Positions 1-35,754 of a stretch of DNA of 35,754 bases are shown piece after piece. The stretch spans positions 1 through 35,754 of the forward strand of contig JAFYSJ010000016.1 of NCBI GenBank assembly GCA_017559445.1, written 5' to 3'. Source of the stretch: Clostridia bacterium. Lineage in GTDB: Bacteria > Bacillota > Clostridia > RGIG7378. Position numbers and translations under genes: made by a program. How positions within the stretch are numbered: position 1 is the first letter of the stretch; every line of letters begins with the position of its first letter. The notes beneath the pieces are model-generated. The model did no database searches, was not told the DNA's origin, and was given only the letters and a program-made list of their open reading frames with translations.

Positions 1-138
1 CTATTGACTATGATTTGACTTTATTAGAGTCCCAATCACTTTCAGTTTAATAAAAGTTCTTGTTTTGCACTGTTTATTTTTCAAGTTTCAACCGCTTGTC
101 TCAGGCGTTCGTTACCGTTCGCTCGCGACAGCTTGCAT

Positions 139-167
139 ATATTAACACTATGAAATACCCCTGTCAA
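139..167 (-). promoter_or_regulatory. Strong sigma-A-type promoter firing off the left edge
   Basis: On the minus strand there is a perfect -35 TTGACA (162-167), a 17-base spacer and a -10 TAATAT (139-144). The initially transcribed DNA (about 95-137) is strikingly GC-rich in an AT-rich background. No coding sequence follows before the left edge, so the target gene lies outside the window. A near-consensus promoter with a GC-rich start is typical of stable RNA operons in Clostridia, so an rRNA or tRNA operon is one guess. Nothing else is recognisable in positions 1-138. Confidence 0.7.
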
Positions 168-217
168 CACCTTTTTTCAATATTTTTTGATGTTTTTTTA
201 GGTTCATTCTTTTCACC

Positions 218-243
218 AAAAACTAGCCATATATCTAGTTTTT
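218..243 (-). terminator. Probable terminator after the uracil-DNA glycosylase gene
   Basis: The arms AAAAACTAG (218-226) and CTAGTTTTT (235-243) pair over 9 bp around an 8-base loop, so each strand ends the stem in a T run. A second AT-rich hairpin (262-278) overlaps the stop codon of the gene just upstream. The stem is AT-rich, so its strength is uncertain. Confidence 0.5.
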
Positions 244-261
244 TCTATGCATTTTGTCACA

Positions 262-858
262 CTATTTTCCTAAAATAGTTTTTACCACCTTAATCATGTT
301 ATCAAAGTCGTCATCAAAGACCTGAGTCAGCTCTCTGTTATATATTATGCTTGCTGGATGATAAAGTGGAATCACAACACCCATATCTGTATCAAGTTTT
401 TGGCCATGCACATCGCCCATCTGATAATTAGATTCAGGGAGCAAGCACTTAAGTGGCACTCTACCTAATGTAATAATTACTTTAGGCTTAATGAGTTCCA
501 TCTCCATACGAAGCCATCTACTATTGGCACGCACATCCTGAGCTGTAGCTGGACGATTGCGAAGCTTTCCAGTTTTAGGGTTTACTTCAGAGAGTCTATA
601 TTTAATAGCATTAGTAACAAATATCTCCTGGCGAGTAATTCCACCTGCCTCTAGTCTGTCATTTAAGTTTTTGCCAGCGGCACCAACAAATGGCACACCA
701 GCCTTGACCTCCTCTGCTCCAGGGGCCTCACCAATCAGAACTACAGAAGATTCCTTATCTCCGTGACCATAGACAAAGCTATCGCTATCGTCACTAAGTC
801 CGAGGATCTGCATCTCCTCCATGTATTCTCTATAAAAATCAGCTAACTTGTTATTCAT
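262..858 (-). CDS. Uracil-DNA glycosylase superfamily protein (family-4-like, no Fe-S cysteines)
   Basis: This 198-residue protein resembles family 4 uracil-DNA glycosylases, which remove uracil from DNA to start base-excision repair. The first motif, GEAPGAEE, is at residues 43-50, followed by PFVG (56-59) for the uracil pocket, N83 in the VTNAIKYR strand, and a C-terminal HPAS motif at 167-170 with the conserved histidine. Classical family 4 enzymes hold a [4Fe-4S] cluster with four cysteines. Here the N-terminal CxxC is absent, Y87 and S113 sit where the later two cysteines are expected, and C138 is the only cysteine. The fold is therefore probably cluster-free. No clear ribosome binding site precedes the ATG at 858; a later Met13 or Met16 start cannot be excluded. 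It stands alone, between the atp terminator and its own terminator. Confidence 0.85.
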   Translation of the reverse strand: MNNKLADFYREYMEEMQILGLSDDSDSFVYGHGDKESSVVLIGEAPGAEEVKAGVPFVGAAGKNLNDRLEAGGITRQEIFVTNAIKYRLSEVNPKTGKLRNRPATAQDVRANSRWLRMEMELIKPKVIITLGRVPLKCLLPESNYQMGDVHGQKLDTDMGVVIPLYHPASIIYNRELTQVFDDDFDNMIKVVKTILGK

Positions 859-911
859 TACTACTATGGGGTTATTACCCTACCCTCTTATATATAATAT
901 ACATTTATATA

Positions 912-947
912 AAGGCACAACGAGTGCACTTTTTAGATGCACTCGTT
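912..947 (-). terminator. Terminator of the atp operon
   Basis: A perfect 10-bp stem, AACGAGTGCA (919-928) with TGCACTCGTT (938-947), lies 30 bases past the atpC stop codon. On the minus strand it is followed by GTGCCTTTAT, a weak T tract. The position and stem quality support it as the operon terminator. Confidence 0.7.
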
Positions 948-977
948 AAATCTTTATTTCTATTGTATGGTTACGAC

Positions 978-1388
978 TTAGTTGGAACCATTAGCCATAC
1001 TGCTTACCTTAAGTCTGCAGATAGCTCTCTTAAGCTTTGCCTTGTACATTTCCTGTCTCTTGGCATCTTCGTCGGACTTAAGCTTTTCTTCTGCTCTCTC
1101 CTTCGCTGCCTGTGCTCTAGCTACGTCAATATCTTCCGCACACTCAAATGTTGTTGCAACAATGCTGCACTCTCCATCCTTAATCGTCAGGAGACCACCT
1201 GAACATGCTCCATAGATAATCTTTTCGCCCTGGCATACCTTAACCTTACCTACATCAATTACTGTAACAAGATTAATATGTTTAGCCAAAATGCAAATTT
1301 CGCCTGTAACAGTGTTGGCAACTACTTTGTCCACCTGGTCATCGAACACAATACCTTCTGGAGTTACAATACGCAATTTGTATGTCAT
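978..1388 (-). CDS. atpC: F1Fo ATP synthase epsilon subunit
   Basis: This 136-residue protein is the epsilon subunit of the central stalk, which couples rotor rotation to the catalytic head and can inhibit ATP hydrolysis. The N-terminal beta-sandwich (about residues 1-85, starting MTYKLRIVTPEG) is followed by an alanine/lysine-rich two-helix C-terminal domain (about 88-130). It is the last gene of the atp operon; its ATG lies one base after the atpD stop, with GGAG upstream. The length is normal. Confidence 0.95.
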   Translation of the reverse strand: MTYKLRIVTPEGIVFDDQVDKVVANTVTGEICILAKHINLVTVIDVGKVKVCQGEKIIYGACSGGLLTIKDGECSIVATTFECAEDIDVARAQAAKERAEEKLKSDEDAKRQEMYKAKLKRAICRLKVSSMANGSN

Positions 1389-1389
1389 A

Positions 1390-2805
<1,416 letters not shown>

Positions 2806-2811
2806 CTAATA

Positions 2812-3660
2812 TTACTCTGCGCCTGCTACGATTTCCGTAATCTCCTGTGTAATAACAGCCTGTCTAGCTCTGTTATACTCAAGTGTAAGTCCATCCTTAA
2901 TCTCCTGTGCATTGTCAGAAGCTGAGCTCATGGCCATGCGTCGTGCTGCCTGTTCTGCAGCAATGGACTCACATACAGATCCGTAAATCATACCTGAAAG
3001 GAAGCTTGGAACAACTGTGTTCAGAACGCTTACCTCTCCTGGCTCATATATTGTAAGACTGTTATGCTTTTCCTCTCTTTTTTCTGTCTGAAGAGGTAGA
3101 ATCTGTTCCATAACAGGTTCCTGACTCATCATTGAGACGAATTTAGAATAGCAAACGAATACTCTATCGTATTCACCATTTAAGAATCCCTTTGTAACGA
3201 GCTTACCGATGTCCATGCAGTCTCCTACACCAACATCCTGGGCCTCCATAACGCCAGCATCGACAATCTCTGCTTCTCTATGAAGAAAATGCTCGTAGCA
3301 CTTTTTACCAATAGGCAAAATGCAATATGGTCTGTTGGACTCTACTGCATGGTTAGCCACCGTCTTAAATACGTTGTTATTAAAACCACCTGCCAAACCT
3401 CTATCTCCACCGATTACGATGTAGCAAGTCTTGTCATCCTTTGCCTCTGAGAAAAAAGGTGACTGAAGATCTGTGCATGTGGACTCGATGGTCTCGATAG
3501 TCTCCAGCAAGGTTTCGTAAAAGGGGCGTGCCTTTTCTACCATTTCCCTAGCATGCTGCAACTTAGATGTGGCAACAAGCTCCATGGCCTTGGTAATTTG
3601 CATGGTGCCTTCTACGCTCTTAATCCTCTCTTTAATTGCTTTAAGTGAAGCTCCACCCAT
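2812..3660 (-). CDS. atpG: F1Fo ATP synthase gamma subunit
   Basis: This 282-residue rotor shaft of F1 transmits rotation between the c ring and the alpha3beta3 head. The N-terminal helix (SLKAIKERIKSVEGTMQITKA) and the C-terminal helix (NRARQAVITQEITEIVAGAE) are the hallmark coiled coil that penetrates the head; the segment GDRGLAGGFN lies in the Rossmann-like middle domain. It follows atpA by 6 bases, with GGAGG 11 bases before the ATG. Confidence 0.97.
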   Translation of the reverse strand: MGGASLKAIKERIKSVEGTMQITKAMELVATSKLQHAREMVEKARPFYETLLETIETIESTCTDLQSPFFSEAKDDKTCYIVIGGDRGLAGGFNNNVFKTVANHAVESNRPYCILPIGKKCYEHFLHREAEIVDAGVMEAQDVGVGDCMDIGKLVTKGFLNGEYDRVFVCYSKFVSMMSQEPVMEQILPLQTEKREEKHNSLTIYEPGEVSVLNTVVPSFLSGMIYGSVCESIAAEQAARRMAMSSASDNAQEIKDGLTLEYNRARQAVITQEITEIVAGAE

Positions 3661-3666
3661 TGAGAA

Positions 3667-5181
3667 TTATGCCTCCGGAGTAAAATAGGTTTTGAATTCC
3701 TGTGCTACCTTAACGATTGCCTTAGCATTTTCGTCAGTAAGCTGTCCGCTCTCCTTAATGGACTCCACAATAGACTGGTGATTATCCATGAGATAACGGA
3801 AGAAGTCCTTTTCAAACTTGCTGATGTGCTCTACAGGAATATCTCCCAAATGATTGTAAACAACCAAGTAGATAATGATAACCTGAAGTTCTGTAGCAAC
3901 TGGAGAGTTACGTCCCTGTTTAAGAACCTCTACGATGCGCTGTCCCTGATCGAGACGTGCCTTAGTATCCTTATCCAAGTCAGAACCGAACTGTGCGAAG
4001 GACTGAAGCTCTCTAAACTGGGAATATGCCAGCTTAAGAGGACCAGATACCTTCTTCATAGCCTTAATCTGTGCTGAACCACCTACTCGAGATACGGAGA
4101 TACCAGGGTTAACAGCAGGTCTAATTCCACTGTGGAAAAGCTCTGTTTCAAGGAAAATCTGTCCATCTGTAATGGAAATAACGTTTGTGGGAATGTATGC
4201 GGATACGTCTCCTGCCTGAGTCTCGATAATTGGAAGAGCTGTAATAGAACCTCCACCGTACTCAGGAGCAAGTCTAGCTGCTCTCTCAAGCAATCTAGAA
4301 TGCAAATAGAAAACGTCACCAGGATATGCTTCACGTCCTGGAGGTCTGCGAATAAGCAGTGACATTGTACGGTATGCAACAGCGTGCTTAGACAAGTCAT
4401 CGTATACGATGAGAACGTCCTTGCCCTGCTCCATGAAATACTCACCCATGGTACAACCAGAGTAAGGTGCAATGTACTGAAGTGGTGCCAATTCAGATGC
4501 TGTAGCGGAAACTACAATTGTGTAGTCCATAGCACCGCTGCTTGTAAGCAAATCTACAAGCTGTGCTACTGTAGACTTCTTCTGTCCAATAGCAACATAA
4601 ATACAGATAACATCCTTACCCTTCTGGTTGATGATTGTATCTGTAGCAATAGATGTCTTACCTGTCTGACGGTCTCCGATAATAAGCTCTCTCTGTCCTC
4701 TTCCGATTGGGATCATGGCATCAACAGCCTTAATACCAGTCTCCAATGGTACAGAAACAGACTTACGCTCGATAATACCAGATGCCTTGCGCTCGATGGG
4801 CATATACTTTTCTGCCACAACTGGTCCCTTGCCATCAATTGGCTGACCCAAAGCATCTACAACACGGCCAATAAGTGCCTCGCCTACTGGAACGGAAACA
4901 ACTCTGCCTGTTCTCTTAACGATATCACCCTCAGATACGCCGGAATCGTTACCCAACATAACGCAGGAAACATAATTTTCCTCCAAGTTAAGGGCCATAC
5001 CATAAACTCCGCCATCAAACTCAAGGAGCTCGTTGGACATGCAGTTCTCTAATCCATGCACTCTAGCAATACCGTCACCTACGGTCATTACGTAGCCGGT
5101 TTCTTTCTCTTCAATGCGGTTGGAATAATTAGCAATACGCTCTTTAATAACGCGGCTAATTTCATCTGCTCTTAATTGCAT
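3667..5181 (-). CDS. atpA: F1Fo ATP synthase alpha subunit
   Basis: This 504-residue non-catalytic nucleotide-binding subunit alternates with beta in F1. Walker A GDRQTGKT is at residues 169-176, and the SRVGGSAQ segment carries the arginine finger that reaches into the beta site. The N-terminal helix (about 1-20), which contacts the peripheral stalk, is intact. It lies 15 bases downstream of atpH; the ribosome binding site is weak (GGTAAAG), so translation may be partly coupled to atpH. Confidence 0.98.
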
Positions 5182-5196
5182 ATTTCTTTACCAATC

Positions 5197-5730
5197 CTAA
5201 TTAATAGTCTCTGTTAAGGCTTCTTGCATTGCGCGAAGCCTTGTCTTGAGGCTTGTGTCAATTCTACGGTCTGGGAAATCCAACACCAAACCGCCAATAA
5301 TATCAGGGTCTACTGTCTTTTCTAATACAACAGACATACCTGTTGAACGCTCTAGCTGAACTAACAATCTGCCACACTGCTCATCTGACATCTCTACTGC
5401 GCTAATAAGGCGAACTCTACAAATGTTGTTTGCCTCATCGTAGCGATCAGAATATGCCTGCAACACCTGAGGGAATGCCTTCATCTCTCCCATGTCGCAA
5501 AGCAAATACAATGTGTTAAGCAAAATCTCCTGTGTGTCACCAAAAGCTTCTTTGACAAAATCTCTCTTGTCCTGAGCAGTAACTGCAGGAGAACCTAAGA
5601 TTTCTAAAATCTGTGGCTCATCTGCTATGGCAGACTTAATAGCGCGCATGTCATCCAATAATTCTGCTGTACATCCAAGCTCTGTTGCTAAATCGAACAA
5701 AGCCTGACCATACTTACCTGCGCTAATCAT
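5197..5730 (-). CDS. atpH: F1Fo ATP synthase delta subunit
   Basis: This 177-residue protein is the OSCP/delta subunit that caps F1 and links it to the b-subunit stalk. It shows the helical N-terminal domain starting with YGQALFDLA and the family's C-terminal segment with DPDIIGGLVLDFPDRRIDTSLKTR. It is placed between atpF and atpA, as is usual, and starts 3 bases after the atpF stop with AGGAGG upstream. Confidence 0.96.
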   Translation of the reverse strand: MISAGKYGQALFDLATELGCTAELLDDMRAIKSAIADEPQILEILGSPAVTAQDKRDFVKEAFGDTQEILLNTLYLLCDMGEMKAFPQVLQAYSDRYDEANNICRVRLISAVEMSDEQCGRLLVQLERSTGMSVVLEKTVDPDIIGGLVLDFPDRRIDTSLKTRLRAMQEALTETIN

Positions 5731-5733
5731 GAA

Positions 5734-6270
5734 TTAAGCCTCCTGCTCCTTGGACAACTGATCGATCATCTCATCGATAAGTCTCTCGTGATCCTGAGCC
5801 TGAATCTCTCTCTCGATAACCTTGGAAGCAATCTCAACTGCCATGGAAGAAATATCCTCCTTAACCTCGTTAAGTGCCTTCTGTCTATCGATCTCAATCT
5901 TAGCCTCTGCAGACGCCATAGTTGCTGCAGCCTTAGCTCTAGCGTCGGATACAATCTCTGTCTCCTTGGCTCTAGCTGTCTTAACAGCATTGCTAACAAT
6001 AGCTTCTGCTGTCTCTGTGGCCTCAGCAATCTTTGCGTCGTACTCTGCCTTAAGAGCGTTAGCCTCTGACTCTGCTGTCTCAGCCTTCTGGTAAGTTTCG
6101 TCAACCTCTTCTCTACGCTTGTCAAGCATAGCCTGAATCTTGCCAAAGAAGAACTTCTTCATAACAAGATAAAGGATAAAAAGGTTAATCCATGTAAATA
6201 CCAGCGTCCAAAGATCGTTTAATTCAAAAAGACCCTGTGTTGCCTGTTCACTTAAGAATAAAAGGTTCAT
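5734..6270 (-). CDS. atpF: F1Fo ATP synthase b subunit
   Basis: This 178-residue peripheral stalk subunit has one membrane segment (about residues 22-42, WTLVFTWINLFILYLVM) followed by a long alanine/glutamate/lysine-rich helix (about 50-170) that forms the b2 coiled coil contacting delta. AAGGAGAGAGG precedes the ATG. Only one b gene is present, so the stalk is a homodimer rather than b/b'. Confidence 0.96.
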   Translation of the reverse strand: MNLLFLSEQATQGLFELNDLWTLVFTWINLFILYLVMKKFFFGKIQAMLDKRREEVDETYQKAETAESEANALKAEYDAKIAEATETAEAIVSNAVKTARAKETEIVSDARAKAAATMASAEAKIEIDRQKALNEVKEDISSMAVEIASKVIEREIQAQDHERLIDEMIDQLSKEQEA

Positions 6271-6279
6271 CCTCTCTCC

Positions 6280-6558
<279 letters not shown>

Positions 6559-6569
6559 TTAGCTAAATC

Positions 6570-7316
6570 TTAAGCCTCTTCGTTGGCACAAGCATTAGCT
6601 ATAAAAACCATAGTCAACATGCAGAATACAAATGCCTGCATAAATGCTCCGAACCAGTCAAAGTAAAGTGACAATACCGCTGGAATACCAACCTGCAAAA
6701 ATGTCATTGAACTGAGAATGGTGCTAGGAATCCACTGCAACAATGCTGCGCTAACAGATCCCAATGCTCCGTATACAAGAGCTGTAATTACCATACCTGC
6801 TGTAATGTTACCAAAATGTCTGGCTGCCATTGAAACAGGTGTAGCTGCGTTTGAAATAATGTTAAGTGGCAACATGAATGCAAATGGTTCTGCATATGAC
6901 TTAAGCCATCCCTTAACGCCACTGTCCTTAATAGATGCTGCCTGAATCAATACAAATGTAAGCAATGCCATGGCGCCTGTAACAGCAATAGTTGCTGTAT
7001 ATGGTCTGAAACCTAAAACACCAGAGATGCTACCCATAAATGAGAATACAAACAATGTACCAATGTATGCCTTGTATTTTTCCCCACGCTTACCCATTGT
7101 GGACTCAACCATGTTGGACAACATGGCATATATTTTTTCAACCAAGGCCTGCTTGCGGGAAATGTTCTTAACCTTAAGATCCTTAACAAGCCAAAGTGAA
7201 ATACCAATAATTACAACCATGAAGATCCACTGGCAAACAATACTCTCTGTTATAACAATGCCACCTAAGACAGGAATCTCAAATAATATCTTAGGACCTG
7301 AAACACTAACGTTCAT
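6570..7316 (-). CDS. atpB: F1Fo ATP synthase a subunit
   Basis: This 248-residue integral membrane stator subunit provides the ion half-channels. About five to six hydrophobic segments are visible. The essential arginine is R166 in the segment ARHFGNITAG, equivalent to E. coli R210. Its start overlaps the atpI-like stop by 11 bases, with AGGAG just upstream. The ion choice is set together with the sodium-type c subunit directly downstream. Confidence 0.96.
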   Translation of the reverse strand: MNVSVSGPKILFEIPVLGGIVITESIVCQWIFMVVIIGISLWLVKDLKVKNISRKQALVEKIYAMLSNMVESTMGKRGEKYKAYIGTLFVFSFMGSISGVLGFRPYTATIAVTGAMALLTFVLIQAASIKDSGVKGWLKSYAEPFAFMLPLNIISNAATPVSMAARHFGNITAGMVITALVYGALGSVSAALLQWIPSTILSSMTFLQVGIPAVLSLYFDWFGAFMQAFVFCMLTMVFIANACANEEA

Positions 7317-7743
7317 CTACACTCTCCTGACCTTCATCGTCATTGGTACTCTGGGGTGCATTCTTAGCATCCCATGCATTCAAAATGTAAATAGCAAATC
7401 TTGGAAATACTAACGGAACAATAGTTGCCCAGGCATTAACCTGAGGAGCCTTAATAGCTGCAACTACCACAATAGCAATAACACCAAGACGTACCCAGTA
7501 ACTTCTAAACTGATGGAGCTTAGCCTCATCTGCAGTCTCCTTAGTCATGGAAGTCTCTACAGCGCAAGCTAGCATAAAGTAATAGAGGAAGGCCAAGGAA
7601 TAACCAGACAATGTACCAATAACGGTATCTAACTGCCAATATCCTGCAATTGCAAAAAGTCCGTACATTACCAAGCACATTGGTGCCAAGATAATCATCA
7701 TGCGAATGACTTCTCTGCGGACTTCCTTGGACATATTAAACAT
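7306..7743 (-). CDS. atpI: ATP synthase subunit I-like membrane protein
   Basis: This 145-residue protein has four hydrophobic segments (about residues 14-34, 38-60, 84-100 and 104-125) and an acidic tail. Its position directly before atpB and its size fit the AtpI family, a non-essential factor that helps assemble the c ring. The sequence alone is weakly conserved, so the call leans on context. GAGGAGGAG precedes the ATG, and the start overlaps the atpZ-like stop by 8 bases. Confidence 0.7.
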   Translation of the reverse strand: MFNMSKEVRREVIRMMIILAPMCLVMYGLFAIAGYWQLDTVIGTLSGYSLAFLYYFMLACAVETSMTKETADEAKLHQFRSYWVRLGVIAIVVVAAIKAPQVNAWATIVPLVFPRFAIYILNAWDAKNAPQSTNDDEGQESVDER

Positions 7744-7975
7744 CCTTATCTTTCTCCTCCTCTTTAATCATTGTGTACAGATGCATGAACATGTAATACA
7801 TAGCTGATGCAGTTCCCAAAAGGGCTCCAACAACCAAGCACCAATTGCCCCAATTAAACCACTCCATACATTTGTGAGCCAACCAAACGCAGCCTATTAC
7901 AATAATTACTACCGTAAAAGCTATCTGCGTAAATACTATGGCTCCTCTGGCCGACTTAATCGTAGACTTCTTCAT
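7736..7975 (-). CDS. AtpZ/AtpQ-like small membrane protein
   Basis: This 79-residue first gene of the atp operon has two membrane helices (about residues 11-32 and 42-63) and a charged C-terminus. AtpZ-type proteins (AtpZI family) sit at this position in Firmicutes and have been linked to Mg2+/Ca2+ movement or Fo assembly. I start at the ATG at 7975, about 9 bases after AGGGG; the TTG and GTG codons immediately before it are less likely. Confidence 0.65.
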   Translation of the reverse strand: MKKSTIKSARGAIVFTQIAFTVVIIVIGCVWLAHKCMEWFNWGNWCLVVGALLGTASAMYYMFMHLYTMIKEEEKDKDV

Positions 7976-7997
7976 CACCAAATACCCCTAAATACAG

Positions 7998-8026
7998 ATT
8001 CTAACCCATGTTGTAAATACCGTCAA
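7998..8026 (-). promoter_or_regulatory. atp operon promoter
   Basis: On the minus strand, -35 TTGACG (8021-8026) is separated by exactly 17 bases from -10 TAGAAT (7998-8003). It lies just downstream of the terminator of the preceding gene and about 20 bases before the first atp start codon. A further TTGACA at 8064-8069 has no good -10 partner. Confidence 0.8.
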
Positions 8027-8067
8027 CAAAGCAAAGTACCTTTTGTAACCTTTTTAGAAAAAATGTC

Positions 8068-8100
8068 AAAAAAAGAGCTGTTCCACTCACGAAACAGCTC
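8068..8100 (-). terminator. Terminator of the small Gly-rich membrane protein gene
   Basis: An 8-bp stem, GAGCTGTT (8075-8082) with AACAGCTC (8093-8100), is followed on the minus strand by seven T residues (8074-8068). This is a textbook intrinsic terminator and it insulates the atp operon. Confidence 0.85.
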
Positions 8101-8125
8101 ATTATGTATTGGTTAAATCTTTTAA

Positions 8126-8386
8126 TTACTTAATAACCTTGCAGAACTTAAGTACGGAAAGAACAATACCTACGAAGCAATAAAGTCCAACCAAGCTACC
8201 AACAAGGCCAAGTACTGCACCAATAATGCCACCAATTACTGGGATAACACCAACGATACCACCAACAAGCTTAAGTACGAATCCAACTACTACGCTTACT
8301 ACGATGTAAATGATGATGTTGATTACAAGCTCAGAAACTTCCTTTGTCTTGAATGCTCTGGGCCAAAACTTCTTAAGAAAATCCAT
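8126..8386 (-). CDS. Small glycine-rich membrane protein, unknown function
   Basis: This 86-residue protein has a basic N-terminus (MDFLKKFWPRAFKTKE), one hydrophobic segment (about 20-42) and a Gly/Val/Ile-rich stretch with GxxxG-like spacing (about 42-70), which suggests closely packed helices. I do not recognise a named family. It is a single-gene unit with its own promoter and terminator, AAGGAG before the ATG, and a hairpin in its leader. A membrane or envelope role is the most that can be said. Confidence 0.75.
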   Translation of the reverse strand: MDFLKKFWPRAFKTKEVSELVINIIIYIVVSVVVGFVLKLVGGIVGVIPVIGGIIGAVLGLVGSLVGLYCFVGIVLSVLKFCKVIK

Positions 8387-8416
8387 TTTATTAATTCTCC
8401 TTATCTAATGAATGTC

Positions 8417-8435
8417 AGCCCTATGGTTCTGGGCT
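8417..8435 (-). other. Leader hairpin before the small membrane protein gene
   Basis: In the 5' leader, AGCCC (8431-8435 on the minus strand) pairs with GGGCT (8417-8421) around a 9-base loop. It sits between the promoter and the ribosome binding site. The stem is only 5 bp, so any regulatory role is speculative. Confidence 0.35.
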
Positions 8436-8445
8436 CTTTTCTGTA

Positions 8446-8473
8446 ATTATACGCTTATTTTTCTACATAGCAA
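8446..8473 (-). promoter_or_regulatory. Promoter of the small membrane protein gene
   Basis: On the minus strand, -35 TTGCTA (8468-8473), a 16-base spacer and a perfect -10 TATAAT (8446-8451) are present. The promoter is embedded in the hairpin that ends the htpG transcript. Confidence 0.6.
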
Positions 8474-8490
8474 CACGATGGAAAAATAAG
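8454..8490 (-). terminator. Probable terminator of the priA-htpG operon
   Basis: Nine-base arms CTTATTTTT (8454-8462) and AAAAATAAG (8482-8490) pair just after the htpG stop codon. The stem is AT-rich and no separate T tract follows, so it may be leaky. It overlaps the next promoter. Confidence 0.45.
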
Positions 8491-8495
8491 GCAAT

Positions 8496-10379
8496 TTACA
8501 TGAGTTTGCAAATAAGATCTGCGTAATTTTGTGGATCCTCAGGCATGATGCCAGCCATAAGCTGCGCCTGTACCAACAAGATTTTAGCATAATCTGCCGC
8601 CTTAACTGGATCGCTCATCATTGTAGAACCAAGTTTTTCGAATACAGGATGGTCTGGGTTAAGCTCCAGAATACGCTCTGCTACAACCTGGCTATCTGGC
8701 TGTGCCTGCTTAAAGTAGCGCTCCATCTCAAAAGAAACGCCCTCTCCTGCAGACAAGCATACTGCGCTTGTCTTAAGCTTCTTGGAGATGATTACCTGAC
8801 TAACCAAGTCGCCCAATGTCTCCTTAACAAAGTTAACTACTCCATTTTGAGCTGTTTTCTGGTCCTCTGTTAAGTCCTTTTCCTCAACTGTAATGCCTAA
8901 GTCATCGTTGTTAACGGAGCGGAACTCCTTTTCCTTGTACTTGTCGAGAACGCGAGCAACAAACTCATCCACTTCCTCTGTAAAGTACAGGAACTGGTAT
9001 CCCTTATCTGCCAAAAGCTCTGCCTGTGGAAGCCTGTCCATAGCTACCATGGAATCGCCTGTTGCATAATAGATATATGGCTGCTCATCTGGCATTGCAT
9101 CAACATACTCTGCCAATGTAACAAGCTTCTTCTCCTTGGAGCTAGAGAACATAATAAGGTCCTCAAGGTCCTTTGCCTGTGGGTTAAAACCAGATGCCAT
9201 CTGGAACTTCAAAGACTTACCGAATGTACCGTAGAAAAGCTCATATTCTTCTCTATTTTCAGACTGCATCTTAGAAAGTTCTGCCTTGATCTTACGCTCA
9301 ATGCTCTTAGCGATAATCTTAAGCTGTCTATCGTGCTGAAGCATTTCTCTAGAAATGTTAAGTGACAAATCAGGAGAATCTACAAGGCCACAAACAAATC
9401 TAAATGCCTCTGGCAAAACGTCACCGCACTTGTCCATGATTAAAACGCCATTTGAATAAAGCTTAAGACCCTTTTCAAAATCCTTCATGTAGAAATCATA
9501 TGGCATTTGAGAAGGAATAAACAGAAGTGCTGTGAATGTCACCTGTCCCTCAACAGACATATGAATCACCTTACGAGGAGGCATATAGTCCATGAAGTTG
9601 GATCTATAGAATGTAGCGTACTCTTCCTCTGTAATGTCGTTCTTGGAACGCTTCCAAAGTGGCACCATGCTATTGAGAACTTCCATAGCCTCTGTTGTCT
9701 CAAAGTCTGGATTCTCTGGTGTAGAACCTGCCTTAGGCTCGTACTTAGTTACCATGCTAGAGATTGGATAGCGAATATAATCAGAGAACTTCTTAACAAG
9801 GTTGCGAATTGTGTACTCATCCAAATACTCGGAGTACTTATCGTCCTCTGTATCCTCCTTAAGACTCATGATTACATCTGTACCAACTGTTTCCTTGGTG
9901 CATTCTGTAATTGTATAACCATCTGCTCCTGTGCTCTCCCAGCAATAAGCTGTTTCCTCGCCCTGTCTGCGTGTGATAACAGTAATCTTAGAGCTAACCA
10001 TAAATGCGGAATAAAAACCTACACCGAACTGACCGATTGCATTAATATCCGCATCCTGATCCAAGTTCTGCTTAAAGTTAAGAGTTCCACTCTTAGCAAT
10101 AACGCCAAGGTTATTTTCAAGCTCCTCCTTGTTCATACCAATACCGTTGTCGGAAACTGTCAAAACACGATTTGACTTGTCTGCAGCAATGGTAATGCCA
10201 AGGTCCTCTCTAGATACACCTACTGTGGAATCTGTGAGAGATGCGTAATATCTCTTGTCCAATGCGTCACTGGCGTTGGAAATAATTTCTCTTAAGAAAA
10301 TTTCTCTATGAGTGTAAATTGAGTTAATCATAAGGTCCAGCAAACGCTTGGACTCTGCCTTAAATTGCTTTTTAGCCAT
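8496..10379 (-). CDS. htpG: Molecular chaperone HtpG (Hsp90)
   Basis: This 627-residue bacterial Hsp90 is an ATP-driven cytosolic chaperone. I start at MAKKQFKAES (ATG at 10379), preceded by GGGAG and lying just after the rlmN stop; the longer frame to 10445 only overlaps rlmN. The GHKL ATPase domain shows EIISNASDALDK at about 31-42 and DNGIGMN further on, with the GVGFYSAF lid glycine motif. Middle-domain and dimerisation regions are complete. It is the last gene of the priA-def-fmt-rsmB-rlmN run. Confidence 0.97.
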   Translation of the reverse strand: MAKKQFKAESKRLLDLMINSIYTHREIFLREIISNASDALDKRYYASLTDSTVGVSREDLGITIAADKSNRVLTVSDNGIGMNKEELENNLGVIAKSGTLNFKQNLDQDADINAIGQFGVGFYSAFMVSSKITVITRRQGEETAYCWESTGADGYTITECTKETVGTDVIMSLKEDTEDDKYSEYLDEYTIRNLVKKFSDYIRYPISSMVTKYEPKAGSTPENPDFETTEAMEVLNSMVPLWKRSKNDITEEEYATFYRSNFMDYMPPRKVIHMSVEGQVTFTALLFIPSQMPYDFYMKDFEKGLKLYSNGVLIMDKCGDVLPEAFRFVCGLVDSPDLSLNISREMLQHDRQLKIIAKSIERKIKAELSKMQSENREEYELFYGTFGKSLKFQMASGFNPQAKDLEDLIMFSSSKEKKLVTLAEYVDAMPDEQPYIYYATGDSMVAMDRLPQAELLADKGYQFLYFTEEVDEFVARVLDKYKEKEFRSVNNDDLGITVEEKDLTEDQKTAQNGVVNFVKETLGDLVSQVIISKKLKTSAVCLSAGEGVSFEMERYFKQAQPDSQVVAERILELNPDHPVFEKLGSTMMSDPVKAADYAKILLVQAQLMAGIMPEDPQNYADLICKLM

Positions 10380-10380
10380 T

Positions 10381-11406
10381 TTATACTCCCTGCTCCTTGT
10401 TGTGCTGTGCTCTAAGCTGGCCACATGCACCATCAATATCTTCACCTAATTTGCGTCTAATTGTAGCGTTAATGCCTGCCTTGATAAGTTTGTCACAGAA
10501 GGCCTTCATTCTCTCGCTAGGCAAAAGTGGTGACTCCTTAACATAGTTAAGGCCAATCAAATTAACGTGACAGTTCTTGCCCTTTAACAAAGCAATCAGC
10601 TTGTCACAGCTTTCTTCTGTGTCATTCACATCCCTAATAAGAGCGTACTCGTAAGAAATACGCCTGCCTGTTTCCTTAAAATAGTGGTCACATGCAGTAA
10701 TAAGTTCCTTAACATTGTACCTGCGGTTAACTTGCATGATCTTAGATCTAGTCTCATCATCTGGTGCGTGGAGTGAAATGGACAAAGTAATGCCCAAATG
10801 CTCCTTAGCCAAGTCGTAAATCTTGGGAACCAAACCACATGTGGAAAGAGAAATATTTCTCATTCCGATGTTCTTACCCTCAGTGCTATTTATGTACTTA
10901 AGAAATGGAATTACATTTTCGTAATTATCCAAGGGCTCGCCAACACCCATCAAAACGATGTGACCAACCTTCTTGCCGGAAACTGCCTCCATGGCAATTA
11001 CTTCGTATGCCATCTCTCCTGTTGTCAAATCTCTTGTGAACTTAAGGCGAGATGAAGCACAAAATGCGCATCCCATTTTGCAGCCTGACTGAGTGGAAAT
11101 ACATACGCTGTTACCATGCTCGTACTGCATGAGAACACCCTCTGCAACCGCTCCGTCTGAAAACTTAAACAAGAACTTCTCTGTACCGTCCTTGGCAGAA
11201 ACCTTGTGGCTTTCAATTGTGCCACCAATAACCCTATGGTTCTGTGCCAAAAGCTCCCTATCCTTTGCGGACAAGTTAGTCATTTCTGCAAAGTCAAAGA
11301 CACCCTTACTCATCCATTCGGAAATTTGCTTGGCTCTAAATTTTGGCATGCCAAGGGGGGCAATAGCCTGTTGTATTTGTTCTATGCTAAGACCTAATAA
11401 ATCCAT
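10381..11406 (-). CDS. rlmN: Dual-specificity RNA methyltransferase RlmN
   Basis: This 341-residue radical-SAM enzyme methylates C2 of A2503 in 23S rRNA and of A37 in some tRNAs. The cluster-binding CxxxCxxC motif is C109, C113 and C116. C102 (in VCIST) and C328 (in GACGQLR) match the resolving and methyl-carrying cysteines of E. coli RlmN. The gene begins one base after the rsmB stop with AGGAAAGG upstream, so it is co-transcribed with the translation genes before it. Confidence 0.97.
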   Translation of the reverse strand: MDLLGLSIEQIQQAIAPLGMPKFRAKQISEWMSKGVFDFAEMTNLSAKDRELLAQNHRVIGGTIESHKVSAKDGTEKFLFKFSDGAVAEGVLMQYEHGNSVCISTQSGCKMGCAFCASSRLKFTRDLTTGEMAYEVIAMEAVSGKKVGHIVLMGVGEPLDNYENVIPFLKYINSTEGKNIGMRNISLSTCGLVPKIYDLAKEHLGITLSISLHAPDDETRSKIMQVNRRYNVKELITACDHYFKETGRRISYEYALIRDVNDTEESCDKLIALLKGKNCHVNLIGLNYVKESPLLPSERMKAFCDKLIKAGINATIRRKLGEDIDGACGQLRAQHNKEQGV

Positions 11407-11407
11407 A

Positions 11408-12808
11408 CTATTTTCCTTTCCTCAACTTTGCCACAAAGAATCCATCCGCATTATAAAGGCCTGGCATAATCTGCACCATTCCTCTGTGTTTGTGATTAAG
11501 GTTAACGCGTCTGCCTGCTGTACTCATTACCTCTGCAAAGGCCCTAGTTCTAACGGTCTGACACTCAGGGTGCTTTTCCATAAACTTACGGATAACTCCT
11601 AAGTTCTCCTCCAAGGCACATGTACAAGTGGAGTAGACAAGTGTTCCACCTTCCTTAAGGCAAGGCCACTGTCTCTCCAAAATAGCCAGCTGAAGTTCTG
11701 CTGTATCTTCGATATCCTTCTGTGTAACTGAGTATTTAATCTCAGGCTTTTTGCCAATTACGCCAAGGCCACTGCAGGGCACGTCTGCCAAAATGCAATC
11801 TGCTGTGCCGTCTGGAACAAGTTGCTCCTTGGATACATCCACGCATCTAGTCTCCACAATATCTACTCCCTGAAGCTTAGCCACGTTGTCCACCAGTTTC
11901 ACTCGGAAATCGTGTATATCACATGCAATAATTTTGCCCTTGTTGTCCATGTGCTGTGCCATGAGCATTGTCTTGGAACCTGGAGCTGAACAAAGATCCA
12001 AAACTAAATCCCCTGGATTGGGGTCCAAAAGTAGTGGTGGCATCATGGAAGATGGGTCTTGCACTGCAAAAGCACCTGGCTCCATGCCATTTACCAAAAC
12101 ATGTACATCTCCACCCTTTTCTAATCTATACGCGCCATCCATAAGAGGAAGTGCCTTGTACTCTACACCAAGATCCTCCATAGCCTGCTCAAATGCCTCT
12201 GTGGACATCTTAAGTGTGTTCGCTCTAATAGTAACTTCCTGTGCATATGTTGTGGCATATGCTGCCTTTTCGGCCAAGGAAAAAGCTGTTTCGCTGTCAA
12301 TAGGCTCGCCGTTAGATGTGTACATCTCCTGGATTGTCTTAATGTATGCATCAAAAATTAAGTCTGGCATAGATGCTGCAATCTGTGTATCCACATGCTC
12401 TGCAGAAATGCTTTCTTTTGACCTAATAATATTGCGCAATACTGCATTAACAAAGCCCTTGTGGGAACTATGTCCGTGAACCTCCGCAAGGCGAACTGCC
12501 TGATCGCAAATAGCATATGTAGGAACTCCCTGAAGGAACAAAATCTGATATGCACTCATTCTCAAAATCGTAAGAATAGGCATGTCAGAAACCTTGCGTC
12601 TTAAAAACTTTGCCAATACATGATCAATATAAATAAGGTTACGAATGGTGCCGTAAACAATCTCTGTTGCCAAGGCCTTATCTTCCCTATTTGCATCTTG
12701 CATCTGCTCACTGTAGCGCAAGGACAAAGTAGAATAAGCCTTGTTACTAAAGACTCCGTTAAGTACGTTAAATGCTATTTCTCTAGATTTAGAAATGCTT
12801 TTTCCCAT
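11408..12808 (-). CDS. rsmB: 16S rRNA m5C967 methyltransferase RsmB
   Basis: This 466-residue enzyme methylates C967 of 16S rRNA. The N-terminal all-helical NusB-like RNA-binding domain (about residues 5-140) is followed by a SAM-dependent methyltransferase domain with LDLCSAPGSKT (SAM motif), DVPCSGLG and the STCTC segment that holds the nucleophilic cysteine. The gene directly follows fmt, the common fmt-rsmB order in Firmicutes. GGAG lies before the ATG. Confidence 0.96.
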   Translation of the reverse strand: MGKSISKSREIAFNVLNGVFSNKAYSTLSLRYSEQMQDANREDKALATEIVYGTIRNLIYIDHVLAKFLRRKVSDMPILTILRMSAYQILFLQGVPTYAICDQAVRLAEVHGHSSHKGFVNAVLRNIIRSKESISAEHVDTQIAASMPDLIFDAYIKTIQEMYTSNGEPIDSETAFSLAEKAAYATTYAQEVTIRANTLKMSTEAFEQAMEDLGVEYKALPLMDGAYRLEKGGDVHVLVNGMEPGAFAVQDPSSMMPPLLLDPNPGDLVLDLCSAPGSKTMLMAQHMDNKGKIIACDIHDFRVKLVDNVAKLQGVDIVETRCVDVSKEQLVPDGTADCILADVPCSGLGVIGKKPEIKYSVTQKDIEDTAELQLAILERQWPCLKEGGTLVYSTCTCALEENLGVIRKFMEKHPECQTVRTRAFAEVMSTAGRRVNLNHKHRGMVQIMPGLYNADGFFVAKLRKGK

Positions 12809-12810
12809 TA

Positions 12811-13788
12811 TTAGTTCTCCATGTTAGGCTTTAACAAAGTGCCCTCTGCAATTGCGTGGCCTCTCAAATAGTCCTGAGCTTTCATAGCTTTGCCACCATC
12901 ACCCTGAATAACAGTAAGTTCAACTGCGCCCTGTCCGCATACTACGTAAAGGCCCTTGCCATCTGCTGCAAATACAGAACCTGATGCCATGCTAGGAACA
13001 TCTCCTAGGTACACCTTGGCCTCCCAAACCTTAAGTCTCTCGTTGCCATAGTAAGCGTAAGTAACTGGAGATGGATTCATGCCGCGAACCTTGTTTACGA
13101 TATCCTGTGCAGACATAGTGAAATCAAGGCCTGCATCCTGCTTAAGAATCATGGGGGCATATGTTACAAGTGCTGGATCCTGCTTAATAGGTGTAAGTGT
13201 ACCCTCTGCCATGGCATCTAAGGTCTTAAGTAAAAGCTCAGCTCCATCATCTGCCAAAAGCTCGTAAAGCTGTCCGTATGTCACAGCATCGTCAATCTCT
13301 CTAGTACAGCTAAGGAGCACATCTCCGCTATCCATACCAATATCTGTAAGCATGGTGGAAACACCTGTCTCCTTGTATCCACGAATAATGGACCACTGAA
13401 TAGGAGCTGCACCTCTTAAATCTGGCAACAATGATCCATGCACGTTAACTGTGCCCATGGGAGGCATATCCAAAAGTCTCTGTGGCAAGAAGTTGCCATA
13501 GGATGCTGTTACAAAAAGGTCTGCACCCAGGGACTCAAGCTGGTTAAGGAAGTCCTCATCCTTAGCTGTAGCTGGCTGCATAACCATAAGGCCCTCATCC
13601 AATGCCATCTGCTTAAGGTTGGAAAACTCAACCTTCTTGCCTCTGCCCTTAGCTCTGTCTGGCTGTGTAACTACTGCCAAAACATTATGTCTGCTACCCA
13701 AAAGGGCTGCAAAAGAACGCTCTGCAAAAAGAGCAGAGCCGAAAAATACAATATTATAAGATGTGAGATTACTCTTGGGGTTGTTCAT
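12811..13788 (-). CDS. fmt: Methionyl-tRNA formyltransferase
   Basis: This 325-residue enzyme formylates initiator Met-tRNA with 10-formyltetrahydrofolate. I start at MNNPKSN (13788), preceded by GAGGAAGAGG; a longer frame to 13812 lies deeper inside def. Catalytic residues N115 and H117 lie in GTVNVHGSLLP and D153 in GMDSGD; SLLPDLRGAAPI is the family signature. The C-terminal OB-like domain is present. The gene overlaps the end of def by 20 bases, consistent with coupled synthesis of the formylation/deformylation pair. Confidence 0.96.
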   Translation of the reverse strand: MNNPKSNLTSYNIVFFGSALFAERSFAALLGSRHNVLAVVTQPDRAKGRGKKVEFSNLKQMALDEGLMVMQPATAKDEDFLNQLESLGADLFVTASYGNFLPQRLLDMPPMGTVNVHGSLLPDLRGAAPIQWSIIRGYKETGVSTMLTDIGMDSGDVLLSCTREIDDAVTYGQLYELLADDGAELLLKTLDAMAEGTLTPIKQDPALVTYAPMILKQDAGLDFTMSAQDIVNKVRGMNPSPVTYAYYGNERLKVWEAKVYLGDVPSMASGSVFAADGKGLYVVCGQGAVELTVIQGDGGKAMKAQDYLRGHAIAEGTLLKPNMEN

Positions 13789-14296
13789 TAGCCTCTTCCT
13801 CATATTCGTCATCTAACTGAGACAAGTACTCTGCGTACTCCTTGTCAGACAACATCTTAGCCTTGTCGATATAAAGTGTACCGTCTAAATGATCAAGCTC
13901 ATGGCAAATAATGTTAGCCAAGAAGCCTTCTGCATCAAGCTCAATCTCGTTACCCTCTAAATCAAAATATCTGCACACAACTCTATATGGGCGCTTAACC
14001 AATCCTCTCTTGTTAGGTACGCTAAGGCATCCCTCTACACAATCCTGTTCACCCTCAGAATCTACGATCTCAGGGTTAACCATATAAAAGGTATCACTAC
14101 CATCGTGGGGATCAATAACAACACATCTGCGCAAAATACCAATCTGAGGAGCTGCAAGACCTACGCCCTCATTCTCACGCATTGTATCCTCCATATCCAT
14201 CATAAGGTCAATAAGCTTCTGATCAATTGCCTTAACTGGCTTACATACCTTACGAAGAACGCTATCTCCCTCATATCTAACTTCTCTGATGGCCAT
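13769..14296 (-). CDS. def: Peptide deformylase
   Basis: This 175-residue metalloenzyme removes the formyl group from new proteins. The three family motifs are GVGLAAPQIG (44-53), EGCLS (88-92) and HELDH (132-136); C90, H132 and H136 bind the metal and E133 is catalytic. AGGAGG lies 6 bases before the ATG at 14296, which rules out the 7-residue longer start. The acidic tail (DDEYEEEANEQPQE) extends past the usual end. It sits between priA and fmt. Confidence 0.96.
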   Translation of the reverse strand: MAIREVRYEGDSVLRKVCKPVKAIDQKLIDLMMDMEDTMRENEGVGLAAPQIGILRRCVVIDPHDGSDTFYMVNPEIVDSEGEQDCVEGCLSVPNKRGLVKRPYRVVCRYFDLEGNEIELDAEGFLANIICHELDHLDGTLYIDKAKMLSDKEYAEYLSQLDDEYEEEANEQPQE

Positions 14297-14326
14297 AAAT
14301 AACCTCCTAAAATCCAATTCAATAAT

Positions 14327-16564
14327 TTAGTTTAACACGCTGTCAGGATTGAAATCAAGTGACAGGTGAATGAGTCCCTGACTCTTGGGCTCTGTCTTAT
14401 CCACTACGGAAATAACATCTTCGTGAAGTGGTTTTACCGTGTTGCTACGCTTTAGAATTAACTTCCATCTATACTTGCCTGACTGCTTAGGTACCACCGG
14501 TCTAGCAGGTCCTGCAATCAAAAGGTCCGGTAATCTTTTAGCCAAAACATCCTGCTTAAAGCTTAGGCATTTGTCAAATGTGGCCCTATCATCTGGCCCC
14601 ACGAATACACAGGATGCAATCTGGCCATAAGGCGGATAACCGAGCCTTTCCCTCATGGTAATTTCCTGTCTGTAGAAATAGTTGTAATCATAATTACATA
14701 CTGCCTTAATGCAAAAATTGTCAGGCTCAGATGTCTCAATTACAACCCTTCCTAATAGGTCAGCTCTGCCTGCTCTACCTGCAGTCTGCATCATTATCTG
14801 GAAGGCCTGCTCAGGTCCTAAATAACCTTCGCTGCCTAATGTGCTGTCTATTCCCAATATTCCAACAAGAGTTACATCTGGGAAATCGTGACCCTTAGAA
14901 ATCATCTGAGTTCCCAGCAAAATTCCTGCCTTAGACTCCCTAAATGCAGTCAAAATATTCTCTCTATCATTGCCATATGTTACGCTGTCAGAATCCAATC
15001 TAAACAAAGGCACATCCGGGAACTTTTCCTTAATATATTCCTCAACAAACTGGATGCCCGCTCCCCTTTGAACCAATTTAGTTGATCCGCACGAATAACA
15101 CTTTTCTGGCATGGCTGTTGTATATCCGCAGTAGTGACAAACAACTCTCTTGGCCTGTCGGTGCCAGTTAAGTCTAACTCCACAGGATGGACATTTAAGT
15201 GTGGCTCCACAATCTCCACAAACTACGGAGGTGGCAAATCCTCTTCTATTTAAGAGAATCATGGTTTTACCACTTGTCCTTATGTTTTCCCTAATAGAAT
15301 CAATTAATGTATCACTAATGGGATAGCCCCTATCCTTGCGCAAATCAACTACATTTACCTTAGGCATGGGCTTGTTATTAGCTCTCTTAGTCATGGAAAG
15401 AAGTGTAATCTCTCCATCCAAGGCTCGCTTATAAATATCTATAGAAGGTGTGGCAGATCCTAATACCAAGGGAATGTTATAAAGTCTAGACAGCTCCTCT
15501 GCCATTAAAATAGCATCGTACTTAGGTGTTGTCTCTGATCTATAGGAGCCATCATGCTGCTCGTCCACAACAATAAGCCCAAGATTATTTACTGGTGCAA
15601 AGAGGGCGCTACGAGGTCCAACTAAAATTCTAACCTCACCCTTAGCTACCTGCATCCAAGTCCTACGCCTTGTGGCCTCGGACATTGCGCTATGAAGCAC
15701 TGCTACCTGTCCACCAAAGACTCTCTCAAATCTTCGTTGTGTCTGAGGCGTCAAAGCAATCTCTGGAACTATGACCAAAGCCCCCATGCCTTGAGCAATT
15801 GCGTGACGAATGGCTTCCATGTAAACCTCAGTTTTGCCACTGCCTGTTACTCCATGCAAAAGCATAATTTCATGGGAATTGCTATCTATAGCATCACAAA
15901 TACTCTTTGCTGCCACAATCTGCTCCGGCAAAAGAGATACTGGCAACTGGAACTCCTGCTTAGATATCTCAACTATTTCGTCTACAACTCTCTCCTCTAT
16001 GGTAATAACGCCTAAGGATGTCAGCTTTTTGATCATGCCTGCGCTTATGCCTGTGCTTAACTTAAGCTGTTCAACTGTAGCCTCCTTGTACGAAATCAAA
16101 GCCTCCAATGCCTTAATGGCACCATGGCTTCTAATATTGTAGTTTTTGACCAAGGAATCTAGGTCGTTGTTATCCGATGCATAAACTGCCACCTTTACAG
16201 TCTTGACCACAGACTTAGTTGTAATATAACTTGGCAAGAAGCATCTTAAGGCTGCTCCTGTAGAACAATAAAATCTATCTCTCATATAGGTCGCAGCACA
16301 TAGGGCTTGACTACTTAATGCAGGCACATCCAAATTAATGGACCTTGCCCTCTTAAGCTTATACCCTGTAGTATCCACAACAGAAGATGCCTCCATAACT
16401 ACGCCAAGTTTAAGGTTATCATGAAGCCCAAAGGGCACAGAAACAAGCCTGCCAACCAACTGGTCCAGGCTCATGCTCTCTGCCTCTACAGGAACTATGT
16501 ATGAATATACCTTGTCGTAGCTACGTAGCACATCAAGAAGTGCTACTCCTATAATCTTTGTCAT
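14327..16564 (-). CDS. priA: Primosomal helicase PriA
   Basis: This 745-residue replication-restart helicase loads the replisome at stalled forks. The N-terminal DNA-binding domain (about 1-200) precedes Walker A GVTGSGKTEVY (about 238-248) and a Walker B box that reads DEQH (334-337) where most PriA proteins have DEEH. The zinc module follows, with four CxxC pairs starting VVCGDCG. The start fits the family, but no ribosome binding site is visible: only 7 bases separate the ATG from the T tract of the preceding terminator. It heads the priA-def-fmt-rsmB-rlmN-htpG run, so its own promoter must lie in or before that terminator. Confidence 0.95.
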   Translation of the reverse strand: MTKIIGVALLDVLRSYDKVYSYIVPVEAESMSLDQLVGRLVSVPFGLHDNLKLGVVMEASSVVDTTGYKLKRARSINLDVPALSSQALCAATYMRDRFYCSTGAALRCFLPSYITTKSVVKTVKVAVYASDNNDLDSLVKNYNIRSHGAIKALEALISYKEATVEQLKLSTGISAGMIKKLTSLGVITIEERVVDEIVEISKQEFQLPVSLLPEQIVAAKSICDAIDSNSHEIMLLHGVTGSGKTEVYMEAIRHAIAQGMGALVIVPEIALTPQTQRRFERVFGGQVAVLHSAMSEATRRRTWMQVAKGEVRILVGPRSALFAPVNNLGLIVVDEQHDGSYRSETTPKYDAILMAEELSRLYNIPLVLGSATPSIDIYKRALDGEITLLSMTKRANNKPMPKVNVVDLRKDRGYPISDTLIDSIRENIRTSGKTMILLNRRGFATSVVCGDCGATLKCPSCGVRLNWHRQAKRVVCHYCGYTTAMPEKCYSCGSTKLVQRGAGIQFVEEYIKEKFPDVPLFRLDSDSVTYGNDRENILTAFRESKAGILLGTQMISKGHDFPDVTLVGILGIDSTLGSEGYLGPEQAFQIMMQTAGRAGRADLLGRVVIETSEPDNFCIKAVCNYDYNYFYRQEITMRERLGYPPYGQIASCVFVGPDDRATFDKCLSFKQDVLAKRLPDLLIAGPARPVVPKQSGKYRWKLILKRSNTVKPLHEDVISVVDKTEPKSQGLIHLSLDFNPDSVLN

Positions 16565-16571
16565 GTGCGTT

Positions 16572-16599
16572 AAAAAAGAGGTCGTACGAAACGACCTCT
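16572..16599 (-). terminator. Terminator between the P-loop gene and priA
   Basis: A perfect 9-bp stem, AGAGGTCGT (16577-16585) with ACGACCTCT (16591-16599) and a 5-base loop, is followed on the minus strand by a T run (16577-16572). It ends the P-loop gene transcript immediately before the priA start codon. Confidence 0.88.
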
Positions 16600-16621
16600 A
16601 GCTATTTTAAATTGTTATTGA

Positions 16622-17029
16622 TTAGATGTACTTAGTAAGGAACTCAGGAATTGCGTTCTCGTCGCCGTTAGCACTGATTGTGAAATCAATGTGATACTTC
16701 TCGGAGAGCTCCTCCAAGGATGCGAAGAAAGACTCCATGTTGGTCATCTGATCATTAGTTATATATGTCAGGCCGTCCACGAATACATGCTGCAAATCAT
16801 AATTTACAGAAACAACACCGCTAATAAATCCGAAGAATGCATCAGTTGTCTTAACTGCATACTCTGCTACGTTAATAAATCTAATTCTATAATGAAGCTT
16901 ACGAATAAGATCATCACTATCATCCAAGAAAACTACCAAACCTGCGCTATCTCTGGACAAATCATTGGCGCTATCCACCAGGAACTTGGTCTTGCCGGAA
17001 CCCTTTTTGCCGTACATAACTTTTATCAT
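16622..17029 (-). CDS. Small P-loop NTPase of unknown role
   Basis: This 135-residue protein is little more than one nucleotide-binding fold. Walker A GKKGSGKT is at residues 7-14, and a Walker B-like strand HVFVDGLTYI is near 82-91. There is no signal peptide or membrane segment. Its closest general resemblance is to short ATP-binding proteins of Clostridia; I do not assign a function. It has its own promoter and AGGAGG, and ends at a strong terminator. Confidence 0.75.
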   Translation of the reverse strand: MIKVMYGKKGSGKTKFLVDSANDLSRDSAGLVVFLDDSDDLIRKLHYRIRFINVAEYAVKTTDAFFGFISGVVSVNYDLQHVFVDGLTYITNDQMTNMESFFASLEELSEKYHIDFTISANGDENAIPEFLTKYI

Positions 17030-17064
17030 CTATATGTCCTCCTCTGTCTAGTTACAGTACTGTG

Positions 17065-17094
17065 ATTATACATCATTATATCTATAAGTGTAAA
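17065..17094 (-). promoter_or_regulatory. Promoter of the P-loop NTPase gene
   Basis: On the minus strand, -35 TTTACA (17089-17094), an 18-base spacer and -10 TATAAT (17065-17070) follow directly after the pullulanase stop codon. Confidence 0.65.
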
Positions 17095-17095
17095 G

Positions 17096-19036
17096 CTATT
17101 TTTGTTCATTTTGCTGAGAAATATACACCTGTCCAGCCATGGGCCTGATTGTGATTACTCCATGCAAATTTTCCTCCAATGGAGTGGCCTGAGCCTTTTC
17201 CTTAGATACATATTGAGCAAAAATCCCCTCTGGCAACTTGTACTCCAATGACCTATCCAATGGATTAAGAATGGTAATAGAAGTAATGCCCTTATGAACC
17301 ATTTTAAAGACTACAACACATCCATCAATAAAATCATACGTAATCTCTACCTGGTCTGCATCTTGTCTAAAGATTTCAAATCTTTTACGAAGAGCAATAA
17401 GTCCCTTATAAAAATCAGAAAGCTTTTGACATGAACTGTTGGGCTTAAGAACTTCCCAGTTAATCATGTTTGTCTCAATAGGTGCGTTATAACTATTAAA
17501 GTTTCCACCCTTGGAACGAAGCATTTCTTCTCCACCGAGCATAAATGGAATGCCGAGGCCTGTGAATAATGCAACTGCACCAATTCTACTCATGGCCTTA
17601 AGTTGCGTATCCGTTGCCTTAGGTGTAACGCATGCCAGTTTATCTCGCAATGTCATATTGTCATGACAACTCATGTAGTTAATGCTCTGGAGAGCAGAAT
17701 TAGTATTAAACTCAAACTGGTCCATGCTGTCTGTGGCACCCATCATGCCAAATACAACTCCACATGCGTGGTCCCATGGCTTGCCATTAACAAATCCACC
17801 TTCGCAAAGACAGAAGTTATTACCCTTAATACTGTCTCTAATAATATCATTAAAGATTGCAACAGAACCTGCTGCACCCTTAGTGCCTTCAATTTTAACA
17901 ATATTCTCCCTGCTGGCCCTCTCATCTTCTGCCAACATGGAGTGGCCTCCTGTCCAACCTTCTCCGTAAAGAAGTGCCTTGGGGTTAACCTTGTGAACAG
18001 CCTTTTCGATTTGGTGAATAGTCTCCAGATCATGAAGCGCCATTAAGTCAAATCTAAAACCGTCAATGTGATACTCCTTCTGCCAATACAAAATGGAGTC
18101 GATCATATACTTGCGGAACATGATTCTGTCAGAAGCTGTTTCATTGCCACATCCACTACCATCAGAGAAGGCGCCTGCCTGAGTACTTCTGTAATAATAA
18201 CCCGGCACTACTCGGTTAAGGGAAGAATCCTTGGAATATGTGTGGTTATACACAACGTCCATAACAACGCCAATGCCTGCCTCATGCAAAGCCATAACCA
18301 TTTCCTTAAGCTCTCTTACTCTAACTTCACCATGGAATGGATCTGTGGAGTAACTACCCTCTGGTACATTATAGTTAGTTGGATCATATCCCCAGTTGTA
18401 CTGTGGTCTGTTGCTAGACTCATCTACAGAACCGTAATCTGCCAATGGCTGGAAGTGAACGTGTGTTACACCAAGATTCTTAAGGTAATCTAATCCAACT
18501 GTCTTGCCACTACTGTTCTTGAGACCCTTTTCTGTAAAGGCTAAGAACTTTCCTTGATACTTAGAACTAGCAATACCTGCAGAAAAGTCTGCAACGTGAA
18601 CCTCCCAAATAACGGAGTCACAGTATGTGTCGATATTCTGAATATATCCATCCTTATCCCATCCCTTAGGATCCGTTTCTTTAAGGTTAATAATCATACC
18701 GCGGCGACCATTTACACCAGTTGTCACTGCATATGGATCTACCGCTTCCTTAGTGCCTGCCAAGTTTGTAATGGCATAGTTATAGTACTTGCCTGAGAGA
18801 TTTTCATCCACTCGCAAGTACCATGCACCCTGATCTACAGGATTTAAATCAATTCTCTTTTCTGCCTGAGAATCATTTCCTGAGGGATAGATAACAAGCT
18901 CCACACGAGATGCTGTGGGAGCCCAAAGTCTAAATTCTGTATATTTGTCTGTGACGTTTACGCCAAACTGTCCATCTGGACAAGTATATTTACTAATAAA
19001 TTCCTCTGTATCGTACAGAGCGCCTGGATAAATCAT
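17096..19036 (-). CDS. pulA: Type I pullulanase (GH13)
   Basis: This 646-residue alpha-1,6-debranching enzyme acts on pullulan, glycogen or starch dextrins. An N-terminal CBM48-like beta domain (about 22-110) precedes the GH13 barrel. The type I signature YNWGYDP is at 213-219, the nucleophile is D330 (in DGFRFDL), the acid/base is E359 (in YGEGW), and SCHDN carries the third carboxylate. There is no signal peptide, so it is probably cytoplasmic and works on glycogen or imported dextrins. No ribosome binding site is seen; the ATG lies 2 bases past the stop of the upstream membrane-protein gene, suggesting translational coupling. Confidence 0.95.
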   Translation of the reverse strand: MIYPGALYDTEEFISKYTCPDGQFGVNVTDKYTEFRLWAPTASRVELVIYPSGNDSQAEKRIDLNPVDQGAWYLRVDENLSGKYYNYAITNLAGTKEAVDPYAVTTGVNGRRGMIINLKETDPKGWDKDGYIQNIDTYCDSVIWEVHVADFSAGIASSKYQGKFLAFTEKGLKNSSGKTVGLDYLKNLGVTHVHFQPLADYGSVDESSNRPQYNWGYDPTNYNVPEGSYSTDPFHGEVRVRELKEMVMALHEAGIGVVMDVVYNHTYSKDSSLNRVVPGYYYRSTQAGAFSDGSGCGNETASDRIMFRKYMIDSILYWQKEYHIDGFRFDLMALHDLETIHQIEKAVHKVNPKALLYGEGWTGGHSMLAEDERASRENIVKIEGTKGAAGSVAIFNDIIRDSIKGNNFCLCEGGFVNGKPWDHACGVVFGMMGATDSMDQFEFNTNSALQSINYMSCHDNMTLRDKLACVTPKATDTQLKAMSRIGAVALFTGLGIPFMLGGEEMLRSKGGNFNSYNAPIETNMINWEVLKPNSSCQKLSDFYKGLIALRKRFEIFRQDADQVEITYDFIDGCVVVFKMVHKGITSITILNPLDRSLEYKLPEGIFAQYVSKEKAQATPLEENLHGVITIRPMAGQVYISQQNEQK

Positions 19037-19038
19037 AT

Positions 19039-19329
19039 TTAATCAATGCTGAAACGCTTAAAGGGTTCGTCCTGCTCCAGCAACTCCATCTGAGTAGTTT
19101 CTCTCTTTTTGATATTGCCAACCTGCTGTCCTGTCAAAACAACAATAACAACAAATGACAAGAAAGACACAACAATTGAAATAAAGATACCAATGAGTTC
19201 ATTCAATGCAAATGCTGTACCTGCAATTACTGCCCAACAAATAAAAGCAATAAGCAATGTCTGTCTAATCTGCTTGCTAAAGTTAGCCTTTACTTCTTTT
19301 CTCTTAGCTTCATATTTGCTCTCACTCAT
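19039..19329 (-). CDS. Small two-helix membrane protein
   Basis: This 96-residue protein has a charged N-terminus (MSESKYEAKRKEVKANF), two hydrophobic helices (about 24-44 and 47-67) and a charged tail. I start at the ATG at 19329 because of AGGAG upstream; the longer frame adds 20 residues that overlap the promoter. I do not recognise a family. It is the first gene of a two-gene unit with pulA. Confidence 0.75.
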   Translation of the reverse strand: MSESKYEAKRKEVKANFSKQIRQTLLIAFICWAVIAGTAFALNELIGIFISIVVSFLSFVVIVVLTGQQVGNIKKRETTQMELLEQDEPFKRFSID

Positions 19330-19372
19330 AGTTATACTCCTATTAATTAAAAGTCCAAATTTGAATCTGGAA

Positions 19373-19401
19373 ATTATACCACCTGACAAAAACCATGTCT
19401 A
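19373..19401 (-). promoter_or_regulatory. Promoter of the membrane protein-pulA unit
   Basis: On the minus strand, -35 TAGACA (19396-19401), a 17-base spacer and -10 TATAAT (19373-19378) are present, the latter with the extended TGG just before it. No clear terminator of the preceding DUF5662 gene is seen in the 50 bases upstream. Confidence 0.75.
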
Positions 19402-19454
19402 TGAAATAAGCATCCCCAAGGGCTTTCACACCATAATCCTTAAAGTTTTACCTG

Positions 19455-20009
19455 CTATTTTGACTTGTTATTTAGTTTGTAGTCACGAAGTCTTCTACGC
19501 ACACATTCAAAGGCTTCCTTCTCACCTTTTTCACTAAGAATGGTCAACAATTCCTCCAACTGATCTGCAGAACTTGGGTGCATCATATCTCTAGCATGAC
19601 CTCTAATGTAATAAGCAAGTGGTGCTTTGTCATCATAGTCCTTACCCTTGTATACCTTACTTGCCGCCACTCTATCACAGAACATCTCTACCAAATACTT
19701 GTATGGCATTTCAACAGGTCCATATCTCCTAGAAGTTGGCCTAATGTCTACCCAGTACTCAAAGTGATGCTTATTACGCCCCTTGTGGTGCATCCATGCT
19801 GTGGAGTAACCCACATCTTCTCTCTCACCTTCATTAGGGCTTCGTGTGCCCTGATAATACTTAATGCCCATCAAAAACTCGGTGGGTGTAAATTTAGAAA
19901 GGTCATGGGTCAATCCCTGCCAATATATACCAGCCTTAAAGCAGTGAATCATTACCTTAAATCGATGTTTAGTTACCGTCTTAAGGTGGCCCCAAAAGTT
20001 CTTCAACAT
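19455..20009 (-). CDS. DUF5662 family protein
   Basis: This 184-residue cytoplasmic protein matches the DUF5662 type: a run of His/Asp-rich helices with THDLSKF near residues 34-40, AWMHHKGRNKHHFEYW near 71-86 and a conserved MFCDRVAAS segment. The spaced His and Asp residues suggest a metal-binding helical fold of HD-domain type, which is inference. It overlaps the end of the DUF3737 gene by 7 bases and has GGGAG before the ATG, so it is last in the four-gene run. Confidence 0.75.
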   Translation of the reverse strand: MLKNFWGHLKTVTKHRFKVMIHCFKAGIYWQGLTHDLSKFTPTEFLMGIKYYQGTRSPNEGEREDVGYSTAWMHHKGRNKHHFEYWVDIRPTSRRYGPVEMPYKYLVEMFCDRVAASKVYKGKDYDDKAPLAYYIRGHARDMMHPSSADQLEELLTILSEKGEKEAFECVRRRLRDYKLNNKSK

Positions 20010-20860
20010 GGCATTGTCTCCCTAAGGACAACTACTCCATCCGTTGGATATACAGCATCCTCCATAATAACCTCTCCACAGCTATCGCACGTAATTGTGC
20101 CACTACCTGGGTTCTTAACAGACATAATATGTCCCTTAACATCCGCCTCAACCTGACTGTACTCGAAAGAAAAATCGCAACCTTCCATTGTGCAATCCTT
20201 AAGCACAAGGTTTGTGTCATAACAAAGAGGCTGTGTGCCTATAATCCTGCAGTTAATAAATGTAACTCTATCAGAGTACCAGCTAAGATACTCGCCCTTA
20301 ACTACAGAATCAATAACTGTAATATTCTCTGCATGCCAAAAAGCATCCTTAGTATCCAAAATGGAATTGCGAACAGTAATATTCTTAGTGTACTGGAAAG
20401 AGTATTTGCCCATTAAATGCAATCCGGAAATCTCCATGTCATGGCACTGGAAGAAGGCATATGCAGACTTAACCTCTGAATCATAGAGCTTAACATTTCC
20501 ACATCTCCACATAAACTCCTCAGAGTGAAACTTGCTATCGCGAATCACAATATTGTTGCACTCTCTCAATGCTTTAACAGACATAATCTCTGTATTCAAA
20601 ATCTCTAGGTCGTTAGAATACCAAAGTGGAGCTCTAGTTGGCTCTTCTAACTTACAGTTGACAATCTTGGTGTCCACGTCATGCCAAAAAGGATATCTAA
20701 GTGAAAATGTGCAGTCTGAAACCACAACATTTCTAGCCTCCTTAAATGGTGATTCTCCATCCTCTGGACCAGCAAAAGTGCAATTAACAACCTCTGTGTC
20801 CTTAAGGTTATAAAGAGCTCTCTCTGCCTGGAAATTTTGATTTTCTATCTTTCTCAACAT
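20003..20860 (-). CDS. DUF3737 family right-handed beta-helix protein
   Basis: This 285-residue protein is built of about ten irregular repeats of roughly 20 residues of the type hydrophobic-x-N/D-C/S-x-F/hydrophobic, for example VVNCTFAG, VVVSDCTFS and ITVRNSIL. This pattern predicts a right-handed parallel beta helix, as in pectate-lyase-like proteins, and matches DUF3737. There is no signal peptide. It may act on or bind a carbohydrate in the cytoplasm, but catalytic residues cannot be picked out. It lies 2 bases after the pyrophosphatase gene. Confidence 0.8.
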   Translation of the reverse strand: MLRKIENQNFQAERALYNLKDTEVVNCTFAGPEDGESPFKEARNVVVSDCTFSLRYPFWHDVDTKIVNCKLEEPTRAPLWYSNDLEILNTEIMSVKALRECNNIVIRDSKFHSEEFMWRCGNVKLYDSEVKSAYAFFQCHDMEISGLHLMGKYSFQYTKNITVRNSILDTKDAFWHAENITVIDSVVKGEYLSWYSDRVTFINCRIIGTQPLCYDTNLVLKDCTMEGCDFSFEYSQVEADVKGHIMSVKNPGSGTITCDSCGEVIMEDAVYPTDGVVVLRETMPC

Positions 20861-20862
20861 AA

Positions 20863-21402
20863 TTAAAGGTTTTCCTTGTAGTATTTTGCGTTATATGCAT
20901 CAATGCTCTTGGCAATGACCTCTTGAGCAGCCTTGTGGCCCTCGTTCTTAGTAATAAATGTGTCCTTGCCCTCAAGCTGCTTGTACACAGTAAAGAAATG
21001 TTCAATTTCGTTGGTGATATGAACTGGCAACTGGTGAATTGACTTATACTCAGCGTATGTTGGATCACCAAATGGAAGAGCAATAATCTTTTCGTCAGAG
21101 TCTCCTCCATCTACCATGGTAATAACACCAATTGGATGACATCTTACCAATGATCCATTAATCAATGGCTCAGAACAAAGAACCAATACATCAAGGGGAT
21201 CACCGTTCTCGGACAATGTTCTGGGAATCATACCATAGTTCATGGGATAGTGAGTGGATGTGTAAAGAACTCTGTCCAAAATCAAAAGTCCAGACTCCTT
21301 GTCCAGCTCATATTTTTGTTTCTGTCCCTTGGAAATTTCAATATAAGCTACAAAATCTGTAGGTGTAATTCTCTCTGGTGAAAACTCGTGCCAAATATTC
21401 AT
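20863..21402 (-). CDS. ppa: Inorganic pyrophosphatase, family I
   Basis: This 179-residue enzyme hydrolyses pyrophosphate to two phosphates and so drives biosynthetic reactions. It aligns well with E. coli PPase: YPMNYGMIP, the signature region NGDPLDVLV (66-74), and the metal ligands D68, D71, D98 and D103. The first Asp of the signature (D65 in E. coli) is Asn66 here, which is unusual because the family pattern begins with Asp. AGGAGG lies 8 bases before the ATG. It sits 3 bases after the zinc-ribbon membrane-protein gene. Confidence 0.9.
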   Translation of the reverse strand: MNIWHEFSPERITPTDFVAYIEISKGQKQKYELDKESGLLILDRVLYTSTHYPMNYGMIPRTLSENGDPLDVLVLCSEPLINGSLVRCHPIGVITMVDGGDSDEKIIALPFGDPTYAEYKSIHQLPVHITNEIEHFFTVYKQLEGKDTFITKNEGHKAAQEVIAKSIDAYNAKYYKENL

Positions 21403-21405
21403 TGA

Positions 21406-22389
21406 CTATGCCTCCTGATTCTCTAACTCTTCTGTCTTGATCTGTAACTGAATTACAAGACCTGTGAGCATTAAGTATGCAACATACTTTGCAATACCTG
21501 TAAGTGTCATAATCAAGCCATACAAATTGGCGGTATAAGAAATAGCACCCCAAGCTGTAAAAACAATGGACAAAATAGACCAAATTCTAACGAACTTAAC
21601 AACGCCCTTAGTAAATATAAACTTAGCTGTTTCATCATTTAATTTGTTCACAATGGACTTAAACATTTTTGCAAGTCTAAAGTTAACAATAGACACAACT
21701 GTAGCAATTATTACACCGATAATAACCATTGACCAAAGAACTGCCAAGATAATATCACTTGTAATAGTAATCGCCTCTGCTACACCTGTTGCAAACTCAA
21801 AGCTTGTTTTTTCACCAAGCAATGTCCAGGAAAGTCCGTTGACATCAACTACCATATCTCCAAACAATGGAGCGCCTTCACTAGCTGTGGTAGCCTGTGC
21901 AAGAGATACTATTCCCATAGCTGCAATACAAAGAACAGATACCACAATCATAGCAATTGCCAAAAATAAAGAAGATCCTCTAACTATGGAAAAATTCTTA
22001 TGTTCATCATTGAAATTTGACTTAGCTGATTTATAACAAGCAAATAATCCTACTATAAGAATTATCAAATAAATATTAAAATTGAACTGGACATTAAAGC
22101 CATTTTCAGATATCTCAAATCCAAACGCATTAAGAACTGCAAAAGCAGTAAGCAATATGGTTGAAATCAAAAACTTTTTAGAAGAAACTACCTCTGCTAA
22201 TACGCTCTTAAATGTGGCCTTGGGCTCAGTTTCTACAGCATCAAAATTAGATTCCTCAACTGGGAATACTGGGACCTCCTCTACAGTTGGATCAATGTTT
22301 AACTTCTCACCTTCCTCTGTCATGGGAGCTCCGCAATTTGAGCAAAACAATCCCTGACTGTTCTCTCCACATTCAATACATTTCCACAT
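21406..22389 (-). CDS. Zinc-ribbon membrane protein, unknown function
   Basis: This 327-residue protein opens with a short zinc ribbon, CIECG (4-8) and CSNCG (16-20), an acidic linker, and then about five or six hydrophobic segments between residues 80 and 310. Such zinc-ribbon plus multi-pass proteins are common and uncharacterised in Clostridia. The N-terminal ribbon predicts a cytoplasmic N-terminus. AGAGG lies upstream of the ATG. It heads the run with ppa, DUF3737 and DUF5662. Confidence 0.75.
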   Translation of the reverse strand: MWKCIECGENSQGLFCSNCGAPMTEEGEKLNIDPTVEEVPVFPVEESNFDAVETEPKATFKSVLAEVVSSKKFLISTILLTAFAVLNAFGFEISENGFNVQFNFNIYLIILIVGLFACYKSAKSNFNDEHKNFSIVRGSSLFLAIAMIVVSVLCIAAMGIVSLAQATTASEGAPLFGDMVVDVNGLSWTLLGEKTSFEFATGVAEAITITSDIILAVLWSMVIIGVIIATVVSIVNFRLAKMFKSIVNKLNDETAKFIFTKGVVKFVRIWSILSIVFTAWGAISYTANLYGLIMTLTGIAKYVAYLMLTGLVIQLQIKTEELENQEA

Positions 22390-22430
22390 ATATGTAATAC
22401 CTCTACTTTTTCAATGATAAATAACGAATT

Positions 22431-22470
22431 ATGAATATAATAAACGATGAATGATGAATATAATAAATGA
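22431..22470. repeat. AT-rich tandem repeat upstream of the zinc-ribbon gene
   Basis: The 17-mer ATGAATATAATAAAYGA occurs twice (22431-22447 and 22454-22470) with a 23-base period. Around it, from about 22410 to 22515, are further short ATGAAT/ATTCAT and CATTAATCACTAATCATT runs. No gene lies in 22390-22538; the segment looks like low-complexity intergenic repeat DNA. Confidence 0.65.
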
Positions 22471-22538
22471 CGAAAACAATTCCTCATTAATCACTAATCA
22501 TTCCTCATTAAAATTATAATACGGCAAGACGAAAAATG

Positions 22539-23003
22539 CTACTTTATGTCCTCTATTTCGTATGATGCCAGACGGTCTCCCTCATATCTCAAGTGGAGTC
22601 TAAAACCTGTCCTTCCTTCTGCAATGAGTCCAAAGAATACCTTATCTCCCTCCCACATGGGAAGTGTTGACAAAAGTTCCTGATCCACCCATTTAAGCTG
22701 ACCTTCGTCACAATTATCCTGAAGTTCTCCCTTAAAGTCATCGCACACAAAAAGGTACATAATTTCTGGAGGATAAATATCAGAATCAAAGAAGACCTCG
22801 CCGCAATATGTTAGGTTTTCAGCCATCAAGCCTGTCTCCTCTAAAATCTCCCTGCGAATGCACTGCTCTGGAGTCTCATCACCCTCAAAATGACCACCCA
22901 CGCCAAGCCATTTGCCACTATTAATATCTTCTAATTTCTTGGTGCGATGCATCATGAGATATTGCTCATTTCTTCGCAAATATGCCAGTGTGGTCCTCTC
23001 CAT
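22539..23003 (-). CDS. NUDIX hydrolase (MutT/8-oxo-dGTP type)
   Basis: This 154-residue protein has a complete Nudix box, G37 to L59 (GHFEGDETPEQ... REILEETGL), that binds Mg2+ and cleaves nucleoside diphosphate linkages. The fold and length fit the 8-oxo-dGTP diphosphatase group, which cleans the nucleotide pool; the exact substrate cannot be told. I start at MERTTLAY (23003), 7 bases after GGAGGT; the ATG five codons earlier lies before that site. It is transcribed away from rubrerythrin, with which it shares the spacer at 23004-23162. Confidence 0.88.
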   Translation of the reverse strand: MERTTLAYLRRNEQYLMMHRTKKLEDINSGKWLGVGGHFEGDETPEQCIRREILEETGLMAENLTYCGEVFFDSDIYPPEIMYLFVCDDFKGELQDNCDEGQLKWVDQELLSTLPMWEGDKVFFGLIAEGRTGFRLHLRYEGDRLASYEIEDIK

Positions 23004-23109
23004 TTTAAGTACCTCCATGCCTAAAATCCACTTACAATTTTAATGTATCAAAGTCACAGAGAAAAGGCCTTTTTAGGTATAAAAAATTCTTTTCTTCATA
23101 TAATTTATA

Positions 23110-23118
23110 TGCTAATAT
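23110..23118 (+). promoter_or_regulatory. Extended -10 promoter of rubrerythrin
   Basis: TGCTAATAT gives an extended -10 (TAATAT at 23113-23118) 44 bases before the rubrerythrin start codon. The -35 region at 23090-23096 is only T-rich. The AT palindrome-like DNA around 23098-23110 could hold a PerR-type operator, but no convincing consensus is visible. Confidence 0.5.
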
Positions 23119-23162
23119 TTTCTCAGGCGGTAAGCCAATTTCCCTAAGGAGGATTACTAAAA

Positions 23163-23696
23163 ATGGATTTAAGAGGATCTAGAACAGAAGCTAATTTGTG
23201 GGCAGCATTTGCTGGCGAATCTCAGGCCCGCAACAAATATACTTACTTTGCATCTAAGGCTAAGAAGGAAGGTTATGAGCAGATTGCAGCACTCTTCACA
23301 GAGACAGCTGACAACGAGAAGGAGCACGCTAAGCTTTGGTACAAGCTCGTAGCAGGTATTGGAAGTACACCTGATAACCTTAAGACAGCAGCAGCTGGTG
23401 AGCATGACGAGTGGGATAACATGTATCCTGAGTTTGCTAAGGTTGCTCGTGAAGAGGGTTTCAACGACATCGCAGACATGATGGAAGGCGTTGCAGCAGT
23501 TGAGAAGGAGCACGAGGAGCGTTACAAGAAGCTTTTGGCTAACATTGAGGATGGCATCGTATTCTCCAGAGATGGTGACGTAATGTGGCACTGCAGAAAC
23601 TGCGGACATATTCACTTCGGCAAGGTTGCTCCTGATGTATGTCCTGTATGCGCACACCCCAAGGCATATTTCCAGATTAAGGCAGAGAACTACTAA
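23163..23696 (+). CDS. rbr: Rubrerythrin
   Basis: This 177-residue non-haem iron protein reduces hydrogen peroxide in anaerobes. The N-terminal four-helix diiron domain shows the paired Glu motifs GESQARNKY, DNEKEH and VEKEHEERY. The C-terminal rubredoxin domain has CRNCG and CPVC for the Fe(Cys)4 site. AAGGAGG lies before the ATG. It is one of only two plus-strand genes and ends at a strong terminator. Confidence 0.96.
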   Translation: MDLRGSRTEANLWAAFAGESQARNKYTYFASKAKKEGYEQIAALFTETADNEKEHAKLWYKLVAGIGSTPDNLKTAAAGEHDEWDNMYPEFAKVAREEGFNDIADMMEGVAAVEKEHEERYKKLLANIEDGIVFSRDGDVMWHCRNCGHIHFGKVAPDVCPVCAHPKAYFQIKAENY

Positions 23697-23711
23697 TTTT
23701 GACCTTTATCC

Positions 23712-23746
23712 ATCGGCCTGCTGTCCTCAGTGGGCCGATTTTTATT
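23712..23746 (+). terminator. Rubrerythrin terminator
   Basis: ATCGGCC (23712-23718) pairs with GGCCGAT (23733-23739) and is followed by a T-rich tract. It lies 15 bases past the stop codon. Confidence 0.85.
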
Positions 23747-23764
23747 ACTTAGAAGGAGGCAATC

Positions 23765-24928
23765 ATGGCAAATGTCCTGGACTATATTGAATGGCGTGGA
23801 GACTTAACAATGGAAGCCTCCCCTTTCAACGAAGTAGACAACTTAATTCTATCCGAGTTCTCATACTTAGATATGTCGGATATTGTTGGAAACAAAACTG
23901 AAGATGAACCTGTGCCTTTGCACGAAGCAGTAGATAAATTCTTTAAGGACAAAAACTTTGAAGAAATGTCCCTAGGCCTTATCCTTCCCTCTGCTATTTT
24001 CGACATGGCCAAATTAATGGCTAAGGCACCAAGATACAAAGACCTGCTTTTGTGGGGATATGTAAGTCAAGTTGACCGCACCACAGAATATCAATTCAGT
24101 GCCATTTGTGTAGACATTGATCCTAAAACCACTTTTGTCTCATACCGTGGAACTGACGACACAATAATAGGCTGGAAGGAAGATTTTAACATGGCACTTA
24201 ACCACCATGTACCCTCTCAGATTCTAGCCACAAAGTACGTGGAAGCCATAGCCAAAGCCACTAGGAATAAGCTTGTTTTAGGTGGCCACTCTAAGGGTGG
24301 TAATCTTGCTATTTATGCCGCAGCCAATTGCAATAGTAGAACAAATAAGAAGATTCTCAAAATATACAGTAACGATGGCCCTGGATTTAGCACTGGTTTC
24401 TTATCCTCTCCTGGATACAAAAGTATTGAAGATAGAACCATCTCCATTGTTCCTCAAGGTTCAATTGTAGGACTCTTGTTAGAGCACACAGAAAAGCATA
24501 CCGTTGTTGCCAGCTCATACAAGGGGGTATTCCAGCACGATGGCTTTTCATGGCTTGTTAAAGGCAATCAATTTATAAAATGTGACCATCTTGATCAGGA
24601 GAGTTTACTTGTTAACAAGGCAGTGACATCCTGGTTGGCTAACATGGACGATAATCAAAAGAAACAGTTTGGAGACTCCTTTTTTGATATTCTCTTCTCT
24701 TCCGATGCATCCACATTAGAGGAATTAAACAGAGACAAACTTAAATTCTTCAAGGCCCTTTCCTCTGTTGACCCCGCCAAGAAAAAGCTTATTAACGACA
24801 AGATTGGTCAACTCTTTAAGGAAGGCAGACTTGTACTAGGTTCAGCCATGGAAACCACTCTTAAAGATGTAAAGGAACACATATTTAACAAACAAAAAGA
24901 CGACAATACAAAACGCCTACGACATTAG
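23765..24928 (+). CDS. DUF2974 (Mbeg1-like) alpha/beta hydrolase
   Basis: This 387-residue protein belongs to the Mbeg1-like DUF2974 group of predicted serine hydrolases. The nucleophile elbow is GGHSKGG with S176, and FVSYRGTDDTIIGWKEDF (124-141) matches the lipase-like oxyanion region. The substrate is unknown; no signal peptide or membrane helix is present, so it is cytoplasmic. The C-terminal half is helical and charged. AGAAGGAGG lies before the ATG. The gene follows the rubrerythrin terminator and its stop codon falls in the loop of its own terminator. Confidence 0.85.
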   Translation: MANVLDYIEWRGDLTMEASPFNEVDNLILSEFSYLDMSDIVGNKTEDEPVPLHEAVDKFFKDKNFEEMSLGLILPSAIFDMAKLMAKAPRYKDLLLWGYVSQVDRTTEYQFSAICVDIDPKTTFVSYRGTDDTIIGWKEDFNMALNHHVPSQILATKYVEAIAKATRNKLVLGGHSKGGNLAIYAAANCNSRTNKKILKIYSNDGPGFSTGFLSSPGYKSIEDRTISIVPQGSIVGLLLEHTEKHTVVASSYKGVFQHDGFSWLVKGNQFIKCDHLDQESLLVNKAVTSWLANMDDNQKKQFGDSFFDILFSSDASTLEELNRDKLKFFKALSSVDPAKKKLINDKIGQLFKEGRLVLGSAMETTLKDVKEHIFNKQKDDNTKRLRH

Positions 24929-24939
24929 TCATAGGCGTT
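24912..24939. terminator. Bidirectional terminator between convergent genes
   Basis: AACGCCTA (24912-24919) pairs with TAGGCGTT (24932-24939). The plus strand continues with AATTTTAT and the minus strand with TTTGT, so it can serve both the DUF2974 gene and the convergent lipid kinase gene. The DUF2974 stop codon TAG (24926-24928) lies in the loop. Confidence 0.75.
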
Positions 24940-24948
24940 AATTTTATC

Positions 24949-25815
24949 TTATTCGGTTACCTTTGCAGTTTCCTTAACTGCAGAATATCTTGTAACTCCT
25001 CTAATTACCTCACCGTCAATCTGAACATCCTGAGGCATATCGTATTCTACTTCTACTTCCTTGCCCTTAATTGCAACAAAATACTGCTTATACTTAACAT
25101 GGGAACCATCAAAAACCTTAGGCAAAATAGTAAGAATTTTCCATCTACTTAAGTTGTGAAGAACAACTACTGTCATGAGATCGCTATCTCTCTCCTGCAT
25201 TGGTGCGACCTTCATACCACCACCAAAGTATCTTCCATTCATGGATGTAGCAATCCATACATTCTTGTACTTATACTCTACTCCATCTACCCACACTCTT
25301 GCATTGTTTGTCTTGTATCCCAATACAACTCTAACAGCCAATGTTAAGTAGTTAATCTTGGACTTACCCTTAGCCTTAAGTTCTTCGCCAATAGCACATA
25401 CCTTACCATCCCAACCAAAGGAACAGTTGTTAAGGAATCTATAAGTCTTATCGTTGATAGTAACTCTAGGCAACTCTTCGATATACTTATTAATCTGAAC
25501 AAATGTCTCGTCAGGAACCTTATGGCCGAAAATATCATTCATAAAGTCATTTCCTGTACCAGCCTTGTAAAGCCAAAGCTTATTCTTAGGCACATAGCCA
25601 TCCAAATCATTAACAAGTCTGTTAAGAGTTCCATCACCACCTAAGAGAACTGTTTCATCTCCTGGTAACTGATTTTCGAAAAAGGCTCTTTTATCCTTAA
25701 TCTCTGTAACAGTAACAAGCTTATTAGGGCCAGCAGAATATTTCTCCATGGCCTTTGCTACTTGCTTATCATTATCACCTGCATTAGACAATGGGTTATA
25801 TAAGATATATACCAT
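24949..25815 (-). CDS. Diacylglycerol kinase family lipid kinase (YegS/BmrU-like)
   Basis: This 288-residue protein has the diacylglycerol-kinase catalytic motif GGDGT at 59-63, preceded by the phosphate-binding YNPLSNAG at the N-terminus, and GTGND further on. Family members phosphorylate diacylglycerol or related lipids at the inner membrane face. It follows the FecR-like gene by 17 bases with AGGAGG before the ATG, so the two may be co-transcribed, suggesting an envelope role. Confidence 0.88.
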   Translation of the reverse strand: MVYILYNPLSNAGDNDKQVAKAMEKYSAGPNKLVTVTEIKDKRAFFENQLPGDETVLLGGDGTLNRLVNDLDGYVPKNKLWLYKAGTGNDFMNDIFGHKVPDETFVQINKYIEELPRVTINDKTYRFLNNCSFGWDGKVCAIGEELKAKGKSKINYLTLAVRVVLGYKTNNARVWVDGVEYKYKNVWIATSMNGRYFGGGMKVAPMQERDSDLMTVVVLHNLSRWKILTILPKVFDGSHVKYKQYFVAIKGKEVEVEYDMPQDVQIDGEVIRGVTRYSAVKETAKVTE

Positions 25816-25832
25816 AGCTGCCTCCTATACCC

Positions 25833-27350
25833 TTATTCCTGAGTCTCTTCCCCGGAAGAAGTTTCCTCTAAATTGTTTCCCTCTGGTGTTCCACCTACTG
25901 TTTCCTGTGGTGCATTCTCTGTCTCATATCCTGGCTCAGTTGTAAAACAATACTGACAAACGTGATCTACATATGAGTGAGGTCCTGTGGAACCAATAGT
26001 TACCTTACGATCATTACATGTGGAGCACTCGTGAATTGTATATGCTGCTTCCAAGCAATTTGCGGCCTCAATTACTGTATCTACATACTTGTGGCTACCC
26101 TTTGCTGTGTCGTTAACAACCTTAGTCTCCTGACACTTTGTACATGTATATGTTGTATATCCAAACTTCTGGCAGTCACCATCTGTATGAACACCCTTAT
26201 CAAAGCTGTGATCTGCAACTGCAGTATCCTGCTCTACCTTGGTCTGCTGACAGTTAGTACATGTAAATGTTGTATATCCTGCTGTTGTGCAATCTCCTGC
26301 TGTATGCACGCCATTATCATACTTATGTACACCCTGTGCCTTAGGAACAGTCTGCAAATATGCAGCTGCACACTTAGAGCACTTGTAGTAGCTGTATCCA
26401 TCTCTTACGCATGTTGCCTCAGAGGACTGCTTACTATCCATTACATAATCATGTGCACAGTTAGCATCTCCTGCATCAATCACAACCTTATCTGTTGCAC
26501 CTGGTGTAGGTGTTGGTGTAGCAGTTGTGCCTGGAACTGGAGTTGGTGTTGGATCGTTACCATTTGTTGGAGGTGTTGGCGTTGGGATATCTAATGTAAT
26601 ATCTGCATTTGCCAATCTATCCTGAAGTGCAGACTGAGAGTAAACTGTGTTAATATCACCCTTTGCCTGCATATCGTACAAGGACTTAGCAACTCTACCA
26701 GACAACATAGATACATCTCCTAAGTTGTTAGCCTCAATCTCACACTTACCTGTAGTAGTAATCTTGCTTGTGTTCATTATGTAACCAGATGCCACATTCT
26801 GAGCAACCTCAGCGTTAAGCTTAGTTGCAGTAAGCTTAAGGTTAACTGCGTTTGACACAACATGGAGCTTAGTGCCCTCATAGTCTGTCATTGCATCTAC
26901 TTGAACAACATAAACAGCTGGATCCTCTGCAGTAATAGTTGCACTATCTGTAGTAATAATAAAGGAACCGTCGCCAATGCTTGTACCAACATTTACCAGC
27001 ATTTCACCCTTGGAAACATCAATAGTTATTGTTCCCTTTCCTGCTTCGCCCTTGGTCTGCAAAGAAATATTTGTCTGGCCATACATTGTTACGTAGGAAT
27101 CATCGTCAAACTTAACTGTAATCTCGCCAGCTTTAACAGAAACATTATCCCCAGATTCAAGTGCCACTCCCTGTGTTACAAGGATAGATTTATCTCCTCT
27201 ATAAATGTAAGCCTCTGCTCCATCACAAGCAGATACATACATATCTCTATTAGAGCCGCCTCCAGATACAGCAATAATAATTACAATAACTGTGAGAACA
27301 ACTATAGCAAGACCAGAAAAGAAAACCTTGCCTCTATTTGTAAGTCTCAT
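25833..27350 (-). CDS. Membrane-anchored FecR-like protein with Cys-rich repeats
   Basis: This 505-residue protein has a short basic N-terminus and one membrane helix (about 8-28). An extracellular FecR-like beta-rich domain follows (about 38-200), then a Pro/Thr linker rich in PTPTP (about 256-284), then a Cys/His-rich region (298-468). This last part has four related repeats of about 39 residues of the form C-x(4-6)-GYT/AYT-x(2-3)-C-x-x-C, with CxxC at 324, 364, 403 and 442, and a final CQYC at 465. The acidic tail is rich in Glu. The repeats could bind zinc or form disulfides. The C-terminal part is outside the cell, which is a prediction. Its function is unknown. Confidence 0.75.
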   Translation of the reverse strand: MRLTNRGKVFFSGLAIVVLTVIVIIIAVSGGGSNRDMYVSACDGAEAYIYRGDKSILVTQGVALESGDNVSVKAGEITVKFDDDSYVTMYGQTNISLQTKGEAGKGTITIDVSKGEMLVNVGTSIGDGSFIITTDSATITAEDPAVYVVQVDAMTDYEGTKLHVVSNAVNLKLTATKLNAEVAQNVASGYIMNTSKITTTGKCEIEANNLGDVSMLSGRVAKSLYDMQAKGDINTVYSQSALQDRLANADITLDIPTPTPPTNGNDPTPTPVPGTTATPTPTPGATDKVVIDAGDANCAHDYVMDSKQSSEATCVRDGYSYYKCSKCAAAYLQTVPKAQGVHKYDNGVHTAGDCTTAGYTTFTCTNCQQTKVEQDTAVADHSFDKGVHTDGDCQKFGYTTYTCTKCQETKVVNDTAKGSHKYVDTVIEAANCLEAAYTIHECSTCNDRKVTIGSTGPHSYVDHVCQYCFTTEPGYETENAPQETVGGTPEGNNLEETSSGEETQE

Positions 27351-27374
27351 AAGTTCATCTCCAAAACATTAATA

Positions 27375-27389
27375 GAACTAGTATAGTTC
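27375..27389. promoter_or_regulatory. Palindrome over the -10 of the FecR-like gene
   Basis: GAACTA-GTA-TAGTTC is a perfect inverted repeat with a 3-base centre. It covers the -10 TATACT (27380-27385) and is a good size for a dimeric repressor site. Confidence 0.5.
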
Positions 27390-27408
27390 TTATTATAGAA
27401 ATCGTAAA
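27380..27408 (-). promoter_or_regulatory. Promoter of the FecR-like gene
   Basis: On the minus strand, -35 TTTACG (27403-27408), a 17-base spacer and -10 TATACT (27380-27385) lie about 30 bases before the ATG. GGAG precedes the ATG at a spacing of about 9. Confidence 0.65.
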
Positions 27409-27419
27409 GCAATTTTACG
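27403..27419. promoter_or_regulatory. Palindrome over the -35 of the FecR-like gene
   Basis: CGTAAA-GCAAT-TTTACG is a perfect 6+6 inverted repeat that overlaps the -35 element. It could be an operator, or a weak terminator of the tldE transcript, since the minus strand continues ATTTC. Confidence 0.45.
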
Positions 27420-27441
27420 AATCCGTCATTAGAAGTGTTGG

Positions 27442-27506
27442 GTGTTTGGTTCTAGGCCCTTCGATCCTAAGACTTTAGGAGGGGACATATTTCCTATGCT
27501 AAACAC
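27442..27506. repeat. Nested inverted-repeat element
   Basis: GTGTTTGGTTCTAGG (27442-27456) pairs imperfectly with CCTATGCTAAACAC (27493-27506). Inside, CCCT (27457-27460) pairs with AGGG (27480-27483), and CCTAA (27466-27470) pairs with TTAGG (27475-27479). The result is a stacked hairpin of about 65 bases. No gene lies in 27409-27555. It may be a mobile-repeat remnant or a structured RNA. Confidence 0.55.
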
Positions 27507-27555
27507 TAATCACCACTCACTAGACACTCGTTAATTTGGTTCATCCAAAGCAACG

Positions 27556-28896
27556 CTATTCTCCAGCTACAGCCATGCCACGAACAAGCACGTCAGGACA
27601 CATAATTCTTCTGTATGCATGACCGCTTGTGTCAATATTATTGTCCAGCTCCTCAATATCCTTAAGCAATGAGAAGAAGTTACCTGCAACTGTGAATGAC
27701 TTAACTGCTCTACCTACCTTACCGTTTTCGATCATAAAGCCTGCACTCTCAATTGAGAAATCACCTGTAGTTGTGTTTGCACCTGCATGGAAACCCTTCA
27801 TCTCTGTAACATAAACGCCACCATCTGCCATAGCTAAGAGTTCATCCTTAGATACAGTTCCTGGCTGAATCAACAGATTAGAATAGCCTGTCATAATCTT
27901 AGCACCGCTGCGCTGTCCATTACCTGTGGACTCAACACCGTCTTTAAGAGCTGTTGACAAGTTGTGCAAGAAGAGCTTAAGTTCACCATTCTCGATAATA
28001 TTCTTAGTATATGTGGGAACGCCCTCGCCATCGAAGTTCATCTGCAGGTTATTACCTGGGAAGAATGGGTCATCTGTAATTGTAACCTTGCTAGAAGCTA
28101 TATCTGTACCAAGCTTTTCCTTAGTTAAAGGAGAAAGGCCCTTCTGCACGCTATCTGCAAAGAAAACTGACAAGAATGTACCCAAAATCTGTGTCATGGA
28201 CTTACGATCAATAACAATATCGTACTTACCAGTCTTAACTGCACCTGCACCAAACTTAGATGCTGCAGCCTCTGCTGCTTCCTTAGCATCTGCATTTCTG
28301 TCAATCTCATCAAAGTTGCATCTACGCACCTTATAGTCCATCTGCTTCTCTGTGCCATTATCCATGGCTGCCATCATGTATGTGACAGTACCAGAACCCT
28401 TACGAGATAAATTAAGGCCATTTGAGTTAAGAATATGCTCCTCAGAAGACCAAACCTCTGCTGCACATGCTGTACCATCTGCCATTCTCTCATCTACTGC
28501 ATACAAACTCTTAGCTCCTTCAATAGCAAATGCCTTTAGCTCAGCTGCAGAAACATTTACCTCAGGGCACTCTACAACTGCCTTGTACTCAGCACCTGCT
28601 GCATAAAGGATTGGCTTATCGTCATTTTCTGTAACTGTGGCATTCTCTACCGCTCTTGCAATCAAAGCCTGAATTTCCTCTTCGGAAACAAGCTCTGTTG
28701 TAGCAACGCCCATCTTTCCATCCTTAACAACTCTCATCTGCATTGTGCAAGATGTACCACTGGTAAAGCTGTCAATATCATGCTGGAAAGTCTCACATCC
28801 GGTGTTAGAGGATGCGTCGTAATAAAGCTCGTACTCTGTAATACCAAAGTCTGCTGTAACCTTTTTAACTAATTCAACAATTCTATCGTATGTCAT
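27556..28896 (-). CDS. pmbA: TldE/PmbA subunit of the TldD-TldE metalloprotease
   Basis: This 446-residue protein is the TldE/PmbA partner of TldD. It keeps the family fold but has no HExxxH zinc motif, as is normal for TldE. TldD/E heterodimers trim unfolded or modified peptides, such as microcin precursors. I start at MTYDRIVELV (28896), with GGGAGG upstream; a longer frame begins inside tldD. It lies just after tldD, so the pair is co-expressed. Confidence 0.93.
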   Translation of the reverse strand: MTYDRIVELVKKVTADFGITEYELYYDASSNTGCETFQHDIDSFTSGTSCTMQMRVVKDGKMGVATTELVSEEEIQALIARAVENATVTENDDKPILYAAGAEYKAVVECPEVNVSAAELKAFAIEGAKSLYAVDERMADGTACAAEVWSSEEHILNSNGLNLSRKGSGTVTYMMAAMDNGTEKQMDYKVRRCNFDEIDRNADAKEAAEAAASKFGAGAVKTGKYDIVIDRKSMTQILGTFLSVFFADSVQKGLSPLTKEKLGTDIASSKVTITDDPFFPGNNLQMNFDGEGVPTYTKNIIENGELKLFLHNLSTALKDGVESTGNGQRSGAKIMTGYSNLLIQPGTVSKDELLAMADGGVYVTEMKGFHAGANTTTGDFSIESAGFMIENGKVGRAVKSFTVAGNFFSLLKDIEELDNNIDTSGHAYRRIMCPDVLVRGMAVAGE

Positions 28897-28912
28897 ATCT
28901 TTGTCCTCCCAA

Positions 28913-30295
28913 TTATGCGCGTCCGCCAACTGTAATAGAACGAACCCTAATAAGAGGCTGTCCTACGTCTGTTGGAACTGATCCACTTGCGGAACCACAC
29001 ATTCCCTGTCCTGTTGCAAGATTCTGACCAACCATATCAATCTCGTGAAGAATCTCAGATCCTGTTCCGATAAGAGATGCTCCCTTAACTGCTTCGCAAA
29101 TCTTACCATTACGAACAATGTAGCCCTCTTCTACTGCGAAGTTAAACGCTCCTGTCATTGGGTGTACAGAACCACCACCCATCTTAGCTGCATAAAGACC
29201 ATACTCCATAGAAGCAATAATATCCTCATTCTTGTCAGGGCCATTGCAAATCATTGTGTTTGTCATACGAGATGTTGGTTCAAAAGCATAGCTCTGACGT
29301 CTCGCATTACCAGTAGGTGCCATGCCCATACGACGACCATTGAACTTATCGATCATATATGACTTAAGAATACCATTCTCAATAAGAACGTTACGCTGAG
29401 AAGGTGTACCCTCGTCGTCAATGTTGATAGAACCCCATGCATTGGGAATAGTACCATCGTCAATTGCTGTAACCTTGGGGTTAGCAATCTGCTGACCAAG
29501 CTTACCACACATCTGAGATGTGCCCTTTGCTACGCTTGTTGCCTCCAATGAGTGACCACATGCCTCGTGGAAAATAACGCCACCGAAACCGCTCTCGATA
29601 GCTACGGGCATCTTACCAGCAGGAGCATAGGCTGCTGTAAGTTTAACCATAGCCTCTCTAGCTGCCTCACGTCCGATGTTCTCAGGCTGGAAAATATCAA
29701 AGATTTCAAGACCCATGCGACGTCCTGGAGAGCATGTACCACTAGCTCTCTGTCCATCCCTCTCAGCAATAGCTGTTACAGGCATTCTAGTACGAATCTG
29801 TCTATCCTCTGTGAACAAACCCTCACTGTTAGCAATCTGAATCTGGTGGTCTACATCCAACAATGTAGCTGAAACCTGTACGATTGCAGGATCATACTCC
29901 TTAGCTGTGAAGTATGCTCTCTTAAGCAAATCAATCTTAACGCTCTTGAACTCTGTATCAGGAACGATCTTTACTGGGTGAATATTGGGGAAAATTCTAG
30001 ATGTAAGGTGAATCTTAACCTCTGCCTTGCTCTCTGAAATAGCACCAGCAACATTGTTGGCACAAAGCAAAAGTCCCTCTCTAGACAAATCTGTAGTGGA
30101 AGCAGAAACACAGCGCAGTCCCATAAAGGCTCTGATACCTACACCAGAAACTGTGCTGTCTGTAATAGAGTCAACTCTACCACCAATCATGTTAATACTA
30201 TTATTACGTGTGTAATCTACAAAAACTTCTGCAAAGTCTGCTCCGGTAGACATAGCCGCTGCCAGAACTTCCTCTAATAATCTCTTTTCTAACAT
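28913..30295 (-). CDS. tldD: TldD catalytic subunit of the TldD-TldE metalloprotease
   Basis: This 460-residue protein is the zinc-bearing subunit; the HExxxH motif reads HEACGH at 243-248. In E. coli the TldD/E pair degrades relaxed peptides and matures microcin B17. No peptide-antibiotic precursor or modifying enzyme is visible nearby, so a housekeeping role is likely. AGGAGG lies before the ATG. Confidence 0.95.
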   Translation of the reverse strand: MLEKRLLEEVLAAAMSTGADFAEVFVDYTRNNSINMIGGRVDSITDSTVSGVGIRAFMGLRCVSASTTDLSREGLLLCANNVAGAISESKAEVKIHLTSRIFPNIHPVKIVPDTEFKSVKIDLLKRAYFTAKEYDPAIVQVSATLLDVDHQIQIANSEGLFTEDRQIRTRMPVTAIAERDGQRASGTCSPGRRMGLEIFDIFQPENIGREAAREAMVKLTAAYAPAGKMPVAIESGFGGVIFHEACGHSLEATSVAKGTSQMCGKLGQQIANPKVTAIDDGTIPNAWGSINIDDEGTPSQRNVLIENGILKSYMIDKFNGRRMGMAPTGNARRQSYAFEPTSRMTNTMICNGPDKNEDIIASMEYGLYAAKMGGGSVHPMTGAFNFAVEEGYIVRNGKICEAVKGASLIGTGSEILHEIDMVGQNLATGQGMCGSASGSVPTDVGQPLIRVRSITVGGRA

Positions 30296-30301
30296 TTTGT
30301 C

Positions 30302-30333
30302 CTCCTAATTGGCCAATTGACCACAGTTAGGAG
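30302..30333 (-). promoter_or_regulatory. Inverted repeat masking the tldD ribosome binding site
   Basis: CTCCTAA (minus strand, 30327-30333) can pair with TTAGGAG (30302-30308), which is part of the AGGAGG of tldD. Between them is a perfect palindrome AATTGGCCAATT (30307-30318). The upstream arm begins near the likely transcription start, so only part of it may be in the RNA. Confidence 0.45.
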
Positions 30334-30334
30334 T

Positions 30335-30343
30335 ATTATACCA
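30335..30343 (-). promoter_or_regulatory. Extended -10 promoter of tldD
   Basis: On the minus strand TGGTATAAT gives an extended -10 (TATAAT at 30335-30340). No good -35 is seen, which is allowed for extended -10 promoters. The preceding S-component gene has no clear terminator, so read-through is also possible. Confidence 0.6.
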
Positions 30344-30372
30344 CACTTTATATATAAATAGGGAAATCTTAT

Positions 30373-30882
30373 TTACTGTCTTTCGTCGTACATTTTGCAC
30401 CCCTTGGTCCACATGAGCCAAAGGAAAATAATATCTGACACAATGTATACAAACGTCACTGGAGCTGCAGTTGCAACGAGCACCGCGTATCTAGAAAGAT
30501 TAAAGCCCCCATCCATCCAAAGGGTGGAGAACAGGTCCATAACAAGAGAAAAAGCCGCTCCAGATATTATTCCACAGGGAATCACTGTCCACTTACCCTT
30601 GCGCAATGCAGGTGCTACAAGACCTGCCATCAAGCCAATCAAACCCCATGCCATCATTTGGAACGGGGTCCACATTCCCTGCCCGAAGGCAAAATTAGAA
30701 ATAAGCGCAGACATGGCTCCGCATGTAAAACCATACCATGGTCCAAGAGCAAATCCGGCCATAACCACCATGGCAGAAACAGGCTTAAAGAAAGGCAAAA
30801 AGGCAAAGCAAACTCTACCCAGCACCGAAAGTGCTGTGAACACTGAAAGCTTAACTAATTTGTCTACCCTTTTAGCTGTCAT
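30373..30882 (-). CDS. ECF transporter S component, predicted corrinoid-specific
   Basis: This 169-residue membrane protein has about five to six hydrophobic helices and fits the ECF S-component size. The segment GALISNFAFGQGMWTPFQM-like (about 56-76) matches a family of S components that occur with ECF modules. S components bind the substrate and deliver it by toppling in the membrane. A cobalamin riboswitch upstream of the operon predicts B12 or another corrinoid as the substrate. The start overlaps the ATPase stop by 4 bases (ATGA). Confidence 0.82.
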   Translation of the reverse strand: MTAKRVDKLVKLSVFTALSVLGRVCFAFLPFFKPVSAMVVMAGFALGPWYGFTCGAMSALISNFAFGQGMWTPFQMMAWGLIGLMAGLVAPALRKGKWTVIPCGIISGAAFSLVMDLFSTLWMDGGFNLSRYAVLVATAAPVTFVYIVSDIIFLWLMWTKGCKMYDERQ

Positions 30883-32462
30883 GCCTTAACTCCCAATACC
30901 TCATCTGTTGTAATTGCACCATCTATCCAGCCTCTGCAAATAGAGACTGCTCTTGTAGTAAAGAATCTGTTGTCACACAGAAACTTATGTGGCTCCTGAG
31001 GATCGGACAAAGTGCCGTCAAAGAGAACTGACACTCTATCGCACTCTGCTACAAGTTCTGTATCATGGGTTACCGCCAATATGGCAACCCCCCTATTTCT
31101 CATGGCTTTAAGAACTTTTACCAAATCCTGTCTACCCTTAGAGTCTAAACTGCTAGTTGGCTCATCCAGCAATAAAATGGAAGGTGAGCTTAACATAACT
31201 TTTGCAAGAGCTACCCTCTTTTGTTCTCCGCCAGAAAGCTTAAGTGGATTACGATTCAAAAGATGTGCAATATCCATCTGCTCTGCAATTTCAGATACTT
31301 TATTCTCCCTGTCTGCTTCCTTAACTCCTAACAACTCCAATACGTACTCCAGGTCCTGCTTAACTGTATCGTGGAGAAAAAGTTCTGTTACGTCCTGAGG
31401 AAGCTTTGCCACCCTCTGATCTTTAACCACAGTTACACCCTTTTCAGCCTTGGAAATGGCCTTTAGAAATGTGGATTTTCCAGATCCGTTGGCTCCCATT
31501 AGGCACATAAACTCTCCCCTATGAAGTTCAAAATTTACGCCTCTTAGAATATACTCTTGATCCCTGTTATGCTTGTACCATAGGTCCTTTGCCTTCAAAA
31601 CAGTCGTATTAAGTTCTATTTTATCGCAAACGATGCTTTTTTCCTCCTTAGGTAGCGTTTTTCTCACATATTCACGGGATTCGCTTAAGGAAATGGGACA
31701 TTTCCCCTGTGCTCCAGAACCCTTCCAGATTTTCCAAGCAGTGGTACCACTTTCCTGCAGGCTCATTTGCTCCAAAACTTCTCTTGTGGTGCCCTGTAGC
31801 ACTATCTGTCCCTTGTCCATTAAGCACATTTTGTCACAAAGATGCACCACCTTATCCAAATCATGCTCTACCAAAACTACGCTTAGTCCAAACTCATTCT
31901 TCACCCTCTGAAGAAGGTATAAAAATTCTTCTGCAGAAACGGGATCCAATCTGGATGTGGGCTCGTCCAAAAGCAAAACCTTAGGTTCCAAAACAAGCAA
32001 AGATGCCAAGTTAAGGACCTGCTTTTGTCCACCAGAAAGCTCCCATGTGTTTTTGTGGAACAGATGACTAATACCCAAGAATGCAGAAATCTCTGCACAT
32101 CTTGCCATTATCTCCTGCTGTGGAAGACCCAAATTTTCTAAGCCATATGTGAGCTCCCGATACACCTTATCGGTAACAATCTGAGCCTCTGGATTTTGGC
32201 ACATGTAACCAATGGTAGCTACTGTTTCCTTAGTGGTTGTTTCTGGCATTGGCTTTCCATCCAATATAATCTCACCAGACATTTGACCTACGCCTCTAAT
32301 CTCAGGCTTAAGCAAACTAAGAAGGGTGGATTTACCGCTGCCAGACTTGCCTGCGATCAAGGTAATCTCACCGGGAAGAAGTTCCAAGGACACATTGCTA
32401 ATAGCCGGTCTCTGAGATCCTGCATATGTAAACGTTAAATTGTTAACAGATATTAAGCTCAT
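30879..32462 (-). CDS. ECF transporter ATPase, two fused ABC domains
   Basis: This 527-residue protein joins two ABC domains that in most ECF transporters are separate A and A' proteins. The first has Walker A GKSGSGKST (38-46), LSGGQKQ and LLLDEPTSRLDP. The second has Walker A GANGSGKST (about 327-335), LSGGEQKR and LLLDEPTSSLDS. Both appear catalytically complete. A charged linker (about 255-300) separates them. Start and stop overlap the neighbours by 4 bases, so it is firmly part of the operon. Confidence 0.93.
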   Translation of the reverse strand: MSLISVNNLTFTYAGSQRPAISNVSLELLPGEITLIAGKSGSGKSTLLSLLKPEIRGVGQMSGEIILDGKPMPETTTKETVATIGYMCQNPEAQIVTDKVYRELTYGLENLGLPQQEIMARCAEISAFLGISHLFHKNTWELSGGQKQVLNLASLLVLEPKVLLLDEPTSRLDPVSAEEFLYLLQRVKNEFGLSVVLVEHDLDKVVHLCDKMCLMDKGQIVLQGTTREVLEQMSLQESGTTAWKIWKGSGAQGKCPISLSESREYVRKTLPKEEKSIVCDKIELNTTVLKAKDLWYKHNRDQEYILRGVNFELHRGEFMCLMGANGSGKSTFLKAISKAEKGVTVVKDQRVAKLPQDVTELFLHDTVKQDLEYVLELLGVKEADRENKVSEIAEQMDIAHLLNRNPLKLSGGEQKRVALAKVMLSSPSILLLDEPTSSLDSKGRQDLVKVLKAMRNRGVAILAVTHDTELVAECDRVSVLFDGTLSDPQEPHKFLCDNRFFTTRAVSICRGWIDGAITTDEVLGVKA

Positions 32463-33103
32463 ACGCCCTCCTTTCTCTTATCCAAGCAAGCTCCTCGTGC
32501 CACCATGGATGTGGCTGTTATTCTTCCGTTCTCGATTCCCCAATCCATAAGACCTGAGAAACATATTACGGCCTGTTTTATTTTGCTAAATGCTCCAGTC
32601 TTTTCTGGCAGTCCCAAGGCTCTATGGCTTTCCTGCATGTTATCCCACCTTCTCTTGTAAAGCGGAATAAGTCTGAGGGTCATAGAAAGCACTACAACAA
32701 CCTGAGGTGAAAACCTCTTAAATATGTGGCTTAGCTTTTCTTCTGTCATTACATGGTTCCAGCAACCGCTCCAAAGGATAACTGCAATAAGCATTATTCC
32801 AAGGGATACACCCTGCAAAATTGCCTCTACCGTAATTGGTCTACCGTTTATAAAAATCAGCACTGTAGATCCCGTTGTTGAAACAAGCGGATTAATAATC
32901 ACTAGCAGCGCAAATAGTCCTGTCACGGATTTGATCGTCAAAACAAGTTTATTAAATCCTATCAACAGGCCATGAACAATAGATGCTAGAACCAAGGACA
33001 TTAAGGCCCATTTCCAATCCCTAAGGAAACATGTGACCACCATGGGAATTCCAAAGTACAAAAGTGATACGTAAGGACTTTTTCGATTAAAGAAATCAGT
33101 CAT
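32459..33103 (-). CDS. ECF transporter T component (EcfT/CbiQ family)
   Basis: This 214-residue transmembrane scaffold connects the S component to the ATPases. About five hydrophobic helices are present. EcfT proteins carry two Ala-Arg-Gly-like motifs on coupling helices: the second is intact (MVARGAC near residue 205), while the first reads HRALG. I start at MTDFFNRKS (33103), 8 bases after GGAGG; the earlier ATG overlaps that site. The gene overlaps the end of the transcobalamin-like gene by 8 bases. Confidence 0.88.
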   Translation of the reverse strand: MTDFFNRKSPYVSLLYFGIPMVVTCFLRDWKWALMSLVLASIVHGLLIGFNKLVLTIKSVTGLFALLVIINPLVSTTGSTVLIFINGRPITVEAILQGVSLGIMLIAVILWSGCWNHVMTEEKLSHIFKRFSPQVVVVLSMTLRLIPLYKRRWDNMQESHRALGLPEKTGAFSKIKQAVICFSGLMDWGIENGRITATSMVARGACLDKRKEGV

Positions 33104-34622
33104 TGCTCTGTCCTCCATAGCTTTCTACATAGCGAAGCTCCACCACATCTCCTGCCTTAAGCTGGTAATTGTCTACACCAACTTGTGGCTGCACACCATT
33201 TACGTAATACACCCATCCTGATGTTGCCCCCCTATCTCCCTCTGCTAAATCTCCAATAGAGCTAATATACGCATCCCAACCAGACACATAGCTCATTGGA
33301 ATTCCCTTGGACCTAGTTGCGCGATACACCAGTTCAAAAACAGTATCTCCCTCAAGTAGAGCATATTCCTGCATACCAATAATAGCCTTATCTCCGTCCA
33401 TAATTGACATCGAAACCGTAAGGCTTTCATCTGTAATCTCTGGCAAATTGTAACTGTAGAATTGGTCTGGCGTCTCGATTCTTGAAAAGAAAATAAATCC
33501 AGATGATACAAGCCCCACCAAGGAAATTGTGATTATGTCCATTGGCGAAAATCTCTTTTTAACACAACCAAAAGTTAAATAAATTGCAAATGCGACAAAA
33601 ACAACACCTGCCACAACGATTTGAATTTTCTTAATATCTACTATATCCTCTGGAACTCCTTCCACAAGCTGACCGCTACCGAATTCATATTCATCAAAGG
33701 TGTAAATTGAGCCCGCTCCACTATCTGCCATATCCATAGCAACTAAGGCCATTATCGCCTGAGCTGTAGCAGTCATGTTTAATTGGCCACCTTCCATATG
33801 AACGTACCCACCTGTGGAAAGCTTGTATGTATTAAGCACTTCTGCTAGAGAGCCAAAATCTCCCTTCAGTTCCGTTTTGTAGTCAAGACCGAGAGTTGTA
33901 AGGGCAACTATTACCTGTGCCACAGATTCGCAATTTTCCACCCCATAGGACAAAAAACTACCGCTGCTTTGCTGGGAGTTTCTCAAATAATCCAAAGCCT
34001 TATTTACAGCATCCTGAACTTTCTGCTCCTGATAATACGGTGCCAAGGCCTGAATTGTCATAGCTGTAATATCTACTGTAGACGCCTCTGGATTAAGTCC
34101 CCATCCACCAGTGCTTCCCTGCTGGCTAAGCAAACTGTCAACACATCTAGAAACATCTGCCTGCTCTCCCAAATTGGAATAAATATGCAGTGCAAAAACA
34201 ATGCTCATTATGCCTTGCTTACCTTCTGTCTCTCGGGCAACTTCAAACACTTCTTCCTTTGAAATTCCACCGCAAACATACTGTACCAAAGCTATCTTTT
34301 GCATAGTAGTTGCTGGAAGGTTCTTCGTCTCTTCCAAATATTTGTCCAAGGCATTTAAGTAAGCGTCGAAGTTATAACTCTGTTCATATTGTCTAATGGA
34401 CAAAACTATAAACTCCGCTCCCTTACCTGCCATATTTGTCAAAGTTGTATCTAATAAATGTTGCACGCTGTGACAGGAACCTAAGTCACTGCTAAGTAGG
34501 ACCTGTTCTACCTCTACACCGTACCCCTCTGAAGCCATGGCGCCAATTGGACACCACAAAATAGCCATCACCAAGGCGATAGCCACTATTACTTCAATTG
34601 TCCTGCACAGCTTGCAACTCAT
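33096..34622 (-). CDS. Membrane-anchored transcobalamin-like protein (alpha/alpha barrel plus DUF4430)
   Basis: This 508-residue protein starts with a signal/anchor helix (about 9-28). Residues 30-305 hold at least five helix pairs of the squalene-cyclase/prenyltransferase barrel type, for example IALVQYV (110-116), GGWGLNPEASTVDITAMTI (172-190) and SVAQVIVALTTLG (233-245). Two membrane helices follow (about 342-360 and 366-382), with KKR between them. The C-terminal domain (about 405-500) matches DUF4430, the transcobalamin-like C-terminal domain, including AYISSIGDL, SGWVYYVNG and LKAGDVVELRY. In intrinsic factor and transcobalamin an alpha barrel and such a beta domain clasp B12. Both domains are predicted to be outside the cell. 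GAGG lies 11 bases before the ATG. A role in corrinoid capture is inference. Confidence 0.85.
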   Translation of the reverse strand: MSCKLCRTIEVIVAIALVMAILWCPIGAMASEGYGVEVEQVLLSSDLGSCHSVQHLLDTTLTNMAGKGAEFIVLSIRQYEQSYNFDAYLNALDKYLEETKNLPATTMQKIALVQYVCGGISKEEVFEVARETEGKQGIMSIVFALHIYSNLGEQADVSRCVDSLLSQQGSTGGWGLNPEASTVDITAMTIQALAPYYQEQKVQDAVNKALDYLRNSQQSSGSFLSYGVENCESVAQVIVALTTLGLDYKTELKGDFGSLAEVLNTYKLSTGGYVHMEGGQLNMTATAQAIMALVAMDMADSGAGSIYTFDEYEFGSGQLVEGVPEDIVDIKKIQIVVAGVVFVAFAIYLTFGCVKKRFSPMDIITISLVGLVSSGFIFFSRIETPDQFYSYNLPEITDESLTVSMSIMDGDKAIIGMQEYALLEGDTVFELVYRATRSKGIPMSYVSGWDAYISSIGDLAEGDRGATSGWVYYVNGVQPQVGVDNYQLKAGDVVELRYVESYGGQSND

Positions 34623-34625
34623 TTA

Positions 34626-35366
34626 CTATTTAACCTCAATAATACACAAGGCAGCTACGTAGTAATTGCCTTCTGTCTCCAATGCAACTGAATATGTACC
34701 TGCTGCATCGAAAGAAACAGTAACTGTTCCATCCTCGCCAGTAACATACTCTGTTGTCTGTCCGTTAACTGTAATCACTGCTCCAGAAATGGGTGCTGTT
34801 ACAACGTTGAAATTAGCATCGTAACACTGACCTTTAAGAGTCAAAGTCACTGCTTCTCCAACTGCAACTGAGGAATAGTTTACGTCAAAGCTTGTATAGG
34901 AATCAGACCACATAACCTGGTCGCGGTAGATATATGCAACTACCAAATCTCCCTCCTTGACCTCGTCGCTAAGAGACATGCTGGAAACATTGTTTAAATA
35001 GTAACCAAATGCACCGCTTGTGTCTCCCCACAACATTGTAAGACTAAGTCCGTACTCTGTGTCTGCTGTAGCAAAGCCCAAACCATCTCCCTTGTACTGG
35101 CTAGCGTGTGCACAATACAAAGCATCTGCAATGGTATACTTGCCATCCTGGTCCACATCTGTAACGTCGATTTCTACATTTGCAATTGCAAAGCTACCAT
35201 CTGCTCCATTTACTCTAACTGTGACAGAAATACTATCAGCAGAGGGTGCTGGAGTGGCTGTAGCTCCAGGTGTAGCTGTAGGCTGACCACCTGTTGTCTC
35301 CACGTTTCCACATGCGGAAACCATTAGCATTACTGCAACAAGCAGCAGAGCTAAAATCTTCTTCAT
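34626..35366 (-). CDS. Lipoprotein with DUF4430-like and Ig-like domains, riboswitch-controlled
   Basis: This 246-residue lipoprotein starts at MKKILALLL (35366), 7 bases after GGAGG. The lipobox is VSAC with the lipidated cysteine C19. A Thr/Pro/Ala linker (22-42) leads to a beta-rich domain (about 48-150) with TIADALYCAH, GYYLNNVSSMS and VKEGDLVVAYIY, which resembles DUF4430 weakly. A second Ig-like domain fills 155-246. As first gene behind a cobalamin riboswitch, it is a likely surface corrinoid binder. The longer frame to 35432 runs into the leader terminators. Confidence 0.8.
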   Translation of the reverse strand: MKKILALLLVAVMLMVSACGNVETTGGQPTATPGATATPAPSADSISVTVRVNGADGSFAIANVEIDVTDVDQDGKYTIADALYCAHASQYKGDGLGFATADTEYGLSLTMLWGDTSGAFGYYLNNVSSMSLSDEVKEGDLVVAYIYRDQVMWSDSYTSFDVNYSSVAVGEAVTLTLKGQCYDANFNVVTAPISGAVITVNGQTTEYVTGEDGTVTVSFDAAGTYSVALETEGNYYVAALCIIEVK

Positions 35367-35379
35367 ACAAAAACCTCCA

Positions 35380-35412
35380 ATAAAATAACTCCCACTGGAA
35401 ACAGTAGGAGTT
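35380..35412 (-). terminator. Second leader terminator, next to the lipoprotein ribosome binding site
   Basis: An 11-bp stem, arms 35387-35397 and 35402-35412 with one G-T pair and loop TTTC on the minus strand, is followed by ATTTTATT. The lipoprotein ribosome binding site GGAGG lies only a few bases further on. Confidence 0.75.
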
Positions 35413-35430
35413 AGACAAAAGAGACAACAC

Positions 35431-35458
35431 AAAAAGCACAGGGCATTTAGCCCGTGCT
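35431..35458 (-). terminator. First leader terminator, riboswitch expression platform
   Basis: AGCACGGGC (35450-35458) pairs with GCCCTGTGCT (35435-35444) with one bulge, loop TAAAT, and is followed by TTTTTGTGTTG on the minus strand. It lies 20 bases past the aptamer and is the likely switch point for transcription attenuation by B12. Confidence 0.82.
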
Positions 35459-35478
35459 AGTACAGGTCCGTTGTCATG

Positions 35479-35621
35479 CACCCCCTACTTACCCAGGGTG
35501 ACTGGAGTCTCTATATGCAATGTGCATTCCGACTGAGGGCTACTAGGACCCAATACGGCAATGGCTGTTGCGACGGATTCTCACCGCACTTTCCACAAAT
35601 ACATATTTCGGATAGAGACTC
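35479..35621 (-). ncRNA. Cobalamin riboswitch aptamer
   Basis: On the minus strand, a perfect 10-bp P1 joins GAGTCTCTAT (35612-35621) with ATAGAGACTC (35505-35514). Inside are GCGGTGAGAATCCG (35574-35587) and CGCAACAGCC, core sequences of cobalamin aptamers, and a B12-box-like CAGTCGGAATGC (35524-35535). Directly after P1 a hairpin CACCC...GGGTG (35479-35500) fits P13. It controls the lipoprotein, transcobalamin-like and ECF genes downstream. Confidence 0.9.
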
Positions 35622-35635
35622 TATTTAGTAAACCG

Positions 35636-35754
35636 CATTTTTGCGAGTAAACTACTTTGTTAGTGAGCCGCAAGCGGAGCTTGCTAGTGACCGCAACTGC
35701 GTTGCTAGTATACGCTCGTTTCACTCGCTAGTGAGCCGCTACGCTAGTGGCCGC
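35636..35754. repeat. Array of GC-rich mini-hairpins at the right edge
   Basis: On the minus strand the motif GCGGYYYACTAGC and variants recur about seven times between 35625 and 35754, each followed by a small and different hairpin, for example GCAAC-GCA-GTTGC and GCAAGC-TCC-GCTTGC. The array is cut by the window edge. It lies upstream of the riboswitch with no gene recognisable in it. Spacers and hairpin lengths vary, so it is not a CRISPR array. Confidence 0.65.

Follow-up and report, generated by a model that had tools for sequence, protein, structure and literature searches.

A stretch of Clostridia DNA in which a putative cobalamin riboswitch precedes genes for two surface proteins and the components of an ECF transporter raises the question of which substrate this operon takes up, and of whether its surface proteins serve the transporter. 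The window (the whole stretch of DNA that was analyzed, 35,754 nucleotides) contains the following features at this locus, given here in the direction of transcription.

Operon layout and the predicted ECF transporter

35505..35621, minus strand: putative cobalamin-type riboswitch aptamer, compact variant (AdoCbl-II match below gathering score; P1 covariation)
35612-35621 and 35505-35514, minus strand: P1 arms, forming a perfect helix
35557-35564, minus strand: L5 (CCATTGCC), from alignment A6
35479..35500, minus strand: hairpin with loop GGTAA, candidate L5-L13 kissing-loop partner proposed from alignment A6
35435..35458, minus strand: terminator-like hairpin with T-tail, candidate expression platform (hairpin scan)
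35386..35413, minus strand: second terminator-like hairpin, directly 5' of the Shine-Dalgarno sequence GGAGG (hairpin scan)
34626..35366, minus strand: lipoprotein, 246 aa (lipobox in the sequence; predicted structure)
33096..34622, minus strand: transcobalamin-like protein, 508 aa (DUF4430, E 1.2e-17, above the Pfam cut-off; predicted structure)
32459..33118, minus strand, alternative start 33103: EcfT transmembrane component, CbiQ-like (CbiQ, E 3.8e-4, below the Pfam cut-off)
30879..32462, minus strand: fused EcfA-EcfA' double ATPase, 527 aa (ECF_ATPase_1, E 6.9e-100 over two stretches, above the cut-off)
30373..30882, minus strand: predicted S component of the CbrT (cobalamin) family, 169 aa (profile A1 against the PDB)

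The five open reading frames, all in the same direction on the minus strand within 30373-35621, agree with the gene list and coordinates that an earlier note on this DNA had given for a riboswitch-led five-gene operon. A 3-bp gap separates the lipoprotein gene from the gene encoding the 508-aa protein (hereafter the toroid-DUF4430 protein), which in turn overlaps the EcfT gene by 23 bp, or by 8 bp if EcfT starts at the second ATG (33103), and the EcfT/double ATPase and double ATPase/S component junctions are overlaps of 4 bp each. Promoter-like sites inside the operon are not enriched (8, against 8.9 expected from shuffled sequences), in keeping with the proposal that no further promoter follows the leader.

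The double ATPase contains two ABC_tran domains and duplicated motifs, with Walker A at positions 38 and 323, LSGG at 142 and 409, and Walker B/LLLDEP at 163 and 430. A profile derived from 15 S components of related operons (A1) matched ECF-CbrT (6fnp_A) with an E-value of 1.3e-19, against 0.057 for the next PDB match, and the S component of the window, searched as a single sequence, matched the same structure at E 0.0024. With no other significant match, the S component most probably belongs to the CbrT family, and the three genes are predicted to encode an ECF-CbrT-type transporter for ATP-dependent cobalamin uptake. Experiments have established CbrT as an importer of Cbl and Cbi with nanomolar affinity; by itself it binds Cbl at ~9 nM (PMC5997447).

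Surface proteins and their predicted folds

The toroid-DUF4430 protein comprises a signal/anchor helix, an alpha/alpha toroid (residues ~30-303), transmembrane helices at 326-356 and 360-382, and a DUF4430 beta domain (~400-505); the N-terminal hydrophobic segment and the transmembrane hairpin are visible in the sequence itself. Its AlphaFold model (mean pLDDT 83, from a 38-row alignment) is confident in the toroid and the beta domain, with the hairpin between them. Transcobalamin, haptocorrin and intrinsic factor fill the first 15 places of a Foldseek search of the PDB with this model (E 1.6e-8 to 2.3e-6). The search also aligns 5no0, the beta domain of human transcobalamin on its own, at a TM-score of 0.73 by target and an rmsd of 2.5 A. 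The full-length rmsd against transcobalamin-type structures is ~25 A, probably because the relative placement of the domains differs. In VIA-align, general toroids lead the results for the two-domain model, with terpene cyclases highest (Z ~21), and no transcobalamin appears among the best 50 rows, a list that one domain fills. Taken alone, the toroid resembles terpene cyclases and sugar epimerases equally well or better (Z ~21), so the ligand is not fixed by the fold alone. Corrinoid binding by the toroid-DUF4430 protein is suggested by the modeled combination of domains.

The lipoprotein, with a lipobox (VSAC) at residues 16-19, matched no Pfam or NCBIfam family above the curated cut-offs. 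Its AlphaFold model (pLDDT 82, from a 12-row alignment) consists of a transcobalamin-type beta domain (residues 42-150) followed by an Ig-like domain (150-246). For the N-terminal domain, the top 13 VIA-align matches are transcobalamin, haptocorrin, intrinsic factor and one Ruminococcus gnavus protein (3u7z), with Z-scores of 10.1-11.6 against 8.1 for the next row; Foldseek by itself did not place transcobalamin-type structures at the top. According to this model, the lipoprotein carries a second transcobalamin-type beta domain that family libraries miss, and it too may bind a corrinoid. The earlier description of both surface proteins as binders thus finds backing in the predicted structures, which place a transcobalamin-type domain in each.

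These folds also bear on whether the operon might instead encode a Cbi/Nik-like ECF system for cobalt or nickel, its surface proteins being unrelated adhesins. Such a reading could draw on CbiQ being the sole Pfam match of EcfT, and on the fact that B12 riboswitches govern some cobalt transporters (PMC2667541), but the operon contains a CbrT-type S component and no CbiM/CbiN-like open reading frame, and transcobalamin-type folds are predicted for both surface proteins. On these grounds metal transport was rejected as extremely improbable.

The leader and its relation to cobalamin riboswitches

Across the window, every Rfam family stayed below its gathering score, the leader falling short of the cut-offs for both cobalamin riboswitch families (RF00174 and RF01689), and an RF00174 search of the host genome gave no match. 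At a relaxed threshold, positions 35614-35514 match AdoCbl-II (RF01689) with 22 bits against a gathering cut-off of 36.5, the best AdoCbl-II match across the 1.68-Mb genome (E 0.011), and the folded leader has a z-score of -3.5. The homologous leader in a same-genus genome (locus L036 of G001) likewise has a top Rfam match in the cobalamin clan that is sub-threshold (15.9 bits against 31.5). The aptamer core is nearly identical in the two leaders, whereas the P1 arms have diverged in sequence yet are still complementary: the computed pairing energies are -14.7 (window) and -15.8 kcal/mol (L036) for the cognate arms but -8.5 and -5.6 when arms are exchanged between the two species, and only 0 and 3 of 5000 shuffles were as strong as the cognate arms. 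This comparison provides strong evidence that the leader is a structured RNA, and its core can be aligned with 15 riboswitches from related loci. Known cobalamin riboswitches form a kissing-loop contact between L5 and a downstream hairpin; here the downstream loop reads GGTAA in the window and GGCAA in L036, each complementary to the unchanged L5 TTGCC, and the two loops can pair as a candidate kissing loop. Assigned to its class from sequence and helix covariation, the putative aptamer would bind cobalamin and control expression and, since two terminator-like hairpins lie 3' of it, B12 likely represses the operon through termination.

The wider distribution of these genes was assessed in 60 genomes (the host genome, a same-genus genome and 58 more from the class), 32 of which contain a match to the 508-aa protein. 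Fifteen of 20 loci from such genomes carry a cobalamin-clan riboswitch at or above the gathering score, although the one at locus L054 is oriented away from the operon. Across 20 related genomes, 22 of 47 RF00174 riboswitches lie within 5 kb of transcobalamin-like genes, against 0.38 expected (~58-fold), and in 11 of these genomes every RF00174 riboswitch is near such a gene. Riboswitches for other ligands were also considered by scanning 27 loci with all Rfam models; those found belong to the cobalamin clan, with the single exception of a NiCo riboswitch ~7.5 kb from the DUF4430 match, in line with the ligand proposed earlier. This association bears on whether the S component might serve folate or another vitamin, the riboswitch link being incidental. 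A match to the folate S component model TIGR04518 (37 bits, below the cut-off of 60) points that way, but the profile search returned CbrT at the E-value given above, FolT was absent from its matches up to E 1, and the riboswitch enrichment is far above expectation; folate transport was rejected on this evidence as barely credible.

A search of 84,980 species with the DUF4430 motif SGW[MVI]YxVNG supplied a further 80 loci. Chosen by similarity to ECF-linked DUF4430 proteins, they give linkage frequencies that are biased upward and favor one subfamily, with fractions that do not hold for all DUF4430 proteins: EcfT is present in 68 of the 80, immediately 3' of the DUF4430 gene in 66, the full ECF set in 54 and a riboswitch match in 49, with 51 of the 54 matches on the strand of the operon. 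Some of these loci (e.g., L059, L070 and L071) share genomes with the set of 20. Riboswitches were counted here by a direct scan with model R1 (12 base pairs, mainly a sequence profile), used because assigning riboswitches to loci by coordinates in 50 extra genomes was unreliable on some contigs, with four of seven checked loci confirmed. The order binder-binder-EcfT-ATPase-S is conserved in relatives, in which EcfT homologs occupy the same position. Clostridia, Bacilli, Coriobacteriia and Propionibacteriaceae are all represented among the sampled loci, with gut, rumen and other isolates. What computation shows is thus the gene order, the protein families and folds, the covariation in the leader, and a linkage to cobalamin riboswitches that is conserved among relatives.

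Two elements of the earlier note lack support in this survey. A pair of surface binders is not unusual, as the same arrangement is widespread and a second extracellular paralog was already described in 2007 (PMC1796856). A gut-like habitat is likewise not indicated, relatives being found also in Kurthia, Sporosarcina, Paenibacillus and Lysinibacillus. The label "B12-repressed" in that note, for its part, reflects the anatomy of the leader. The survey also informs the possibility that the ECF transporter acts alone, like known S components, while the surface proteins store corrinoids or deny them to neighbors. The capacity of CbrT to bind Cbl without partners (PMC5997447) is compatible with this division of labor, as are riboswitch-governed DUF4430/toroid genes without a nearby ECF at two loci (L079 and L092), but the tight packing of the operon and the gene order conserved in relatives make it quite improbable.

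Host context, proposed pathway and known systems

The one protein with a B12-binding domain found in the host genome is MetH (798 aa), which adjoins MetF; a 196-aa open reading frame beside them reads as the MetH activation domain. CobS, a FecCD/BtuC-type permease (the mark of a BtuCDF importer), the PduO and BtuR adenosyltransferases, and NrdJ were not found in this assembly, which is 96% complete, making these absences short of proof. Given the presence of MetH and the failure to find the other proteins, the cell looks like a B12 auxotroph with the operon as its candidate importer, and its need would be for methylcobalamin rather than adenosylcobalamin.

The genome content is relevant to whether the substrate might be a corrinoid precursor or variant, such as cobinamide or pseudo-B12, and not complete cobalamin. 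Transcobalamin-type binders vary in specificity, which leaves room for such substrates. CbrT, moreover, accepts Cbi as well as Cbl, both for binding and for transport (PMC5997447). Against this, without the CobS that was not found in the genome the cell probably could not complete cobinamide, and MetH is its sole B12-binding-domain protein found; we regard precursor import as unlikely. B12 as the substrate is well supported by S-component homology, transcobalamin folds, riboswitch association and genome content, and on the same evidence the capture-and-import reading of the earlier note holds, without its claims of rarity and habitat. Together, these results make it very probable that the operon mediates the corrinoid-regulated capture and import of ready-made B12.

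In the proposed pathway, two proteins would bind corrinoid outside the membrane: the lipoprotein, and the toroid-DUF4430 protein on its membrane anchor, which would sandwich the ligand between toroid and beta-grasp domain in the manner of transcobalamin. Both would hand the corrinoid to the CbrT-type S component, with EcfT and the double ATPase powering its transport across the membrane, and MetH would use what is imported. Once intracellular corrinoid suffices, the bound aptamer would favor the terminator and switch the operon off. We infer ligand binding by each protein, the hand-over to the S component and the direction of regulation. A more specific version, which we put forward tentatively and consider doubtful as a whole, is a two-stage relay in which the beta domain of the lipoprotein snares the corrinoid and the anchored sandwich docks on and loads the S component, making the ECF transporter binder-dependent; since an adenosyltransferase seems to be missing from the cell, the compact riboswitch would be tuned to methyl- or hydroxocobalamin.

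The operon gathers the whole predicted pathway in one small unit and makes directly testable the 2007 prediction that bacterial counterparts of animal B12 carriers feed an importer. If true, the pathway would explain how B12 is acquired by many Bacillota, in which less is known of this process than in Bacteroidetes (PMC8941943), and ECF transporters would gain members that work with extracellular binders. Standard libraries missed both the compact leader and the lipoprotein domain, which suggests that such systems are under-annotated. In the literature searched, with subscription papers and preprints outside its coverage, we found no experimental test of such operons.

Among known systems, ECF-CbrT of Lactobacillus delbrueckii (6FNP) has a homologous S component, EcfT and EcfA/EcfA'-type energizers, but its ATPases are separate and its module is predicted to be common to eight S components (PMC5997447), whereas here the module is encoded in one operon with its S component, with fused ATPases and with predicted surface binders. 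Bacteroides BtuG and BtuH are accessory surface proteins that capture B12 for an importer (PMC8941943, PMC6977713), as is predicted here; the BtuG beta-propeller, the BtuH domain without known structural homologs and the TonB-dependent BtuB are all absent from this operon. In Eubacterium siraeum, a btuH homolog close to an ECF-like cobamide transporter was noted by the BtuH authors (PMC8941943). Annotation pipelines already use the name "Additional lipoprotein component of putative cobalamin ECF transporter" in lactobacilli, as in L. rhamnosus, and a DUF4430 protein encoded beside rtpR is described in the same paper; the role of the former is given by annotation only and no toroid is reported (PMC9963975). 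Human transcobalamin, haptocorrin and intrinsic factor share the toroid plus beta-domain architecture predicted for the 508-aa protein, which differs from them in its membrane anchoring and in the two-helix hairpin between its domains, with identity of ~11-16% in structural alignments.

The closest precedent is the transcobalamin-like clade of the SLBB beta-grasp superfamily defined by Burroughs, Balaji, Iyer and Aravind in 2007 (PMC1796856). In their account, the clade is fused to alpha/alpha toroids in Gram-positive bacteria, its operons encode a second extracellular paralog, a CbiO-like ATPase and a CbiQ-like protein, its hosts usually lack B12 synthesis, and B12 scavenging and lateral transfer to animals are proposed. 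The present operon shares the extracellular beta-grasp domain with toroid, the second paralog and the CbiO-like and CbiQ-like partners, whereas its lipoprotein domain has diverged beyond what the Pfam model recognizes. The S component, the linkage to cobalamin riboswitches and the anchor hairpin between toroid and beta domain go beyond the sections of that account consulted here. The operon is an ordinary representative of a widespread system predicted in 2007 (PMC1796856), to which the present analysis adds the CbrT-family assignment, the riboswitch statistics, the hidden lipoprotein domain and the compact riboswitch variant.

Variant architectures in related loci

Toroid/DUF4430 domains and ECF genes occur in several other arrangements in the loci from related genomes used for comparison:

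L079:7211-10924 and L092:7220-10942, Paenibacillus and Bacillus loci: 1240-aa toroid/DUF4430 protein after a riboswitch
L039:4647-10328 and L040:4322-9595: giant surface proteins (1757-1893 aa), each with several toroid and DUF4430 domains
L043:9860-12478, with further cases in L045, L046, L047, L049 and L052: ATPase-S component fusion

No ECF genes were found near the 1240-aa protein in L079 or L092, and the gene that comes next in both loci encodes a NosD-like beta-helix protein. The giant proteins of L039 and L040, which are followed by ECF genes, may collect corrinoids at multiple sites. Many relatives encode the double ATPase with the S component at its C-terminus, as a single ORF of ~830-985 aa.

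Surroundings of the operon in the window

The operon is flanked as follows:

35626-35739, contig end, immediately upstream of the riboswitch: short TAGTGAGCCGC / CTAGTGA type repeats
27556-30295 (-): adjoining gene pair, read as TldD/TldE-type
25833-27350 (-): 505-aa ORF, read as FecR-like, whose C-terminus carries cysteine-rich repeats

A 77-bp stretch that contains no terminator-like site separates the S-component gene from the TldD/TldE-type pair downstream of it. In related loci the search for a homologue close to the operon gave none, so this neighbourhood is probably incidental.

A solved structure matching both surface proteins

Both the DUF4430 domain of the toroid protein (33096-34622) and the domain of the lipoprotein (34626-35366) match PDB 3u7z, the solved structure of R. 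gnavus RUMGNA_00854. Its entry name is 'putative metal binding protein'; 3u7z is probably a corrinoid-binding domain.

Follow-up and report, generated by a model that had tools for sequence, protein, structure and literature searches.

A membrane-anchored toroid/SLBB protein as candidate capture protein of a cobalamin ECF importer in a Clostridia bacterium

Results

An operon headed by a cobalamin riboswitch encodes a candidate B12 capture protein

We analyzed a stretch of 35,754 nucleotides from a Clostridia bacterium (hereafter the window), the minus strand of which carries an operon headed by a divergent cobalamin riboswitch (Table 1). The operon encodes an ECF transporter and a 508-residue membrane protein, P0001, in which an alpha/alpha toroid and an SLBB beta-grasp domain are joined by a membrane hairpin. 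P0001 very probably acts on the outer face of the membrane as capture protein for an ECF importer that is specific to cobalamin, and its toroid and SLBB domains would probably close over a cobamide. An earlier note on this DNA had proposed an anchored B12 receptor beside an ECF transporter; that proposal is strengthened by riboswitches here and on related operons, by a CbrT-like S-component, by an apparent B12 auxotrophy with MetH as the B12-dependent enzyme, and by fold matches to two-domain B12 carriers.

Table 1. Features of the operon and its leader (window coordinates; residue numbers refer to P0001)
Feature	Position	Strand	Basis
Divergent cobalamin riboswitch aptamer (AdoCbl-II/Cobalamin clan, Rfam CL00101), heads the operon	35505..35621	minus	sub-threshold RF01689, model R1
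Aptamer closing stem arms	35598-35621 / 35505-35528	minus	24-nt inverted repeat enclosing the core
Terminator-like hairpin with T run, after the aptamer and ahead of the first gene	35435..35458	minus	8 pairs, then TTTTTGTG
Second terminator-like hairpin, immediately upstream of first gene	35386..35413	minus	12 pairs, then TTTTATTG
P0002, companion surface lipoprotein	34626..35366	minus	lipobox-like SACG, DxDxDG loop
P0001, toroid / membrane hairpin / SLBB protein	33096..34622	minus	one 508-aa ORF
P0001 N-terminal signal/anchor helix, residues 3-29	34536..34616	minus	AlphaFold2 model, hydropathy
P0001 alpha/alpha toroid, about residues 38-301	33720..34511	minus	AlphaFold2 model; Pfam SQHop
P0001 membrane hairpin, residues 330-354 and 360-379	33486..33635	minus	model, hydropathy
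P0001 DUF4430 / transcobalamin-C-terminal-like SLBB beta-grasp, residues 402-499	33126..33419	minus	Pfam, fold search
EcfT (CbiQ-like)	32459..33118	minus	CbiQ match under the cut-off (E 4e-4); place in the operon, homologues
EcfAA', single chain with two ABC ATPase domains	30879..32462	minus	TIGR04520 E 7e-100
EcfS (P0003), CbrT-like membrane substrate-binding component	30373..30882	minus	ECF_trnsprt E 3e-10

P0001 has two predicted outward-facing domains on a membrane hairpin

The plus strand of 33096-34622 is full of stops, and the 508-aa reading frame lies on the minus strand. Pfam assigns residues 425-499 to DUF4430 (E 1e-17, above the cut-off) and residues 180-294 to the C and N families of SQHop_cyclase, barely over the cut-off (E 7e-8 and 4e-6). 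An AlphaFold2 model computed from an alignment of 58 sequences has a mean pLDDT of 85 and a pTM of 0.61, the linker at 312-327 being poorly ordered. The hydropathy peaks agree with the modelled helices and the motif KKR (355-357) sits in the turn of the hairpin, so that both the toroid and the SLBB domain are predicted to face outward. Within the toroid, D184 and T186 (in VDITAM) are invariant in an alignment of 36 toroids. The complete toroid-TM-TM-beta-grasp plan recurs in six relatives (L049, L050, L051, L052, L005 and L006), indicating that it is due neither to chance nor to a gene-calling error; the copy in a sister genome (L055) is truncated by the contig end. Pfam, AlphaFold2 and these six relatives thus bear out the two-domain membrane protein of toroid and DUF4430 that the earlier note had read at this place, and hydropathy and the KKR turn agree with its placing of both domains outside. 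A hairpin does separate them, although the span given for it, 342-382, begins about 10 residues late compared to the modelled 330-379.

The toroid and SLBB domain are encoded as adjacent, separate proteins in many relatives and as one chain in others. In two split pairs (L054 and L015), a membrane helix and then basic residues close the toroid protein, and the SLBB protein opens with basic residues ahead of a membrane helix. Joining the inward ends of such a pair would give exactly a P0001-type hairpin and, judged from these sequences, the hairpin of P0001 looks like a join of this kind. In other split forms the toroid is anchored differently. The best tree favors fusion on two separate occasions, with L051/L052 placed within the split forms, but a one-clade test rejects a common origin of all fused proteins only marginally (p 0.048).

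Further arrangements were seen among the relatives. At L053:230-2359, one ORF of 709 aa contains the companion, toroid, membrane hairpin and SLBB domain, with no ECF genes in the 9 kb examined. The C-terminal ends of the split-form toroids of L058-L060, L066 and L068 resemble S-layer-homology repeats, which suggests anchoring to the wall rather than the membrane. At L014:5518-9126, L018:5572-11837 and L020:4070-6294, an SLBB protein stands beside large surface proteins of beta-propeller appearance, with no toroid; ECF genes are present as well at L014 and L018.

The P0001 model matches animal B12 carriers over both domains

The 15 best PDB matches of the P0001 model in a Foldseek search were all transcobalamin (TC), haptocorrin (HC) or intrinsic factor (IF), with E values from 2e-9 to 3e-7 and alignments that cover both domains (483-523 columns); all three carriers were placed ahead of every cyclase. 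The idea that P0001 shares its two folds with the animal B12 carriers was borne out by these matches. The beta domain of human TC alone also matched P0001 (TMt 0.76 for 5np4 and 0.74 for 5no0). The toroid alone resembles cyclases and prenyltransferases about equally well, and its match is therefore not diagnostic by itself; the joint two-domain match is the informative one. At the sequence level, the nearest PDB relatives of the toroid are squalene-hopene cyclases. Profiles of the P0001 domains (A2 and A8) retrieved no TC, IF or HC from the PDB sequences; the fold search alone did so.

The full alignment of P0001 to the animal carriers has an rmsd of about 17 A, which means that the domains of the model are placed differently from those of closed TC. 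The comparison of a predicted structure with the carriers, which the earlier note had called for, gave matches that span both domains, while the closed arrangement is not what the model shows. The linkers in the model look long enough for closure. Separated TC domains, and likewise those of IF, assemble only once Cbl is added (PMC5599065); this cobalamin-driven assembly indicates that splitting or tethering of the two halves is compatible with function. Given the two predicted membrane helices (330-379) between its domains, P0001 may work like TC or IF without being filed in their family.

P0001 adjoins an ECF transporter with a CbrT-like S-component

On the minus strand, the order is leader RNA, P0002, P0001, EcfT, EcfAA' and EcfS, with gene ends that touch or overlap. 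The neighboring ECF transporter noticed earlier is therefore real: T, the fused AA' and S follow directly downstream of P0001 with overlapping ends. The same order of riboswitch, companion, toroid/SLBB, T, AA' and S is shared by L049 and L050, which belong to two further families within the class.

A profile of the S-component family (A10, n=10) matched CbrT (6fnp_A) with E 9e-22, compared to E 2e-4 for the next solved S-component (4hzu_S); P0003 alone matched 6FNP with E 0.0024. By profile comparison, the closest solved structure to the EcfS family is that of CbrT, a vitamin B12 S-component. The 6FNP entry is ECF-CbrT, through which Lactobacillus delbrueckii takes up vitamin B12. Both cobalamin and cobinamide are substrates of CbrT, and hemin does not compete (PMC5997447).

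The operon is followed on the same strand, about 78 bases after the S-component, by a TldD/PmbA-like pair (window 27556-30295, minus). We take this pair to be of peptidase type and know of no link between such proteins and B12 uptake. Further on (window 25833-27350, minus) lies a surface protein of 505 aa with a FecR-type domain, a Pro/Thr stretch and a series of repeats, each about 35-40 residues long, that contain CxxC.

The first gene encodes a second candidate beta-grasp protein

The companion P0002 was absent from the earlier note. Its model has a predicted beta-grasp-like domain and an Ig-like domain, making it a second candidate beta-grasp protein of the operon, and a homologue is kept as upstream neighbor in L049, L050, L055, L005 and L006. 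A profile comparison of P0002 with SLBB gave a weak relation (E 0.004, probability 8.5%), and a fold search against the PDB returned mostly Ig-like domains, the TC-like beta-grasp not being confirmed there. Some relatives (L051, L054 and L062) have at least two SLBB proteins. The beta-grasp of P0002 and of its relatives in L049, L050, L005 and L006 contains a conserved DxDxDGxxTIxDAL that resembles a dockerin/EF-hand calcium loop. The companion is lipid-anchored in the window and has a C-terminal membrane helix instead in L049, L050 and L005.

A compact cobalamin riboswitch heads the operon

No Rfam family reached its gathering threshold in the window. The leader resembled a cobalamin riboswitch by eye and was rescanned permissively. 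It matched RF01689 (AdoCbl-II) with 22 bits and E 0.011, below the gathering score of 36.5, and this was the sole RF01689 match in the whole genome in the permissive scan. At the same place, the sister genome (L055) matched RF00174 (Cobalamin) with 15.9 bits; the elements of L049 (36.1 bits) and L050 (43.8 bits), in the same operon position, pass the RF00174 threshold, and the core of the window leader aligns with both as a near-identical sequence. A model, R1, was built from the elements of three relatives with the window left out; it found window 35506-35605 at 80.8 bits (E 3.7e-22) and also picked up elements of L053 and L006 that precede toroid or companion genes. In the paired core, 7/15 pairs have changes on both sides that keep the pairing; with 7 sequences and a small covariation term, this is no more than suggestive. 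The first of the two terminator-like hairpins (35435-35458) is likely to be the expression platform of the leader.

These elements form a compact subtype of cobalamin riboswitch (window 35505-35621 on the minus strand, L055:1575-1673, L053:266-365 and L006:4469-4550), of which the three-sequence model finds 6 close members. Since the elements of the window and the sister genome score below the Rfam gathering scores, standard annotation misses some members of the subtype.

Cobalamin riboswitches are linked to toroid/SLBB loci across the class

Searches at the level of family and order gave one other genome only, and a class-level search was therefore used. Relatives of P0001 were found in 153/391 sampled genomes of the class, and 20 related loci were taken from the high-scoring matches. 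An above-threshold RF00174 element lies on the operon's strand in 12/20 of these loci, where genome-wide counts would predict 0.22 (P about 2e-17). Two of the other 8/20 (L053 and L055) carry an R1 element. It should be noted that the class scan used stricter filters, so that weak riboswitches may be missed. In 9/10 genomes with exactly one detected cobalamin riboswitch, this element heads the toroid/SLBB locus; in the tenth, L052, the contig end cuts just upstream of the operon. The link between riboswitch and locus is also seen at the Clostridium akagii, Inconstantimicrobium porci and Anaerofustis loci.

The genome appears to depend on imported cobamide

The genome is 1.68 Mb long and about 96% complete, and the absence of any gene is provisional for this reason. 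Only one protein with a B12-binding domain, MetH, was found. The single TP_methylase match in the genome, of 293 aa, has an RsmI-like size, so that no corrin-ring methylase set was detected. A search of the genome for adenosyltransferases, which covered the BtuR type, found none. The FecCD permease family (PF01032) had no match in the genome, compared to matches in 13/14 control genomes, which indicates that there is no BtuC; a BtuFCD-type ABC importer of B12 was rejected on this ground. Going by gene content, the cell appears to be a B12 auxotroph with a B12-dependent MetH, in need of imported cobamide, and among the families searched, no importer candidate other than the P0001 operon came up in the genome.

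Discussion

The architecture of P0001, the operon, the homology of the riboswitch, the relation of the S-component to CbrT, the fold relation to the animal carriers and the presence of MetH were computed directly. From these, we infer how P0001 would bind cobalamin, close, hand over its ligand and be regulated. The toroid and SLBB domain would lie side by side outside the cell, tethered by the membrane hairpin. Cobamide would probably bind to one of them and the other would close over it, by analogy with transcobalamin and intrinsic factor. Loaded P0001, possibly together with P0002, would then hand the cobamide to the CbrT-like S-component, the T/AA' module would power import, and the imported cobamide would serve MetH. 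At high levels of cobalamin, the leader riboswitch would halt transcription of the operon at the terminator. For the full form of this scheme, a ligand-closed clamp whose hairpin-tethered halves close on cobamide like intrinsic factor and open onto the CbrT-type S-component, we see a slightly better than even chance. Such a clamp would make P0001 a dedicated ECF capture protein and the counterpart, mechanistically and perhaps by descent, of the animal carriers.

The operon may serve B12 uptake without the two domains of P0001 clasping one ligand jointly: the toroid may pair with P0002, and the SLBB domain may dock to the S-component or hand the ligand off to it. We regard this arrangement as possible, if doubtful. 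It would account for the presence of a second predicted beta-grasp-like surface protein, P0002, kept in the five loci named above, for the two or more SLBB proteins of some relatives (L051, L054, L062), and for a P0001 model that lies outside the closed arrangement. However, the toroid and SLBB domain behave as a pair, either fused or directly neighboring and in the toroid-then-SLBB order of the animal carriers, and one Foldseek alignment to TC spans both domains of P0001; moreover, the sequence relation of P0002 to SLBB is weak, and most of the PDB structures that it matches are Ig-like. The nature of the corrinoid is a separate matter. CbrT takes up cobinamide as well as cobalamin (PMC5997447), and a cobalamin riboswitch fits the uptake of precursors too, so that cobinamide or another precursor, and not a complete cobamide, might be the main substrate. 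We consider this quite unlikely, as MetH requires a complete cobamide and neither a BtuR-type adenosyltransferase nor a corrin methylase set was found in the genome.

A cargo other than a corrinoid has very little in its favor. ECF importers of heme are known, such as LhaSTA of Staphylococcus lugdunensis (PMC7299338), and this system might carry heme or another tetrapyrrole. The cobalamin riboswitches on the operon and on most sampled relatives, the kinship of S with CbrT, which hemin does not compete (PMC5997447), and the B12 carriers among the fold matches of P0001 all argue against heme, which we rejected as highly improbable. Hardly credible is the reading of the toroid as an enzyme, whether terpene cyclase, prenyltransferase or polysaccharide lyase. 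The Pfam assignment to SQHop cyclase and the squalene-hopene cyclases at the top of its sequence-level PDB relatives point that way. P0001 lacks the catalytic DxDD motif anywhere in its sequence, however, and on this ground the terpene cyclase reading was rejected; it is also extracellular by prediction, encoded in a B12-linked operon, and closer in fold to TC, HC and IF than to any cyclase.

The proposal of a capture protein for cobamide has a precedent, since the idea of a B12 receptor of this kind was, in outline, already published in 2007. Burroughs et al. (2007, PMC1796856) describe fusions of toroid and SLBB in bacteria that lack B12 synthesis, encoded in operons together with CbiO/CbiQ and a further SLBB protein; they predict B12 scavenging, and propose that animals acquired the toroid/SLBB pair from low-GC Gram-positives. 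Experimental follow-up of the scavenging prediction was not found in a survey of the open-access literature. What is new here is the hairpin-tethered form, the association with a riboswitch, the CbrT-type S-component and the check for auxotrophy. This type of operon links the domain-based prediction of 2007 with a cobalamin riboswitch and a CbrT-type S-component, and it is a concrete candidate whose capture protein has relatives in the 153/391 class genomes mentioned above. Should the clamp prove real, it would show that ECF importers are able to use capture proteins on the outside, and purified proteins could then serve to test the proposal that the animal B12 carriers are of bacterial origin.

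Compared to the systems of 2007, P0001 likewise joins an extracellular TC-clade SLBB domain to a toroid, its operon has CbiO/CbiQ-like genes (the CbiQ match being weak, E 4e-4), and de novo B12 synthesis was likewise not detected in its host. The second extracellular protein is a paralogous SLBB protein in those systems; here it is P0002, predicted to be beta-grasp-like plus Ig-like, with weak profile similarity to SLBB. The membrane hairpin, riboswitch and CbrT-like S-component examined here are unmentioned in the available part of that paper (PMC1796856). With TC, IF and HC, P0001 shares an alpha/alpha toroid at the N-terminus and a beta-grasp at the C-terminus. In P0001, however, the two are joined by a membrane hairpin, and the protein is anchored in the membrane beside a bacterial ECF importer, whereas the carriers are secreted, have a soluble linker and use an endocytic receptor; among PDB sequences, none of the carriers matches the P0001 domains at the level of sequence profiles. 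BtuG and BtuH of Bacteroidetes are likewise B12-capture proteins of the outer surface encoded with an importer (PMC6977713, PMC8941943), but they are Gram-negative proteins that act with BtuB, and BtuG is a beta-propeller rather than a toroid and beta-grasp. With ECF-CbrT, the system has in common the T/AA'/S plan and the inferred substrate. There, CbrT itself is the substrate-binding subunit of a group II system, whose module is shared with other S-components, whereas the operon described here encodes a dedicated ECF module accompanied by putative outside capture proteins.
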